Source of the DNA: Candidatus Poribacteria bacterium
Lineage (GTDB): Bacteria; Poribacteria; WGA-4E; PCPOR2b
Assembly (NCBI GenBank): GCA_028819845.1
Contig: JAPPKS010000013.1
Coordinates: 1-64,000 of the forward strand
Direction: 5' to 3'
DNA length: 64,000 bases
The translations under genes were made by a program, and so were the position numbers. Numbering within the stretch: position 1 is the stretch's first letter; every line of letters begins with the position of its first letter. Below are positions 1 through 64,000 of the stretch, one piece after another. The notes below the pieces were generated by a model. It was not told where the DNA came from, did no database searches, and saw only the letters and a list, made by a program, of their open reading frames with translations.

Positions 1-70
1 GGCGTACTGGATTTGAACCAGTGACTTCTACCGTGTGAAGGTAGCGCTCGTACCACTGAGCTAACGCCCC
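1..70 (-). tRNA. tRNA-Val (CAC), 3' end cut by window edge
   Basis: The reverse complement folds as a cloverleaf: acceptor GGGGCGT, D-arm with TAGCTCAGTGGTA, anticodon stem CTACC/GGTAG around the loop TTCACAC, and a T-arm with GGTTCAAATCC. The anticodon is CAC, which reads valine GUG codons. The last two acceptor bases and the discriminator fall outside the window, so the gene is partial here. It lies just downstream of another tRNA on the same strand and probably shares its promoter. Confidence 0.93.
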
Positions 71-100
71 ATTAGGCGAGTATGATAAACAACTAAAAAG

Positions 101-176
101 TGGTGGGCCCACTAGGATTTGAACCTAGGACCTGCCGGTTATGAGCCGGCTGCTCTAACCACTGAGCTATAGGCCC
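101..176 (-). tRNA. tRNA with CAT anticodon, probably tRNA-Ile2
   Basis: The reverse complement gives a full cloverleaf with acceptor GGGCCTA, anticodon stem GCCGG/CCGGC around the loop CTCATAA, T-arm GGTTCAAATCC, and an encoded CCA end at 101-103. The anticodon is CAT. The D-arm and variable region (TAGCTCAGTGGTTAGAGCAG) closely resemble known bacterial tRNA-Ile2, in which TilS converts the wobble C to lysidine. Elongator tRNA-Met remains possible from sequence alone; it is not an initiator, since it lacks the three G:C pairs in the anticodon stem. Confidence 0.9.
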
Positions 177-194
177 ATCTGAAATCGTGTCCTT

Positions 195-223
195 ATTGTA
201 AAAACTTGGCATTGATTTGTCAA
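195..223 (-). promoter_or_regulatory. sigma-70 promoter for the tRNA-Ile2/Val pair
   Basis: On the minus strand a perfect -35 box TTGACA (218-223) is followed after 17 bases by TACAAT (195-200, five of six matches). It sits about 20 bases before the tRNA at 176 and points toward it. It lies between the rpoD stop and the tRNAs, so the tRNA pair can be transcribed independently of the rpoD operon. Confidence 0.75.
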
Positions 224-282
224 TAAAATTGCAAAATGGGGCAATTGACATTAGTGAAGGCGAGGAACTCCTTCGGGCATAA

Positions 283-2058
283 CTAATCCAAATATCCCCT
301 TAGTTGCTGGCTGCGGACCGGGTGACGCAGTTTTCGCAAAGCTTTCGCTTCAATTTGACGGACACGTTCCCGCGTTACCTGAAATTCTGCGCCTACCTCC
401 TCAAGTGTCCGAGGGTATCCATCCCCAATGCCAAACCGCAAGCGGATTACCTTCGCCTCACGTTCCGTCAATGTCGTCAGCACATCTTCAACCCGTTCCT
501 TTAGCATCGTGAATGCCGCTTCGCTCACCGGCGATTTCGAATCCTTATCCTCGATGAAATCGCCGAGTTGGCTATCTTCCTCTTCGCCCACAGGCATTTC
601 TAGCGAGACAGGCTCTTGGGCAATTCGAAATACCTGTCTTACCTTTTCAAGGGGAAGGTCCATTTCATCTGCAATTTCCTGCGGCGTAGGTTCACGTCCC
701 TTTTCTTGCACAAGATAACGAGAGGTGCGGATAAGTTTATTTATTGTTTCAATCATGTGGACAGGAATACGGATGGTACGGGCTTGATCGGCAATTGCGC
801 GGGTGATGCCCTGGCGTATCCACCACGTCGCGTAGGTGCTAAATTTGTAACCGCGCTGATAATCGAATTTATCCACTGCTTTCATCAACCCGATATTTCC
901 TTCTTGTATAAGGTCTAAAAATGCCAATCCAGGCGTACGATTTCTATATTTCTTCGCAATGCTCACAACCAGCCGCAAGTTTGATTCGACAATCATCATC
1001 TTTGCCTCTTGCGCGAGCATTTCGCCCTTATGAATCCGCTGAATCACTTCGTTCAATTGCCCACGTGGAAGGCCAATTTCGCGCTCCAATTCTCCAATCA
1101 TGCGCTGTGCCCTAACAATTTCTCCACTATGATGTTTTAGCGGCTCCGTCGCCGCCTCCGAATCGGGGCTTACTATTTGGTCAAGTGAGCCATTCCCTTC
1201 TAGCTGGCGGAGTTGGTCCGCGGGCATCTGGCACGTCCGCTCAATTCGCGCAATCTCTTTTTCCAAATCGGTTATAGCATTGCCGGCTTCCTTAATCTTG
1301 CCTGAAATCTTGCTGATTTCCTCCTGATTTATCTTCACCTGTTTTAAGGTGTGAATTAATTCTGCGAAATTCGATTTAGGCATTTCGCGGACGGTTTCTT
1401 CCTCATCAGGCGGCAATGTTTGGTTTTGGAGCCCATGCGCTCCGTTAGACCTTTCCAATTCCACATCTTTCAAAGTGGATAAAAGCTGCGTCGCTGTTTG
1501 GAGATATTTCTCTTCTTTGTCGCTAGCCGAAGTGCTGGAAACCGGCAACTCAATCACCTCGGAAGGTTTCTTGCCCCCTGCCAATATTAGGTTCAGAAGT
1601 TCGCTCATTCCTGCAATCGCCAATGGGGTCTCAAATATTGCTTCCTGGACGATTCTGTGCGCTTCCTCAATTCGTTTTGATAAAATGACTTCCTGTTGCT
1701 TAGATAGTAAAGGGATACGTCCCATTTCCCTGAGGTACACACGGACCGGGTCATCAACCTTGTCAAGTTTTTCCGAGTTCAGATTGAGCAACAACGCATC
1801 GTCGTAGTTTTCGTCATCGGCATTGTCCTCACTATCAGAGTAAACATCACCGCAATCAATATCTCTTAAATCCATTGTCATTAAATCTCCCTCATCAAGA
1901 ACGGCCGTGTCATTGGAAGGATTAAGTTCTTCCACATCCAAACATAACAAATCATCGAAATCCTCTGGTGAGGAATCCGGTTGCTCACTATATTCCAAAT
2001 AAGCTTGATCTCTGTCTGGTTCTGCCACGGCGTTGTTCAATTTAGTCTTCGAAACCAT
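283..2058 (-). CDS. rpoD: RNA polymerase primary sigma factor RpoD
   Basis: This is the housekeeping sigma-70 factor that directs core RNA polymerase to promoters. The frame is open from a TTG at 2121, but the ATG at 2058 has an AAGGAG sequence 12 bases upstream whereas the TTG has none, so I place the start there (591 residues). The order is an acidic N-terminus without a recognisable region 1.1, region 1.2 ([11 protein letters not shown]), a long charged non-conserved segment, region 2 with the -10 recognition stretch ([18 protein letters not shown] and YATWWIRQ), region 3, and a region 4 helix-turn-helix ([20 protein letters not shown]). It is the last gene after mutS2 and dnaG, matching the classic dnaG-rpoD operon. 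The consensus promoters seen in this window fit a normal RpoD. Confidence 0.97.
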
Positions 2059-2130
2059 GCTTAATAATTTCTCCTTTAGGTCTAGAGAGTGCCAATCTTT
2101 GAGATTTTCACTATCTAACAAAAAGAGGGA

Positions 2131-3915
2131 TTAATGGACGAAATGTCGTCTTCGGTTTGAAAGTTCAACAAGTTCCGCAAGTGTCTCAATGTTATTATCA
2201 CCCTGCGTCAGGGCGGTGGAACGTCTTTCACGCTCTACATCGCGCAATAAAAATTCTCTGAGTTTTTTCAAACACCCTTCAACCCGCACTTTCAGATTTG
2301 GCGAAATCTTCCTTTGCAAAAGGGCATTCGAGATAGTACCTTTAATTTTCTCATTCTCACAAGTGTCAATCAGGCCTTGCACGTCAAGCGGGTCGTCAGA
2401 CTTGCACCCGTCCCATAGCATTTGCGCAATAATTGCAAAATCGGGGTGTGTAAAGTCTTGATAGCGAAATTTCTCTTTTACACATGGAATAAGATTCGGA
2501 CTCTGAATAAGGGATTCAATCAACTGCCATTCGATTGACTCGCGCGGCTTGAGGCTTGCCTTTCCGGCATATTGGGAGGGGGGACGCACCTGTGAAGAAC
2601 GGTTTGCTTTTACACCGAGACGCTGCAACTCCTTCAATAGCACATCACGTTCAATATTGAGTTCTTGCGCAGCATATGAAATGTATTCATTAAGTTCAAC
2701 ATTGCTTGTAATATGAGACAAGGTTAGTGCAATCTCTTTAACTGTATGAGTTTTCACATCAATTCGGCGGATTGCATCTTGTTGAGAAGCACGTTGAATC
2801 TGAAATTCGATGAGATTCATCGCAGAGTTGCAGAGTTGATTAAACGCATCCAACCCTTGTGATTGAATAAATTGATCTGGATCTTCACCTCGTGGCAGAA
2901 GCGCGATTCGAACACGCAGCCCTTTCTTCAGAAGAATATGTAACCCTCGAAGCGTCGCTTGGAAACCCGCGGCATCGCCATCATAAACGATAACCGTCTC
3001 TTCAGCAAATCGATTCAATAAACTAGCGTGTGATTCGCTAAATGCCGTTCCTAATGAGGCAACAACATGTTTCACACCTGCCTGATAGGGCATGATCGCA
3101 TCAAAATAGCCCTCGACCAGAATGGCTTTCCCTGCCTTCTGAATTGCTTGCCGCGCATGGTATAGATTATAAAGCGTCTTGCTTTTATCGTAAAGGCTTG
3201 TTGTAGGTGAATTCAGATACTTGGGAAGTGTTTCTTCAGATAACGCGCGCCCGCCGAATCCAACAGGTGCCCCGCGTTCATCAAGAATTGGAAAGATGAT
3301 TCGTCCTCGAAAACGGTCAATGGACCCGTGTTCGTCTTTCTTGATGAGCCCGGCATCTATTAACTGTTGCACCGAAAAATCGGCTTTTGCCGCAGTTTTG
3401 AAAAGATCTTGGCGTCCACGGGTGGCGTACCCGAGTTGGAAATGGCTGATGGTCTCATCTTTTACACCGCGCTTTTTGAGATATGCCAACGCATTGCCGC
3501 CGATTTGAGGCGTCAAGAGTTGTCGATGAAAATGCGCCATGGCAAAACGGTTGACATCCTGAAGTTCAAGACGTTTACGACTTTTCTCACGCGATTTACC
3601 GTCCTGACTCGGCAATGAAATTCCAACACGTTGGGCTAACCGCTCTACGGCTTCGATGAAAGACATGCCTTCATGTTTCTGAAGGAAGCTAATCACATTG
3701 CCGCCGCTGTTGCAACCGAAACAGTAGAAGATTTGCTTCTCGGGAGATACGCTGAAGGAGGGCTTTTGCTCTTCGTGGAAGGGACAGAGCGCACTGTATT
3801 CCTTACCCGCGGCACGCAACGGAATACCACACTCAGATATCACTTCCGCAATATCGTTTTGTGCTCGAATTTCGTTCAGTAGTTCCGGTGGAATGTAATT
3901 CGACGATTGATTCAT
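2131..3915 (-). CDS. dnaG: DNA primase DnaG
   Basis: DnaG makes the RNA primers for lagging-strand DNA synthesis. The 594-residue protein has an N-terminal CHC2-type zinc finger (C44, H47, C65, C68), a TOPRIM catalytic domain with the ILVEGYFDAI glutamate near residue 267 and the IVYDGDAAG acidic motif near 315, and a C-terminal helical DnaB-interacting region. Length is normal for the family. A GGTGGG/TTGAG stretch precedes the ATG. It is 72 bases upstream of the preferred rpoD start and 30 bases downstream of mutS2 on the same strand, so co-transcription is likely. Confidence 0.97.
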   Translation of the reverse strand: MNQSSNYIPPELLNEIRAQNDIAEVISECGIPLRAAGKEYSALCPFHEEQKPSFSVSPEKQIFYCFGCNSGGNVISFLQKHEGMSFIEAVERLAQRVGISLPSQDGKSREKSRKRLELQDVNRFAMAHFHRQLLTPQIGGNALAYLKKRGVKDETISHFQLGYATRGRQDLFKTAAKADFSVQQLIDAGLIKKDEHGSIDRFRGRIIFPILDERGAPVGFGGRALSEETLPKYLNSPTTSLYDKSKTLYNLYHARQAIQKAGKAILVEGYFDAIMPYQAGVKHVVASLGTAFSESHASLLNRFAEETVIVYDGDAAGFQATLRGLHILLKKGLRVRIALLPRGEDPDQFIQSQGLDAFNQLCNSAMNLIEFQIQRASQQDAIRRIDVKTHTVKEIALTLSHITSNVELNEYISYAAQELNIERDVLLKELQRLGVKANRSSQVRPPSQYAGKASLKPRESIEWQLIESLIQSPNLIPCVKEKFRYQDFTHPDFAIIAQMLWDGCKSDDPLDVQGLIDTCENEKIKGTISNALLQRKISPNLKVRVEGCLKKLREFLLRDVERERRSTALTQGDNNIETLAELVELSNRRRHFVH

Positions 3916-3945
3916 CTCAACCCACCAAATTTATTGGCCCTGCGT

Positions 3946-6393
3946 TTAATCCTTCAGGCTAATGGTTGTCACGCCCGCGCCGCCTTGGTTAAGTGGTGCT
4001 TCGCGAAAATCTACAACTAAAGGATGCTCGCATAAAAATTCCTGTATTGCACCGCGTAGCGCACCGGTGCCTTTGCCGTGGATAATTCGCACAGTTGATA
4101 AACCGGCGAGAAAAGCGTCGTCCAAGTATTTATCGGTTTCATATAACGCATCGGTGACTGTTTTGCCTCGAAGATTTATTTCGGTTTTGACAACGCCCGC
4201 CTTTAAGTCTTGTACATCCAACACTGAAGCAGATAGATTCGGTGTGTCGCCCTCTACCGGCGGACAAAATTCAACTTCATCACATGAGACCTGCATCACC
4301 ATATTCCGAACTCGGATTTTTAACGGCGCCTTGTTGCTTTTGTTGATTGATAGGACTTCCCCAAACTGATTTAGCTCTTTGAGCCGAACCTTATCTCCTA
4401 CCCGTATCTTTGGAAGAGATAGGTGGTCTGTCTGCGCTTCTCCCTTTGGCAGATGGCGCTCCCTGAGTTCTTTTTCAGCATTCTCAATGTGTGTGAAAGC
4501 CGAACGTACACTCCTTTTCGATGCACTTTCCTTTCGCACGTCCGCGATTGTTTGTTCAATTAGTTTACGCGCATTCTTGAGAATCTCGGCGGACTCTTTT
4601 TCAGCCGCTCTCTTAAGTTCATCGCGCTCAACTTCAAATTGGCTAATTAGCGCTTCATGTTTTTTAAATTTGGTTTCAGCAGCTCGGACTTTCCCCTGGA
4701 CAATTTCACGTTCAGCTTCAAGTTCACGTTGTGATTCTTGCATGCTTACAATGAAGTCTTCAACGGCGACTAGCCGACCGCCCATGTGCGCTTTTGCTTC
4801 GTCAGTTATCGAGTCGGTCATACCCAACCGCTGCGCGATTTTAATCGCATTGCTGCTTCCAGGCACACCTATTAAAAGCCGATAGGTAGGGCTTAAAGTT
4901 AGCCAATCAAACTCCATTGAGGCGTTCTCCATCCCCTCCTGAGTTTGGGCGAACGATTTTAACGTGCCATAATGTGTTGTTACAATAGTACGAGCCCCGC
5001 TTTGACCAAGCCGGTCAAGAATCGCCATACCTAATGCTGCTCCCTCAGTAGGGTCTGTGCCTGCACCAAGTTCGTCCAGCAGCACCAACGATTGCCCATC
5101 ATGCCGCGGCTTGCTATTGTGGCTGTTGCCTCGTTCAATATGCTTTAAAATCTCAATAATCTTGGTGATGTGCGATGAAAACGTGCTCAAATTCTGTTCG
5201 ATACTCTGTTCGTCGCCAATATCTGCGAATATATCATCAAATACTGCAATATCACTACCGCTCCGTGCCGGAATGTGCAATCCCGATTGTGCCATGAGCG
5301 TTAGTAGACCGATGGTTTTGAGCACGACGGTTTTTCCGCCTGTATTGGGTCCTGTAATGACGACGGTGTGAAATGAGTCGCCGACGTGTAAATCAGTCGG
5401 AACTATGTGCTCCGGTGTACCCGATTTCCCTTTCCCCACTTGTGACCTTAAATTCGCTTCTAGTAAGGGATGCCTCGCTGACTTCAATTTCACAAAACCG
5501 CGTGTGTTGAGGCGGGGTTCCACCGCGTTCAGCTTAAGACTCAATTCTGCCTTTGCACCCAAGAAATCCAGTTCGCCCAGTGTGTCCATTGCGGCATCCA
5601 GATTAGTTGCACACTCGCGAACTTGTTCACTCAATGCAAACAACACTCTGCGAACCTCTTCACGTTCCTCATCTGCTAATATATGCAGGGTGTTATTGAG
5701 TTCAACAATACTGAAAGGTTCTATGAATACGGTTGCCCCACTTGTGGATTGCCCTTGGACAATTCCGGGGAAATGGCTTCTAGCGTCTTGTTTAATTGGA
5801 ATGACGTAGCGATCGTTTCGGAGGGTGATGATGTTTTCTTGGAGCGATTTCTGATGGTGGGAAGAACGTAGGATTGTTTCTAATTTCGACTGAATCTTTT
5901 CCCGGGTGTTTACCAACTGCCGGCGGATGCGCCTCAAGGTCCGACTCGCTTGATTCAGAATTTCGCCTTCTGAACCGATACAGCCGGTAATTGATTTGGA
6001 TAACTCGATAAAAGTCGGAAGATTATTGACGAGTGTGAAAAGGTTTGGAAAGTCGTCCGCGTCTATTTTCGCTAACCATCGACTGACGTTCTGAGCAACA
6101 TTCGCAAAACGACCGACATCAAGGAGTTGGTTGGCTTCTAATATCGCGCCCGGCTTGGCTGCTTTTCGAAGAACCGGAGAAATATCCGTTAAACCCCTTA
6201 GTGGAAAACCGTTCGATGTTTCATAAATAGCCTTCGCCTCGCTACAAAGTTTCTGTTGTTCTCGAATCTCGTCTATCTTCCGGCTCGGCCTTAACTTCTC
6301 TACTCTTGATACGCCCAACTGAGAAAGAGCGTAATTCTTGAGCAGTGATTTCAACTTATCATATTCAAGAACTTTTTCTGTATGGGCGACCAT
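3946..6393 (-). CDS. mutS2: Endonuclease MutS2
   Basis: This MutS-family ATPase lacks mismatch-binding domains and carries a C-terminal Smr nuclease domain. In other bacteria it limits homologous recombination or rescues collided ribosomes. Of its 815 residues, the Walker A site is GPNTGGKT at 348-355, the Walker B region LVLLDELGAGTDPTEG lies near 435-450, and a coiled coil (about 530-630) separates these from the Smr domain (INLRGKTVTDAL and IIHGKGTGALR, about 735-785). The HGKGTGALR motif is the typical Smr signature. It is 30 bases before dnaG and 26 bases after the TPR gene. Confidence 0.96.
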   Translation of the reverse strand: MVAHTEKVLEYDKLKSLLKNYALSQLGVSRVEKLRPSRKIDEIREQQKLCSEAKAIYETSNGFPLRGLTDISPVLRKAAKPGAILEANQLLDVGRFANVAQNVSRWLAKIDADDFPNLFTLVNNLPTFIELSKSITGCIGSEGEILNQASRTLRRIRRQLVNTREKIQSKLETILRSSHHQKSLQENIITLRNDRYVIPIKQDARSHFPGIVQGQSTSGATVFIEPFSIVELNNTLHILADEEREEVRRVLFALSEQVRECATNLDAAMDTLGELDFLGAKAELSLKLNAVEPRLNTRGFVKLKSARHPLLEANLRSQVGKGKSGTPEHIVPTDLHVGDSFHTVVITGPNTGGKTVVLKTIGLLTLMAQSGLHIPARSGSDIAVFDDIFADIGDEQSIEQNLSTFSSHITKIIEILKHIERGNSHNSKPRHDGQSLVLLDELGAGTDPTEGAALGMAILDRLGQSGARTIVTTHYGTLKSFAQTQEGMENASMEFDWLTLSPTYRLLIGVPGSSNAIKIAQRLGMTDSITDEAKAHMGGRLVAVEDFIVSMQESQRELEAEREIVQGKVRAAETKFKKHEALISQFEVERDELKRAAEKESAEILKNARKLIEQTIADVRKESASKRSVRSAFTHIENAEKELRERHLPKGEAQTDHLSLPKIRVGDKVRLKELNQFGEVLSINKSNKAPLKIRVRNMVMQVSCDEVEFCPPVEGDTPNLSASVLDVQDLKAGVVKTEINLRGKTVTDALYETDKYLDDAFLAGLSTVRIIHGKGTGALRGAIQEFLCEHPLVVDFREAPLNQGGAGVTTISLKD

Positions 6394-6419
6394 AGCTTTT
6401 CCAACATTACTCGAAGTTA

Positions 6420-7541
6420 CTAGTCCGAGTCATCAAATTTTACAGTGTGTTGGAGTCTATCGTGATGGAAGCGAGCAGTTTCATAGAGGTTACGGCTTGG
6501 CGCAAAGTCGAGATTTACTGCTTGATCGTAATAGTACAAAGCCGTACTCTGCTGACCCTCCGATTCATAACGACGCGCATCTCGAAGGTTTTTTAGAAAA
6601 TCATCTGCTTTCTTTTCAAAGTTATAAATAGCTGTGCGTAACGCCTTAGTTAGTCCGCGGTCAATTTCTCTATTGACTTTGTAGAGATGTACCGCATCCG
6701 CGTATGCAATGAAGGCTTTATAATATGCGCCTTCGCTTACTAGCTTTTCGGCTTCCGGCACACTGGGGGCTTCTGGAAGTGAAGTGAGCAACGATTTAAC
6801 GCTCGGTGTAAGGTTCCGTCCGAAAATGAAATCGCGGCTTTTCTCTTGGATGGCTTTGTCTAGATTTTCACCAAAATGGTCTATAATATCTTTATAAATT
6901 GCTACCGAATCGTCAAGGCGGCCGAGTTTCTCATAGCATCGTGCTTGGCTCAACTGGGCATCTACAAGTGCATGCTCGCGAACAGGTATCAAGATGTCCG
7001 GCAGCTTTTCATAGGCTTCAATTGCCTTTTCATATTGACCTTGCTGCTCATAACAGTTGCCTATTGCCTTTTGAGCATACAAAGCAAAATTTTGGTTATC
7101 CGATTCACGGCTTTTCTTGACCGATTCAAATTGTTCTATTGCCCCCGCATAATCACCCTGGTAATAGAGGGTCCTCGCATAGTTGTATCGCGCCCTATCA
7201 GCAAACGGGGTGCTAGAATAATTCTGGAAAATCGTTTGAAACGCCTCGCCCCCTGTCTGGAATTGTTCGCCGCTCGTTTCTAACTTCTCGTGATCCAACC
7301 AACCATCTTCCGCTTCTTGATATTTTTGAATGGCTTCCGCAAACGCTAGAGATGCCTCCGCACGCGTCTGTTGTTGTTCTTGTGTATAGTAGGACATTGC
7401 AGCTACAAGAACAACCACAACCGCTGCTGTGATGATTATCAATTTTAAGTGCTTCTTGAGAAAATTGTAAAAATTCAGGACAGTCTCGACAAATTGATCT
7501 CGTTTTATCTCTTCCTTCGTCAGACGATTACCTTGAGCCAT
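6420..7541 (-). CDS. Membrane-anchored TPR protein (YfgM/YbgF-like)
   Basis: A 373-residue protein with a short basic cytoplasmic N-terminus, one transmembrane helix (about residues 35-55, IIITAAVVVVLVAAM), and a periplasmic region of tetratricopeptide repeats, for example YNYARTLYYQGDYAGAIEQF and CYEQQGQYEKAIEAYEKLP. TPR arrays bind protein partners; the topology resembles YfgM or YbgF, which work with envelope machinery, but no specific partner can be named. The ATG at 7541 has a GAGG sequence 6 bases upstream and is preferred over a TTG at 7553. It is the first protein gene after tRNA-Gly and precedes mutS2. Confidence 0.8.
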   Translation of the reverse strand: MAQGNRLTKEEIKRDQFVETVLNFYNFLKKHLKLIIITAAVVVVLVAAMSYYTQEQQQTRAEASLAFAEAIQKYQEAEDGWLDHEKLETSGEQFQTGGEAFQTIFQNYSSTPFADRARYNYARTLYYQGDYAGAIEQFESVKKSRESDNQNFALYAQKAIGNCYEQQGQYEKAIEAYEKLPDILIPVREHALVDAQLSQARCYEKLGRLDDSVAIYKDIIDHFGENLDKAIQEKSRDFIFGRNLTPSVKSLLTSLPEAPSVPEAEKLVSEGAYYKAFIAYADAVHLYKVNREIDRGLTKALRTAIYNFEKKADDFLKNLRDARRYESEGQQSTALYYYDQAVNLDFAPSRNLYETARFHHDRLQHTVKFDDSD

Positions 7542-7614
7542 TAACTTCCTCAACTAATCTTTTACGGCGAGTGTAGAGCATTAAAACTCTTCCGCTAGAA
7601 TACACGGCTGATGA

Positions 7615-7686
7615 AGCGGGTGACGGGAATTGAACCCGCGGCCCTCAGCTTGGGAAGCTGACGCTCTACCGCTGAGCTACACCCGC
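7615..7686 (-). tRNA. tRNA-Gly (CCC)
   Basis: The reverse complement folds as a cloverleaf with acceptor GCGGGTG/CACCCGC, anticodon stem TCAGC/GCTGA around the loop TTCCCAA (anticodon CCC), and T-arm GGGTTCAATTCCC. It closely resembles known bacterial tRNA-Gly(CCC). The CCA end is not encoded: the bases after the discriminator are TCATCA. It lies upstream of the TPR-mutS2-dnaG-rpoD genes on the same strand. Confidence 0.95.
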
Positions 7687-7700
7687 ACAGAAATTGCTAA

Positions 7701-7730
7701 ATTATACAGATAGACATGCTCCATTGTCAA
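7701..7730 (-). promoter_or_regulatory. Consensus sigma-70 promoter for tRNA-Gly
   Basis: On the minus strand, perfect TTGACA (7725-7730) and perfect TATAAT (7701-7706) are separated by 18 bases. The -10 box ends 14 bases before the tRNA-Gly 5' end. This should be a strong constitutive promoter and could also feed the downstream protein operon, since no obvious terminator separates tRNA-Gly from the TPR gene. Confidence 0.85.
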
Positions 7731-7812
7731 GAGGATTTTCTTGGAGATTAGCGATAGGTTATAAGTGAAAATTCCAGAACATTTCAAGTGAAGCCTCCAA
7801 CGGATTGTAGTA

Positions 7813-7863
7813 GCGATCTCCGAATCGCAACATTTTCCACCGTAGGAGCGATCTACATATCGC
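7813..7863. repeat. Two copies of a GCGAT-N6-ATCGC palindromic repeat
   Basis: Two short inverted repeats lie 35 bases apart: GCGATCTCCGAATCGC at 7813-7828 and GCGATCTACATATCGC at 7848-7863. Both are preceded by GTAG(T/G)AG-like bases. Related copies occur at 9675-9690 and, partly, at 25488-25502, all in non-coding DNA. The surrounding 400 bases (7687-8085) hold no other recognisable feature apart from the tRNA-Gly promoter. Confidence 0.6.
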
Positions 7864-8085
7864 GACTACAATTTTGCCGCGATGCGCGCCGCTTTTCGCC
7901 TAGAGTTTACAAAAACTATGTTATACTTTAAGGGGATTTACGCTAAGGAAGGGATGTTTGGCCGCACTCCCGAATTTTCCACCGTCTGGCATATTCGGGC
8001 GGCGGCTGAAACACTCGGATAAGGAACAACATGCGCGGTATATAAGTCTTTCCATGAATAGACAACTGCAGCAGGAAGATTTCAA

Positions 8086-9567
8086 ATGAGCATACGGTCA
8101 CGCGGCGCAATCTTGCTAATCTCTTGTTACGAACTTGGACACCAACCTCACGGTATCAGTCTGCCGCTTGGATTTTTGGAAAATGCCGGATTTGCACCCG
8201 ATTCAATGGACATAGCGGTCGAGGCGTTCGACACAGCGAAGATTGGACAGGCTCGATTCATAGGCATCTCGGTACCGATGCACACTGCTTTGCGGCTGGG
8301 CGTTCATGTCATACGGCGAATTCGAGAAATCAATCCGGAGCCAATTATCTGCCTCTACGGACTTTACGCGGTTCTAAACGCAGAGTACCTCTTAGAAAAC
8401 GGCGTGGATTTTTGTATTGGGGGTGAGTTTGAGGCGCCTCTCACGGCGCTCGTCGAAACATTGGAATTGCACTCGCAAAACAATAGCCTTCATTCAACTC
8501 TCAACGTTCAGATAGAGGGTGTTATACAGCCCGGCGCAAATGCTCGTCCTCTCCTTCGACGATTACTATTCGCTGTCCCAAGCCGTGACACACTGCCGGC
8601 GCTCGAAAAGTATGCCCATTTGGAGCATAAAGGCGAGCACCGCTTAACCGGTTACGTCGAGGCAAGTCGCGGATGCGTACATCTTTGCACACATTGTCCG
8701 ATTCCGCCCGTCTACGATGGACGGTTTTTTGTAATTCCGCGGGAAATTGTACTTGAAGACATACGAAGGCAGGTGAACGCCGGTGCAACGCATATCACGT
8801 TTGGGGATCCCGACTTCCTAAACGGGCCAACGCACTCGTTGCGTATCATCCGTGCGATGCATGAGGAATTCCCGCACCTCACTTTCGACTTCACTGCTAA
8901 AATCGAGCATATCCTAGAACACCGAAAGATTTTCCCCGAACTCGCAGCGTTAGGCTGCTTGTTTATGATTTCCGCGGTAGAGTCGCTAAGTGATACTGTC
9001 CTTGAGATATTGAGTAAAGGCCACAAACACGAGGACATCGTTGAGGCGTTAAAGATTGTACAAAACGCTGGCATCGCACTTCGTCCCACCTGGGTCATGT
9101 TCACACCTTGGACTACCTTAGACGATTACACCAACGTGTTGGAATTTCTTGATACACACAACCTTATTGACCACGTAGACCCCGTACAATACGCGATTCG
9201 ACTGCTGATTCCGCCCGGATCCATTCTGCTTGAGTGCCCTGCCGTTAAGCCTTATCTTGGATCGCTAAACCAAGCATCTTTTAGCTATGAGTGGCGTCAC
9301 CCCGATCCCCGTATGGATGAACTTCATAAAACCGTCAGTACTTTGGTAGAACGGGATTCCCAAGCAGGCGAGGACGAAATGAGTATTTTTTACAGGGTGT
9401 GGGCGCTTGCGGCAAAAATGCGGGGGGAGTCACTTCCCGAGTCTGTACACCGTAGTCGCCGCGCCGATCGAATCCAAGTGCCGCGAATAACCGAGCCATG
9501 GTTCTGCTGAGCAGAGCCGACCGAGGGTCAGTTGGACCCGCTTCAAACCCAAATGGCCGGTGTGTAA
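8086..9567 (+). CDS. B12-binding-domain radical SAM selenoprotein (CUAEP tail)
   Basis: The frame runs 474 codons to a TGA at 9508-9510, then stays open for 18 more codons to TAA at 9565-9567. The codons around the TGA read Cys-TGA-Ala-Glu-Pro, which matches the tail after which the CUAEP/CCAEP-tail radical SAM (seleno)protein family is named, so I read TGA as selenocysteine 475 (493 residues in all). The N-terminus is a B12-binding-like domain (about 1-125). The radical SAM cluster motif is C197-x3-C201-x2-C204, followed by the TIM-barrel and a SPASM-free C-terminus. A SECIS-like hairpin starts 14 bases after TGA. AGGAAG lies 8 bases before the ATG. Substrate is unknown. No sel genes are in this window. 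Confidence 0.88.
9508..9539 (+). promoter_or_regulatory. Selenocysteine codon and bacterial SECIS-like hairpin
   Basis: The TGA at 9508-9510 is followed by a perfect 5-bp stem GGGTC (9525-9529)/GACCC (9535-9539) closing the loop AGTTG. The loop presents a GU at 9531-9532, about 21 bases after the TGA, within the spacing known for bacterial SECIS elements that bind SelB. Outer bases TGAGC and GCTTCA can extend the stem with a bulge. The fold is judged by eye only. Confidence 0.7.
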
Positions 9568-10036
9568 ATCGGTGGGAGGGATGTTATAGCCCCATGCGAA
9601 TTTTCAACCCGCTGTGGTCGGCGGAAATGTACTCGGAGGGATTGGCGCCGTGTAGCATCAAAAACATTGTAGGAGCGATTTCCGAATCGCGAAATTTTCG
9701 GTAAAATAAATCTCACCCCTACACAAGACCCCAAATTAAAAGCGCTGCTGCCAATCGTGTTTGTTCTATATTTACAATTCTTGGTTGAATTATCTACACC
9801 AATTTAATTCTCGGGAGGGGCACCACGCCGTAGATGGAAATGCCCTGCAGTAACATCAAGGGCGTATACATTGACGTATTCACAACTATATCATGTATCG
9901 TCACAATCAGCTTAATCGCATAGGGGAAACGCCTATTGCCGTAGCAAGTGCCATCCCGCACTTAACCCTGAAGACCGGATTTAGCTAAGCGTATTTCGCA
10001 CGGTTTTAGGAAAGTACAGATGTGCTATTCCCCTTA
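9568..10036. other. Non-coding stretch with one palindromic repeat
   Basis: No convincing gene is seen. At 9675-9690 lies GCGATTTCCGAATCGC, a perfect GCGATT/AATCGC inverted repeat preceded by GTAGGA, the same element as at 7813 and 7848. The stretch separates the selenoprotein gene from the convergent lipoprotein gene. No clear rho-independent terminator is present. Confidence 0.5.
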
Positions 10037-10690
10037 TTATCGGCTTTGAACCTTGACTTGAGAGGCGTGAGTTGCGGTGAGATATTTCGCCAAGACAGAA
10101 CGCACCTTTGCCTCCGTGAATGCCAAGCCTGGTGCAACAAGCATACATCGTCTAACAGACCACCGAGAAGACCACATCCTAAGAAAATCCGAATAGGGCA
10201 AACGCCTTATCCTCTGACGTTTTAGATCGTTCGTGCCTGAATGGGCTCTCGAAATATTCGTCAGTTGGATTTGCTCGTCGCCGTCGTTGTAGCCAAGCAA
10301 TGCCCAGAATTCCACTGGACCGTCATACCGTAACAATACCACAGGCGCCCAGCCTGATGCAATAAACGCCTTCAATACATCAAGATTGCAATTCGACACT
10401 AGGCTAATTTGGTCGTCCTGTCTCTTTATCCTTGCGTAGAAATCTGCAATGCTGTGATTGAGGGGTTGGTTTTTGAAAATAGTTTTCGGCAACGGCAGCC
10501 GCGCTGACTCTACCTCTGCTACCCACGGTAATGACGGGCTTGACGATGCCGGTACATTTCTCGGTGCGAAGCTGCCATCTATGGAAGTTGATGCGCTCGG
10601 GATATATCTTTTCCCGGGCGCGGGACCGCAATCAGCCAGCACGGTACACAACGCCAGAAGCGTTGCAAGATGAGCAATTGAAGTTCTCAT
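10037..10690 (-). CDS. Putative lipoprotein with C39-like domain
   Basis: A 217-residue secreted protein. The start is placed at the ATG at 10690, which has GGTGGAG upstream and begins a type II signal peptide ending in the lipobox LADC; the longer frame from 10771 would bury this. The C-terminal half (APVVLLRYDG, EFWALLGYND, IQLTNI) resembles the second part of peptidase C39-like domains, but the position normally held by the catalytic His before the GY motif is Glu, so it is probably not an active peptidase of that kind. Function is unknown. It stands alone on the minus strand. Confidence 0.6.
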   Translation of the reverse strand: MRTSIAHLATLLALCTVLADCGPAPGKRYIPSASTSIDGSFAPRNVPASSSPSLPWVAEVESARLPLPKTIFKNQPLNHSIADFYARIKRQDDQISLVSNCNLDVLKAFIASGWAPVVLLRYDGPVEFWALLGYNDGDEQIQLTNISRAHSGTNDLKRQRIRRLPYSDFLRMWSSRWSVRRCMLVAPGLAFTEAKVRSVLAKYLTATHASQVKVQSR

Positions 10691-10924
10691 AATACGCTCC
10701 ACCTTATGTTGGATTGCTATTATAACCCCAAGCGGGAATACAACGCAGCAACCAACAAGTAAACCTCCCATTTGAACAATGCATTAACCGTTTGCCTGCC
10801 GACACGGCCAAAACATTCGATTAGTTAGCAATAGCAAATTCTTCAAACGGCGCCTGAATAAAATTAGATGAACTTATAGTTGATTGAGTGGATTAAAACG
10901 CGACGGTTAAAATTCATAACCGTC

Positions 10925-13900
10925 TTATCCGCTAAACTTCGCCGAGACGACTTTCGACACCCCCGCCTGCTCCATGGTCACACCATACATCGTATCGGCA
11001 ATCTCCATCGTTCGTTTATTATGGGTAATAATGATGAGCTGTGTCTGTTCAGCATATTTCCGAATGAGATTCGTGAATCGGAGTACGTTCGCTTCATCAA
11101 GAGCGGCATCAACTTCATCGAGAACACAGAAGGGGCTCGGTTTGATTTTGAAGATGGCAAACAGCAGAGCGATAGCAACCAGCGACCTTTCACCACCAGA
11201 CAGTTGTGTTATACTCTGGGGGCGTTTCCCCGGCGGACACGCGATAATTTCAATCCCGGCTTCTAGCACATCGGACTCGTCCGTTAAGCGCAATTCCGTC
11301 TCTCCGCCGTTGAAGAGTTCCTCAAAAACAGCCTGGAAGTTACATCGAATCTGCTCAAACGTATTGAGGAAGGCGTCCCGTGAGGTCTTGTTTATCTTTT
11401 GAATCGCCTGATAGGTTGATTCGAGCGACTTCTGCAAATCTTCACGCTGCTCCGCGAAAAAATCCTCGCGTTTCTTGTGTTCTTGATACTCTTCAATCGC
11501 CACCAGGTTAACGGAACCCATGCTCTCAATCTGAACCTTTAGCGTCTCAATCCCGTCCATCAATTCAAGATCGCTAGACGGATTTTCTTCAACTTCAATC
11601 TGATCGATGGACACCTGATATTTGTCCTGAATGCGCGCAGAGATTGCCTTCAGTTGCATCTCCAATTGTGTAGTCGTTACCTCCAAGTGGTGGCGCATGC
11701 GGTTATGTTTATCAAATTCGCGCCTCGCTCTGCGCATCATTTTTTGCGCCTCAGCAATCTGTTCGATTAAACCATCACGCTCCGCCTCCAGTTGGCTCAC
11801 ACACTCTTCGGCTTCAAATTTCCGACCCTCCGCCTGTACAAATTGGCGCTGAACTTCGTCAATCTGTTCCGAGAGATTCTGTTGCGTCTGGTTGTCCGAG
11901 TCAATAATTTCCTGATGTTCTCCAATGCTCTCGCGGATTTGCACCTGGTTTTTCTGCAGTGTTGCGAGTTCATTGCCCAGACCCTGCAATCTCTCACGCT
12001 TACCAGCCAAATTAATTTCAAGTTCCTGACACGATTCTGAAACTTCATCTCGCTTCTTACACTCGACTTCAATCTGTTCAGATAAGCGTTCAATCCGCCG
12101 CTGTAGTGTATGTTGTGTTTTTTGGTCTTCCGCAAGTTGGCTTTGAAGCGCCTCCCGGTCTGCCTTGACCTTCTCTGTTTCCTGATGAAGACTTGCGCCT
12201 TCCGTTTCAGCATCGGTCAGTTGCCGGTTGAGATGTGTAATTTTGTCATGAAGCTGTTCCAAATCCTTTGTCAGGCTTGCGCGTTCGATTTCGTTGTCTT
12301 GCTGTTTCGAGATTAGCGTTTGGCGAGTCTGCTGAAGCTGCGCTAACAGTTTAACATGCTCTTTGCGTTTGGCGTCTTTCTTGTTCACAACTCCCGTCAG
12401 TTCTTTGATTCGCTCCTGTAAATCTCCCAACTCTCTAGGCCGGCTAAGCAGGCCGCTGGTTTGTGTTTTGCTGGAACCGCCTGTGACTGCGCCGGAGGTA
12501 TTAATCAATTCCCCTTCCAACGTGACCAAACGGGCGCTCGGTCGGAAACTCCGTGTCAATTCTATTGCCCTGTCAAGATTTTCAATGACGACAGTATTCC
12601 CCAACAGTTGTTGAACCGCGACTGTATATTTCGGATCGTAATCTAGCAGCTCGGAGGCTAAACCGACTACACCGGCCTGTTTGAGCAGGTTGTTGTCCCG
12701 GAAGGAACGAGAACGGAGAATATCCAGAGGCAGGAATGTCACTCGGCCGGCCTGCGTCTCCTTGAGAAATGTAATTCCCGCCTGGGCATCCTCCGCCGTT
12801 TCTGTAACGACGTTTTGGAGGGCGTTGCCCAACGCCACTTCCATGGCTAACTCGTAGTCTGGCTCGGTGCGAATCAGTTCCGCGATAACTCCGCAAACCC
12901 CGCCGAATCGATCAGGATGTATTTCTCTAGCTTTTAAAATAGCTCGTACGCCTGTAAAAAAACCCTCGTGAGCAGCTTTTAATTCCTGCAATGATTTGAG
13001 ACGCGATACGCTCATGCCAAGCGAATCTTGAATGCCGCGCATCTCAGATTCTAGCTTCCGAAGTTCATCTTGATGCTGTTGCAGTTCTTCTTCCGTGTTC
13101 CGTTTTTCAGTGTCAATGCGAAATTGGTCCGCTGTTAATTGTCGCTCGCGTTTCTGTGCCTTTGTTTGTGTTTCCTTCGCGGTTTCCAGCTCCGTGTGCA
13201 ACGCCCTTGAGTTCTCGACAACCCGGTTCAAATTGTCCGTGGAATAAGTAAGTTTGCCTTCGAGTGAAGTAAGCTGTGCTTCCGCCTGTGAAACTTGTGC
13301 GCTCTTTTCATCTAACTCCACTCTTGTTTTATTCACTGTCTGTTCAGCATCATTCACCCTCGTAGTGAGTTCGGTTAGAACCCGGCGCCGCGCAGTCAAA
13401 CGGCTTTCTTCCAGCTTGAGCGCGACATCTAGTTGCGTCCGTTCTCGCTCGCGTTCATCCTTTTGGGATTCGAGTTCAGCGTGCTGTTTCTCCAACGAGT
13501 CAATCGCTTGTACCGCACGCTGACGCTGCTGCTGGATATTTAGCTGTCGTTCCTTGTAAAGCGCAATCTGTCGCTCCGTCTTCTCAATTTCACCCATGAA
13601 TTGACGTACAACCTCTTGCGCATCCCGGATAGATACGTCTAATTCAGACCGTTTCTCTGTTGCTTCTTCAATCTGTACCTCGGTCGTTTCAATTGTCGCA
13701 TTTGCGCCCGCCGTCAGATTCAAGATTTCATCCAAGCTCAGTTGTGTTTCCGTCAATTCCTTCACAAAACGGCCGTGCTCCCGGCGATTCAGTTCCAGTT
13801 CTAACTGTTTCAACTCATCGTGCAGTCGTTGATAACTCTCAGCCTCTTGCGCCTGCCGCTTGAGCGACTCGGTTTCACGCTGCAATTCGTGAATGATATC

Positions 13901-14476
13901 GTTGATTCTGACAAGGTTTTGCTCCGTGGCTTCCAATTTCTTTATCGCGGCTTTTTTACGGCGCTTATATTTGGTGATACCCGCAACCTCATCAAACAGA
14001 AAGCGGCGTTCCTCCGGTCTATTGTTGAGGATGAGGTCAATCTTAGCCTGTTCCATTATGGAGTATGCATCAACACCGATTCCGGTGTCCATAAACAGTT
14101 CCGTGATATTCCGCAGCAAGCAGGGGTTTTGATTGATAAAATAATCACTCTCACCGCTTCGTGTCAATTGGCGGCGAACCTCAATCTCCGGAGATTCGAG
14201 TGCGAGCTTTCCATCGACGTTGGTGAAACTCAGAGAAACATGCGTCCTTGGCGCTGGTTTGAAATTCGCGCCGCCGTTGAATATGATGTCCTGCATATTG
14301 GCGCAGCGAAGCGCACGGGCGCTCTGTTCGCCAAGTACCCATCGGATGGCGTCGGAAACGTTGCTTTTGCCGCAGCCGTTCGGTCCCACAACCACTGTGA
14401 CGCCCGGCTCGAGCAGTAATTCCGTCTCTTCGGCAAAACTCTTAAAACTACTGATTTTAATCTGATTGAGATACAA
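10925..14476 (-). CDS. smc: Chromosome segregation protein SMC
   Basis: SMC forms the condensin-like ring (with ScpA and ScpB) that organises and segregates chromosomes. The 1183-residue protein has an N-terminal ATPase half with Walker A GPNGCGKS near residues 33-40, two long coiled coils, a central hinge (about 520-680, GVCGVIAELI to GGSSKTQTSGLLSRP), and a C-terminal half with the signature LSGGERSLVAIALLFA and Walker B FCVLDEVDAALDEAN. The start is TTG, supported by GAAGGAGG 7 bases upstream; no ATG competes. scpA and scpB are not in the window. Length and architecture are typical. Confidence 0.97.
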   Translation of the reverse strand: MYLNQIKISSFKSFAEETELLLEPGVTVVVGPNGCGKSNVSDAIRWVLGEQSARALRCANMQDIIFNGGANFKPAPRTHVSLSFTNVDGKLALESPEIEVRRQLTRSGESDYFINQNPCLLRNITELFMDTGIGVDAYSIMEQAKIDLILNNRPEERRFLFDEVAGITKYKRRKKAAIKKLEATEQNLVRINDIIHELQRETESLKRQAQEAESYQRLHDELKQLELELNRREHGRFVKELTETQLSLDEILNLTAGANATIETTEVQIEEATEKRSELDVSIRDAQEVVRQFMGEIEKTERQIALYKERQLNIQQQRQRAVQAIDSLEKQHAELESQKDERERERTQLDVALKLEESRLTARRRVLTELTTRVNDAEQTVNKTRVELDEKSAQVSQAEAQLTSLEGKLTYSTDNLNRVVENSRALHTELETAKETQTKAQKRERQLTADQFRIDTEKRNTEEELQQHQDELRKLESEMRGIQDSLGMSVSRLKSLQELKAAHEGFFTGVRAILKAREIHPDRFGGVCGVIAELIRTEPDYELAMEVALGNALQNVVTETAEDAQAGITFLKETQAGRVTFLPLDILRSRSFRDNNLLKQAGVVGLASELLDYDPKYTVAVQQLLGNTVVIENLDRAIELTRSFRPSARLVTLEGELINTSGAVTGGSSKTQTSGLLSRPRELGDLQERIKELTGVVNKKDAKRKEHVKLLAQLQQTRQTLISKQQDNEIERASLTKDLEQLHDKITHLNRQLTDAETEGASLHQETEKVKADREALQSQLAEDQKTQHTLQRRIERLSEQIEVECKKRDEVSESCQELEINLAGKRERLQGLGNELATLQKNQVQIRESIGEHQEIIDSDNQTQQNLSEQIDEVQRQFVQAEGRKFEAEECVSQLEAERDGLIEQIAEAQKMMRRARREFDKHNRMRHHLEVTTTQLEMQLKAISARIQDKYQVSIDQIEVEENPSSDLELMDGIETLKVQIESMGSVNLVAIEEYQEHKKREDFFAEQREDLQKSLESTYQAIQKINKTSRDAFLNTFEQIRCNFQAVFEELFNGGETELRLTDESDVLEAGIEIIACPPGKRPQSITQLSGGERSLVAIALLFAIFKIKPSPFCVLDEVDAALDEANVLRFTNLIRKYAEQTQLIIITHNKRTMEIADTMYGVTMEQAGVSKVVSAKFSG

Positions 14477-14514
14477 CGGGTTTCCTCCTTCGATTCACAG
14501 ACTGTTCGCAAAGC

Positions 14515-14904
14515 CTACTTCATTAAACGTGAATACGTCATGGTGCGTTTCAAGTCCTCATCAGAAAAATCCGTCGCTTTAATTTGTAACTCCTCGTCGG
14601 TTTTCCAGCCATCGGGTTTTATCCACTTCAAGACACGGAATGATAGGGCATTATCGTCGCCTCTAAAAAAATGAACGTGCGCCGAAACTTGCACAGGAAC
14701 CCTCTCTATTAAAATCGGCGCCAGTTTCGGTGCATCATGTTGGTCATGGTTGGCCCCTGTTACACAACCGAATACAAAATATTTTGCGTTTGTGAAGGGG
14801 CGAGCAGCGCTGCTGTATGACGCAGGCCAACTAACTGAAGTAGATGAAAAACACGCGGCAATTACGCGGCTGTGTTCGCCAAGCACTAAACTTGATATTG
14901 ACAA
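14515..14904 (-). CDS. Unrecognised small protein
   Basis: An open frame of 129 codons from TTG (14904) or 123 from GTG (14886), without a clear ribosome-binding site. The C-terminal 60 residues (VSAHVHFFRGDDNALSF, WIKPDGWKTDEELQIKATDF) look protein-like, with a balanced charged composition, but I recognise no family. The 5' end overlaps the -35 box of a consensus promoter facing the other way. It may be a real short gene upstream of smc or a truncated remnant. Confidence 0.35.
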   Translation of the reverse strand: MSISSLVLGEHSRVIAACFSSTSVSWPASYSSAARPFTNAKYFVFGCVTGANHDQHDAPKLAPILIERVPVQVSAHVHFFRGDDNALSFRVLKWIKPDGWKTDEELQIKATDFSDEDLKRTMTYSRLMK

Positions 14905-14926
14905 AGACTGACAGTTGTGCTATAAT
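14898..14926 (+). promoter_or_regulatory. Perfect sigma-70 promoter
   Basis: TTGACA (14898-14903) and TATAAT (14921-14926) match consensus at all twelve positions with the optimal 17-base spacer. Transcription would start near 14933 and give a leader of about 130 bases before the heme-oxygenase-fold gene. This predicts high constitutive expression of that gene. Confidence 0.85.
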
Positions 14927-15060
14927 CGCCTAGGTTGATGCTTGCACCCATGATAAGCATTTATTCTTGACGATACATTACCAGATGCACAGATTCCAAT
15001 ATCCAGGCAGATTATTCAATCTCAAATTTAGATTACGAATTCGGAATGGAGAACAATCGG

Positions 15061-15657
15061 ATGAACATAGAGCAACGCTTCGATGAAATCATTGAGAATC
15101 GGAATTTGCTCAACCACCCCTTTTATTTAGCTTGGAGCGCAGGCCAGTTGCCCCAAGACGCATTGCGAACATACGCCCGTGAGTACGGCGCCTTCATCGC
15201 GCTTGTACCTGATGGTTGGCAAACTTTGAACGAACAGGAAATTGCGCAAGAAGAAAAAGAACATCTCGAACTGTGGGAAGACTTTGCACAAGGACTAGGA
15301 ACACACGTTGGCGAAGCCCATGTTCCACAGGTCAAAAATCTGGTTGGCGTCGCACGGTCGCTCTGGGAAAACCCGGAAACTGCACTGGGCGCGCTTTATG
15401 CCTTTGAAGCCCAACAGCCCGCCACATCAAAGTCTAAACTCGAAGGGTTGAGAGCGTTTTACCAACTGCCGGATGAAGTAGAGCCTTACTTTGAAATCCA
15501 CTCTCATAATGAGCACGAATCGGAAAAACTGCTGCATCGAATGCAACAACTCGCTCCAGACGAACAAGATTCTGCTTTTCAAGCCTGTGAGAAAATGTGC
15601 GACGCGCTTTGGTCGGCGCTCAGCGGTATTTATGATGCGGAATGCGCGGTTAACTAA
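15061..15657 (+). CDS. Heme-oxygenase-fold iron redox enzyme (CADD/TenA/PqqC-like)
   Basis: A 198-residue all-helical protein of the superfamily that includes PqqC, TenA and Chlamydia CADD, many of which bind a di-iron site and oxidise small molecules or their own side chains. Visible signatures are LLNHPFYLAWSAGQL, REYGAFI, EEKEHLELWEDF, YAFEAQQP and YFEIHSHNEHE, giving the usual Glu and His ligands on several helices. The spacing in the last motif does not let me assign every ligand, so I do not claim a particular reaction. Two starts are possible: ATG 15046 without a Shine-Dalgarno, or ATG 15061 with GGAG 9 bases upstream, which I prefer. A perfect sigma-70 promoter lies upstream. Confidence 0.8.
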   Translation: MNIEQRFDEIIENRNLLNHPFYLAWSAGQLPQDALRTYAREYGAFIALVPDGWQTLNEQEIAQEEKEHLELWEDFAQGLGTHVGEAHVPQVKNLVGVARSLWENPETALGALYAFEAQQPATSKSKLEGLRAFYQLPDEVEPYFEIHSHNEHESEKLLHRMQQLAPDEQDSAFQACEKMCDALWSALSGIYDAECAVN

Positions 15658-15875
15658 CGCTCAATATTAAACCGGTATTCCGGGCGCTACAAATGGCTGA
15701 AGGCATGAGCAACGGCATTCTTCTCTCATTAAATTTCAGTCTGCTATGCCCCTAGATTTCCAGTCCACAAACCTCACCTACCCGTGTACGGTTGAGAGCA
15801 ATTTTGTATAAGCAGATGACAGTTTAATCGTTGATGCGCTCAACTGCTTATATGGAATTACAATATACGGCAACT

Positions 15876-16259
15876 TTAGTAGCTGTTAGACTCATCTGAT
15901 TTGGGATCCGATCTAAATCGCAAAACGAGATTATCAAGGTCTTCCACTTTCATTTCGCACGACTAGACGTAGTTTGTTGGAACCTCTCGAATCGTAGCAC
16001 CGCTCACCTAGTATTCTTCATATAACTTCTCGACATACTCGACACTTATCCAAGTCCAGGTTGCAGCTTGTCCATGATCGCCGTGGCATAGGATTATATG
16101 ACAGTGGCCGCGTGATACAGACCCAAAGCCTGGCGGATCTCTCCAATCCCAATCCTTCTTAAAACCGAGCACTTTTACATAATAGTCGATACTGGCTGGA
16201 ACATTCTTGAAATTGAAGACGGGTATGATACACGCAAACTTGGTTTCTGTCCTTTTCAT
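15876..16259 (-). pseudogene. VOC-family gene broken by two in-frame TAG codons
   Basis: The minus-strand frame encodes a glyoxalase/bleomycin-resistance (VOC) fold of 127 residues, the usual length, but it is interrupted twice by TAG. The first follows LYEEY (16008-16010), where the family often has Lys; the frame resumes with VSGATIREVPTNYV, meets a second TAG where Trp is common, and continues SCEMKVEDLDNLVLRFRSDP to a TAA at 15876. The retained EDLDGN-like motif after both stops shows recent decay rather than chance reading. TAG terminates other genes in this window, so general amber reassignment is unlikely. Confidence 0.8.
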
Positions 16260-16596
16260 TGCATCCGCACTCCGCCTTTCAAGAATTCCATTCAGTCAGA
16301 ATTGTGTCCGCAAGTGTTGACCATTATGGCACAATTGGCAGTATTGTGTCAAACAGTATTCCCCACCCACTGGCATACGTAACAAACGCTTTCGTCTTCT
16401 ATCTCGCCTCGATTTCCCACTCAACAAATTTCCCGCTGAATTTTTCGTAAAATCTGTGAACTTTTCATTTCCTTGCGGTGTCATTTAGAATGGAAGCTTA
16501 CCGGATGACCTATCGCCCCGCCTTTCGCCGGTAATTCTGAAAAGCAATATCAAAATGTCCTGAACCTAAGTCGGTACTTTCTTAAGCTGATGAGCA
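16260..16596. other. Intergenic region between VOC pseudogene and sigma gene
   Basis: About 340 bases between two divergent genes. I see no gene, RNA or repeat. A promoter for the sigma/RNA-polymerase-like pair is expected here, but no convincing -35/-10 pair stands out by eye. Confidence 0.4.
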
Positions 16597-17202
16597 TTGA
16601 TTTTACAATCCGATGAACTTCTCATTGATAAGATTCTTCAACGCGATGCGGAGGCGTTTGAAGTGCTTTGGGCACGATATAGCGCGTCCGTCCGCCAACA
16701 CATCATACGCACCGTACAGGACGAAAGTGCGGCCGAGGATTTGGTTCAGGAAGCATTCTTGCGTCTATGGACATCCGCTGAACAGTGGGACGGACGCGGT
16801 AGTTTCAAAGGGTGGTTTTTCCGCATCGCTACAAATCTCGCTCTCAATTATCTGCGCGCGCTGCGGCGGCGGAAGCAACAGCCCCTCGAATTACCGCCGG
16901 ATGATTTTGATGATGCGGACGAATCCGCGCCCGATCCGGATTGGATGATTGACACGTCGATACGTAGCCCCGACGCAATGTTAGTAAAAGCCGAGCAGTC
17001 TAATTTGCTTTGGCGGCTTGTTGAAGAACTCCCCGAAGATAAACGAGACGTGCTTCAGCTTGTATACCTGAAAGAGATGAATCTTCGCGACGTTGCCGCT
17101 GAGATTGGCGTCCCGGAAGGCACTGTAAAGTCGCGTTTACACTATTCGATTAGGCGCCTCGCTCAAGAATGGAAGGAGATTGCAGACGAAAACGAAGAAT
17201 AG
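16597..17202 (+). CDS. ECF-like sigma-70 family RNA polymerase sigma factor
   Basis: A 201-residue alternative sigma factor. Region 2 spans about residues 10-95 (FEVLWARYSASVR, ESAAEDLVQEAFLRLW, FKGWFFRIATNLALNYLR) and region 4 about 135-195 (LPEDKRDVLQLVYLKEMN, helix-turn-helix LRDVAAEIGVPEGTVKSRLH). A longer than usual acidic linker joins them (PPDDFDDADESAPDPDW). The start is TTG 16597; a stop lies two codons upstream and no ATG is available nearby. No anti-sigma gene follows; instead the next gene, 169 bases downstream on the same strand, encodes a fused RNA-polymerase-like protein, suggesting that the two work together. That functional link is inference. Confidence 0.9.
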   Translation: MILQSDELLIDKILQRDAEAFEVLWARYSASVRQHIIRTVQDESAAEDLVQEAFLRLWTSAEQWDGRGSFKGWFFRIATNLALNYLRALRRRKQQPLELPPDDFDDADESAPDPDWMIDTSIRSPDAMLVKAEQSNLLWRLVEELPEDKRDVLQLVYLKEMNLRDVAAEIGVPEGTVKSRLHYSIRRLAQEWKEIADENEE

Positions 17203-17253
17203 AGTAAGTGAGTAGGCGAGTGGAAGCGCAGCAAAGGCTATTTCTCGCCTCGC

Positions 17254-17316
17254 ATTACGTATTACGCATTACGCATTACGCATTACGTATTACGCATTAC
17301 GTATTACGCATTACGT
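17254..17316. repeat. Tandem heptamer array ATTACG(T/C), nine copies
   Basis: Nine head-to-tail copies of a 7-bp unit, ATTACGT or ATTACGC, fill 63 bases between the sigma factor stop and the RNA-polymerase-like gene. The final base alternates between T and C. The array ends 56 bases before the downstream ATG. It may be slippage-generated or a protein-binding array; a single ATTACGCATTA also occurs near 26228. Confidence 0.85.
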
Positions 17317-17371
17317 ATTCCACATCACGATTCACACTACACGAAATTCCCAATGGGAGGAGGAGACCGCA

Positions 17372-20300
17372 ATGTCACACAACGTCACCGCATTTTGGCA
17401 CAAAGAATCTTTTGGCAAACTGATGGGCAATCGGTTGCCAGGGCTACTCGCCGAGCGATTACCGTTAGCTGGCTTCCATTTTGAATCTGTCAGTGCTTAC
17501 ACCGGTCGTATCAAAATCTCCCTCACGTCAACTGATGGCGACGTTGAAGTTGAATACGCCGACATACCGCAGCCGGACGATGAAGGGATGTTCAAAATCG
17601 ACGGAGAAAATTATGTAGTTGTTCCAACGGCTTCGACCCATAAACTTAAAAAGGCAAAAATAAGATGTGTTGGGGACCAACTATACAGTTATTTCAAAAT
17701 GCGCTTGAAGGGTGCTTCCCTAGACCTGTCGTGGGAAGCAGCTTCTGTACGGTCATGGCTCCCACTTGATGAATGGTCACAGCAATTTTTTCGCGACACA
17801 TTTCACGCACAGAAACTACAGGAGACCAACTGGCTCGACAAGTATAGGCATCTTCGACGGTTATACGTTCTGAACCGCGAGAAGGTGTTCACCCCCTCCC
17901 ACTTCGGGCGGGCATGCCCTTTCGAGACGCCAGAGGGACCAAACATAGGTCGAATCCTTACGATTGCTAGGGGCGCCGAGATTCGCGGCGGAAAACTGGT
18001 CGTTGTTGATGAAAACCCAGAGGCAAACCTCGGCATAGCATCGGCAATGATCCCATTTCTTGAACACAACGATCCTGCCCGGACAATGATGGGGGCTAAC
18101 ATGTTGTGTCAGTGGATGGCGCCTTCGTCTCCGGAGACAGCTCCACTACGCCAAGCCAAAGAGATTCCGAGGTTGGCTGCTGCTCCGGAGCCCGCACTTG
18201 TCCAAACGGGTTACGAACCGGATGTGCCTGACTTTTGGTGCGGTCGCAACCTATTGACCGCTTTCATTTCATGGGGCGGCGATACCTTTGAAGACGGCAT
18301 CGTGATAAGCCAGTCGTGCGCAGCGCGTCTGGATTTTCCTTACGCCGTTGAACCCGGCGATAAGATTGGCAACCGCCATGGAACGAAAGGGGTCGTTTCG
18401 CGCATCCTGCCTGACGATGAGATGCCGCACCTTGACGACGGTACACCGGTGGAACTTGTATTCAGTTTCGGTGGCTTACACGCGCTAATGAACGTCGGTC
18501 AATTACGAGAGGCGGTGATGGGGCGTATTGCACGATTGGAAAATAAGCCAGCAATCGTGACGCCATTCCACGCACCGAGTGCAGGCGAATTACGCGAACG
18601 CATCAAAAACGCAGGACTTTCCGAAGACGGCATGGAGATCCTCACACTTGGGCGAGACGGTAAGAAGTTGGCAAGACCTAGCACAGTGGGTTGGGTTTAC
18701 TGGGGACGTCTGGCTCACATTGCGTTAGATAAAATAAAAGCATCCGACTCAACCAATATTGAAGACCATAGGTACTTCCAAACGCTTGGTGAATTTGAAT
18801 ACGATAGACTACGCAGCGCCTCAGTATTTGAAACATTGAGGGAACATTTTAACACACGCGCCATGAATCGGACTGATGCGTATACGTTAGCGGAGCGCCT
18901 CGCAATAGGCGAAATTGAGCAGGCGGACCCACCGACGCCGATGTTCGCTAACCTCACGAATCGGCTCTCGGCAGCAGGAATTCGGGTTACATTCAGCGGC
19001 GGCAAGTTGACTTTTGGATTTGCGCCGCCGAATGGGAATACGCTCAAGCTTGCTCAGCCCGTCCCTCATCCGTGGTGCCGCGATCAATTCCTTGATGAGG
19101 TCGGTATCCGTGAAGACATGCCTGAATATCACGGGCTTGCCGATGTTAACGCCAGGACTGAACGGATGCTTGCGAGTCGTACACCGGCAAGTCTAACCCG
19201 CCAATCCCTCAAGCAGCTCCAAACGCGCGTGGCAGAATATGTCAATGCGCTCCTAAGTCCAACTGTCATGAACTTTAAGTCACGGAGCCTCTTCAGCGGA
19301 CGCGCCGTCATTGCGCCGTCCGCAGAGTTGCGCGCTGATCAGGTCGGTATTCCGGAAGAGATGGCGTGGTCACTCTTTGGGCATCATGTTACAAAGAGAC
19401 TTGGTGGAGCAGAGGGAGTACGGCGGCGTAGTCAAGATGCAACACATGTCCTGGATGAATTGATGACGGGTTCGTGGGTAATTATGCTTCGTCCACCGGC
19501 GCATACACTCACTAACCTTGTTGCGTTTCATCCGGTGCGGCACCCCGACCGCGTCATCCGCGTGCACCCATTCGTGTGCGAGTTGATGAACGCCAATTTT
19601 GACGGCGATCAAGCAGCAGTCTTTCTCCCAATCACTGAAAGCGGACAACGCGAAGCCGGTGAACGGCTTTCCATCGCCGGACATCTGAAATACGACCCAA
19701 GTTTATCCAAATTGCTGGCACCGACGCATGACGCGATGTGGGGATTGGCGCATTTAAGCCTCACCCCGGAAGGGCGCGGCGAAATCGCCGAGATTATCGG
19801 CACCGACATCCCCGCCCCACACGGTCTGGTTAGACAAGATTCGCTGGCAAAGTCACTAGAAGCCATCCTCAAATGCGATGGAATAGACCGCACGATTGAA
19901 ATAGCCGAACGTCTAATGCGGCGCGGGCTCGCAATTGCTAAGGAATCGGGTGCTTCCATGAGCGCATTCATCAGCAGCCCCGCCGGCAGTCCATCCGTTC
20001 CGGTAGATCCCAACGATGCACCCGCTTGGAACGCTTATGCTGAAGAGCTGGTCGAATGGCTTGCCGCGTGTAACGACTTCGCGGACAACAACTTGGGACC
20101 GCACATCCTTGCGGCAAAAAGCCAACACGCACATAGTAGATTTCATCGAATCGCTTGTTGTGTCGGGGGGAAAGGTACGGTTTTGGACCTTCAAGGAAGA
20201 GATATCATCGTTCGCAACGGGTATAGCGACGGTTTAACACCCGGGGAACTTTACCCGCTTTCCGTCATTTCGCGGGAGGAGATTGTGCGGCTCAATTTGG

Positions 20301-20491
20301 AACGACAACGGATAGAATTGGAATTGCGCAACGACAGTGAGCCGGCAGGATTCACCGTCCTAGTGCGTGCAATGCGCGCTAAACACCCAGGTTTCGTTTT
20401 CGCCCGAGCCGCTGCTACCGGCGAGACCGATCCGCTTACTGATGTGGACAGCCGTCTTTTCGTCGGGCTACCTGTATCAACGGAGGAGTGA
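17372..20491 (+). CDS. Single-chain fused beta/beta-prime RNA-polymerase-like protein
   Basis: One 1039-residue chain carries core motifs of both large RNA polymerase subunits in order. Beta-type: GRACPFETPEGPNIG (179-193), GDTFEDGIVIS (303-313), GDKIGNRHGTKGVVS (329-343, both conserved Lys K331 and K339), DDGTPVELVF and MNVGQ. Beta-prime-type: SGRAVIAPSAEL (642-653), MLRPPAHT, HPFVCELMNANFDGDQ (732-747), LLAPTHDAMWGL, and a G/DGLTPGE stretch near 954-959. The metal motif NADFDGD reads NANFDGD: N742 replaces the first catalytic Asp (D460 in E. coli), while D744 and D746 remain. The chain ends about where the bridge helix would be, so no trigger loop is seen. The beta N-terminal lobes, flap and most of beta-prime are absent. 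Strong GGGAGGAGGAG precedes the ATG. It may be a minimal, altered or regulatory polymerase. Confidence 0.88.
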   Translation: MSHNVTAFWHKESFGKLMGNRLPGLLAERLPLAGFHFESVSAYTGRIKISLTSTDGDVEVEYADIPQPDDEGMFKIDGENYVVVPTASTHKLKKAKIRCVGDQLYSYFKMRLKGASLDLSWEAASVRSWLPLDEWSQQFFRDTFHAQKLQETNWLDKYRHLRRLYVLNREKVFTPSHFGRACPFETPEGPNIGRILTIARGAEIRGGKLVVVDENPEANLGIASAMIPFLEHNDPARTMMGANMLCQWMAPSSPETAPLRQAKEIPRLAAAPEPALVQTGYEPDVPDFWCGRNLLTAFISWGGDTFEDGIVISQSCAARLDFPYAVEPGDKIGNRHGTKGVVSRILPDDEMPHLDDGTPVELVFSFGGLHALMNVGQLREAVMGRIARLENKPAIVTPFHAPSAGELRERIKNAGLSEDGMEILTLGRDGKKLARPSTVGWVYWGRLAHIALDKIKASDSTNIEDHRYFQTLGEFEYDRLRSASVFETLREHFNTRAMNRTDAYTLAERLAIGEIEQADPPTPMFANLTNRLSAAGIRVTFSGGKLTFGFAPPNGNTLKLAQPVPHPWCRDQFLDEVGIREDMPEYHGLADVNARTERMLASRTPASLTRQSLKQLQTRVAEYVNALLSPTVMNFKSRSLFSGRAVIAPSAELRADQVGIPEEMAWSLFGHHVTKRLGGAEGVRRRSQDATHVLDELMTGSWVIMLRPPAHTLTNLVAFHPVRHPDRVIRVHPFVCELMNANFDGDQAAVFLPITESGQREAGERLSIAGHLKYDPSLSKLLAPTHDAMWGLAHLSLTPEGRGEIAEIIGTDIPAPHGLVRQDSLAKSLEAILKCDGIDRTIEIAERLMRRGLAIAKESGASMSAFISSPAGSPSVPVDPNDAPAWNAYAEELVEWLAACNDFADNNLGPHILAAKSQHAHSRFHRIACCVGGKGTVLDLQGRDIIVRNGYSDGLTPGELYPLSVISREEIVRLNLERQRIELELRNDSEPAGFTVLVRAMRAKHPGFVFARAAATGETDPLTDVDSRLFVGLPVSTEE

Positions 20492-20528
20492 TACATTGTT
20501 GTGAACACAAGCAATATCCGTGATTCAG

Positions 20529-21335
20529 TCATTCATCAAACACTTCACTGCCGATTGAGCCGCCGGCATTCATCGCCAAATTGCCGCCGTCCATCGGAAT
20601 TATCGCACCGGTAATCCATGAAGACTCGTCCGATGCGAGAAATACCGCCAGGCCGCGAATGTCGTCAGGGCGGCCGAATCGTCCCATTGGAATGCCGCTG
20701 AGGAACCGATCCTTAATTCGCGGATCAGCGTCGATGCGTTTCTGCAAATCTGGGTTTAATACTTGTGCGGGTAAAATCGCATTGACCCGCACACCGCGTC
20801 CCGACCATTCGGTGCTCAGTTCCCGTGTCATCTGGACAACCGCACCCATCGCCATGCTGTATGCGATGTGCCCGCGGCCCATACCCGTGATGCTCGCCAG
20901 AGAACCGAGACTTACGATGCTCCCACTTCCAGCGGCAAGCATCCGCCGACCGGCTTCCTGACAACAACAGAATCTGCCATAGACAAGGTTGCGCCAAGTC
21001 TGTTCAACGTCTTCTAACGAGATAACCTCCGGTTTTGCTCGGATCGCTTCGCCCGCGACATTACCTAGAAAATCGATCCGACCAAATTCCTCGTCCACTC
21101 GTGCAAACATGGCGCGAATTTGATCCGGATGCGATACGTCACAATCAACAGCGATGGCGCGGCGTCCCATCCCCCTGATTTCGCCAGCAGTCTTCACCGC
21201 ACCAGCCAAGTCAATATCCGCAAGCATCAAGCCCGCACCCGCCTCTGCCAAAGCTAACGACATCGCACGACCCATGCCGCTTGCCGCTCCCGATACAACT
21301 GCAACTCGTCCGGCAAGATTGAACATCTCCGTCAT
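20529..21335 (-). CDS. SDR-family oxidoreductase lacking the catalytic lysine
   Basis: A 268-residue short-chain dehydrogenase/reductase. The cofactor motif is SGAASGMG (15-22), the acidic residue D42 suggests NAD preference, and the active-site Ser lies in SLGSLAS. The catalytic YxxxK reads Y159-SMA-M163: Met replaces Lys, a one-base change from AAG to ATG. The NNAG-type motif is also altered (GNVAG). The C-terminus (FLASDESSWITGAIIPMDGG) is typical. The fold is surely SDR, but normal hydride-transfer catalysis is doubtful. It converges on the RNA-polymerase-like gene with 37 bases between stops. Confidence 0.9.
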   Translation of the reverse strand: MTEMFNLAGRVAVVSGAASGMGRAMSLALAEAGAGLMLADIDLAGAVKTAGEIRGMGRRAIAVDCDVSHPDQIRAMFARVDEEFGRIDFLGNVAGEAIRAKPEVISLEDVEQTWRNLVYGRFCCCQEAGRRMLAAGSGSIVSLGSLASITGMGRGHIAYSMAMGAVVQMTRELSTEWSGRGVRVNAILPAQVLNPDLQKRIDADPRIKDRFLSGIPMGRFGRPDDIRGLAVFLASDESSWITGAIIPMDGGNLAMNAGGSIGSEVFDE

Positions 21336-21867
21336 AATCCCCTCTCTGTTTTCATTTTAAATCCAATTACGCTCTCATAGTTGGTGACCGGGATTGAAGC
21401 CCTTCTATTTCGTGATGCCTTGGCGTGGATTCAACTCTTTAATCGCTAACACATTTTACACACTGCGCCAAGCGTGTCAAGATGAGAAAATCAGGATTAA
21501 CACGAAAGACCGCAAGCAAACGTCATTAAGATTGGCGGCTGTTTTTACCTGTTGACTCTTTCCTATCCAATCAACGATACGAGTTTTTCTGCAACTGGAA
21601 AGTCCTTTCGAACTTCTCTGTCCGCTGCTTCTATCGTCTCTCGTAGGGCTCGATTTGCCTGAACGGCGCCGGCTCCATTGCCTTGCACCTGCTTGTCAAT
21701 TAAGATTGTAATCGGCGCCGCTTCGACAATTTCATGCCGCCGGCCGCACACGGTTCTCTGTTCAATTTAATCCCCGACAAGTGCGAATTTCACCGAATTA
21801 AACTATTTTCTTTCGCTTTCGGTCTATAAGTAACGCAAATTCAACTCAAACGCTTGGAGGACTTACT
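21336..21867. other. Intergenic region with a short unrecognised frame
   Basis: About 530 bases without a clear gene. A 62-codon minus-strand frame (21563-21751, GTG start) has a protein-like end (REVRKDFPVAEKLVSLIG) but no ribosome-binding site and no family I recognise; it may be the tail of a decayed gene. A GGAGGA ribosome-binding site for the cupin gene lies at the right edge. Confidence 0.35.
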
Positions 21868-22275
21868 ATGCACAACCCGTTTGACTGGTCCCTTAGACCA
21901 GCCGATCTGAATACATCAGCGACGCAGGCACTTCCACTTATGTCAATGGCAGAAAACCTTATGAAAGAAGCAACGCTTAAAGCGTCCGGGCGGTCCGCGC
22001 TGACATTAGCCCGCGGCGATGAGCTTACGGTGGTATTGGCCGTACTCAAAGCCGGACATGAACTCGCCGAGCATCCCGCGCCAGCCGCAGCCACCGTCAC
22101 TTGCCTCGGCGGAAACATCTCGTTTAATACTGACGCTGAGAGAATTACGCTAGAGCAAGGCGAGGCAGTTGTTTTTACTGCCGATGTCCTTCACTCTGTT
22201 TACGCCAACGAGGACAGTGTGTTTTTAATCGTAATTGGCGGCGCAGAGGCTAAACACAACCAATGCAGCCAATAG
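21868..22275 (+). CDS. Small cupin-domain protein
   Basis: A 135-residue single-domain cupin. The beta-barrel runs from about residue 45 to 128, with the first cupin motif around HELAEHPAPAAATVTCLGG and the second around EAVVFTADVLHSVYANED. Only H70, H75 and H113 are visible as possible metal ligands, a reduced set compared with dioxygenase-type cupins, so a binding or sensory role is as likely as catalysis. GGAGGA lies 6 bases before the ATG. It is a single-gene unit between the SDR and ankyrin genes. Confidence 0.85.
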   Translation: MHNPFDWSLRPADLNTSATQALPLMSMAENLMKEATLKASGRSALTLARGDELTVVLAVLKAGHELAEHPAPAAATVTCLGGNISFNTDAERITLEQGEAVVFTADVLHSVYANEDSVFLIVIGGAEAKHNQCSQ

Positions 22276-22447
22276 CGAATTTTATTCGATAACCATAGAC
22301 CACTATGATGCGTTTAACCATTTCTCAAAATACTCGCCTTTTCCTGATTGTCATCGCAATTTGCGCCGCAGAAATTTGCCGAGGCAAAATCGGTGCATTC
22401 TGTATGGTTGATCTGATGCTTAGGGATGCTACGTCTCAGCCTGGTGT

Positions 22448-23608
22448 TCAAATTATGGTGCTGTGGGCACGTAGATACCGCGCCACCTCAACACGGTTTT
22501 CGTGTTCTGCCCATGCGAGCGGGGATAGGTGATGAGCACCGTCTTTATTATTTAGGTTTGCACCTCGCTCTGCGAGAAGCATGACTACTGCCAGATGGCC
22601 TTTGAACACCGCAAAGTGCAGCGGCGTCCACACTGCGCCTAAGCCGGGGGGTATCGCATCAACTCGCGCGCCTCGTTCAATCAGCAACGCGGCAACCTCC
22701 GCACGACCGTTCAAACTTGCAATACACAATGCTTCTTCGAGAATCTCTTGCGGATCGTCCGACCGACACGTCTCTTCAAACCAGCCGATTTCGCCGAGGT
22801 TCGGTCGATCAGATGCCGCCTCCGGCTTCAGGGCTCCATCTTCAGCAAAGTAAGACTTAACCGAGTCAATGCCGCCGGCGCCCGCCGCCATCCAAAAGCT
22901 ACACGGCGATATTCCACGCTCAATCCAAAAATCGACAGCATCCCGATTCCCGTGCAACATGGCCGATTTTATCTGCCAAACGGCGGGCGATTCGTCCGAG
23001 CGTAACGCGCCGGTTTCGATGAGGAGTTGGACAGCTTCTATATTGTTTGCCCAAAACACTTTTTCCATTCGAGCCCCTGCTCCGATAAGGGCGCGCATTA
23101 TGGGAAGTCGAGTGTCGGTGGAGATGCCTTCGATCGAGGCGGCGTATTCAAGAAGTGTGATATAGTCCTCAGATATCTCGGGCGCCTTTATCATCGCGTT
23201 GACAATGGAGGGGTCATGTTTTAACAGTTCTCTCAGTGTGTCTGAATCGCCTTTCCTGACGGCTTCAAACGCTGCACTCAAGGTATCGTCGGTGTGCTCC
23301 GTAGGGTCGGCTCCGAGCATGATTGCACGCTCGATGAGTGCCTCCCAACTCGTAAATCCTCTTTCACGCGCAATCACGAGTTGCGCCTCTTTTAATGACA
23401 GGTCCGAGGCGCGGACTTGTTCATATTTTGCACCCGCAAATCGCGGCAGGTATTCCCGAAGGCGGTGAGCAGCCCAACGCAAACCGGATTGATGCGCCTT
23501 CAATAGAATTCGCGCTAGTCTCTGGTAGTAGGCGCCGCCTTTCCCCCATCCCCACAACATATGGTCGCGCGGATCTCGCGTGGCGTGCTCGATCGAGTTC
23601 GCAGTCAT
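22448..23608 (-). CDS. Ankyrin-repeat protein
   Basis: A 386-residue cytosolic protein without a signal peptide. The N-terminal 100 residues are helical (LSLKEAQLVIARERGFTSW). From about residue 105 onward come ankyrin repeats, such as DSDTLRELLKHDPSIVNA, NGRAEVAALLIERGARVDA and GHLAVVMLLAERGANLNN. Ankyrin repeats bind proteins; in bacteria that live with animals they often act on host partners, but no secretion signal is visible here. The MTANSIEH start has GAGGA 12 bases upstream, a loose fit. Confidence 0.88.
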   Translation of the reverse strand: MTANSIEHATRDPRDHMLWGWGKGGAYYQRLARILLKAHQSGLRWAAHRLREYLPRFAGAKYEQVRASDLSLKEAQLVIARERGFTSWEALIERAIMLGADPTEHTDDTLSAAFEAVRKGDSDTLRELLKHDPSIVNAMIKAPEISEDYITLLEYAASIEGISTDTRLPIMRALIGAGARMEKVFWANNIEAVQLLIETGALRSDESPAVWQIKSAMLHGNRDAVDFWIERGISPCSFWMAAGAGGIDSVKSYFAEDGALKPEAASDRPNLGEIGWFEETCRSDDPQEILEEALCIASLNGRAEVAALLIERGARVDAIPPGLGAVWTPLHFAVFKGHLAVVMLLAERGANLNNKDGAHHLSPLAWAEHENRVEVARYLRAHSTII

Positions 23609-23650
23609 TGATTAAAATTGTCCTCGTAAATCTTATGGGCTAGTAAACTA

Positions 23651-23920
23651 TTGGCTTATTTCAATCTTCATTCCCATCCTTACCAAGGAGGAGATAAGGG
23701 AGGCCGTAGAATGCGTGTAACAATCATCCGGCCGAACATGTTCAACTGAATAAATTGGAAAGCCGATAGTAAACCCTGTGCGATAGTTTACATGCCGCTC
23801 CCAAAATCGGCAATCTTATTCGGTTCATTCAATATTCATTCCCCTCCTTGCCATGGAGGGGTTAGCGGAGGTCGCAGAATGCGTTAAGCGTTCAACCGAC
23901 CAAACAGCGAAGTCGATAGT
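23651..23920. repeat. Pair of imperfect direct repeats of about 100-120 bp
   Basis: Two diverged copies lie in tandem between the ankyrin and MFS genes: about 23651-23770 and 23818-23920. Shared blocks include TTCATTCCC(A/C)TCCTT, AGAATGCGT and GTCGATAGT/GCCGATAGT at the ends. Each contains a small inverted repeat of the CCTCCTT/AAGGAGG or CCATGGAGG type. They look like remnants of a non-autonomous dispersed element; no coding sequence is present. Confidence 0.5.
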
Positions 23921-23951
23921 CTTCACTAATCTTAGACGTTCCTACCCCATT

Positions 23952-25190
23952 TTATAAGATCTGCGGTAGTTTGCATTTTTTGGTTGGAGTAACTATTATT
24001 GCCACTGCAATGACAGTCCCGGCAACGCCGATTGGCCAGAACCCCCCGACTAAATCGACCGTCCAACCGAGCAGAGGGGCAAGAACAACTGTCGCCGCCG
24101 ATTTGGACTGCGATTCAATCGAAAGCACTGTTGCGGTCATATCCGGCGTGGAATGCGCGTTGAATCGGCTAATCAATACCGGACGCCAGAAATTTTCAAG
24201 AACTGCTAACGCCACGAAAAGTAAAATTATCGCGGGATACAAGCCGAACCACAGCGAAGGAATCAACATGGCGAACACAACGCCGTTAATCCACCACAAA
24301 AAACGCGCGGCACCGTCATCGCTGCCTCGCCAATCGGCAATTTTGTGCGAATTGCGAGAGGCGAGTGAAGACAGGAAATAGAGTGCAAAATAAACGGCCG
24401 CTACCAGTAACGCCGTGCGCTTTTCCGCATCAAATGCCAAAAGCAACGGTATTGCTATCGCCGTCTGCTTGAGAATGGGTTGGAGATAGTCCTTGCATGC
24501 CTTGTACATGCCTTCAAACCCCATTGATTCGAGGTTCAGTCGCCGGAGCGGGGCGGATTGGCGGAGCTGTTTCAGGGCTTTGCCGAGAAGGATGAATACC
24601 GCTTTGAGAGAAACCCGACTCTTTCGATCGCCATCCAGTTGTGCCGGATAGCCGAAAAAGTTAATGATATTCAAAGCGTATGGAATGATTGAGAACCAGA
24701 AGATGTCCGTAAAGTTGCCGCGGTAAAAGACCAACGCACCTGCAATTAGCACTGAGATTGCAGATCCCATCTGCGACCACGAGCGGGTGTAGCCGTAAAC
24801 CTTCGTTTTCTCGTCTGACCGCCCTTCAATCCGCAGCCAATCAAAAATTATCGCCTTATGCGTTCCGCTGCGAAACGCCTCGCCTAAGCCGAAGAAAAAC
24901 ATTCCGCCGAATAACGGTGCGAGCGAGTTGCTCAACGCAAACGTCACAAAGGACATGATGTATGCAGAGAATGCGAGAATCATTGCGCGGCGGCGGCCGT
25001 AGAGGTCCGCTGCTGCGCCAGACGGCACTTCAAACACATTGGATACGACCTCACGAAACCCAATCAAGATGCCAATCTGAAAAAATGAGAGACCCTTCTC
25101 GCGAAATGCGAGAATCAGGAACGGGTCATAGTAGCGTTGATTCTTGAGCGCACCGTAAAGTGAAAAACGAAACAACATCGGCATCCGCAC
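23952..25190 (-). CDS. MFS transporter
   Basis: A 412-residue integral membrane protein with about twelve hydrophobic helices and the MFS loop motif ADLYGRRRAMILAF between helices 2 and 3. Helix 1 contains FREKGLSFFQIGILIG, the form common in multidrug and uncharacterised efflux-type MFS proteins. The substrate cannot be read from sequence. The GTG at 25190 has AAGGA 9 bases upstream and is preferred over the TTG at 25214. No linked operon partner is present. Confidence 0.88.
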   Translation of the reverse strand: MRMPMLFRFSLYGALKNQRYYDPFLILAFREKGLSFFQIGILIGFREVVSNVFEVPSGAAADLYGRRRAMILAFSAYIMSFVTFALSNSLAPLFGGMFFFGLGEAFRSGTHKAIIFDWLRIEGRSDEKTKVYGYTRSWSQMGSAISVLIAGALVFYRGNFTDIFWFSIIPYALNIINFFGYPAQLDGDRKSRVSLKAVFILLGKALKQLRQSAPLRRLNLESMGFEGMYKACKDYLQPILKQTAIAIPLLLAFDAEKRTALLVAAVYFALYFLSSLASRNSHKIADWRGSDDGAARFLWWINGVVFAMLIPSLWFGLYPAIILLFVALAVLENFWRPVLISRFNAHSTPDMTATVLSIESQSKSAATVVLAPLLGWTVDLVGGFWPIGVAGTVIAVAIIVTPTKKCKLPQIL

Positions 25191-25214
25191 GGCAATCTTT
25201 CCTTGTGTGAACAA

Positions 25215-26309
25215 TCAAATCCTATGTCCAACCCGCGTCCCTGTTTATATATTATAACGTGAGTTTGACCGCAAGCAAACGCAAGTTTTTATTGCCTGAA
25301 TCGCAAATTGCAGCCATCTACATGCATTCAAAAATTCTCCCTATAAAGTTATAGTTACCCACAGGTCCAAAAAAAGTGAGGATGATTGTAAACGGCGCGC
25401 GATGGTCAGATGCCTCTTCCACAGTGGGTAATCATTTTCGGTTCGTTCAAATTTCATTCCCCCGTACATGCTGCATACGCTTGGAACAATTTCCGAATCG
25501 CGGCATGATATATACATGTATACTATGATTGTATTAAGTTTTCTAGAGTTCCTTGGCTCCCATTTCCCCACGATCTCCCGATTGAAATATTCTCATCCTT
25601 GTCAGCCTCATCGCTATCCCTCGGCGCGGCCGGCGCATTTAAGCCATTGGTATCCGTTCTCTACCCATGTGACTTCGACGCCAACCTTGAACGCTCTAGA
25701 CCTTCAAGAAACCGTGAAATTTCACAGTAAGGATGTCCGGTTAATGAGAAAACGACTGATAGAAATGCAGTCCCAGACTGGATTTAACGCCTCCAAAATC
25801 ATGTTTCAATGTCCGGTTCCAAGTCAATTTACTGTGAAAACTGTGAAATTTAAAATTGCCGTTCAATGAGTTTTTCCATGCCAATCCGCGTTTGCGCAAC
25901 CATGTTCTCCTATGCGTCTCGGAGTATATGAATGATGCGCAGATTCGTTTGGCACGAGAATCATTGAGTGAAGCAGGACGGAACAAATTATCTAGGGCGA
26001 AGGCGAAATCTCGCATCAGAACGGGATTCCGTTCAAAGGTAGGGTTGTACAGTTCTGAGTTGGGCGCTCAATGGCATGAAATTGTCAATGTGGGGCGTAA
26101 GAACGTCAGTCACGTATGATGTCCCGCCCGTTTTATGCCGCAAAATAAAGCCAAAACTTAATCGGTTTGTTGTGAATCACTGTGAAACCTTTTGAATTGG
26201 TAATAATCGGAGTTACCGCTTTTACTCATTACGCATTAGGCAATACTCAACACCTTTTTCGCATTACTCCTGCGAGCACTTTTAGGTTTTTCAAAAACGT
26301 GTTTGCGGC
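25215..26309. other. Gene-poor stretch with short repeats
   Basis: About 1.1 kb with no gene I can support. It holds a partial copy of the GCGAT palindrome (AATTTCCGAATCGCG, 25488-25502), a perfect 12-bp palindrome GTGAAATTTCAC (25714-25725), and further GTGAAA direct repeats near 25836 and 26173. Open frames at 25468-25869 and 25856-26119 lack ribosome-binding sites and family resemblance. A 24-codon frame on the minus strand (ending WVENGYQWLKCAGRAEG) could be a gene fragment. Confidence 0.4.
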
Positions 26310-28145
26310 TCAATTGAGTCCTCCACCAACCCCCGTCTGTTCTAACCTATGAATACCCGTTATCCACTCACGCCGCATTTGCGGGGAATAATCTTCAGGA
26401 AGCAATGACTTTATAGTGCAATTCGTTAGGGCTTGCAGCGTTTGATATTGCCTGACAGGTCCGATATTCGGGAGAATGCGATCGTCCGCGATTTCAAGAA
26501 TTTGCTCGATCGATAGCGAACCGTCTTTGGCGGCTGCGCTAAGGTCGGAACGGAGTGAAGCGAAACTTGCCGCGGAATAGCCTTTTGTAGCTTGGAACAA
26601 CTTATCCATGAACGAATCTCCAATTGTTTCGTTGATAATGTCCCGCACTGTCCACCTGATAAACGCTTCCCGATCCCTGCCTTCAGGATCAAGCACCGGT
26701 ATAATCATGTCGCCGACTCTTCCCTCTCGCCGCAAGTCCGGTGATAGATTGTAAATCCTAGCGGTCATCAGCAGCCACGTAATGTTGCCCTTGAGTTGGG
26801 GGTCTGACATCATCGCCTGTATCCTTCCTGTCAGTCGCCGTTCGGTGGCATGTGATTCTCGTCCGACTTCACCGAATTGCGTGTCCGCCTCATCCACGAA
26901 AATCATGACTTTAACCAGCGCCGCCAATAAACGCCGGAGACGTTCAAAGATGACATCCGTTTGCCCAAACCACATACTCCTGATGTTTTTTAAAACTAAA
27001 ACAGGAATATCCAAGTCGCCCGCAAGGCCCTCGAAAATAAACGTCTTCCCGCTTCCAATCGGACCGCAAACCGCCGCGCCCGAGATTGCATCCGCTCCAG
27101 TTGACGTGATGCGAGGTAACAGTTTGGTCTGAATAAAGGAGACCAACCGCTCATTTCCGATCACTGCTTTCAAGCCGTGTGCCGGTTTTTTAAATTCGAC
27201 GACATCTTCACCCAACTGCCCCTCAATAAAGTCGGAAACTTTCTCTATGACATCGCCCGGCTGAATTTTATTTCCTGAGTAGAGCCCCATTATCAGAAGT
27301 TGCCGCAGCGCATGGATGGAAATCCCGGCCGTCAGTATAGCAAGTTGTTCCTGTGTTCCCCAGAGTTGCAACCGCTTCTCTTTAGGTTTTTGGAGCCGAT
27401 TGAACCAAAAAATGAAATGTCGTCGTTCTTCAACGCCGGGCGACGGGATTTCAACGGTCGCGATTTGAGGTAACCGGGTGATTCTGGAGTTCAACAAGCT
27501 TTTGGATTCCGCGATAAACATAACCGTGTCATCCCCATTCATGAAATCAGGGTCAAGAATCCAATCTTGGACAATGCTGACTCGATGCCTATCCGCTTGG
27601 GACAGACTCTGAATTTCACCCACTGGAAGCAACATGTCAGCCGCTTCAATTATTATCACTAGCCTTTCTCTCAACAAATTATCGCCAAGTGACTCAACTG
27701 ATCGCGAGAGTAAACACAATTGCCGGAGGAATTCCAGGGCGACCGTTGGGTGTCCTATCGAACCATTCAGATGTGCGTCAAATTGCTCCTCCGCGGATTT
27801 CACCGGTTTATCTGGGATGAGATAGTCAAAGGTGTTTCTGGAGAGAGGGTTTTGATCTGAATCTTGCCGCCACAATCCGAAGGAATTTTTCAGTTTTGCC
27901 CTGTCGCTGACTCTCAAAAACCTGATTGGGCCATTGAGTTCATAAACCATGAGGATAAAACCTGCCACATCCCAGCTCTTCGTCAAAAGTGAAACTAGTG
28001 GAACATAATCCCCCTCGTCTTTGGCTTCAGCGCAATAGAATAGATCGTGGATGTTTCCTGCAAGGATAAGCGTTCTCGACGTTCCTGCGTTGATTATTGT
28101 TCCCGTTTGAGATAGAAACTCATATTTCGGCTTTTTGACGGCTAT
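26310..28145 (-). CDS. AAA+ ATPase with degenerate N-terminal domain (Ycf46-like)
   Basis: The frame from the first TTG (27986) gives 558 residues, but family-like sequence continues upstream without a break (SRTLILAGNIHDLFY, EGDYVPLVSLL) to an ATA at 28143-28145 that has GGAGG 10-13 bases before it; that start gives 611 residues. There is no ATG, GTG or TTG in this extension. The N-terminal half has a degenerate nucleotide-binding fold (LVIIIEAADMLLP). The active AAA+ domain has Walker A GPIGSGKT (361-368) and Walker B VMIFVDEAD (413-421), plus sensor and arginine-finger region LLMTARIYNLSPDLRR. It is last in a pspA-like operon and may remodel the PspA polymer (inference). Confidence 0.85.
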   Translation of the reverse strand: MAVKKPKYEFLSQTGTIINAGTSRTLILAGNIHDLFYCAEAKDEGDYVPLVSLLTKSWDVAGFILMVYELNGPIRFLRVSDRAKLKNSFGLWRQDSDQNPLSRNTFDYLIPDKPVKSAEEQFDAHLNGSIGHPTVALEFLRQLCLLSRSVESLGDNLLRERLVIIIEAADMLLPVGEIQSLSQADRHRVSIVQDWILDPDFMNGDDTVMFIAESKSLLNSRITRLPQIATVEIPSPGVEERRHFIFWFNRLQKPKEKRLQLWGTQEQLAILTAGISIHALRQLLIMGLYSGNKIQPGDVIEKVSDFIEGQLGEDVVEFKKPAHGLKAVIGNERLVSFIQTKLLPRITSTGADAISGAAVCGPIGSGKTFIFEGLAGDLDIPVLVLKNIRSMWFGQTDVIFERLRRLLAALVKVMIFVDEADTQFGEVGRESHATERRLTGRIQAMMSDPQLKGNITWLLMTARIYNLSPDLRREGRVGDMIIPVLDPEGRDREAFIRWTVRDIINETIGDSFMDKLFQATKGYSAASFASLRSDLSAAAKDGSLSIEQILEIADDRILPNIGPVRQYQTLQALTNCTIKSLLPEDYSPQMRREWITGIHRLEQTGVGGGLN

Positions 28146-28203
28146 TTTTCGACACCTCCATCTCTTTTTACTATACGGCGTCCGCCAAAAGAAACTCTAA
28201 AAT

Positions 28204-29016
28204 CTAAAAGGTAAAGTTGAGTCCATTGACGATTTCCAAATCATGCTTCTTGACATTAGCGGGCGGTTCATTGTCGTAGCGGAAACCCAACCATGTCGTA
28301 AATCCAAGCTTCTTGGTCAATCGAAATCCGATGCTTCCCTCAAATAGAATCCGGTAATCGGAGAAGCTTGCCGGCTGAAACTGATAGTAGCCCGTTGCAG
28401 CGGAGGTTAGCCGTTCATCAATCCGCCAGGTCCAAGTAACGTAATTGGTCGAACGGATAATGTTTGATTCGATTTTTGCTTCGCTTGCGTCATCATTGAT
28501 GACCTCGTCTTCCCACATTATACCGATGCCAATATAGGGGTTAAACGCCCTATGGCTTTCCGATTTGGTTACTTTCCTCAACGGCGAAATTCGAAATCCG
28601 CCGCCAACTAAATTACGGTCCTGCAACCGGATGAAATCGTTGAATTGCTTTTGAGCGAATGTCTCAACCGCTGCACCTTGACTTACGGATCGAATACCGC
28701 GCAAGTGAATCAGACCTTTATCAATAAACGATTTGTTGTCCTTACTTCCTTGATGGAGGTTTGTCAAAATGAATAGATGGTAATTTTCAGCTAGATAATC
28801 CGAACGGAATCGGGTTTTCAGTGTCAGCAAATCCGTATTGCCAGCATGAGCCGTGAGATTAAAGGCAATTTTGTTATACCAGCCGTGCCCCAATTCCATC
28901 TGCTGTGAGGTTTCGGCGTCGAAGATATTGACTTGGGCTGATGTGGACCTGCAAAGCAACAATGAACATGCAAAGTATAGCGCACATTCAATTAAAATGA
29001 CTGCACGTAACCTCAT
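28204..29016 (-). CDS. DUF481-type outer-membrane beta-barrel protein
   Basis: A 270-residue protein with a signal peptide (cleavage after about residue 27, STSAQ). The mature part has alternating beta-strand segments, such as NKIAFNLTAHAGNTDLLTLKTRF and YVTWTWRIDERLTSAATGYYQF, and ends in Phe (NGLNFTF), as outer-membrane barrels do. DUF481 proteins are salt-induced outer-membrane proteins of unclear role. GAGGAATAGGAAAG precedes the ATG. It sits between the PspA-like gene (71 bases) and the AAA ATPase gene (58 bases) on the same strand, so an envelope-stress role fits. Confidence 0.82.
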   Translation of the reverse strand: MRLRAVILIECALYFACSLLLCRSTSAQVNIFDAETSQQMELGHGWYNKIAFNLTAHAGNTDLLTLKTRFRSDYLAENYHLFILTNLHQGSKDNKSFIDKGLIHLRGIRSVSQGAAVETFAQKQFNDFIRLQDRNLVGGGFRISPLRKVTKSESHRAFNPYIGIGIMWEDEVINDDASEAKIESNIIRSTNYVTWTWRIDERLTSAATGYYQFQPASFSDYRILFEGSIGFRLTKKLGFTTWLGFRYDNEPPANVKKHDLEIVNGLNFTF

Positions 29017-29087
29017 GCTTTCCTATTCCTCAATGCGTCCTTGTAACTAGATAAATGTCGAAGACGCAATATATACGGATTGTGTCA

Positions 29088-29915
29088 TTAGACAGGAAGC
29101 TTCGATTCCGTATCAGCCGAGGATTTCCGATCTTCTTCTTGATCAGTTTGTTGCGCCCCAAAAATCAACTCGTCAAACTCGTTGGTCGCCGTCGATTCTC
29201 TGGCGGCAGCAAGGTATGTTTCCTCCTCGCTGCGAGAGTCGGTGCCGGCTAATTCTTGAGCCACGTGCGCTCTGCTTTTCGCCTTTTGCCGAACATCCCG
29301 CATCCTTGCAAGTTCCGCCGATGTGCCGTCAGTACTGATGCCGGATAGCATATCGGAAATTTGTTCTTGCTCTCTCGCCGTAATTAAATCAGCGACAGCT
29401 TCCGCCTGTTCCTGCTTGATTTTATCCAAATCTCGATGTAATGCACTGATTTGCGTCATATGACCGTTGATGTCCTCTTGAGCGCTTTCTATGTCGGCCT
29501 CAAGCTCCTGGATTCGCGCATTTTTTTCTTCCAGCGTTGAATTAAAATCGTTGTAAGCATCAACACAACGCGTGTAGTCAGGATTTTGTTTGATTGAGTC
29601 CTGTGCCTGCCCCTGTTTCTGCAAATCTTCGGCTATACGCTTTGCCTTCGCTAAAGCCCCGGTTTTGAGTCGTTCGAGCCGATCTACATCGTCGGTTAAA
29701 TTTTGAACAGTTCCCTCTTTCCGCTTAACTAGCGACATCAGTTGACCAATTGCCGACTTGTAACGCTGGACATTCGCTTTTTTATCCGAGATAATTTTTT
29801 CATAAGCCCCTCTGATAGCTTCAGGATTTTCCATCACCCTATCGGAAAGCTCATGGGCTCTTCCTGTGAGCGCATACCACATTGATTTGAAAAGTCTTCC
29901 GATACCACTCGCCAT
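29088..29915 (-). CDS. PspA/IM30-family membrane-remodelling protein
   Basis: PspA/IM30 proteins are bacterial ESCRT-III relatives that polymerise on the inner membrane and protect it under stress. The ATG at 29915 with AAGGAG 8 bases upstream gives 275 residues and the expected start MASGIGRLFKSMWYALTG; the longer frame from 29954 adds an unlikely leader. The first helix is the amphipathic membrane-binding type, followed by long coiled-coil helices (residues about 30-200) and an acidic tail (TDQEEDRKSSADTESKLP). It is first of three genes with DUF481 and AAA ATPase. A promoter is visible at 30050-30078. Confidence 0.88.
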   Translation of the reverse strand: MASGIGRLFKSMWYALTGRAHELSDRVMENPEAIRGAYEKIISDKKANVQRYKSAIGQLMSLVKRKEGTVQNLTDDVDRLERLKTGALAKAKRIAEDLQKQGQAQDSIKQNPDYTRCVDAYNDFNSTLEEKNARIQELEADIESAQEDINGHMTQISALHRDLDKIKQEQAEAVADLITAREQEQISDMLSGISTDGTSAELARMRDVRQKAKSRAHVAQELAGTDSRSEEETYLAAARESTATNEFDELIFGAQQTDQEEDRKSSADTESKLPV

Positions 29916-30049
29916 TTTGCATTCTCCTTCCATCCAGGATTGAAGGTTAAACAATTATTCGCAAATCAAGTTGCCAGCCAAGACGCGAAACTTCAATTGG
30001 TTCGTTTATGTTCACCCCAATATTCCATCAATACCTATTGTCGCAAAAC

Positions 30050-30078
30050 ATTGTACAATATTTGGTTAGGTTTTACAA
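30050..30078 (-). promoter_or_regulatory. Likely promoter of the pspA-like operon
   Basis: On the minus strand, TTGTAA (30073-30078, four of six) and TACAAT (30050-30055, five of six) are spaced by 17 bases. The start site would lie near 30043, giving a leader of about 130 bases before the ATG at 29915. Confidence 0.45.
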
Positions 30079-30222
30079 TTGGAATTCCATGTTGAACAGG
30101 ACCATCTCTCAGAAAAAAGGATTGCAATCTAAAGCCTAGCGACCTCTCCCTTTGGCGTGTAAGGACTGAAAAAACGGGTCAAAATTCTTTGATTGCGGTG
30201 TCAACATGGATAGATAATGTGC

Positions 30223-30562
30223 TATAATTCGCGTCATACTGGCCCGTGGGAGCCGAAGATGATAGTTGAAAAGCGTTTGTCAGTAGCGGATGCGCGGAAT
30301 CACGGCGACACATTTCCGATGTGGGCGATGCCCTTCGACAAGAATGAATGAAAAGCGCGTGGGGCGTTTGGGCAGAAACACTGAAACTAGGGGATTCGCG
30401 TGCGGGCGGGTAAACAAGTTTTTATGTCAAGCGAATCAAAACTGAGAAGGGCATCGTTTAAATGGGAATTGGATGTCTAGCATCGTTTGCGCGACGCTTG
30501 AAACCTCTGCTATACCAATGATAACCGTCTTAGGATTTATTATTACGCAGGAGTAGCGGCCA
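30223..30562 (+). ncRNA. Structured leader (candidate riboswitch or small RNA) after a TATAAT box
   Basis: TATAAT at 30223-30228 is followed by about 330 bases with no open frame but strong pairing. CGATGCCCTTC (30326-30336) pairs perfectly with GAAGGGCATCG (30446-30456). Inside that, GATTCGC (near 30394) pairs with GCGAATC (near 30430). Before it, CACAT/ATGTG forms a 5-bp hairpin around TTCCG. The whole looks like a multibranch RNA ending about 105 bases before the PQQ-type dehydrogenase gene. I match it to no known riboswitch, RNase P, tmRNA or 6S RNA. No good -35 box is visible. Confidence 0.4.
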
Positions 30563-31738
30563 ATTAGACGACGTGATTTCTTCAAACTCATATCATTCGG
30601 CATTGCCGCCTACTGGTTATCCGGATGTTCAGAATCGGAAAATCTGCTGAGCGATGCCATTGACGACGATAAAATTACCCTTGGCCCTCTTCGTGCTGAA
30701 ACGCTTGTATCCGGCTTGGATACACCGTGGGACATCGCTTGGGGACCAGACGACTTCATCTGGATGACCGAACGTAGGGGAAGAATTTATCGCGTTGATC
30801 CCGCCAACGGTCAGATTATACAAGTTGGCCAAGTCGATGTAATTGAGGTCGGTGAAAGCGGATTAATGGGAATCGCATTCCACCCAGACTTTGATACACA
30901 ACCCTTCGTCTACCTCGCCAATTCTTTTGGCGCACGGAATGCGATTCGGAATCGGCTAGTAAGGATGCGTTTCAATGGCATTTCGCTCGGCAACCCAGAA
31001 ATTCTGCTGGACAATATCCCCGGCGCTACCTTTCACAACGGTTCTCGCCTTGCCGTGGGACGAGATCGTTTGCTCTACATGACAACAGGTGATGCCGGAA
31101 ATCCGGCTTTATCTCAAAACCTCAACTCTGTTGCTGGGAAGGTGCTTCGCCTTACGTTGGACGGTCAACCGGCGCCGGGCAACCCGTTTGGCACGACCAT
31201 ATATTCTTACGGGCACCGCAATGCTCAAGGATTGGTCTTTCACCCTGAGACCGACGGCCTTTATCTGACGGAACACGGTCCATTTGACAATGACGAGGTT
31301 AACCGCGTGGAGATTGGTCGAAATTATGGGTGGCCAAATGTTAGCGGATTTTGCGACGATGATGTTCGCGGGGAAGGCGACTTCTGCGATAGACACAACG
31401 TCGCCGAGCCCGTCGCGGCTTGGACGCCCACAACCGCTCCTGGAGGGGCGGATTTCTACAATGCCAATCTCATTTCTGGCTGGAAAGGTAGTCTTCTCTT
31501 CACCACGCTCAAGGGTTCGGCGCTAGTCAGGCTAACGCTTTCCGCAGACGGAAGTCGTGTGGTTGGCGAGGAATTCCTTTTTCAGCGCGAGTTTGGACGG
31601 CTGCGTGATGTACTCGTAGCACCCAACGGTCAGATATACCTCGCAACTAGCAACCGCGACGGCCGGGGCAGACCTGCTGCAGATGATGACCGTATCTTGC
31701 GAGTTGAGCCGGAGTTGATTGTAAACGACAATGGGTAA
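30563..31738 (+). CDS. PQQ-dependent sugar dehydrogenase-type lipoprotein
   Basis: A beta-propeller of the soluble glucose/sorbosone dehydrogenase family, which oxidises sugars or aldoses in the periplasm using PQQ. The first canonical start (TTG 30716) would cut off the export signal: upstream the same frame reads RRRDFFKLISFGIAAYWLSGC, a twin-arginine signal with lipobox LSGC, right up to an ATT at 30563 preceded by GGAG. From there it is 391 residues. Domain signatures are LDTPWDIAWGPD, GLMGIAFHPDF, NHGS-like FHNGSRLAVG, and YSYGHRNAQGLVFHP with the catalytic GHRN His. The C-terminal half has TEHGPFDNDEVN, which binds calcium/PQQ in homologues. Confidence 0.85.
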   Translation: MRRRDFFKLISFGIAAYWLSGCSESENLLSDAIDDDKITLGPLRAETLVSGLDTPWDIAWGPDDFIWMTERRGRIYRVDPANGQIIQVGQVDVIEVGESGLMGIAFHPDFDTQPFVYLANSFGARNAIRNRLVRMRFNGISLGNPEILLDNIPGATFHNGSRLAVGRDRLLYMTTGDAGNPALSQNLNSVAGKVLRLTLDGQPAPGNPFGTTIYSYGHRNAQGLVFHPETDGLYLTEHGPFDNDEVNRVEIGRNYGWPNVSGFCDDDVRGEGDFCDRHNVAEPVAAWTPTTAPGGADFYNANLISGWKGSLLFTTLKGSALVRLTLSADGSRVVGEEFLFQREFGRLRDVLVAPNGQIYLATSNRDGRGRPAADDDRILRVEPELIVNDNG

Positions 31739-31821
31739 CGATAAGCGTTTTCAATTCGCCCGGTCTGTATTTCTTAGTCTAGCCGCTGCGTGGATTTAAA
31801 TCGTTCGGATGTATCGCTATA

Positions 31822-31871
31822 TAGCAGCATCATCCCGATATTAACAGCCAGATTTCGGGATGACGCTGCTA
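31822..31871. terminator. 17-bp inverted repeat between convergent genes
   Basis: TAGCAGCATCATCCCGA (31822-31838) and TCGGGATGACGCTGCTA (31855-31871) pair over 17 bp with one mismatch and a 16-base loop. It lies between two converging genes and could end transcription from both sides, though no T-run follows on either strand. A small palindrome AGTGCGCACT (31871-31880) abuts it. A dispersed palindromic element is the alternative. Confidence 0.5.
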
Positions 31872-31962
31872 GTGCGCACTGTACGATATTCAAACGGCTG
31901 ATTGGCTACTCCGTTCAGCTACAATTCAATTGGCATTTGCAATTTCATGAGTAATCGGAAGA

Positions 31963-34635
31963 TTATTTGAGGATAACCATACGTCTTGCAGAGGAGGAGT
32001 TTGTTGTGTCGAGCTTATAGAAGTATGGACTACTACTGACTCGTTCGCCGCGGTCATTCCGCCCATCCCAATAGGCGGCTTTCTCCCGGGTCAGATAGGA
32101 ACCAGCGGCTTGATTCCCCAGTTGGAGTGTACGTATACTGCGTCCGGTTGCGTCATAAATGGTAATGGACACTTCGGACGCCTCCGCTAGCTGATACGGA
32201 ATCCATGTTTCAGGGTTGAATGGATTTGGGTAATTCTGAAGCACTTGAGTGGTCATCGGCACCAAGTTGGCAAGCGTCGAATGCAGTGTTGAGTAAGCCC
32301 GCCGCATATCCTCCAGCGTAACCAGTTTATCTATCTTTCCAAATGGTTCGCCTGAAGTGACATCCGTCACAGTCAAACGCAGTGTATCTCCAACGTGGAC
32401 TAATGGGTTCCGGTTCATATCGGCGAAACCTAACGTCAATCGGGCCCCTGATTCCACGTTTGCGGTTGTGAGCAGATTGTTCGTTCTGAGGTTTTTCACC
32501 GAAACATGGTAGGGTCCGGGGAAACCTTCTCCGTCTATGACACCGTCAACAACAAACGCCCATAGATTTTGCGGTATTGGCGTTGCCGACGGGGCTGCGA
32601 TGCCTTCCGCATCCGGTGAATCGCTCCAGCCTGCTCCCGTGAACTTGACATCGCCGCCATTCGGCGTATTGACGATATAACCGCGTCCGCCCTCAATCTG
32701 AAATCCGTCGCCTGGAGTGTCACGTGTCCAAGAGACGAATCTGCCTTCGTCCGAGATACTGATTATCATCGTCGCGTTCATGAATTCCATGAAACTTTGA
32801 GCGGTAAACGGTTCCAATGGACGCAGAGGCGGCGAAATAATGTTCAAGCCGTTGTTTAGGGGCACCGTGAACGAGAGTTTGCCGGTAGCTTCCTCTGGCA
32901 ACACGACATCTTCAACAGAACCATCCAGCGTACTGACCATGGTCGCTAGATTGTTCGTCGCTCGGTGAAAGTACGGCGGCCAAAATCGTCTGACGGCTTG
33001 AACCTTCTCAATCTCTTGCGTCACGGGTGCCGATTCACCCATTGTCAGGAGAATAAATGCGACCCGAAAATCCTTTTGGGAAGAATCAGCATGCGGAATT
33101 CGCTCTCCGTTTGCTGCAACTATTCCTTCAATTGTAACTTCCTCTTTCTCGCCGCGGAATGAAACATCTGCCATGGGGTTCAAAAATCGCAAATTACCCC
33201 ATAAGGCAGGATTGTCGAATGGCGGCGGAATGTCTATGTCATGGGGATTAACGACTAGGAACGTCGGAGGGACTTCCTCCGGCCTCAATAAGCCCATCAA
33301 ATATAAATCGAGTGGACCGAATATGTCCTTCGGGTCTAAAGTAGTGAAAGTCCCATCGCCATTATCGCGAATATCGTTGCCGCCCATAACCGAGCCACCG
33401 GTATGCAGGAAGAAGTTCCAATGCGTGAAGCCGCGTCCTAACAACTGGGTTGGGTTTAAATCAACTGCCCATCCATGTCCGAACTCGTGCAACACGACAC
33501 TCAAAGTTGAAGTTGCGGAACCACTGACGTTTTCTAATGGATTGTCAGACCACACCTTTAAGTTTTTCATCACGAGAAAAGTTCTCAACCTGCCCTGACT
33601 CCCGTAATCATCGGTATGATCGAATATCGGGAAAATGCCCTTGCCCGAATAGACGCTGCCAATTCCCAACACATCATTCATGACGGGCACTGCGAAGGCG
33701 AGCACACCAAAGAGGTCCAAATCTGATTCAAAATTTGTAAAGAGAATTAAACTATCATAATCGTCGCCGTGGCTTTTATAAAACTCACGAGCAACATTCT
33801 GGATGTTGACTGTAGCTTTGTCTACGAAAACTTCGGCGATGGCACCTGCTGATCCCTCAAGCGGCAAATCATCGGAATAGTCGACCAAAGCTGTCTGCAA
33901 GGCGTCGTTAAGCCCCCCGGGAGATAATCCCACAAGTCCTGTTCGGACTCTAGACGATTCGAAACGGATGTCGATAACGCCTGTATCGAACAGAACTACC
34001 TGCATCGTAACTTGTGAGTCAATAGCTTCAAACGTCGGAACATTGAACCAAGTGATTGTAATTTGGCCCGGAGCATCTTTAACTTCAACTGCGGTTGCTT
34101 CTTCACTAAAGGGTACAGACGATCCAGGGTCCAAATCCGCATACAGCGCACTAATGCGAGGCGGTCCCCCCAAGAAGTTCTGCAAATCTCTAGCACGCGG
34201 ATTGGTGTCGCCTGTACCGAATGTCAAGTTTCCATCGGAGTTTACGAAGACGTCGGTATATGCTTGTCCGAAAAATGTGAACGGGAATCCGATGGCAATC
34301 TTTCTGCTGTCGTCATCGCTCAAATCCAACACCTGGCCGAAAACGGCTTCAAATTCAACCTCATCGGGTCTGGACACATCGTATGCTTCCACAGCATTGG
34401 GGGTAAATCGTAAACTGCTATTCGCTAAATCGAAAAAGTTTGTAGGTTGGACGAGGTGTTCGTTGCCCTGAATGACTACCACGTGCCCTACATCAGTGGA
34501 TGTTGATGGGAAGCTGACTTCTCGCGCAGCGTTTATTTTTAGTTGTTGATGCGGTGAATCACCCGGTCTTGCTTGGGTTTCTAGACAGACAAGGATTAAA
34601 AGTGTGGCGCTGAAAAGCGCTAGTCTTAACTTCAT
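31963..34635 (-). CDS. Secreted metalloprotease-like protein with FlgD-type C-terminal domain
   Basis: The ATG at 34635 (AAGGAAG upstream) begins a signal peptide MKLRLALFSATLLILVCLETQA; the protein is 890 residues. A nidogen-like region (about 90-240, FVNSDGNLTFGTGD, SALYADLDPG) is followed by a zinc-protease motif HEFGHGW (383-389), then beta-rich modules. The C-terminus (YPNPFNPETWIPYQLAE, IRTLQLGNQ, YWDGRNDRGERVSSSPYFY) is the FlgD-Ig-like tail used for surface sorting in several phyla and very common in Poribacteria. It likely acts outside the cell on proteins. The third zinc ligand could not be placed with certainty. Confidence 0.82.
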   Translation of the reverse strand: MKLRLALFSATLLILVCLETQARPGDSPHQQLKINAAREVSFPSTSTDVGHVVVIQGNEHLVQPTNFFDLANSSLRFTPNAVEAYDVSRPDEVEFEAVFGQVLDLSDDDSRKIAIGFPFTFFGQAYTDVFVNSDGNLTFGTGDTNPRARDLQNFLGGPPRISALYADLDPGSSVPFSEEATAVEVKDAPGQITITWFNVPTFEAIDSQVTMQVVLFDTGVIDIRFESSRVRTGLVGLSPGGLNDALQTALVDYSDDLPLEGSAGAIAEVFVDKATVNIQNVAREFYKSHGDDYDSLILFTNFESDLDLFGVLAFAVPVMNDVLGIGSVYSGKGIFPIFDHTDDYGSQGRLRTFLVMKNLKVWSDNPLENVSGSATSTLSVVLHEFGHGWAVDLNPTQLLGRGFTHWNFFLHTGGSVMGGNDIRDNGDGTFTTLDPKDIFGPLDLYLMGLLRPEEVPPTFLVVNPHDIDIPPPFDNPALWGNLRFLNPMADVSFRGEKEEVTIEGIVAANGERIPHADSSQKDFRVAFILLTMGESAPVTQEIEKVQAVRRFWPPYFHRATNNLATMVSTLDGSVEDVVLPEEATGKLSFTVPLNNGLNIISPPLRPLEPFTAQSFMEFMNATMIISISDEGRFVSWTRDTPGDGFQIEGGRGYIVNTPNGGDVKFTGAGWSDSPDAEGIAAPSATPIPQNLWAFVVDGVIDGEGFPGPYHVSVKNLRTNNLLTTANVESGARLTLGFADMNRNPLVHVGDTLRLTVTDVTSGEPFGKIDKLVTLEDMRRAYSTLHSTLANLVPMTTQVLQNYPNPFNPETWIPYQLAEASEVSITIYDATGRSIRTLQLGNQAAGSYLTREKAAYWDGRNDRGERVSSSPYFYKLDTTNSSSARRMVILK

Positions 34636-35140
34636 GAATGAATTCTTCCTTATTTTTTGCGGTTCATACAAGATTTGTTCCAAAGCAATCAGCCGTAGGT
34701 TCCATTGCTAAATTCAGCCAAATCTTGACGTATTTGGTATAACGAGAAATCTTCCGTAAACCGAAATTTTCAATTCAACACTCTACTGCATACGCACATG
34801 GCGCGGCGGCACATTGCCTTATGCGAGGTCGTAAAAAATTGCAAACCATTATATTCCGCGATGCTAGAGATGTCAAGACGTTTTTCCATTGTGCAATTCA
34901 ACCTTCAAGCATCATTCGGTGGGTAAGCGAACTTCATCTGAAGGAAAAGAGGGGCTTCACCGATGGAAAGCATGGCAACTGTAGATGGCGCCATTTACGT
35001 GAACGCTCTACATTCTCTTTTGATGCCGTACTTGAACGTTTGGTAAAGTTTGCAGGTAGGTACAACCTCGGTATCGGTAGATTGTGGTAGAGAGTGGAGG
35101 GAGTCTATGGTGGGTAATATGGAATTGGTTTAAGCGGGAC
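34636..35140. other. Intergenic region without recognisable features
   Basis: About 500 bases between the secreted protease start and the glycosylase end, both on the minus strand. An open plus-strand frame at 34821-35090 has no ribosome-binding site and no family resemblance. I see no RNA, repeat or clear promoter. Confidence 0.4.
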
Positions 35141-35999
35141 TTATTTTAGCACTTGGCACTGAGGGCAGTAATATGTTGACCTCTGCTTTTGCACGATACG
35201 CTCAATGGCAGATTTGCACGTTGGGCAGGGTTTACCCTCTTTCCCATATACATAGTGTAAACCTTGGGACTGTGCCGTACCAACAGCGGTTTGGTAATTG
35301 GCTACGGTAACTCCATTTTGCTCAAAGGCACGTCTTAAAATTATACTGACTGACTGTCCCAAGCATTTCTTCTCTGAACTCGAGAGCTCATTTGCGAATG
35401 TGTTTGGGTCTAGTTTCGCTAAAAACAAAATTTCTGATTTATATACGTTACCTATTTCTGCAACCAGCCGTGAAGAAATTAGAATTTCTCCTAACGGCTT
35501 TGTCTGATTTATGGGCAAACTCAAAAGCTGTTCAAACTGCTCCTGAGGGAAGTGCTCTTGTAAACCGTTTATACCGAGGGTTTTCACGCTAGGAACTTGT
35601 TCCAATAGTTCTTGCTCAGAGCTAAATACTTGAAACCGCCCAAAATTTCGCATATCATCAAAAATAGCTCTCATGCCGCCATCGAAATCCAAAACCACTT
35701 TCGCATAGTTTGAGGGTATCTCACTTGACAGATCTTTTGCCGGTTTCTCAATGGTCCACACGCCGGTCATTCCAAGGTGGGCTAGCGCGAGAAAACGCTC
35801 GAACCACCAGATTAGGAATTTTCCGCGGCGTTCGAGGCGTTCAAGGGTTTTTCTTTAGAAGTAAACCCAATTTGCCTTGTTGCTCTTGATAGCGTCGGTA
35901 TTTTAAGGCTAGTGGGGTAAAAGCTACTTTCTGAAGTCGTTTTTTCTCAAGAACCAACAAATCGCGCCGGTGCCGCTCAACCTCAGGACCTTCAGGCAT
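35141..35999 (-). pseudogene. Formamidopyrimidine-DNA glycosylase/Nei-type gene with one frameshift
   Basis: Fpg/Nei enzymes remove oxidised bases from DNA. The first frame starts at 35999 with the catalytic N-terminus MPEGPEVERHRRDL (Pro2 and Glu3) and runs to LGLLLKKNP. A single-base shift in a run of T on the plus strand (about 35846-35856) moves to a second frame that continues ERLERRGKFLIWW, LALAHLGMTGVW, AEIGNVYKSEILF, and a C-terminal zinc finger CPTCK...YYCPQC. All family landmarks are present, so one indel separates it from a full gene of about 285 residues. It may be a recent pseudogene, a sequencing error, or rarely a frameshifted gene. Confidence 0.85.
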
Positions 36000-36083
36000 A
36001 ATTTTTAATTTATTAGGAACGTTAATTGACTCTGGCACAGAAACATCTAACAAGCAGCACCTCCTCGTAGCTGCTTTTCTCAT

Positions 36084-36429
36084 ACACGCTCGTGGTAACT
36101 GGCCAGATTGAAATTGAGGTCGTCAGAAGCGGCGGGTTGAATGCTGCAGCGTTGGCGGAGACTACATTCTGCCAAATAACGTCTCGCTTAAAACATGGCA
36201 GTGAGCGGAGTAACTTCAAAAAAACCCGATGTCCGAGAAGAATTATAGTTTCTCGGCGGAAACTCTGCCTTCACAGAAGCGAAGAGAATCGCCCTGACTT
36301 TACGGGTTATTTCCGAAGATGAGGCATAATCCGACCTAGTCAAAAATTTTGCCGATTGTAAGACCGCCGCAAACCAGACTAAATCAACCCGTTAAAGGTT
36401 GTTCGATCGATACAAAACTAAAATTGCGA
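36084..36429. other. Intergenic region without recognisable features
   Basis: About 345 bases between the glycosylase gene and glnB, with only a short shadow frame (36092-36322). I see no RNA gene or repeat and no obvious terminator for the glnA-glnB unit. Confidence 0.35.
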
Positions 36430-36774
<345 letters not shown>

Positions 36775-36811
36775 TTACTCCTTCGTCCAAAGCGATTTTG
36801 GTAAGTTTAGC

Positions 36812-36841
36812 AAGCCCCGATTCGTTTTCCAATCGGGGCTT
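36812..36841 (-). terminator. 11-bp hairpin between glnA and glnB
   Basis: AAGCCCCGATT (36812-36822) and AATCGGGGCTT (36831-36841) form a perfect 11-bp GC-rich stem with an 8-base loop. No T-run follows on the minus strand, so it may attenuate or stabilise the glnA transcript rather than stop all reading into glnB. Confidence 0.6.
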
Positions 36842-36851
36842 GGGTTTCTGA

Positions 36852-38267
36852 TTAAATATCGTGGTAAAGATGGAATTCGTATGGATGTGGACGTAAATTA
36901 ATCGCATCGACTTCGTTTTCATGCTTATACGCTATCCACGAATCAATCACGTCCTGAGTAAACACATCACCTTTGAGGAGATACTCGTGATCGTCTTCCA
37001 AGGCGTCAAGTGCTTCCGACAAGGAACTTGGGGTGGAATCAATGGCAGCCATATCCTCCGGTTCGAGATCGTACAAATCTTTATCGACAGGATTTCCCGG
37101 GTGAATCTTATTCTGGATTCCATCAAGGCCTGCCATCAGTAAGGCACTGAAAGCGAGATATGGATTGCAAGATGGATCTGGCGTTCGGAATTCAACGCGT
37201 TTTGCCTTCGGGTTCTTGTGATATATTGGGATTCGGACACATGCGCTTCGATTCCGTTGAGAATACGCAATATTGACGGGTGCTTCAAATCCCGGCACCA
37301 ATCTTTTGTAAGAATTTGTCGTTGGTGCAATCAGCGCACATAATGATTGTGCGTGTTTGAGCAGCCCACCGATATAATATAACGCCGTTTCACTCAAAAG
37401 CGCATAACCTTGCGCATCAAAGAAAATGTTTTGATTGTCCCTCCATAAACTCTGGTGGATGTGCATGCCCGAACCATTGTCTTCAAAGAGCGGCTTCGGC
37501 ATAAAGGTTGCCGTCAGATTGTGTTCGCGAGCAGTGTTCTTGATGATGTATTTATACAGTGCCAGCTTATCGCCCATCCGTGCCAAGGTATCGTACCGCA
37601 TGTCGATTTCACCCTGTCCACCTGTACCTACTTCGTGATGATGAACCTCCACATCAATCCCGCATTCAATCATCTTGAGGATAATTTCAGAACGAACATC
37701 TTGCAGCGTATCGGATGGAGGTACCGGGAAATACCCTTCTTTATAACGGGGCTTGTATCCAAGATTAGGCCCTTCATCGCGTCCTGTATTCCAGCTTCCC
37801 TCGACTGAATCGACAAAGTAATATCCCGAGTGATGATCTTGGCCATAACGGATATCATTTAGGAGATAAAACTCCGCTTCGGGCCCCCAGAAACTAGTGT
37901 CGGCAATTCCTGTCGATTGTAAATATGCTTCCGCCTTCTGGGCGACGTGCCGTACATCGCGTGAATAACTTTCCAGCGTCACCGGATCCTTAATATTGCA
38001 GACAAGACTCAACGTATCAATCTTACAAGCTGGATCAACTATTGCTGTTGCAGGATCTGGAAAGAGCAGCATATCGCTTTCGTGAATCTGTTGAAACCCA
38101 CGAATACTTGAACCATCAAAGCCTACGCCGTCTTCAAACAAATCTTCGGTTAATTCCGATATTGGCATCGAAAAGTGCTGCCACATACCTGGCAAATCCA
38201 TGAATTTGAAATCAACAATCTTCAGTTCCTTTTCTTTTGCAAAAGCAATCACTTCACTCGTTGTCAT
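36852..38267 (-). CDS. glnA: Glutamine synthetase type I
   Basis: GlnA makes glutamine from glutamate, ammonia and ATP and is the main route of ammonia assimilation. The 471-residue protein has the beta-Grasp N-domain (DLPGMWQHFSMP, DGSSIRGFQ), metal-site residues in WGPEAEFYLLND and HHHEVGTGGQGEID, the flap and active-site stretch MPKPLFEDNGSGMHIHQSLW, and VRIPIYHKNPKAKRVEFRTPDPS. The adenylylation tyrosine is present in KDLYDLEPED, so GlnE control is possible. Start is the ATG at 38267 after GGAGGA. A sigma-54-like site lies at 38513-38529. Confidence 0.97.
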   Translation of the reverse strand: MTTSEVIAFAKEKELKIVDFKFMDLPGMWQHFSMPISELTEDLFEDGVGFDGSSIRGFQQIHESDMLLFPDPATAIVDPACKIDTLSLVCNIKDPVTLESYSRDVRHVAQKAEAYLQSTGIADTSFWGPEAEFYLLNDIRYGQDHHSGYYFVDSVEGSWNTGRDEGPNLGYKPRYKEGYFPVPPSDTLQDVRSEIILKMIECGIDVEVHHHEVGTGGQGEIDMRYDTLARMGDKLALYKYIIKNTAREHNLTATFMPKPLFEDNGSGMHIHQSLWRDNQNIFFDAQGYALLSETALYYIGGLLKHAQSLCALIAPTTNSYKRLVPGFEAPVNIAYSQRNRSACVRIPIYHKNPKAKRVEFRTPDPSCNPYLAFSALLMAGLDGIQNKIHPGNPVDKDLYDLEPEDMAAIDSTPSSLSEALDALEDDHEYLLKGDVFTQDVIDSWIAYKHENEVDAINLRPHPYEFHLYHDI

Positions 38268-38512
38268 CAAAAATCCTCCGCAAATGATTCAGAAGTAGTG
38301 ATAAAATCAATTCTTAATTGAAACTGTCCGACGTTAATGAAACAGAATCAATCAGAGCAAACTAATACAGGGTTCTATGACTAAAATTTTCTTCGCCGGG
38401 TTGAGCGGCAATGACTACCAATTTAGAGATTTTGTAGACTTGATCTTAATTAAAATCAGGTAACGTTTACGCTATTTTCCCGACAGAAACATGGACAAAT
38501 ACTTGAAACATG

Positions 38513-38529
38513 AGCAAGTGTTATGCCAA
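38513..38529 (-). promoter_or_regulatory. Sigma-54 type -24/-12 promoter for glnA
   Basis: The minus strand reads TTGGCATAACACTTGCT. It has the invariant GG (38526-38527) and GC (38514-38515) separated by exactly 10 bases, and matches TGGCAC-N5-TTGC at all but one core position. It points toward glnA, with a leader of about 235 bases. Nitrogen control of glnA by sigma-54 and NtrC is well known in other bacteria. A separate TATAAT at 38691-38696 further upstream has no good -35 partner. The rest of 38268-38746 holds no gene. Confidence 0.6.
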
Positions 38530-38746
38530 CTTTCAGAACAGATCGAGTTACCTGACGACAATTGCAAGCGAATAACTGAAATGTGTGATTCGAGACTTCA
38601 CAATGCGTTGAAACCGTGTCCACCAAGTCACATCTACGCGACAGCACAATGCACCCACTAAAAATTTTTGAAAAATTGTTGCTGCTGAAAATTATAGCAC
38701 TATTGCTTAAGGTTTCAGCATTCTGATCCGTTGCTGTAGTCGGCTG

Positions 38747-39322
38747 CTAACTGGTCAAATCTTCAACAAAACGACTTGCTTCCGGTTCAATCTGCCCTGC
38801 ATATTTGTTCCCCGGTTTCTGGCGATATGGTACTTTTGCAGGGGAAGATAACATTTCAAACGTAAACGCGCAAATCCGCATGCCAGGATAGAGTCTAACT
38901 GGCATGCGTCCAAGATTGCCAAGTTCTAAGGTTGCTGTACCGACCCAGCCGGGATCAAATAGTCCTGCGGTGCTGTGAACAATAATGCCGATTCGACCAA
39001 TGCTGCTTCTCCCTTCCAGCCGCGCCATCACGTCGTCTGCCAGTTCAAGGGTTTCGAGCGTCGCAGCAAGGACAAATTCATCCGGCTGTACGGTAAATGC
39101 CTCTCCGTCAGGCACCTCAACTTTGTGCATCAATCCATTAATGTCAATCCCAGATTGGAAATCAATATATGGATATTTGCTATGTTCAAATACACGAAAT
39201 GTATTTCCCAACCTAAAATCAACAGAACAGGAACCCAAGTGTTTCGTGAGGTCCGGAGCAGGCGTAATTTTGATTTTCCCTTTCTCCAAATATCTTAAGA
39301 TATCCTGATCCGATAGAACCAT
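38747..39322 (-). CDS. dcd: dCTP deaminase
   Basis: Dcd converts dCTP to dUTP (some versions go on to dUMP), supplying precursors for dTTP. The 191-residue protein has the family motifs LGSCSVDFRLGN, EGRSSIGRIGI, and the active-site stretch HSTAGLFDPGWVGTATLELGN with the catalytic Glu. The C-terminal lid region KPGNKYAGQ is present. AGAGGT precedes the ATG by 6 bases. It is a stand-alone gene upstream of the glnA promoter region. Confidence 0.95.
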   Translation of the reverse strand: MVLSDQDILRYLEKGKIKITPAPDLTKHLGSCSVDFRLGNTFRVFEHSKYPYIDFQSGIDINGLMHKVEVPDGEAFTVQPDEFVLAATLETLELADDVMARLEGRSSIGRIGIIVHSTAGLFDPGWVGTATLELGNLGRMPVRLYPGMRICAFTFEMLSSPAKVPYRQKPGNKYAGQIEPEASRFVEDLTS

Positions 39323-39898
39323 TAGTGTACCTCTGTATCAGCCGGTGCATCAACTGCGTGTCGATTATCCAAAAAAACTCGGTGGCCACCTTTAGATATT
39401 TTACGCTATTGAACTCCTGGCTAAATAAACAATGAGCATTAAACCCACTTTACGGCACGATAAGACTTAATTGCAATGCCGATTTCGAAGATTGTAGGCA
39501 TGCTTTCACTCGGAAAACTGAGTGGATTAGAAACACATTTACGACGTTTTTATCATTATATCAAATTTTAAAGCAAGTGTCACGTTTTTTTAATCGAAGA
39601 GAAAACACAAACTATTATCATCTATAACGATCTATGGGTTATGAAGTTTAGGTGAATTGGTAATGATAAAGATGGAAGGTTGGGATAGAACGAATGGAGT
39701 TCTTTCACCCTTATTGAAGGCCGCGCTCGATTGGCGTTTGGGATAATATGAAACTCTGCTCCAGGAATTATTCATCACCTTTCCAAGGATCTTCTACCTT
39801 TTCGCTGTACATTATATCGAAGCTGTGATAGACTTTTTTAATCTTTCAGAACAACTAGATTCGTCACGACAATCTCCGAAGTTTTTGGGAGGCAACCG
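39323..39898. other. Divergent intergenic region
   Basis: About 575 bases between the divergently oriented dcd and the dehydrogenase gene, so promoters for both are expected here. A small hairpin CACTC/GAGTG lies near 39509. I see no RNA gene, repeat or open frame worth reporting, and no consensus promoter. Confidence 0.35.
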
Positions 39899-40792
<894 letters not shown>

Positions 40793-41629
40793 GAAGAAAA
40801 AATTTATCCCGGAACGCGATGGCTGTGCAGTGCACGCATTTTGCTTTTATATTTTCTCCCGTGTGTTTACCGAATGAAGTTGCCGATCTGAGGTTCATCC
40901 AAAACACCGCCCCCATTGAATTCCCGCAGTAGCAAGAGACCGTCCAATTGAATCTCGCAGAGACCGCCGAATTTAAGTATTTTTGACCTGATCAATTCGG
41001 TTATTTGAAACGTTCATCTCGACACAAGATTTCCTTCATTTCGGTTACACGTCAAGCTGTTCTCAATTCGGGCTGAGAACTGTCCAAGAAATGATTTGCC
41101 CCTAATTTTTTGGACGACATCTTATCGGTATTAAGAACGTACCTATAATTTTGACTTGCTAGTTGTTGAGTTTACGGTATTGCCAGTTTAGCGTCAAAGA
41201 GCAATCATACCTGCTCCATTTCCCGACGGATTTTTGCATTACACTTGGATTTGGAACGGAGTTAGAAACCGTTCCGAGACAGACCTTGCAAATCGCCAAA
41301 AGGGTAATGATAAGCACTCTACCTCTCTTTTCCGCCCATTCTCACTGTTGCTTAACCGAGAGACGAGGTAGCTCGATGCTTTTTTAAATAGATGGGGCCT
41401 GCCACAATTTGCCGCCGAGATGCTTCAGCTCAGCGACGTGTACATTGGATGCACTTTGGTGATATTTTTTCCAAGGGAAAAGAGAGTTATGGCGATATCA
41501 CATTCATCAATGGGACGGCGGCTTCTTTCATGTTTCTTAGGATGTTTCTAGTATTGATTGATATAGGGATTTGTGTTAAAATGGCGGTCTGCAAAGAAGT
41601 GAAGGGTGTATATCTTGAGAAGGAATAAC
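40793..41629. other. Intergenic region upstream of the AtuA operon
   Basis: About 840 bases without a supported gene; the frames at 41163-41387 and 41392-41628 lack ribosome-binding sites and family resemblance. A 7-bp hairpin GTTCTCA/TGAGAAC lies at 41059-41080. A promoter candidate sits near the right end (see 41554-41581). Confidence 0.4.
41554..41581 (+). promoter_or_regulatory. Candidate promoter of the AtuA operon
   Basis: TTGATT (41554-41559) and TTAAAA (41576-41581) are spaced by 16 bases, about 50 bases before the AtuA start. Both boxes are imperfect, so the assignment is tentative. Confidence 0.35.
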
Positions 41630-42994
41630 ATGGCACCGAGGAAGAAACTGTTAAAATTGGGAGGCGGCTCGGCCTGTCCGGGGGAAAGGATTGAGCCAGC
41701 GGTAGAACTAGTCGAAAAGGGCGGGATTGACTACATTGTGTTTGATTCCCTTTCAGAGAGTGAGATGCTAGCTTTTGAAAGACACAAATTGAGCCACCCT
41801 GATGAGGGATTCGATATTTACACGGAAAGACGGCTCAGGGCAATCTGGCCCATTTGCGCCCGCAAAGGGATAAAAATTATAGGCAACATGGGAGCCGCAA
41901 ATCCCAAAGCGGCGCAGGATTTGGCGATTAGGGTGGCACGAGAATTAGGGCTTGGCGGTGTGAAGGTTGCTGTGGTATTAGGTGATGATGTTCTTTCGCT
42001 CGTCAAAGACCTCGATCTGAAGGTTAACGAGACTGAAAAGAGGATCAGTGAATTCGGCGACAGACTCATTGCGGCGCATGCCTACATACCCGCGGACCCT
42101 GTCGTGGAGGCTCTTGAAGCCGGGGCAGATCTCGTTATGACGGGAAGGGTCGGCGATGCTTCATTGTACCTAGCGCCGATGATTTTTGAATTTGGCTGGC
42201 GTGAGGATGAGTGGGATTCATTCGCCAAGGGCATTATACTAGGGCACCTGTTTGAGTGCGCTGGACAGTTGACCGGCGGATATTTTGCAGATCCGCCTTA
42301 CAAGGTTGTTCCCAATCTTTATCGCTTGGGTTTCCCCATCGCTGAGGTCGCCCCAAATGGCGATGCCATTATAACGAAAGTTCCGGGAAGCGGAGGGCTC
42401 GTGAGTCCGGCTACTTGTGCGGAGCAGATGTTATACGAGGTCGGCGACCCGACCAGATACATTGAGGCGGATGTAATCTCGGATTTTAGTGATATGGGTT
42501 TTGAGCAGATTGGTCCCGATAGAGTTGCAATCACCGGTGTTATCAAGGGAAACCCCAAACCCGAATTGCTGAAGGTCAACTTAGGCGTCAAAGACGGGTA
42601 TAGAGCGGAAGGTACAATTTTCTACGCAGGCCCCGGTGCCTACGAAAGGGCTAAACTAGCTGCGGATATCATCAAAAAGCGGTTGGAGTTGATTTCACAT
42701 CTGAAGGCGGATGCGTTACGGTTCGACCTGTTGGGAATCAATTCACTGTATGGCTCCTCCGATGAAAAACCAGAAACTGTTCCGTGGGAAGTGGGGCTTC
42801 GCGTTGCAGGTAGAACTCGAGAAAGCGCTGAAGCTTGGAAGATAATGCATGAGATAGAGACAATTGACAACAACGGTCCAGCTGCCATTGGCCGCGGTTT
42901 AAGGAAAGAGGACGTTACTGAGATTCTTGGTTACTATTCAACGTTCATACCGCGGGTTAAGGTTAAGACTGAAGTCTTGATTGAGGAGGCATAG
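41630..42994 (+). CDS. AtuA-type (DUF1446) acyclic terpene utilization protein
   Basis: AtuA proteins are required for growth on acyclic terpenes such as citronellol and geraniol in Pseudomonas; the reaction is not settled. The ATG at 41630 has AGAAGGA upstream and gives 454 residues. Family landmarks are LGGGSACPGERIEPAVELVE, FDSLSESEM, IIGNMGAANPKAAQDLA, DLVMTGRVGDASLYLAP, GHLFECAGQLTGGYFADPPY and GSGGLVSPATCAEQMLYEVG. The C-terminal ferredoxin-fold domain found fused in many AtuA proteins is encoded here by the next gene, 3 bases downstream. It heads a five-gene catabolic operon. Confidence 0.9.
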   Translation: MAPRKKLLKLGGGSACPGERIEPAVELVEKGGIDYIVFDSLSESEMLAFERHKLSHPDEGFDIYTERRLRAIWPICARKGIKIIGNMGAANPKAAQDLAIRVARELGLGGVKVAVVLGDDVLSLVKDLDLKVNETEKRISEFGDRLIAAHAYIPADPVVEALEAGADLVMTGRVGDASLYLAPMIFEFGWREDEWDSFAKGIILGHLFECAGQLTGGYFADPPYKVVPNLYRLGFPIAEVAPNGDAIITKVPGSGGLVSPATCAEQMLYEVGDPTRYIEADVISDFSDMGFEQIGPDRVAITGVIKGNPKPELLKVNLGVKDGYRAEGTIFYAGPGAYERAKLAADIIKKRLELISHLKADALRFDLLGINSLYGSSDEKPETVPWEVGLRVAGRTRESAEAWKIMHEIETIDNNGPAAIGRGLRKEDVTEILGYYSTFIPRVKVKTEVLIEEA

Positions 42995-42997
42995 CTC

Positions 42998-43318
42998 ATG
43001 GGGAAGGTCCAGTTGAGAGAAATCTGTCACGCAAGGTCCGGGGATAAGGGGAATACCGCGAACATCGGTCTGATTGTATATGATGAACAACACTATGAAT
43101 TGATTAAAAGAGAAGTAACCGCAGAACGGGTCAAGGTGTTTTTCAAAGGAACTGTGAAGGGCGAAGTGGAGAGATACGAACTGCCTCGGATGGGCGCACT
43201 CAACTTTGTGCTGCATCAGGCGTTGGATGGTGGATCCACCCGAACTCTCTCGTTCGATGTTTGTGGAAAAGCGCTGAGTTCCGTACTTTTAAGTCTTATA
43301 ATTGAAACTTCGGTTTAA
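42998..43318 (+). CDS. AtuA C-terminal ferredoxin-fold domain as a separate protein
   Basis: A 106-residue protein matching the C-terminal domain of full AtuA proteins: ICHARSGDKGNTANIGLIVY, then AERVKVFFKGTVKGEVERYE, LPRMGALNFVLHQALDGG and LSFDVCGKALSSVLLSL. It starts 3 bases after the AtuA stop, so the two are surely co-translated and probably bind each other to rebuild the two-domain enzyme. Function on its own is unknown. Confidence 0.88.
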   Translation: MGKVQLREICHARSGDKGNTANIGLIVYDEQHYELIKREVTAERVKVFFKGTVKGEVERYELPRMGALNFVLHQALDGGSTRTLSFDVCGKALSSVLLSLIIETSV

Positions 43319-43366
43319 CCCGCATTAAATGGAATCACCAAGCTTTATGCTATGGGAGGTACAGCA

Positions 43367-44443
43367 ATGAAATTGGGTATGTTCATGATGCCCTTACATC
43401 CACCGGAAAAAGACCGAACTGAATGTTTTGAGGAAGATATCGAACTGGTAGTTCATGCCGACGAGCTCGGATTCACCGATGTCTGGGTTGGTCAGCACCA
43501 CTCGGCTGCTTGGGAACCCATACCTGCCAACGACATGTTCATTGCCCACATGCTACCGCTCACGAAGAACATCCGTTTTGGTCCGGGTGTGGTGATCGTC
43601 CCCCACCATCATCCAGTCAATGTAGCAGTTCGTATTGCATACCTAGATCACTTAGCGCGCGGTCGTTTGAATTGCGGCTTTGGTCAAAGCGGCGTGCCGA
43701 CCGATTGGGAATTGTTCGATTTGCCGGATCCAAGGACGCAGGGTCTGATGACGCTAGAGGGAATTGATATGGTCCTCAAATTATGGCAGGCCGAGGCGCC
43801 ATTCGACTTCAAGGGTGATTTCTGGCGGATCCGAATCGAAAACCCAAATCCTGAAGTTGCCCTAGGGCCAATGCTTAAACCGTATCAGAAGCCTCACCCG
43901 CCAATCGCGATGAGCGTAGTTAAGGGAACGTCAATGGGAGCCCGAACGGCGGGTGAGCGCGGTTATATCCCGGTGAGCACAAATGTGGTACCGGCGGCTA
44001 CGGTTGCCCAGCATTGGCAAACGTACTGCGCTGGCGCTGAAGGCGCCGGTCGTCCAAACCCTGACCGATCCATTTGGGGTGTATCGCGCAGCATCTTCGT
44101 AGGGGAATCAAAAAAGGAAGCTTGGGACTTCGCAGTCAACAGTACTTTCGGACGTTCATGGGACTACATGATTAAGATTGTCAAAGCAGCGAACCTGCTA
44201 GACATTATGAAAATGCATCCAGACATGCCCGATGATGAGGTCACTCCGGAATACGTCCTAAAGAACATATGTATTATCGGCGATGTAGCGGAATGCGTCC
44301 GTCAATTGGAAGATTTATGGGATGTGACCGGTGGTTTTGGTACACTGCTGATGATTGCCCACGACTGGGACGACAAAGCGAGATGGATGCAATCCATGAT
44401 GTTGCTGGCGGATGAGGTCATACCCGCATTGCCATCGGTCTAA
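43367..44443 (+). CDS. LLM-class flavin-dependent monooxygenase
   Basis: A 358-residue TIM-barrel of the bacterial luciferase-like family, which uses reduced FMN and oxygen to oxidise organic substrates. The ATG at 43367 has GGGAGGT 6 bases upstream. Signatures are MKLGMFMMPLHPPEKDR, ADELGFTDVWVGQHHSAAWE, TKNIRFGPGVVIVPHHHPV and LDHLARGRLNCGFGQSG. Such enzymes need a separate flavin reductase, and one is encoded next (44584-45081). A role in breaking down a terpene-like or ring compound fits the AtuA neighbours, but the substrate is inferred only. Confidence 0.92.
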   Translation: MKLGMFMMPLHPPEKDRTECFEEDIELVVHADELGFTDVWVGQHHSAAWEPIPANDMFIAHMLPLTKNIRFGPGVVIVPHHHPVNVAVRIAYLDHLARGRLNCGFGQSGVPTDWELFDLPDPRTQGLMTLEGIDMVLKLWQAEAPFDFKGDFWRIRIENPNPEVALGPMLKPYQKPHPPIAMSVVKGTSMGARTAGERGYIPVSTNVVPAATVAQHWQTYCAGAEGAGRPNPDRSIWGVSRSIFVGESKKEAWDFAVNSTFGRSWDYMIKIVKAANLLDIMKMHPDMPDDEVTPEYVLKNICIIGDVAECVRQLEDLWDVTGGFGTLLMIAHDWDDKARWMQSMMLLADEVIPALPSV

Positions 44444-44583
44444 ATTCATTTCATCGCTGTTTGCATCGTTTTGAGAAGCCTCACTGCATTTCTCAGAATG
44501 GCAGTTCAGAATCGAAGAAGACGCGTAACCTTGGAAGTTTCAATCTTAATTTGCCATTGATTCTGGTTAAGGAGGTGTTTGGC

Positions 44584-45081
44584 ATGGCGTTTGATCCGAA
44601 GTTGCAGCGGCAGATAATGGGCTGCTTTGCAACGGGCGTCACGGTGGTGACAACGCGATACGGCGACCACATCACCGGCATGACAGCAAACGCCATCATG
44701 TCTCTGTCGCTGAAACCGCCGCGCATCGTCGTTTCCGTTGACAAGTTGAGTCACATGCACGAATCGCTCTTGCAAGGCAAATGCTTCGCCATCAATGTGC
44801 TGCGGGCCGATCAGGAGTCTACTTCTCGCCAGTTTGCAATGCCGGGACCGAAAGACTTTTCCGGCTTGCCGCTAACCGTAGCGGAGACCGGGGCGCCCGT
44901 TTTGGTTGAAGCGCTCGCGTTCGTCGATTGCCGGCTCGTCGAGATTCTTTCGGGCGGCGATCACGACATGTTCCTCGGTGAACCCGTTGTCGGTGAGGCG
45001 CGTGATGGCGAACCGCTTATATTTTACGGCGGAGGTTACACGCAGCTAGCGTTATCAAACGGGCAAGAGGGGATTCCATGA
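44584..45081 (+). CDS. Flavin reductase (FMN-binding split barrel)
   Basis: A 165-residue flavin reductase of the FMN-binding split-barrel type, likely the electron donor for the LLM monooxygenase. Motifs are MGCFATGVTVVTT, GMTANAIMSLSLKPPRIVVS, CFAINVLRADQE and GEPLIFYGGGYTQL. The ATG at 44584 is chosen for its strong AAGGAGGT 7 bases upstream; the open frame from 44461 adds 41 residues without family character. Its stop overlaps the next start in ATGA (45078-45081), so the pair is translationally coupled. Confidence 0.92.
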   Translation: MAFDPKLQRQIMGCFATGVTVVTTRYGDHITGMTANAIMSLSLKPPRIVVSVDKLSHMHESLLQGKCFAINVLRADQESTSRQFAMPGPKDFSGLPLTVAETGAPVLVEALAFVDCRLVEILSGGDHDMFLGEPVVGEARDGEPLIFYGGGYTQLALSNGQEGIP

Positions 45082-45488
45082 ATCCCATGCTTTGGAATAT
45101 TGGCTTGAAAATTGAGGAGCTAGATACGGAAATCGGTTTTTTGGAAGCGATTGGCGCCAAACTCCGGTATCGCGAACGCCGAATAAATCCAAGTGGGGGA
45201 AAATACAATACCGCGCTGCTGGAGTTCGGTGGAACCCGTGCTTTTCTAGTCGATGAACCGGTTTTCGAACACAAGCTCGAACATCAACTCATCTCCGGAT
45301 TAACCCACATTGTGTTTGAAGTTGACAACCTTGCGGAAGCGTACGTACAGATTACCGGGCTAGGTGCAAAAGTGCTTATCGAGCCAAAACTGGTCAGTGG
45401 CGGGTATGGGTCGCGCCGCATCGCCTTTTTCCAATCCCCCAACGGCCTTGTATTCGAGATGATTGAAATCCTAGAAGCAAAGGTGTGA
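45078..45488 (+). CDS. VOC-family (glyoxalase/dioxygenase-like) protein
   Basis: A 136-residue vicinal-oxygen-chelate protein with the two beta-alpha-beta modules of the fold. The second module is clear: THIVFEVDNLAEAYVQITGLGAKVLI and IAFFQSPNGLVFEMIEILE, with metal ligands probably H76 and E131. The reaction may be an isomerisation, epimerisation or ring opening. It is translationally coupled to the flavin reductase and completes the AtuA/LLM operon, so it probably acts on the monooxygenase product. Confidence 0.88.
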   Translation: MNPMLWNIGLKIEELDTEIGFLEAIGAKLRYRERRINPSGGKYNTALLEFGGTRAFLVDEPVFEHKLEHQLISGLTHIVFEVDNLAEAYVQITGLGAKVLIEPKLVSGGYGSRRIAFFQSPNGLVFEMIEILEAKV

Positions 45489-45501
45489 AATTTTCGCACG
45501 C

Positions 45502-47313
45502 TTATTGTTCCCTTAAACCCATTCCTTCCTGCGCGGTTAGAAATTGATTCCCCTTCACATTTTCAAATCGGTTTACAAGTCCACTGGGCCAGTGAATCTC
45601 TACTAAATCTGCCGTATCGGACTGACCAAGCCCAAAGTGTAATCGCATATCGCTATGCGAAGGGTAGCTTCCCCCGCTTTTAACTTCTTTAATTTGTGAT
45701 TTACCGCCTGACACGACCATAATACGGGTCCCGATACCATCACGGTTGCTTTGCACGCCAACTGTTGTAAATGTAAGCCAGTGGTTTAGATGGTTGCTGT
45801 CATTGCGCAGGAGATTTGGCGTCTGATGACAGTTGGTAACTAAGATATCAATATCTCCATCGTTATCATAGTCGCCAAACGCCGCACCGCGACTCACACT
45901 TTTCAAAAGTAACCCTTCGCCCGATTGACTGGAAACATCTTCAAACGTGCTGTCGCCGCGGTTTCTGAAAAGTTGGTTTTGCTGGGCATAAGTGAGGTTC
46001 GGATTGATGAGATGGATGTTATCGTTCAGGTCTCCGGTGGCGACAAAAAGATCTATGTATCCGTCGTTGTCAAAGTCTGCGAAATCTGCACCCCAAGAGA
46101 GTCGCATGAGTGTTTGGGCACCGATGCCAGATCGGTACGTGATATCTGCAAAAAGCCCGTTTCGTTCGCTGCGGTAGACAGCGTTGGGCTCACCACTGAA
46201 ATTTGTTACAACCAGATCGAACCACCCGTCGTTGTCAATATCGCCAAAAACCGGTGCCATGCTGCTATATGCGCTACCCGTTTCATCGACCGCAACCCCG
46301 CTGAATAAGGCGACCTCGGTGAACACCCCATTGCCTTGATTCCGAAAAAGCCAGTCGGCTTCTAAGTCGTTTGCCACAAACAAGTCGAGGTCGTGGTCGT
46401 TGTCGTAGTCGCACCAGACAATTCCCATTCCTTTACCGTTTGGGTTAAACACACCGGCTTCACGGGTTACGTCCGTGAATGTACCGTCGCCATTGTTTTG
46501 GTAAAGTACACTCGGCGTCCCCTCAAAGTTTTTAGGCGAACAATATGTTCGCACGTTAAACTCACCGCACTGGGGATTGTCCTCCAATTCAAACGCAACA
46601 TAATTCGCGACATACAGGTCCAGGTCACTATCATTATCATAATCGGCAAAAGCAGCAGAAGCTCCCCACAGGGTGTCACCTACTCCTGCCTGAACTGTCA
46701 CATCCGTGAAAGTACCATCACGGTTGTTGTGATAGAGTACGTTTGGGCCAAAATTAGCGACATAAAGATCTGGAAAGCCGTCATTGTCGAAATCTCCCAC
46801 GGCGCAACTGAAACCATAACTGCCATCGCCCACGCCTGCCTGAACTGTTACATCTGAGAAGGTGCCATCGCCATTATTGCGATAAAGTGCGTTTGTTGGC
46901 GGCACAACGGAGTGCATGCCTGGTAGGTCTGCCCCGTTCACGAAATAGATGTCTATATCTCCATCCCGATCATAATCGAACCATGCCGCACCAGCTCCAA
47001 TGGGCTCGAGATAATACTTCGCGCCGCTGCGTCCATCTTCATGCTTAAATTGAACGCCGGCTTCAGATGTGACCTCGCTAAATTTTAGGTCAGCCCGCGT
47101 TGGCAGCACGGAACACCGAAAGAGCAGAACGCAAATCAAAAAATGTACCGCGGTTTGTAGTATGTACCGCGTAGCAGTTAAAGCAGCGAACGGATGTTTT
47201 TGTTTCTTCTCCCTCTGTTCCTTGTGTACACAATTCACAACTGTAACGAATCCTTCCCTGCGTATCGTTTGGACATCTGCCAATTTCGAACTCGTTCTAT
47301 TGCTTCCGTCCAT
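45502..47313 (-). CDS. FG-GAP/VCBS repeat protein with ASPIC/UnbV domain (CRTAC1 type)
   Basis: A 603-residue secreted protein. After a long N-terminal extension with a hydrophobic signal (VHFLICVLLFRCSVLPTRA), it has repeated calcium-binding beta-propeller blades such as AWFDYDRDGDIDIYFVNGAD and GDFDNDGFPDLYVANFGPN, each with DxDxDG-like loops. The C-terminus is an ASPIC/UnbV domain (GIGTRIMVVSGGKSQIKEV, SDMRLHFGLGQSD, IHWPSGLVNRFENVKGNQF). These proteins are abundant in particle-degrading and sponge-associated bacteria; the function is not established. It converges on the AtuA operon with 13 bases between stops. Confidence 0.92.
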   Translation of the reverse strand: MDGSNRTSSKLADVQTIRREGFVTVVNCVHKEQREKKQKHPFAALTATRYILQTAVHFLICVLLFRCSVLPTRADLKFSEVTSEAGVQFKHEDGRSGAKYYLEPIGAGAAWFDYDRDGDIDIYFVNGADLPGMHSVVPPTNALYRNNGDGTFSDVTVQAGVGDGSYGFSCAVGDFDNDGFPDLYVANFGPNVLYHNNRDGTFTDVTVQAGVGDTLWGASAAFADYDNDSDLDLYVANYVAFELEDNPQCGEFNVRTYCSPKNFEGTPSVLYQNNGDGTFTDVTREAGVFNPNGKGMGIVWCDYDNDHDLDLFVANDLEADWLFRNQGNGVFTEVALFSGVAVDETGSAYSSMAPVFGDIDNDGWFDLVVTNFSGEPNAVYRSERNGLFADITYRSGIGAQTLMRLSWGADFADFDNDGYIDLFVATGDLNDNIHLINPNLTYAQQNQLFRNRGDSTFEDVSSQSGEGLLLKSVSRGAAFGDYDNDGDIDILVTNCHQTPNLLRNDSNHLNHWLTFTTVGVQSNRDGIGTRIMVVSGGKSQIKEVKSGGSYPSHSDMRLHFGLGQSDTADLVEIHWPSGLVNRFENVKGNQFLTAQEGMGLREQ

Positions 47314-47808
47314 ACTTCATATCTCTTTCGCAGTGAAATTGAGGGTTTTAATCTGCTTCCGGTTTGAGGCGAGATTATAACAATCGTACTCTCTGTTGTC
47401 AAGGTATGGTGAGAAGCAAATAATTTGCCCCTAGGGACCGGTACAGAGTGATGAAACTCCCTTAAAATGGACTTTCTTTTCAGAATGGCATCAGGTATAC
47501 TCTTACAATAACGCCGCTTCTCCGTTCATCTGCAGTCTGCGTGACTGACCCACCAAAGTCCTGTGGAACCCAGATGACGGTGACTTGCGTTTCCTAACAG
47601 CCAAGTAAAACAGATTAGCGCCCTGCTTCGAGAGCGTCAAGCAAGTCCAAATCGAAGTGCTCCACGTGAGATTGAACGGATCGTTAATTCACCTGCCATC
47701 AGTTTCAAGCGTCTGAATTTTGTTTCTGTTGTGGCAGGGTCATCATATAACTGTTTCAACCCGTCGGTGCATGGGTGAAAGGATTTCTGAAACTTGAAGG
47801 TCTGGCGA
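47314..47808. other. Divergent intergenic region
   Basis: About 495 bases between the ASPIC/UnbV gene and the glycosidase gene, which point away from each other. Promoters for both are expected, but I see no consensus pair, RNA or repeat. The minus-strand frame at 47637-47903 has no supporting features. Confidence 0.35.
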
Positions 47809-49164
47809 ATGAAGAGAACAAAATTGCGAGTTGTCGTGCTAACGTGGACGGTGGTAGGACTTTTCGTTGGTTCGATGAACTCAGAAGCGAGTGCAGCATA
47901 CATTATTCAGGAAGGAAATACGATGGTCAAGACCAGGATTAAAGTCGCACGATCACCTAATCTCCTAGATAACCGTATTGGCGGGGATTACGGCAGCGAT
48001 CCCAATGTAACCGAACACATCTTTGATATAGGACTCAAATGGGTTCGACTGGGATTCTGGAACAGCGGACTTAACTGGCAACGCGTTCGTAGGGCGCCGG
48101 GAAGCTATTCAATCGACACAGCGCCGGATAATTTTGTGACTGATCTCGCTGAGGGCGGTGTAACGGTTGTAATGACGATGGGTGTTGGCGATGGTCGATC
48201 CCGCGGGGACGATATGTGGCGGTTAACACCGTCAGTGATGAACGACTACCGAGAATACGTGCGAACGCTCGTTCAACACTTCAAAGACCGCGTCCAGTAT
48301 TTCGAGATTTGGAACGAACCAGATACCGGTACTGATTGGGGCCGCATCCCTCCGATTGACTATGCGAGGCTTGTTAGGCATGTTGCACCGGTGATACGCA
48401 AAGAGGCGCCAGAAGCCAAGATTGTCATCGGCGCAATCGGCGGCTGGTGGCAGCCGAAATTCCCTGGATATGGTAACGCAAGCCGCTACACGCTTCACCG
48501 CGAATACTTGGAAGAGGTGCTCTGCTCCGGCATTGCTCCACTCGTTGATGTAATCTCTTGGCATCCGTTTTACGGGCATCGACCGGACGATCCTTACTAC
48601 CAGAATTACACTAAGATGGTTGAGGAAATACGGCACCTGGCTGCCGTTCAGGGTTTTAAAGGGGAATACCTTGTGGAAGAAGCGCTATGGCGTGTCGAGA
48701 GCGCCGATGAACCACAGGGGCCAGTGTCCGCCATAGTTTCCGCCAAATACATCGCACGTACCATAGTTATGCACCGGGGCATTGACATAACGGTGACGGT
48801 AAGCGGCATGTTTCCGGGCAAATGCCCGGAGGTGGCTCGGCGCCTGTGCACCATCCTTGCGGGCGCTGAAGCGGATGACTTCACGGTTGTGTTGCATACC
48901 GAGTCGTCTGAGATTGTCCATTACGGATTTCAACTGCCAAATGGCGATCTACTGGTAGCCCTGTGGTCCAATGGAGTAGCGGTGGACGACGACTCCGGCA
49001 TAGTTGCCGATATTACGTGCCAGCTGCCTGTCAGCGGTGCAATCGGGATGGACGTGCTGCACGGCTATCAACAAGACTTGGATATTGAAGGCGGGGTTGA
49101 AAACACTCGAATTCGCGGTCTGTACGTACCCGATTATCCGATGCTCATCCGGCTACAAAGATAA
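47809..49164 (+). CDS. Secreted GH-A clan glycoside hydrolase
   Basis: A 451-residue exported enzyme with a signal peptide ending near residue 30 (SEASAAY). The TIM barrel carries YFEIWNEPDTGTDW with acid/base E170 and YLVEEALWR with the nucleophile at E290 or E291, the arrangement of clan GH-A (families such as 5, 39 or 30). A beta-rich C-terminal extension follows (about 370-450). The sugar substrate is not clear from sequence. The ATG at 47809 is preferred to the TTG at 47794 because GAAGGT lies 7 bases upstream. No other carbohydrate genes are adjacent. Confidence 0.82.
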   Translation: MKRTKLRVVVLTWTVVGLFVGSMNSEASAAYIIQEGNTMVKTRIKVARSPNLLDNRIGGDYGSDPNVTEHIFDIGLKWVRLGFWNSGLNWQRVRRAPGSYSIDTAPDNFVTDLAEGGVTVVMTMGVGDGRSRGDDMWRLTPSVMNDYREYVRTLVQHFKDRVQYFEIWNEPDTGTDWGRIPPIDYARLVRHVAPVIRKEAPEAKIVIGAIGGWWQPKFPGYGNASRYTLHREYLEEVLCSGIAPLVDVISWHPFYGHRPDDPYYQNYTKMVEEIRHLAAVQGFKGEYLVEEALWRVESADEPQGPVSAIVSAKYIARTIVMHRGIDITVTVSGMFPGKCPEVARRLCTILAGAEADDFTVVLHTESSEIVHYGFQLPNGDLLVALWSNGVAVDDDSGIVADITCQLPVSGAIGMDVLHGYQQDLDIEGGVENTRIRGLYVPDYPMLIRLQR

Positions 49165-49648
49165 CAGGGCTTCCGTCGGACGTTCAGACATTTTTAGGAC
49201 GATAGTTTTATTCCACGGTATGTGAAGTTCTTTTCCCTTCCAACTGACATTGAAATTCCTCATCTGATGCCATAGCAGTCTGCGATCGAATCGTTGTTAC
49301 ATCCCTGAATTGTCGAAAAATGGATCCACCATTGTTTTTCTCTTTTCTCATTGGCAGAACTGAACAGCCTTCAGCTAGCCACGGAAATCTATTGACAACT
49401 CGTAAGGATTTGTGTTACTGTTACTCATGTTGCTACTACCGAAAGTTCCTGACATCATTGGGCGCTTCTTTTGTCCTAGCGGTGTACCGATTCGATAGCA
49501 TTAACTGAACGGGGTCGGACATTCAGAATAGTCTACTTTTAGGAAGTTGCAACCTGAAATATAAAGGGAAATGTAGGTTTTACAAACAGCGAAAGCGGCT
49601 TCGAATCGGAGTCTCGCCTAACTTCGACAAAGATTGGAGTCTTATTGG
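49165..49648. other. Intergenic region before the aminotransferase gene
   Basis: About 480 bases without a supported gene. A TTGACA sits at 49392-49397 but the -10 position is poor. Nothing else is recognised. Confidence 0.3.
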
Positions 49649-50827
49649 ATGAACACGTCCGATTTCAAAAATAGTTCACAACAAATTCCAAACCGCCTTC
49701 TCCTTGGACCTGGACCTAGTAATACCCCGCCGCGCGTACTTACAGCAATGAACCAACCCATGCTCGGATATTTGGACCCTGTTTTTCTGGAATTGATGGA
49801 TGAGACCATGGAACTGCTTCGCGGCGTGTTTGGCACCGAAAATCAGTTGACGTTCCCAGTGTCAGCAACAGGGAGTGCTGGCATGGAAGCTACCTTGTGC
49901 AATCTGATTGAACCGGGTGATGAAATCATCGTTTGCGTCAACGGTTTTTTTGGCGCGCGAATTGCTGATATTGTGAAACGATGCAGGGGAAAACTGCATG
50001 TTGTTGAAGGGGATTGGGGAAACATTATTGACCCTGAAGATGTTGAAAACAAGCTAAATGCAGTAAACGCCAAGATTGTGTGCATTGTTCATGCAGAAAC
50101 GTCCACGGGTGTCTTACAGCCTTTAGACGATATTTCCGCCATGGCAAAACGCAATGATGCTCTCTTACTCGTAGACTGCGTGACTTCATTGGGCGGAGTT
50201 CCTGTCAATCTGGATGCGTCAGGTATTGATGTAGCTTATAGCTGTACACAAAAATGCCTGGGCGGCCCGCCAGGGCTTTCTCCGGTGAGTTTTAGCGATC
50301 GGGCGGTCGAGATTATACACAAACGGAAAACAGAAATACAGAGTTTTTACCTTGATATGCGGCTGCTTTCGAACTACTGGGGCAAAGAGCGAGTTTACCA
50401 CCATACCGCGCCTATTTCAATGAACTACGCCATCAATGAAGCACTGAAACTAGTCGAAGAAGAGGGGCTAACTCAGCGATACCACCGCCATCAATTGCAT
50501 TCGCAGGCACTAGCGGCTGGATTGGAATCAATCGGAATTGAGCGGATTGCGCAAGAGGGACACCGTGCCCCAATGCTGACTTCCGTGTCTATCCCCGATG
50601 GTGTGGATGATGCCGGCATCCGCCGCCGGTTGCTGGAAGAATATAATATTGAAATTGGTGGTGGACTCGGCGTTTTTAAAGGAAAAGCGTGGCGAATCGG
50701 GCTGATGGGTGAGTCTTGCCGCAAAGAGAGTGTCATTCGTCTGCTCTCCGCACTTGAGGACCTCTTACCTGACGTTACACAGTTAGCAGCAGTAGAGGCG
50801 GCCGAAAAGGTTTACGCGGCCGAATAA
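49649..50827 (+). CDS. Class V aminotransferase (alanine/serine-glyoxylate type)
   Basis: A 392-residue PLP enzyme that transfers an amino group from alanine or serine to glyoxylate. Landmarks are LLGPGPSNTPPRVLTAM at the N-terminus, HAETSTGVLQPL, LLVDCVTSLGGVPVN and the PLP-lysine motif YSCTQKCLGGPPGLSPVSF. The C-terminal IGGGLGVFKGKAWRIGLMG is typical. The ATG at 49649 has GGAG 10 bases upstream and replaces the TTG at 49634. Whether alanine or serine is preferred cannot be told. It is 236 bases before rnhB. Confidence 0.93.
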   Translation: MNTSDFKNSSQQIPNRLLLGPGPSNTPPRVLTAMNQPMLGYLDPVFLELMDETMELLRGVFGTENQLTFPVSATGSAGMEATLCNLIEPGDEIIVCVNGFFGARIADIVKRCRGKLHVVEGDWGNIIDPEDVENKLNAVNAKIVCIVHAETSTGVLQPLDDISAMAKRNDALLLVDCVTSLGGVPVNLDASGIDVAYSCTQKCLGGPPGLSPVSFSDRAVEIIHKRKTEIQSFYLDMRLLSNYWGKERVYHHTAPISMNYAINEALKLVEEEGLTQRYHRHQLHSQALAAGLESIGIERIAQEGHRAPMLTSVSIPDGVDDAGIRRRLLEEYNIEIGGGLGVFKGKAWRIGLMGESCRKESVIRLLSALEDLLPDVTQLAAVEAAEKVYAAE

Positions 50828-51063
50828 TTCCGCAGGATTACCCTTACGGATGTTCGCGCTACGACTTTCCGTTTGAAGCAGCACACCGCTAACCGCGCCA
50901 AGAGTTTCCAGCACACGAACTATGTGAGGTGGACGCGGAATGATGTATAGATTTCAAACGGTCAAAAACGACTTCTATTGGAGGCGTAACACTCCGTATG
51001 ATCGCTTTGTCAGACTTAATATGAATCTGTTTGTGACGAAAATTGCGTTTGCCGGCGATATAA

Positions 51064-51663
51064 ATGAACCGGGTACTGATACAACCATTTGAGCGATTTC
51101 TGCAACAACAGGGTTATCACCGTATTGCGGGGGTTGACGAAGCTGGACGAGGTGCTTTAGCGGGGCCAGTCGTTGCTTCCGCCGTTGTCCTTCCGTTCAA
51201 CTGTTCCATCCCAGGGCTCACGGATTCAAAACAGTTGACACCCAAGCAACGCGACGATTTGTTTATTGAAATTGAGAAATCAGCGGTGGCTGTCAGTGTC
51301 GGCTGCGTAGGAAATGAAGAAATCGATCGAGTGAATATTCTCCAAGCAACACTGATAGCAATGAGTGAAGCCATCGAACGTATTTCCCCTTTACCCGATT
51401 TTGTTCTCGTTGATGGCACACAACTTCCTCCCATCTCCGTTCGCGCTCACGCCATTCCAAAGGGAGATTGTCTCTACCAATCAATTGCCGCGGCATCTAT
51501 CATCGCAAAAGTTAAACGGGACCGCTTCATGATTGAGTTAGGCAAGGTTTATCCACACTACGGATTTCAACGGCACAAAGGATACGGTACAAGGCAGCAT
51601 CGGCAGGCAATTTCTAAAGTTGGAGTGTGTCCGATACATCGGCGTAGTTTTAAACTTCAGTAA
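51064..51663 (+). CDS. rnhB: Ribonuclease HII
   Basis: RNase HII removes ribonucleotides and RNA from RNA-DNA hybrids. The 199-residue protein has GVDEAGRGALAGPVVASAVV (catalytic Asp and Glu), LTDSKQLTPKQRDDLF, PDFVLVDGTQLP and the third acidic site near AAASIIAKVKRDRFM. The C-terminus has YGFQRHKGYGT and HRRSF, as expected. No good Shine-Dalgarno is seen before the ATG. It overlaps nothing but sits 1 base before the yraN start, a common rnhB-yraN pairing. Confidence 0.96.
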   Translation: MNRVLIQPFERFLQQQGYHRIAGVDEAGRGALAGPVVASAVVLPFNCSIPGLTDSKQLTPKQRDDLFIEIEKSAVAVSVGCVGNEEIDRVNILQATLIAMSEAIERISPLPDFVLVDGTQLPPISVRAHAIPKGDCLYQSIAAASIIAKVKRDRFMIELGKVYPHYGFQRHKGYGTRQHRQAISKVGVCPIHRRSFKLQ

Positions 51664-51664
51664 C

Positions 51665-52045
51665 ATGAGCAACTCGAACATAAAGATTGGCAAGATTGGC
51701 GAAGCGTTTGCCGTCGATTATCTTAAAGCACAGGACTATTGGATACTTGAGCGGAATTACCGCCTGCGTTTCGGTGAAATTGACCTCATCGCTCGCCAAG
51801 GGAGGCGAACCGTATTCGTTGAAGTCAAGACACGTCGAAGTCTCAAGTTTGGCGCACCGCAGACCGCCGTGACGCCAACCAAGCAAAAGCAGATTTCGAA
51901 GGTCGCTTTGAGTTACTTGCAAGAACACAATCTTCTGGACGGCGCTTGCCGATTCGATGTTATCGCAGTATACCTCTCGTTAAAATGCGAGCTCATCGAT
52001 CTCCAACACATAGAAAATGCATTTGAGTTTCGTACGAATGCTTGA
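51665..52045 (+). CDS. YraN/UPF0102 family nuclease-like protein
   Basis: A 126-residue restriction-endonuclease-fold protein of the UPF0102 (YraN) family, whose role in DNA repair or recombination is not settled. It has GKIGEAFAVDYLKAQDYWIL, FGEIDLIARQGRRTVFVEVKTR with the E-x-D...E-x-K catalytic set, and RFDVIAVYL near the end. The ATG at 51665 is chosen over 51620 because the family begins close to it. It starts right after rnhB, a widely conserved neighbour. Confidence 0.92.
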   Translation: MSNSNIKIGKIGEAFAVDYLKAQDYWILERNYRLRFGEIDLIARQGRRTVFVEVKTRRSLKFGAPQTAVTPTKQKQISKVALSYLQEHNLLDGACRFDVIAVYLSLKCELIDLQHIENAFEFRTNA

Positions 52046-52092
52046 TGCTTTGTCATCAACAGAACGGGTAAAACATAGAAAGGCGATGGTTG

Positions 52093-52776
52093 ATGCAAGC
52101 CATTATTTTGTGCGGAGGGCTTTCGACCCGGCTTGGTGACATAACAAAAAGTGTACCGAAAATCCTGTTGGATATACGCGGTCGGACGGTGCTTGAGTGG
52201 CAAATCGAACTACTGAAGCAAGCGGGTGTGGATGAAGTCATTCTTGCATCGGGGCACTTGCATGATACACTAGTTGAAACGGTTGGGGTGAGGTGCAATG
52301 GTGTATCCATGCAATACGCCAAAGAGGAAATAAGATTGGGCACGGGCGGCGCAATCAAACATGCAATGCAGTATATTTGCACGTCGCCCTTTTTTGTATT
52401 GAACGGCGATGTGTTATTGGAGGATTTTTCTCTATCTGAAATGTTGAATTGCTTTCAACGCGAGACAGTGGGTGTTTTATTGGGTGTGTTGGTCGAAGAT
52501 GTCAGTACTTACGGCGAGATTGATTCGGACGATCGGAATAGGATTACAGGATTTCGTGAAAAGCAACGGATTCAGCGGTCTGGCTTTATCAACGCAGGCG
52601 TGTATTTATTTAATCGGTCAATGGCAAATTACTTCCCCAATCATGACGTGTTTTCTATTGAGAAGGATGTCTTTCCTTACGCTCAAAACCTTTATGTGCT
52701 CAAAGCGGCAATCAATTGGATTGATGTTGGCGATCCAAAACGCCTTGCATACGCCCGTCAGCGCTTTGGTACATGA
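52093..52776 (+). CDS. Sugar-phosphate nucleotidyltransferase
   Basis: A 227-residue GT-A-fold enzyme that activates a sugar phosphate with a nucleotide, for example for lipopolysaccharide heptose or mannose. The N-terminal loop IILCGGLSTRLGDITKSVPK binds the nucleotide, LGTGGAIKHAMQYI and FVLNGDVLL carry the metal-binding Asp, and the product side has TGFREKQ and GFINAGVYLFNRS. Closest in look to RmlA/HddC/ManC-type short proteins, but the sugar is not identified. The ATG at 52093 is preferred over a TTG at 52090. It follows yraN by 47 bases. Confidence 0.88.
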   Translation: MQAIILCGGLSTRLGDITKSVPKILLDIRGRTVLEWQIELLKQAGVDEVILASGHLHDTLVETVGVRCNGVSMQYAKEEIRLGTGGAIKHAMQYICTSPFFVLNGDVLLEDFSLSEMLNCFQRETVGVLLGVLVEDVSTYGEIDSDDRNRITGFREKQRIQRSGFINAGVYLFNRSMANYFPNHDVFSIEKDVFPYAQNLYVLKAAINWIDVGDPKRLAYARQRFGT

Positions 52777-52918
52777 GCCATCGCGTTGAATTCAGGGTGA
52801 CTACTTTTTTTTGCCCGAAACACCTAAATAGCGTATTTCACTTGAAAAACCGATTGATACTGTTATTTAGCAAATTCTGATTTCTCGATAATTTTTTTCA
52901 AACTTACTGGAGGAATTT

Positions 52919-55396
52919 ATGAAACTCAGACTTTTTGTTGCGCTTTCAATGTTAGTATTGTTCGCGTTTTCTCTTAAGGCGGAGGAGGCGACAACCTCAA
53001 TCGAGCTAGAAGAAATTATCACCGTTGGTACGCGTGTGCCGGAGCGGAGTAGGCTCGATTCGCCGGTACCGGTTGATGTTATTAACGAAGAGGCAATCCG
53101 GAAGACAGGACATACCGAAGTAGGTCGTGTATTACAGACCTTGGCACCGTCTTTCAACTTTTCGAGTTCATCAATTAGCGACGGTACGGATGCACTACGG
53201 CCCGCAACACTCAGAGGATTGGGGCCCGATCAGGTACTTGTATTAGTGAACGGCAAACGGCGGCACGGTAGTGCATTAATTCACGTAAATACTTCAGTCG
53301 GGCGTGGTACGGCGGGCGTGGATATGAATGCGATTCCCGCAAGTGCCATTAAACGAATCGAGATTTTGCGCGATGGTGCGTCGGCGCAGTACGGTTCAGA
53401 TGCGCTCGCTGGAGTCATCAACATAGTGCTAAAAGATGATTACGAGGGAGGATTAGGATACTCTTACGGCTCTACTTACGCCGGGGACGGTGAAACGTTC
53501 GCACTGAACGCCCATAAAGGGTTTAAATTTGGAAGTGACGGTACTATTCACGGTGCAATTGAATACCGAGACAGACAACCAACTAACCGCGCTGGCTTGT
53601 CGGGCGTGATTCAGTATCCCGGCAGCGAAGTTAAAGAGGGTAGTCCTGTCCAACTGGTAAATGACGCTGGCAACAAAGAACATAGCTTTGACCGCCAAAA
53701 TTTCCGTATCGGCGATGCGGAGTCTCGGCAAGGTACTTTAGTTTTGAACCTGGACAAGCCGATTGACAGCATTTGGCAAGGCGCCGCCTTCTACAGTTTC
53801 CTTGATTATTCCAATCGACAGAACACCAGCGCAGGATTCTACCGAAGAGCCAATCAACTTGACCGTAACCCGGAAGGATCGGACTATCCCGATGGATTCC
53901 TTCCGTTAATCAACACAAGTGTACTTGATTACTCTATTGGGGTGGGAATCAAGCAGAAGTTCAACAGTGGCATGCGGATGGATGCGAGCGTCGTCACGGG
54001 CGGCAATAGCTTTGCGTTCAACATCAGCAATTCACACAACGCCTCGCTTGTCGCTGCCGATGGCTCAAGCCCATCATCCGCTGACGCAGGCGACCTGCGG
54101 TTGTTCCTCAACACGGTGGACCTCGATTTTTCACTTCCGACGGACTGGGGAAACGTTGCAGTCGGAGGCGGATTTAGGAACGACATCTACCAAATCACAG
54201 CAGGTGAGGAAGTTTCGTACAGAGATTATGATGGTCCCGGCGGCGCTTCAGGCGGAATCCAGGTTTTCCCTGGCTTCCAGCCCTCAAATGAAGTGAACGA
54301 ACTGCGTACGGCTTTCGCATTCTACACGGATGTAGAGCTAAATCCCATTGAGTCGGTGTTCATCAATCCTGCTGGGCGGGTTGAGAACTATAGTGACTTT
54401 GGATCAACCGTGAACGGCAAGCTGGCGCTGCGCTATGAACCGATTGAAGAGCTAGCACTGCGTGGTTCAGCAAGTACGGGATTTCGCGCGCCCTCTATGC
54501 AGCAACTGTATTTCAACAACGTAAGCACGCAATTCAATACGGTTGACGGCCAGTCGGTCGCCCAAGAAATTGGCACATTCCGAAACGATAGCGGTATCGC
54601 AAAAGCTGTCGGTATTCCAGAGTTGACGGAAGAGACCGCGGTGAATGTCAGCAGCGGATTTATCCTCCGTCCGCTTCCGCGCTTGACGCTCACGGCAGAT
54701 GTCTACCGGGCAACCATTAGCGACCGCATAATCATTAGTGGACGCTTGGCGAGCGGCAATGAAGGGATTCCGTCAGAGATAAGAAAGAGTCTCGCCGATT
54801 CAGGCGTTGCAGGCGCGCAATTTTTCATGAACGCAGCCGATACTCAAACACAAGGCGTAGACGTTGTGGCGTCCTATACGTACCCGGTGTTCGAGCAAGG
54901 AAGACTCTTACTTAGCTTCGCCGCAAACTATACGGAAACCGAGATTACCGACGTAAATCTCCCCGCGAATCTCCCTGAATCCCTCTTCACTGAGCAAGAC
55001 CGCTCAATCATTGAGACGTGGCAACCGAAAGACAGGGTTTCTATGTCAACCCGATATACGAACGGTTCACTAGGGGTGGACTATGCAGTCCATCGGTATG
55101 GTGAATACACCGTGATTGATGGCGGTGAAAGCCAAACTTTTACACCGAAGTATCTTACCGACATTCAAATTAGTTACGGGGTGGGCGAGTACGGCCGAAT
55201 CAAAATCGGTGCGAATAACTTGTTCAACGTCACGCCGGATGAAAACCATATTGGGCAATCGCGGGGCGGGAAAATCGTGGATCCGTGGGGTAACGTGATT
55301 GTCGATTCGCCGGGCGTTTTTACCTATTCGCGGCGTTCTGCACCGTTTGGTTTCAATGGCGGGTTGTATTATATCGGCTGGGAGAATACGTTTTAA
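52919..55396 (+). CDS. TonB-dependent outer-membrane receptor
   Basis: An 825-residue active-transport barrel for large nutrients or iron chelates. The signal peptide is MKLRLFVALSMLVLFAFSLKA, followed by a TonB-box-like stretch (SIELEEIITVGTRVPERS), the plug domain (VDVINEEAIRKTGHTEVGRV, RIEILRDGASAQYGSDALAGVINIV), and a 22-strand barrel ending GGLYYIGWENTF with the terminal Phe. GGAGGAATTT precedes the ATG. The ligand is unknown; no siderophore or polysaccharide cluster is adjacent. It proves an outer membrane in this organism. Confidence 0.95.
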   Translation: MKLRLFVALSMLVLFAFSLKAEEATTSIELEEIITVGTRVPERSRLDSPVPVDVINEEAIRKTGHTEVGRVLQTLAPSFNFSSSSISDGTDALRPATLRGLGPDQVLVLVNGKRRHGSALIHVNTSVGRGTAGVDMNAIPASAIKRIEILRDGASAQYGSDALAGVINIVLKDDYEGGLGYSYGSTYAGDGETFALNAHKGFKFGSDGTIHGAIEYRDRQPTNRAGLSGVIQYPGSEVKEGSPVQLVNDAGNKEHSFDRQNFRIGDAESRQGTLVLNLDKPIDSIWQGAAFYSFLDYSNRQNTSAGFYRRANQLDRNPEGSDYPDGFLPLINTSVLDYSIGVGIKQKFNSGMRMDASVVTGGNSFAFNISNSHNASLVAADGSSPSSADAGDLRLFLNTVDLDFSLPTDWGNVAVGGGFRNDIYQITAGEEVSYRDYDGPGGASGGIQVFPGFQPSNEVNELRTAFAFYTDVELNPIESVFINPAGRVENYSDFGSTVNGKLALRYEPIEELALRGSASTGFRAPSMQQLYFNNVSTQFNTVDGQSVAQEIGTFRNDSGIAKAVGIPELTEETAVNVSSGFILRPLPRLTLTADVYRATISDRIIISGRLASGNEGIPSEIRKSLADSGVAGAQFFMNAADTQTQGVDVVASYTYPVFEQGRLLLSFAANYTETEITDVNLPANLPESLFTEQDRSIIETWQPKDRVSMSTRYTNGSLGVDYAVHRYGEYTVIDGGESQTFTPKYLTDIQISYGVGEYGRIKIGANNLFNVTPDENHIGQSRGGKIVDPWGNVIVDSPGVFTYSRRSAPFGFNGGLYYIGWENTF

Positions 55397-55727
55397 TGGG
55401 TTATAGCACAAAAATGGGAATTTGGCTTAGGTGGAGAAACCCAGCCTCAGCCAGTTAATAAATGGAACGGAATCATCCGGCAAGTTCTGCCGATAGGTTC
55501 ACCAAAAAAGCTACGGTCGGGAGAATGCCGTTGTAAGAAAATTTCTATATTTGAGTCAGTGAGTGAACATTCGCATTGACATCGATCCGGCAAACGGCTT
55601 GCCTCAAAATTACCACCATGATGTTGATGTAAAGGAAAATGAGGAGGTGTTACGGAATCCGGGGGAGCATCGAGACGGGTGTGAAGAATCACGCGTTGCT
55701 ATCGGTCAGACGCAAGCAGGACGCTAA
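55397..55727. other. Intergenic region without recognisable gene
   Basis: About 330 bases after the receptor gene. The minus-strand frame at 55447-55692 lacks a ribosome-binding site and family character. It runs into the gene remnant at 55728. Confidence 0.3.
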
Positions 55728-55850
55728 TTACGAGTCTTTTACGTTCCAGATCCGCAACCTGATAGCGTGTTTGTAGTTACGGCATACGCATTGAAGGGCA
55801 AACCCTTAACGGCATATCAAAGAAGCCAACGAGGGAGAGGACGACGATAA
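55728..55850 (+). pseudogene. C-terminal remnant of a small protein
   Basis: A 40-codon frame after an in-frame TAA reads LRVFYVPDPQPDSVFVVTAY and ends KGKPLTAYQ...RGRGRR before TAA. This strand pattern and basic tail look like the end of a small toxin-like or DUF4258-like protein, but the rest is missing or shifted. Its stop overlaps the proposed start of the next small gene (ATAA), as in coupled pairs. Confidence 0.4.
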
Positions 55851-56065
55851 ATCAGAACAAATTTCCCCTCAACTGGAATGAAAAACGGGTTCAGAAGGTC
55901 GTCACCCATTACGAAAAACAGGCGGCAGATGAAGCCACGGCCGAAGATGAAGTTGCATTTGCGGATTCATCTCAAACAGTTATACAAATTCCTCAAGAAT
56001 TAATTCCAATTGTTAGCGAACTAATTGCCAAGCATTCAGGTAATAAAACCGTACAACCTAGTTAA
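55847..56065 (+). CDS. Small hypothetical protein (72 residues) with apparent ATA start
   Basis: A short gene reading as NQNKFPLNWNEKRVQKVV, HYEKQAADEATAEDEVAFAD and QIPQELIPIVSELIAKHSG. The composition is strongly protein-like and amphipathic, but I recognise no family by name; a partner (antitoxin-like) role is suggested by overlap with the upstream remnant. There is no ATG, GTG or TTG at the 5' end. The only well-placed start is ATA at 55847-55849, six bases after GGAGAGG. Confidence is in the frame, less in the start. Confidence 0.55.
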   Translation: MNQNKFPLNWNEKRVQKVVTHYEKQAADEATAEDEVAFADSSQTVIQIPQELIPIVSELIAKHSGNKTVQPS

Positions 56066-56306
56066 CGAAGCGTGGCGGCTTTCTAAGTCTCAAGCTGTTG
56101 GAACGCTTGCTAAATGTAGGCACTAGCCGATTCACCAGGAGGAACCTTGAAAAAATAGGAGGTTGTCTACACTAGCGAATGTCCAAAATTTACCGACCGA
56201 TAAGCCTATTCCGGCTATCAATCGCCGGTTAGCTTAGGTAAGCGTAGTTTGTTGCAAGTGTTGATTCTGGTTGTTGGGTGCAAGTAGGAGCATCACTAAA
56301 GGGGCA

Positions 56307-57011
56307 ATGGATCTTCAGGAAGCCAAAATTCAATTAGACGATGAAGGTTTTTGCGTATTGGAAGACCAGATCGATGCGCACGAAGCCGATTACCTTAACA
56401 TGCGAGCGTGCGACCTGATGGAGTCTACTCTAGGGCAGGGAACGTATCTTAGCTTGGAGGGTTCATTGGACCTCATTCCTGAACTCGCGCCGCTATGCAT
56501 CCATCCCTCTATTCTTGAATTGGCAGAAACGGCGCTGGGGGAAAATTTTATCCTTGCAAACAATGTCGCTATGAAGTTGTGTAAACCCGGGGCGGGATTG
56601 GGAGGATTACACGTGGATTGGCCGTTACCGAGTATCCCGAAGCCTTGGCCTATTTCGCCCACAGGATTGGCGGTGTTCTGGATGCTCACGGACTTTACAG
56701 CGAAGAACGGTGCGACCGCGGTGATTCCGTTTAGCCATCATACCCGGCGAGATCCTACTTCCAACCGTACATATCAACATGAAGTTCCGGTCGTCGGGAA
56801 AAAGGGGTCGGTGTTAGTTTTTGTCAACGGAATTTGGCATCGCAGCGGCGCAAACACTACGCAGAATGAAAATCGAATGGCAGCCAGCGTCTTTTACGTG
56901 CCTTCTTTCATTTACCGGCCCAGAGATGGCTGGCCGATTATGAAGCGGCATATTTACGATAAATTCCCGCGGCGATTGCAAGAACTATTGGCGCGATCGG
57001 TTGAAGAATAA
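56307..57011 (+). CDS. Phytanoyl-CoA dioxygenase family protein, HxD type
   Basis: A 234-residue Fe(II)/2-oxoglutarate oxygenase. The metal triad is H102-V-D104 (GGLHVDW) and H178 (WHRSGANT), and R190 likely binds 2-oxoglutarate. The family hydroxylates lipids and small metabolites; the substrate here is unknown. The ATG at 56307 aligns with the start of the paralogue next door. It is 43 bases before that paralogue (57055-57768), with which it shares about half its residues, so the pair arose by tandem duplication. Confidence 0.9.
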   Translation: MDLQEAKIQLDDEGFCVLEDQIDAHEADYLNMRACDLMESTLGQGTYLSLEGSLDLIPELAPLCIHPSILELAETALGENFILANNVAMKLCKPGAGLGGLHVDWPLPSIPKPWPISPTGLAVFWMLTDFTAKNGATAVIPFSHHTRRDPTSNRTYQHEVPVVGKKGSVLVFVNGIWHRSGANTTQNENRMAASVFYVPSFIYRPRDGWPIMKRHIYDKFPRRLQELLARSVEE

Positions 57012-57054
57012 ACGGCGTTTGGAAGATTTTGAATTACGCGGAGAGCAGAAGAGG

Positions 57055-57768
57055 ATGGAGCTGAAAGAAGCCAAGAGGCAGTTGGACGAGCAAGGCTATT
57101 GCATATTGGAACATCAACTAGATCCGGATGAAGCAGGCCATCTTGATGCACAAGCGCGCTCCTTCATGGAGCATCAGAACGAGCATATCTGGAGTACGAA
57201 TGGATATCTCAGTCTGGAAGGGGCATTAAATCCCATTCCGGAGTTGGCTCCGCTGTGCACTCACCCCACGATTCTTGAATTGGTGGAGATGGTACTCGGC
57301 GATAATTTTATCCTTGCGAACAACGTAGCGATGAAGTGGTGTAAACCCGGTGCAAAAGCGGGGGGACTCCATTCTGCTTGGGCGGCAAGGGAGAGATCTC
57401 ATACGTTTGTGGATTATTCGATAGATCTCCAAGTCTTCTGGATGCTTACTGATTTTACGGCAGAAAATGGAGCTACAATGGTTGTGCCTTTTAGCCACCA
57501 TTCGCGCCGTTCCCCGTCACAAGAACGCTATCCGCAGGAAATTCCCGTGGTTGGGAAAAAAGGCTCGGTGTTAGCGTTTTACGACACACTCTGGCATCGC
57601 AGCGGCGCCAACACCAGTAACGACCAGCATCGCATGGCTGCCAACATGCTTTATCTCCCTTCGTACATTTATATCCACACGGGACAGTGGCCGCCGATGA
57701 AACGTGAGCTCTACAATCAATTTTCGACCCGCTTGCAGGAGCTACTATCACGGTCGGTTGAAGCATGA
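57055..57768 (+). CDS. Phytanoyl-CoA dioxygenase paralogue with HxA metal site
   Basis: A 237-residue paralogue of the preceding gene. It keeps H106, H181 and R193, but the Asp of the metal triad is A108 (GGLHSAW, codon GCT at 57376-57378). In known 2-oxoglutarate enzymes an HxA or HxG site is the hallmark of halogenases such as SyrB2, where chloride fills the Asp position. So this copy may be a halogenase, or a dead enzyme. The fold is otherwise intact (FWMLTDFTAENGAT, PFSHHSRRSP, WHRSGANTSNDQHRMAAN). Confidence 0.9.
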   Translation: MELKEAKRQLDEQGYCILEHQLDPDEAGHLDAQARSFMEHQNEHIWSTNGYLSLEGALNPIPELAPLCTHPTILELVEMVLGDNFILANNVAMKWCKPGAKAGGLHSAWAARERSHTFVDYSIDLQVFWMLTDFTAENGATMVVPFSHHSRRSPSQERYPQEIPVVGKKGSVLAFYDTLWHRSGANTSNDQHRMAANMLYLPSYIYIHTGQWPPMKRELYNQFSTRLQELLSRSVEA

Positions 57769-58015
57769 TGGCGGCGGTTTAGTCATCAGTTCCCCAAGAT
57801 TTGATGATGTGTTACACCTTTTCCTTCGACCCGCGCACGCACCTAAACCCGTACAGACTATTCCTGCCCCCCAGTTCTTTGTTGATTGAATGAAATCTCA
57901 TGCCATTGACGTAAGAGTTTACTTTGCCATTTGCAGTGCGTTATGCCGCCGGTTTGGCTAACAAGACATTCAAAAACCTGCCCCAATAACAGATACCTGA
58001 AGGTTGGAGGAAATT

Positions 58016-59824
58016 GTGAAAACTGAAGAGACTGGCGGGTTACCGTCGTGGGATCTTTCGGACCTTTATTCAGGCATAGAAGCCCCGGAGCTAGAAAAAG
58101 ATTTGACGTCGATGACCGCTCAAGCGGCGGCGTTTGAACAAGAATACAAAGGGCGTATTGCCCGATCTCATGTAACCGCTGATTTACTCCAATCGGCGTT
58201 GGCAGCCTATGAAAAAATACTGCAGGCACAGTACAAGCCAGGGGCATTTGCTAACCTGCTGTTTTCGACAGATACTGCAGATAGCCGCCGCGGTGCACTA
58301 CTACAACGAACACGGGAGGTTGGTTCAGTTGCGGCAAAGCATTTAATTTTCTTCGAACTCGAAATTGGAAACATCCCGCAGGACACTTTCGATTGTTTAA
58401 TCAGTCAACCGCAACTCGAACCATACCGTCATTATCTTCAACACCAACGTGAGCTTGCAAAACACAACTTAAGCGAGGCGGAGGAAGGGATTTTAGAGGA
58501 AACCGCCAATACACGCGGCCGTGCATTTGAACGGTTATTCACCGAGATAACATCACGTCAAATTTTCCGACTTGGTGAAGAGGAACTGACCCAAAGCGAG
58601 CTGCTTGCACGCTTCCACGACCCCGACCGTGAAACGCGTAAGGCGGCCTCGACCGCCTTAACGCATAAGCTCAAAGAGGGCGCCCACATACTGACATTTA
58701 TCTTTAATACGCTGCTTCACGAAAAACAGGTAATAGACCGTTTGCGCGGCTTTTCGACAGCAGAAGCAGCACGTCACCTCGACAATGAGGTAGACGAGGC
58801 AGTTGTCAATATGGTTGTGGACGTGTGTGTGGACAATTATGGAACCGTCGCCGACTATTATCGCCTCAAGCGCGAGTTGCTAGGGCTGGATGCGTTGACC
58901 CACTACGATCGATATGCCCCTATAACCAGTAAACGCACTAAGTTCTCATTCGAGGAAGCCAAAGACATCGTGCTCGACGCTTTTGGACGTTTCTCACCGA
59001 AACTCACCGCGATTACCGAACCGTTTTTCAGCAGACGTTGGATTGATGCCGCGCTGCGAACAGGTAAACAGGGCGGCGCATATTGTGCCGCTATCACTCC
59101 CGATTTACATCCTTATATCCTCATGAACTACACTGGCGAGCCGCGTGACGTGATGACGTTAGCGCACGAATTGGGGCACGGTGTTCATGATGTCCTTGCC
59201 AGCGAACAGAGCTTGCTTAACTACTACCCTGTCCTACCGCTGGCGGAGACAGCGAGTACCTTCGGTGAAATGCTGGTGTTCGACGCGCTTCAAGCTAAAC
59301 TGTCTTCGCCACAAGAGCGGCTGGCTCTATTGTGCGGGAAGGTTGAAGACACTTTTGCGACCGTGTTTCGTCAAATTGCTATGTATCGCTTCGAGCGAGA
59401 AGTGCATCGTCTGCGGCGTGAACAGGGTGAGCAGCCTACCGAAGCCTACTGTGAACTCTGGCAGCAGACGATGCAGGAAATGTTCGGCGACTCACTGACG
59501 TTGGGCGAAGAACACCAGTGGTGGTGGCTTTACATCCCGCACATTAACCAAAGTCCGTTTTACGTCTATGCCTATGCATTCGGCGAGTTGCTGGTGCTGT
59601 CACTTTATGCGAAGTATCATCACGAGGGCGGAGCGTTTGTGCCCGCCTACTTTGAATTGTTGCGCGCTGGTGGTTCTGCGCCGCCTGCAAAATTAATCGC
59701 TGACATGGGAATTGACATCACATCTTCTGACTTTTGGCAAGGCGGATGCAATTTGATTCTCGAAAAAGTCAAACAGGCGAAGGAACTGGCAAAGACTATT
59801 AGCGTGGATAATGGCAGGTATTGA
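58016..59824 (+). CDS. M3 family oligoendopeptidase (PepF-like)
   Basis: A 602-residue zinc peptidase that degrades short peptides in the cytosol. The zinc motif is AHELGHGVHD, and ASTFGEMLVFDAL gives the third ligand Glu. The N-terminal half (WDLSDLYSGIEAPELEKDL, LSEAEEGILEETANTRG) is the family's helical cap. The GTG at 58016 with GGAGG 5 bases upstream is preferred over the TTG at 58004. No signal peptide is seen. Its stop overlaps the first possible start of the next gene. Confidence 0.93.
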   Translation: MKTEETGGLPSWDLSDLYSGIEAPELEKDLTSMTAQAAAFEQEYKGRIARSHVTADLLQSALAAYEKILQAQYKPGAFANLLFSTDTADSRRGALLQRTREVGSVAAKHLIFFELEIGNIPQDTFDCLISQPQLEPYRHYLQHQRELAKHNLSEAEEGILEETANTRGRAFERLFTEITSRQIFRLGEEELTQSELLARFHDPDRETRKAASTALTHKLKEGAHILTFIFNTLLHEKQVIDRLRGFSTAEAARHLDNEVDEAVVNMVVDVCVDNYGTVADYYRLKRELLGLDALTHYDRYAPITSKRTKFSFEEAKDIVLDAFGRFSPKLTAITEPFFSRRWIDAALRTGKQGGAYCAAITPDLHPYILMNYTGEPRDVMTLAHELGHGVHDVLASEQSLLNYYPVLPLAETASTFGEMLVFDALQAKLSSPQERLALLCGKVEDTFATVFRQIAMYRFEREVHRLRREQGEQPTEAYCELWQQTMQEMFGDSLTLGEEHQWWWLYIPHINQSPFYVYAYAFGELLVLSLYAKYHHEGGAFVPAYFELLRAGGSAPPAKLIADMGIDITSSDFWQGGCNLILEKVKQAKELAKTISVDNGRY

Positions 59825-59871
59825 GGCGAGAATCAGTGATTCGCCTCTTTCCAAAAGACGATTGTAGAAAG

Positions 59872-61308
59872 ATGAAATTAAACAATCAACGGAATCGGTT
59901 TATAAACTACCTCGAATCAATCCCAATCCAATGTCTCGGCGCAGCTATCTTCTTTTGGATTTACCACAAGTTCCTAGTCTATCTGATGATGGATGGGCTC
60001 AATCTTGGCGCGGTAAAATTCGACAGCCATGTTGCACCGCTCTATGCGGAACCACAACCCAACCTGAGTTTGTGGGTATTTCCGGCGTTAATTATCCTCG
60101 CGGGGTTCGTTCTAATTTGCCGAAAAATACTACTCCGTCAAGCTACTTCGCGCGCTCGGTTTTTTGCAATTTCAATCTTGAGTTTTCTAGTCATCGGCAT
60201 CAGCGTTGCGATGATTGACGGTTATCAAGAGGTGGATGGGCAGCACATACCCGCCTTCCTCGAACCATACACACGGACTAGCTTGGAATACTATGGGGAT
60301 GTACCGAAAGTTGACGCGGTGGGCGTCGAATCCTTTCTGCGAGACTATGCGAAACCGGAACTGTTCCAAACTTTATCGCTACATTCCCAAACTCATCCAC
60401 CGGGCGGCATTCTGTTTCTATGGATGGCCAGTAAATGCTTTGGTTATAGTCTACTGTCCGCCGCCCTTGCGACCATCTGCTTTACGAGTATAACCGTAAT
60501 TCCAATCTATTGGCTCGCGAAGGACTTATACGGTGAAGTGGTTGGACGGTACGCCACGGTACTATTCTTGATTATGCCCAACTTTGTCATGTTCACGACA
60601 ACATCCATGGATGGGCCGTTCAGTGTATTTCCCATGGTTAGCGTCTATCTATTTTACAAAGCCACGTCCACCAGATCAACGCTTTACGCTGCCCTAACAG
60701 GAATTTCACTCGGATTTGGGATGTTTATGACCTTTTCAACTGTTTTCATTGGACTGTTTTTTGGTGTTGTGACACTGCTTACACTAATGATGGATCGCAA
60801 ACGGTTCAAAGGTGTGTTGACAGCATTGTTCATTGCCGGCGCGGCATTCACCGGATTCTATCTTCTAATGTTTGCGCTCACTAGGTTCAACCTACTTGAC
60901 GTGTTAATGGCTGCGATTGAAAAGGACGAGAATTTAATGGGGACAGGGTACGAATCAATTTCGCGGTACTTTCACGTAAGCATTGCGAACCTGTTTGCCT
61001 TTTTAATCGGCATCGGAATACCCATAACGATAGTATGGTCGAATCAGACTCCACGGATGTTTCGGCGAAGAGACATCTATGCGATTGGCTATTTTATCTC
61101 GTTGCTCGTAATTGCTTTTTCAACGCTGTACACAATGGAGGTGGAACGCATCTGGCTATTCATGGCACCGTTTGTCGTGATTCCAGTTGCAAAGTACCTT
61201 CGAGATCTCTGCGACGATCAACGGAGCACATCTCCATTCTATTGGGTTGCGGGGTTGTTGTGCCTTCAATTGACTCTGTTTGAGGCTACACTGTATACGT
61301 ATTGGTAG
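59872..61308 (+). CDS. Multi-pass membrane glycosyltransferase (ArnT/PMT-like)
   Basis: An integral membrane protein of 478 residues from the ATG at 59872, or 495 from TTG at 59821, with about ten transmembrane helices. The loop after the first helices (LSLHSQTHPPGGILFLWMASK) and the helices LLSAALATICFTSITVIPIYWLAKDLY match polyprenyl-phosphate-sugar transferases of the GT-C fold. The acidic DSH near residue 50 may be catalytic. The donor and acceptor are unknown; it may modify a lipid or protein in the envelope. It follows pepF directly. Confidence 0.75.
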   Translation: MKLNNQRNRFINYLESIPIQCLGAAIFFWIYHKFLVYLMMDGLNLGAVKFDSHVAPLYAEPQPNLSLWVFPALIILAGFVLICRKILLRQATSRARFFAISILSFLVIGISVAMIDGYQEVDGQHIPAFLEPYTRTSLEYYGDVPKVDAVGVESFLRDYAKPELFQTLSLHSQTHPPGGILFLWMASKCFGYSLLSAALATICFTSITVIPIYWLAKDLYGEVVGRYATVLFLIMPNFVMFTTTSMDGPFSVFPMVSVYLFYKATSTRSTLYAALTGISLGFGMFMTFSTVFIGLFFGVVTLLTLMMDRKRFKGVLTALFIAGAAFTGFYLLMFALTRFNLLDVLMAAIEKDENLMGTGYESISRYFHVSIANLFAFLIGIGIPITIVWSNQTPRMFRRRDIYAIGYFISLLVIAFSTLYTMEVERIWLFMAPFVVIPVAKYLRDLCDDQRSTSPFYWVAGLLCLQLTLFEATLYTYW

Positions 61309-61373
61309 GACGAATTTGGAGGGACTCTCCGATGCAATCGACAATATTTGCGACCAGCTTATTGCCTAATACA

Positions 61374-63128
61374 TTAAACATCAGCAATACGAACTGCTTT
61401 ATTCCTTCTCCGCCTCTTCTTTGACTTTTTCGAAGTCGGAGCGATCCGCGGCTTTTCATGTTCCTGTTTGGCACCCTTTGGTAGCTGTTTCCCATGCGCA
61501 GCCGTCTTTTCCTGCGTTGTTATCCCCTTCTCCAATCGAACATGGGCTTCATATTCAGCGTAAGTCCCGATGAATTGCTTAGCTGTGCCGTTCTCAAAAA
61601 CTACCAGTTTGGTGGCGAGTTTGTTCAGAAAGTAGCGATCGTGGGAGATTATCAGGATTGTTGCGGGATACGCCGCCAAGGCTTCCTCAAGCACTTCACG
61701 AGATGGGATGTCGAGATGGTTAGTCGGTTCATCAAGAAGAAGCACATTCGCATTTTCCATGAGCAACTTAGCTAGCATAACGCGGCTCTGTTCGCCGCCG
61801 CTGAGATCGCCAACCCGCTTGAACACTGAATCACCGGAAAACAGGAATTTTCCAAGGTAATTGCGAATCTCTCCTTGGGTGTGCGTTGGGCGCAACTCCC
61901 AAATCTCGTCGATTACGGTGTTCGCTGGATTCAGCCCTCCCAGTTCCTGATCGTAATATCCGAACTGAAGATTGTGCCCTGTCTTTAGATTTCCCGTGGT
62001 CGGCTGTTCCTGATTGAGAATCAGTCGGAAAAGCGTTGTCTTTCCAACCCCATTCGGTCCAATGACTCCGATGACATCTTCACGGTGCGCTTCAAAGTAC
62101 AAGTTTTCAAAAATTGACACACCTCCATATCGTTTGCCCAAATTCTCGCATTGTAAAATGTCATTTCCGCCGCGCTCAGCCAGCGTGAAGTTGAGGTTCA
62201 TTTTTGGTGTTTTGGTATGGGGCTTTTCGATTCGCTCTAACCGATTCAATAGTTTCTGCCGCCCTTTCGCTTCGCGTGTGCGTTGCCCAGCGATGTTACG
62301 TTGAATAAACTCTTCCTCGTGAGCGATGTGCCGTTGCTGTTTTTTATACTCGCGTTCTTGGGTCAAAGTCTCGAGGTTTTTGGTTTCGAGATACTTGGTG
62401 TAATTTCCGCGGTACGTCTTAATCTTGTGATTATGGAGTTCCACAATTTTTCCAACAACGCGATCCAAAAAATAGCGGTCGTGTGAGATGACGATTGCCG
62501 CTCCTTGGTATTCAGTATTCAGGAAATATTCCAACCACTCAATCGCCTTGATGTCAAGATGGTTGGTTGGTTCATCAAGAAGGAGTAGATCGGGCGCTTC
62601 AAGCAGCAATTTAGCTAGTGCGGCTCGGCTTTTCTGGCCACCGCTCAAAATACCGCATCTTAGGTGAAAATCAGCATCACAGAACCCTAGCCCTCCCAGC
62701 GTTTTGTTAATCCGGTGCTCATAGCCGTAACCGCCGATGTTTTCATGCTGTTCCTGCATCCGGGCATATTCCTCTAATATCACCGGGTTATTCCTGTCGT
62801 CCTCCAGCCGTTCGCTTAACAAGAGAAGCCGATCTTCCAGATCTCGCTGTGCTTGAAATACCTTCAGCATCTCCTGGCGTAACGTACAGTCGGGATGTAA
62901 GTCGGTCTCTTGGCTGAGGTACCCAATCCTTGTCTTTTTCCCATGAACGACCATCCCTCGAAAATCTGGGATTAAACCCGATATAATTGAAATTAACGTG
63001 GTTTTACCGCTGCCGTTCGGACCAATGAGTCCGATCCGATCCCGATGTTCAATTGATAGAGATATATCATCAAGGATGAGGTAAGGGTCATACGATTTTG
63101 TGACGTGTTCCAATCTGACTAAAGACAT
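61374..63128 (-). CDS. ABC-F family ATPase
   Basis: A 584-residue soluble protein with two ABC domains and no membrane part, typical of ABC-F ribosome factors that relieve stalled translation. Each half has Walker A (LIGPNGSGKTTLIS, VIGPNGVGKTTLFR), signature (LSGGQKSRAALAKLL, LSGGEQSRVMLAKLL), and Walker B with LLLDEPTNHLDI. The charged linker (about 240-300) and a basic C-terminal tail (SKKSKKRRRRNKA) are present. It resembles Uup/YheS; the exact subgroup is not assigned. Confidence 0.93.
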   Translation of the reverse strand: MSLVRLEHVTKSYDPYLILDDISLSIEHRDRIGLIGPNGSGKTTLISIISGLIPDFRGMVVHGKKTRIGYLSQETDLHPDCTLRQEMLKVFQAQRDLEDRLLLLSERLEDDRNNPVILEEYARMQEQHENIGGYGYEHRINKTLGGLGFCDADFHLRCGILSGGQKSRAALAKLLLEAPDLLLLDEPTNHLDIKAIEWLEYFLNTEYQGAAIVISHDRYFLDRVVGKIVELHNHKIKTYRGNYTKYLETKNLETLTQEREYKKQQRHIAHEEEFIQRNIAGQRTREAKGRQKLLNRLERIEKPHTKTPKMNLNFTLAERGGNDILQCENLGKRYGGVSIFENLYFEAHREDVIGVIGPNGVGKTTLFRLILNQEQPTTGNLKTGHNLQFGYYDQELGGLNPANTVIDEIWELRPTHTQGEIRNYLGKFLFSGDSVFKRVGDLSGGEQSRVMLAKLLMENANVLLLDEPTNHLDIPSREVLEEALAAYPATILIISHDRYFLNKLATKLVVFENGTAKQFIGTYAEYEAHVRLEKGITTQEKTAAHGKQLPKGAKQEHEKPRIAPTSKKSKKRRRRNKAVRIADV

Positions 63129-63259
63129 GATAAGCGTTTCACTTGAAATTAGGTTTCTGCGCTTGATGTTGCAGCGGCAACATTAGGTTGAGCGAAGATT
63201 GACTTTCTCCGAAAAACTGTGATACCATTCCGAAATATTGTCTCTAAAGGACGTAAAAA

Positions 63260-64000
63260 ATGTCCATCGGAAATTATCTCTATCTGACAAGTGTCCCCAA
63301 TCAAGAGGCAGAGCTGGTAAACGCTGAATCCGCGATTTTAACGGGTCACGCCCCAAATGCTTGCGGGATAACAATCTCAGAAAGATGTGTTGATGTCACA
63401 CGCGGCGCCTATGTGAAGTCTTGCATGGAAATTCTGTTCGAAGGAGAAGATATCCCAGAGGTTTGCGAACAGATAGAAACCTCAGGATTATACGCTGAAG
63501 ATTTTCGTGTGTCGGTCGTCAAACGACCGCGCCGTCTGGCAGTGGACACAATGAAAATCGCTCATCTCATTGGCGGAGTCATTGAGGGTGCAGTGTGTTT
63601 GGCACGACCGCGAGTGGTGTTTTTGGCCGTAATCACGAATGAAAAAGTCTGGTTGGGAAGGCTTTTGTCTGAATCGGACGGCTGGTGGCTTGTCCACCGA
63701 AAGCGTCCGTACATGACATCAAGCGCGCTTCCAACAAAACTCGCAAGAGCGATTGTCAACCTGATTGCCGACCCTTGCGACCGGCTTGTTGATCCGTGCT
63801 GCGGAACAGGTACAATTGTGTTAGAAGCCGCGCACATGGGGATTCGGGTCGTTGGGTATGACATCAATCCCAAGATGGTCAAGGCAACGCAGGGGAATTT
63901 GGCGCATTACAATTTGGACGCCAGTGTTTTACTCGGCGATGCGCGTCAAATTAGCGAGCCGTTTGACGCCTTAGCGGCGAACCTACCTTACGGTATTATG
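63260..64000 (+). CDS. Trm11/THUMP-type SAM-dependent RNA methyltransferase (partial)
   Basis: An open frame from ATG 63260 (AAAGGA 8 bases upstream) runs 247 codons to the window end without a stop. It begins MSIGNYLYLTSVPNQEAELV, as in the archaeal/Trm11-like N-terminus, and enters a Rossmann methyltransferase with WLVHRKRPYMTSSALPTKLA, DPCCGTGTIVLEAA and NLPYG. The NLPYG motif fits N2-guanine methylation of tRNA. The C-terminus is beyond the window. Confidence 0.85.
   Translation, partial: MSIGNYLYLTSVPNQEAELVNAESAILTGHAPNACGITISERCVDVTRGAYVKSCMEILFEGEDIPEVCEQIETSGLYAEDFRVSVVKRPRRLAVDTMKIAHLIGGVIEGAVCLARPRVVFLAVITNEKVWLGRLLSESDGWWLVHRKRPYMTSSALPTKLARAIVNLIADPCDRLVDPCCGTGTIVLEAAHMGIRVVGYDINPKMVKATQGNLAHYNLDASVLLGDARQISEPFDALAANLPYGIM

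Follow-up and report, generated by a model that had tools for sequence, protein, structure and literature searches.

A compact single-chain RNA polymerase gene paired with an ECF sigma factor gene in Candidatus Poribacteria

Bacteria are thought to run one core RNA polymerase that is shared among many sigma factors, and the known examples of a second core enzyme come chiefly from phages and plasmids. The rpoB-rpoC fusions of Helicobacter and Wolbachia, in which beta is followed by beta' in a single chain, are the housekeeping enzyme. YonO of phage SPbeta and YonO-like proteins are single-chain, two-barrel enzymes with no detectable trigger loop (PMC5467207), and the flap is absent from YonO as well (PMC7824862). 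Fused two-barrel derivatives and the yeast killer-plasmid enzymes are single-chain or simplified members of the multi-subunit clade (PMC10770324, PMC6211774), and the nvRNAP of the jumbo phage AR9 is a private polymerase with its own promoter-specificity subunit (PMC9209446). Here we analyzed a stretch of 64,000 nucleotides (the window) from a Candidatus Poribacteria genome, which contains a gene for a compact polymerase. It shares with the fusions the order beta then beta' in one chain, with YonO and the other fused derivatives a single chain in which two barrels are inferred from sequence, with YonO also the lack of a trigger loop and flap, and, if the module proposed below holds, with AR9 nvRNAP a specificity factor of its own.

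Identity and anatomy of the compact chain

The gene, at 17372..20491 on the plus strand, had an ATG start and no stop codon inside the ORF, and it encoded a protein of 1039 aa, under half the combined length of ordinary beta and beta'. The protein matched the Pfam families RNA_pol_Rpb2_6 (E 2.9e-39, aa 326-459), RNA_pol_Rpb1_2 (E 5.8e-16), and RNA_pol_Rpb2_3 (E 5.5e-9, aa 148-204), in each case exceeding the gathering score. The NCBIfam models for rpoB (E 3.9e-47; 160 bits, with 801 needed) and rpoC (E 9.5e-21) were matched far under their full-length cut-offs, and these models gave better matches than those for archaeal rpoB (9.9e-32) and archaeal A' (9.9e-8), respectively. In profile-profile alignment by hhalign, residues 11-544 corresponded to E. 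coli beta (probability 100, E 8e-48) and the second half of the chain to beta' (probability 99.8, E 1e-29), and the top matches among solved structures in the PDB were bacterial beta and beta' chains. Pfam and PHROG scans of the protein matched beta and beta' families and no family labelled YonO; the strength of the rpoB and rpoC matches also failed the criterion for a YonO-like protein, namely similarity limited to a few barrel residues. The homology and domain content of the chain are thus shown. The initial annotation had described a single chain of 1039 aa with a beta core followed by a beta' core, and this held in the Pfam, NCBIfam, and profile-profile comparisons, the profile search that it had proposed matching both RpoB and RpoC. 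Its statement that the protein was not a full-length rpoB-rpoC fusion of the Helicobacter type held as well, given the length of the chain and the presence of separate canonical rpoB (1305 aa) and rpoC (1415 aa) genes, both full length, on a different contig (C25) of the same genome (G000; 4.6 Mb, 35 contigs). These separate genes all but exclude that the compact gene is the genome's own rpoB/rpoC, and an assembly or annotation artefact is all but excluded by full-length orthologues in 10 other assemblies.

All features of the chain given below lie on the plus strand. The beta half contained a fork/RRDR-like region, GRACPFETPEGPNIG, and a beta double-psi barrel with E307, D308, K331, and K339 (17813..18748), as identified by Rpb2_3, Rpb2_6, and a residue map, and the N-terminal 90 residues of the chain showed weak likeness to the start of the beta protrusion. 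At the flap deletion site (18290..18364), the ED motif was separated from the GDK motif by 18 aa, compared with 246 in E. coli beta; the spacing was 18 aa in 12/12 compact sequences, and the flap was absent. A Rpb2_7-like beta C-terminal region followed (18749..19003), as indicated by hhalign with the E. coli beta C-terminus, and then a beta' clamp-helix hairpin (aa 584-627; 19121..19252) that aligned with E. coli beta' around 265-309. The clamp-helix hairpin of beta' is the canonical dock for sigma region 2; in the compact chain, the equivalents of E. coli R275 and E295 in this hairpin were not conserved. The beta' double-psi barrel (aa 638-800; 19283..19771) was supported by Rpb1_2, by matches to beta' in the PDB, and by block pLDDT values of mostly 69-92. 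From the alignment, we assigned the catalytic motif (19589..19609; NANFDGD in the window copy and NADFDGD in most relatives), a diverged bridge-helix region (20240..20317), and a C-terminus that matched the beta' C-terminal switch region (20357..20473). The bridge helix of the Phycisphaeraceae copy was near-canonical (GARKGIA). No compact sequence had any residue aligned at beta' 932-936 of the trigger loop, and no trigger loop was present between the bridge helix and the C-terminal switch region of the compact chain. The zinc domain was absent, and most of the lobe and clamp was also gone. The positions equivalent to rifampicin-site residues 516 and 531 were altered in most compact copies, which would fit rifampicin insensitivity, a possibility read from sequence alone.

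A first AlphaFold model from 10 sequences was poor (pLDDT 48). A second model from 43 rows (mean pLDDT 52.7, pTM 0.37) was confident for the beta' half only; it showed the clamp hairpin as two helices (block pLDDT 77-92) and gave no confident structure for the beta half. A Foldseek search with the compact model retrieved beta' chains with E down to 5e-18, but the whole-model TM was only about 0.25, and this search therefore provides no independent proof of two barrels. The structure check proposed in the initial annotation thus gave a confident model for the beta' half only: both double-psi barrels are supported by sequence homology, that of beta' also by the model, and the beta barrel remains inferred from sequence alone.

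Sigma factor pairing, promoter, and distribution

Directly 5' of the compact polymerase gene is an ECF sigma factor gene (16597..17202, plus strand) encoding 201 aa from a TTG start, with regions 2 and 4 only, and this order was found at 12/12 testable loci in two phyla. The sigma protein matched Sigma70_r2 (E 4.6e-18), Sigma70_r4 (E 1.5e-12), and TIGR02937 (1e-34), and it looked fully canonical in regions 2 and 4. By gene clustering, the sigma gene was the sole neighbour common to all 10 Poribacteria loci, the remaining neighbourhood falling into several contexts, and both Phycisphaerae loci having upstream sequence also carried it. The gap between the two genes was 169 nt in the window, 4 nt in G102, and 73-324 nt at other loci; the sigma stop and polymerase start overlapped by 4 nt in G171, and the called polymerase start overlapped the sigma gene in G002 (L011). 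A heptamer tandem repeat, CGCATTA/CGTATTA in about 10 copies (17251..17319, plus strand), occupies part of the gap in the window and is probably incidental. A sigma orthologue (E 1e-68 or better) was present in 10/10 Poribacteria genomes whose polymerase gene was complete and in 0/75 others, in which the top ECF paralogue match was 1e-29. The G065 genome, with a partial polymerase gene, had no sigma orthologue, and in both G005 and G065 the loss of the polymerase accompanied the absence of sigma. The genomes in this co-occurrence are not all independent events. No conserved adjacent anti-sigma gene was found, the compact polymerase being the only conserved neighbour of sigma; such a gene is usual for ECF sigma factors, not universal. 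Neither the polymerase nor the sigma protein matched the PADLOC anti-phage defence models. Elsewhere in the window, an ankyrin-repeat protein (22451-23608) weakly matched a PADLOC candidate-defence model, and 26313-27986 encodes an AAA ATPase.

An ECF-type promoter, TGAACTTTT-N10-CGGTGTC with a conserved tail, was located at 16457..16492 (motif 16457-16482, plus strand). At 12/12 loci, TGAAC-N15-GGTGTC occurred with constant spacing, either 5' of the called sigma ORF or at its 5' end; the usual form had the extended motif of the window followed by ATYNACAGTG, and its elements were a GAAC-type -35 and a GTC-type -10. The window promoter matched the 16-base form exactly, and with ≤3 mismatches there were 3 matches in the window compared with 0.53 expected. 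Each of the eight Poribacteria genomes of family f1 with the module had exactly one exact match, at the module operon. With the 19-base form, ≤3 mismatches gave one match in the window genome and 0 in the control, and ≤1 mismatch gave as the only additional sites one in each of the two genomes of the second Poribacteria family, f2. These two sites (L189 = G012:C27; L190 = G009:C1; genus g5) were conserved between both genomes and lay 5' of two ABC-2 permease genes, a pair that is the only candidate target outside the module, as a possibility inferred from its sequence. Near-matches with 2 mismatches in the window genome were rejected as a regulon, being inside coding regions or without the extended motif, and sites in G171 C123 and G002 C512 were rejected as targets, both being within coding sequence. 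The gene pairing, its co-occurrence, and the conservation and near-uniqueness of the promoter are shown. The module seems to be autoregulated with a very small recognizable regulon, although recognition of the promoter by sigma is inferred and the search was blind to targets with diverged promoters. Several Poribacteria genomes contained long runs of adjacent ABC-2 permease/DUF3526 paralogues (G008:C46:58316-72824, G009:C22:6507-23518, and G012:C6:648-15719).

Nine further Poribacteria genomes, from two families, carried complete orthologues of the polymerase, with about 50-68% identity to the window protein; over the phylum, 11/85 genomes matched. The close relative G005 retained only a C-terminal remnant of 53 residues containing a stop, and the more distant Poribacteria genome G065 (L048:4308-6368) encoded a C-terminal part of 686 aa with no stop and the motif DLDFDGDQ. 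Outside Poribacteria, 3/298 genomes from the class of one Phycisphaeraceae genome matched, the gene being full length in G171 and interrupted by contig ends in G102 and G085. Wider genome draws gave 1/392 and 1/26, both G171 itself, and no further case. The count of homologues, a check also named in the initial annotation, thus indicated a narrow spread over Poribacteria and a few Phycisphaerae of the Planctomycetes. Extra matches in G003 (L029, L030) were ordinary rpoB and rpoC pieces, probably contamination. In a phylogenetic tree, the compact proteins grouped in a single clade (UFBoot 100), separated by a long branch from cellular and phage enzymes; within it, the Poribacteria branches tracked genome grouping, and the Phycisphaerae sequence was basal. 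The tree was built from 433 conserved columns, unrooted and without Archaea, and it does not fix how deep the split is. Scans of IMG/VR viral contigs with the single protein and with a C-terminal alignment gave no relative of the compact polymerase, the full-alignment scan gave separate-subunit phage enzymes only, and plasmid and phage records gave generic RNA polymerase matches only. A prophage or plasmid origin was rejected on the lack of relatives in the viral contigs, plasmids, and phage records searched.

Several joined or sigma-associated viral polymerases were also observed. IMGVR_UViG_3300018427_002048 (L078:8680-15270) encodes a 2196-aa single-chain beta-beta' polymerase that branches beside cellular bacterial enzymes. 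Beta is joined to part of beta' in gp206 of Salmonella phage Arash (L065:1643-6220; 1525 aa, annotated as beta subunit) and in a protein of Vibrio phage D148 (L064:3203-6223; 1006 aa, annotated as hypothetical). In Cobetia phage Carin-5 (L067:3559-10384), a phage sigma-factor gene lies directly 5' of the beta' and beta genes, possibly a viral parallel to the sigma-polymerase pair; the Carin-5 sigma was not picked up by the profile of the compact-module sigma.

Active site, proposed module, and rival readings

The relatives retained the equivalents of beta E565, E813, D814, K1073, and H1237 and of beta' R352, R425, D460, D462, and D464, and beta K1073, E813, and D814 and beta' R425 were kept in all sequences covering those positions. 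Changes unique to the window copy were N at D460, C at R687, and L at R1106, and the f2 copies had T or A at K1065 and H at R678. The catalytic Asp triad was complete in every compact sequence except that of the window. The initial annotation had read NANFDGDQ as a hallmark motif of RpoC, which held only in part: the motif is not intact, its second N being Asp in all homologues. This D-to-N change had been overlooked, as had the upstream ECF sigma gene and the conserved promoter. Of the columns that did not vary among the nine other Poribacteria sequences, 3/13 at the active site were changed in the window copy compared with 18/334 overall, a modest enrichment (hypergeometric p 0.027). Apart from these changes, the window branch was not fast-evolving (dN/dS about 0.13-0.15; identity of 65-68% with most f1 relatives), the compact polymerase was under purifying selection (dN/dS about 0.13-0.18), and the active-site losses of the window and f2 copies sit in intact ORFs under this selection. 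YonO with all three Asp replaced by Asn formed stable complexes and lost RNA extension (PMC5467207). The three were changed together and a single change was not covered in that work; inactivity of the window copy is therefore only an inference. From the sequence and the YonO triple mutant, and without activity data, catalysis by the window copy is probably impaired, and the ancestral compact enzyme was probably catalytic, again without activity data. The initial annotation had suggested a compact, derived class of polymerase or a polymerase mimic. A compact distinct class was supported, on a stronger case than the annotation had made, and both options still stand: the active site is preserved in most homologues but partly lost in the window copy and in one other lineage.

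We propose that the two genes form an autoregulated chromosomal module of sigma and compact polymerase, a reading that, without expression or activity data, we hold as likely to fail as to stand. The ECF sigma would read its own promoter, TGAAC-N15-GGTGTC, and the operon would yield both sigma and a compact, flapless, bacterial-type single-chain polymerase. Sigma would most likely dock on the retained beta' clamp hairpin, directing the compact enzyme to the module promoter, and the outcome would be positive feedback by a self-contained mini-RNA-polymerase with a very small regulon, including in one genus the ABC-permease operon. Binding of sigma to the compact chain, RNA polymerization by the chain, and use of the promoter are all three inferred. 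The module is supported by a pairing that persists though other neighbours vary between groups and by the retention of the clamp hairpin, both catalytic cores, and most active-site residues. Against it, the compact enzyme has lost the flap, to which canonical enzymes anchor sigma region 4; its hairpin does not conserve R275 and E295; no copy has a trigger loop; the canonical-looking sigma could work with the host core enzyme; and two lineages with intact genes have lost active-site residues. In a bolder reading, the pair would be a self-transcribing chromosomal mini system whose private core, without flap, zinc domain, trigger loop, and presumably alpha, serves mainly its own promoter; we lean slightly against it. 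A role in transcription while the main enzyme is blocked is possible but speculative.

The missing flap beside a canonical sigma, together with active-site losses in intact genes, keeps a regulator reading as a real rival. Here, sigma would use the host RNA polymerase, and the compact chain, a stripped core with a sigma dock that perhaps binds nucleotide or nucleic acid, would bind sigma as an anti-sigma or co-regulator, catalysis being dispensable in some lineages. ECF sigma genes usually adjoin their own regulators, and there is no other conserved partner here; regions 2 and 4 of sigma are of canonical type, and the window and f2 losses under purifying selection also fit. However, the three catalytic Asp are kept everywhere but in the window, although a pure sigma trap would need none, beta K1073, E813, and D814 and beta' R425 are conserved where covered, and known anti-sigmas are small. 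We regard this reading as possible. It is unlikely that the chain is an active sigma-independent polymerase, RNA- or DNA-templated or primase-like in the manner of QDE-1 or YonO, merely co-expressed with a sigma that uses the host core. The lack of a flap and the diverged clamp hairpin suggest that canonical promoter contacts were lost, and YonO, a minimal two-barrel chain, is processive without most domains (PMC5467207), but the gene co-occurs strictly with a single sigma and has no other partner, which speaks against it. It is also unlikely that the chain lacks a function today and is the decaying remnant of a polymerase from a mobile element or phage. The patchy spread over two phyla, the G005 remnant and truncated G065 copy, and the active-site erosion in two lineages would agree with decay, whereas viral contigs, plasmids, and phages gave nothing beyond generic RNA polymerase matches, and purifying selection, the conserved promoter, and branches matching host grouping oppose it.

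If the module reading is true, a chromosomal pair of sigma and mini-polymerase would break the one-core rule; to our knowledge, no other dedicated, sigma-dependent second core enzyme that is bacterial and non-viral has been described, and this would be the first. It would also provide a natural minimal enzyme to probe the need for flap, trigger loop, alpha, and zinc domain in sigma-dependent initiation. If the chain is a regulator instead, it would be an example of a regulatory protein derived from the core of an RNA polymerase, and its relatives would display different stages in the loss of catalysis.

Comparison with known polymerases

In the open-access literature searched, we found no description of such a pairing of sigma and compact polymerase. 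The compact chain shares with canonical RpoB and RpoC bacterial-type catalytic cores, the beta C-terminus, the clamp hairpin, the bridge-helix region, and the beta' C-terminus, but it is one chain of 1039 aa in a clade of its own, without flap, zinc domain, or trigger loop. The full-length fusions measure about 2,840-2,890 aa by NCBIfam model lengths, whereas the compact chain exists beside separate housekeeping genes. YonO shares few residues with multi-subunit enzymes, whereas the compact chain has clear similarity to beta and beta' and a dedicated ECF sigma. The phage polymerases (the IMG/VR separate-subunit type, L078, Arash, and Carin-5) are also beta/beta' homologues, two of them single-chain, but they form separate branches, none inside the compact clade. 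AR9 nvRNAP is multi-subunit and viral, and its specificity subunit differs from an ordinary ECF sigma. The killer-plasmid enzymes and other fused derivatives reside on cytoplasmic elements or in viruses, in contrast to the chromosomal sigma-polymerase pair. Among fused polymerases, the compact chain, with two barrels inferred from sequence, is distinctive in its chromosomal setting and its dedicated ECF sigma.
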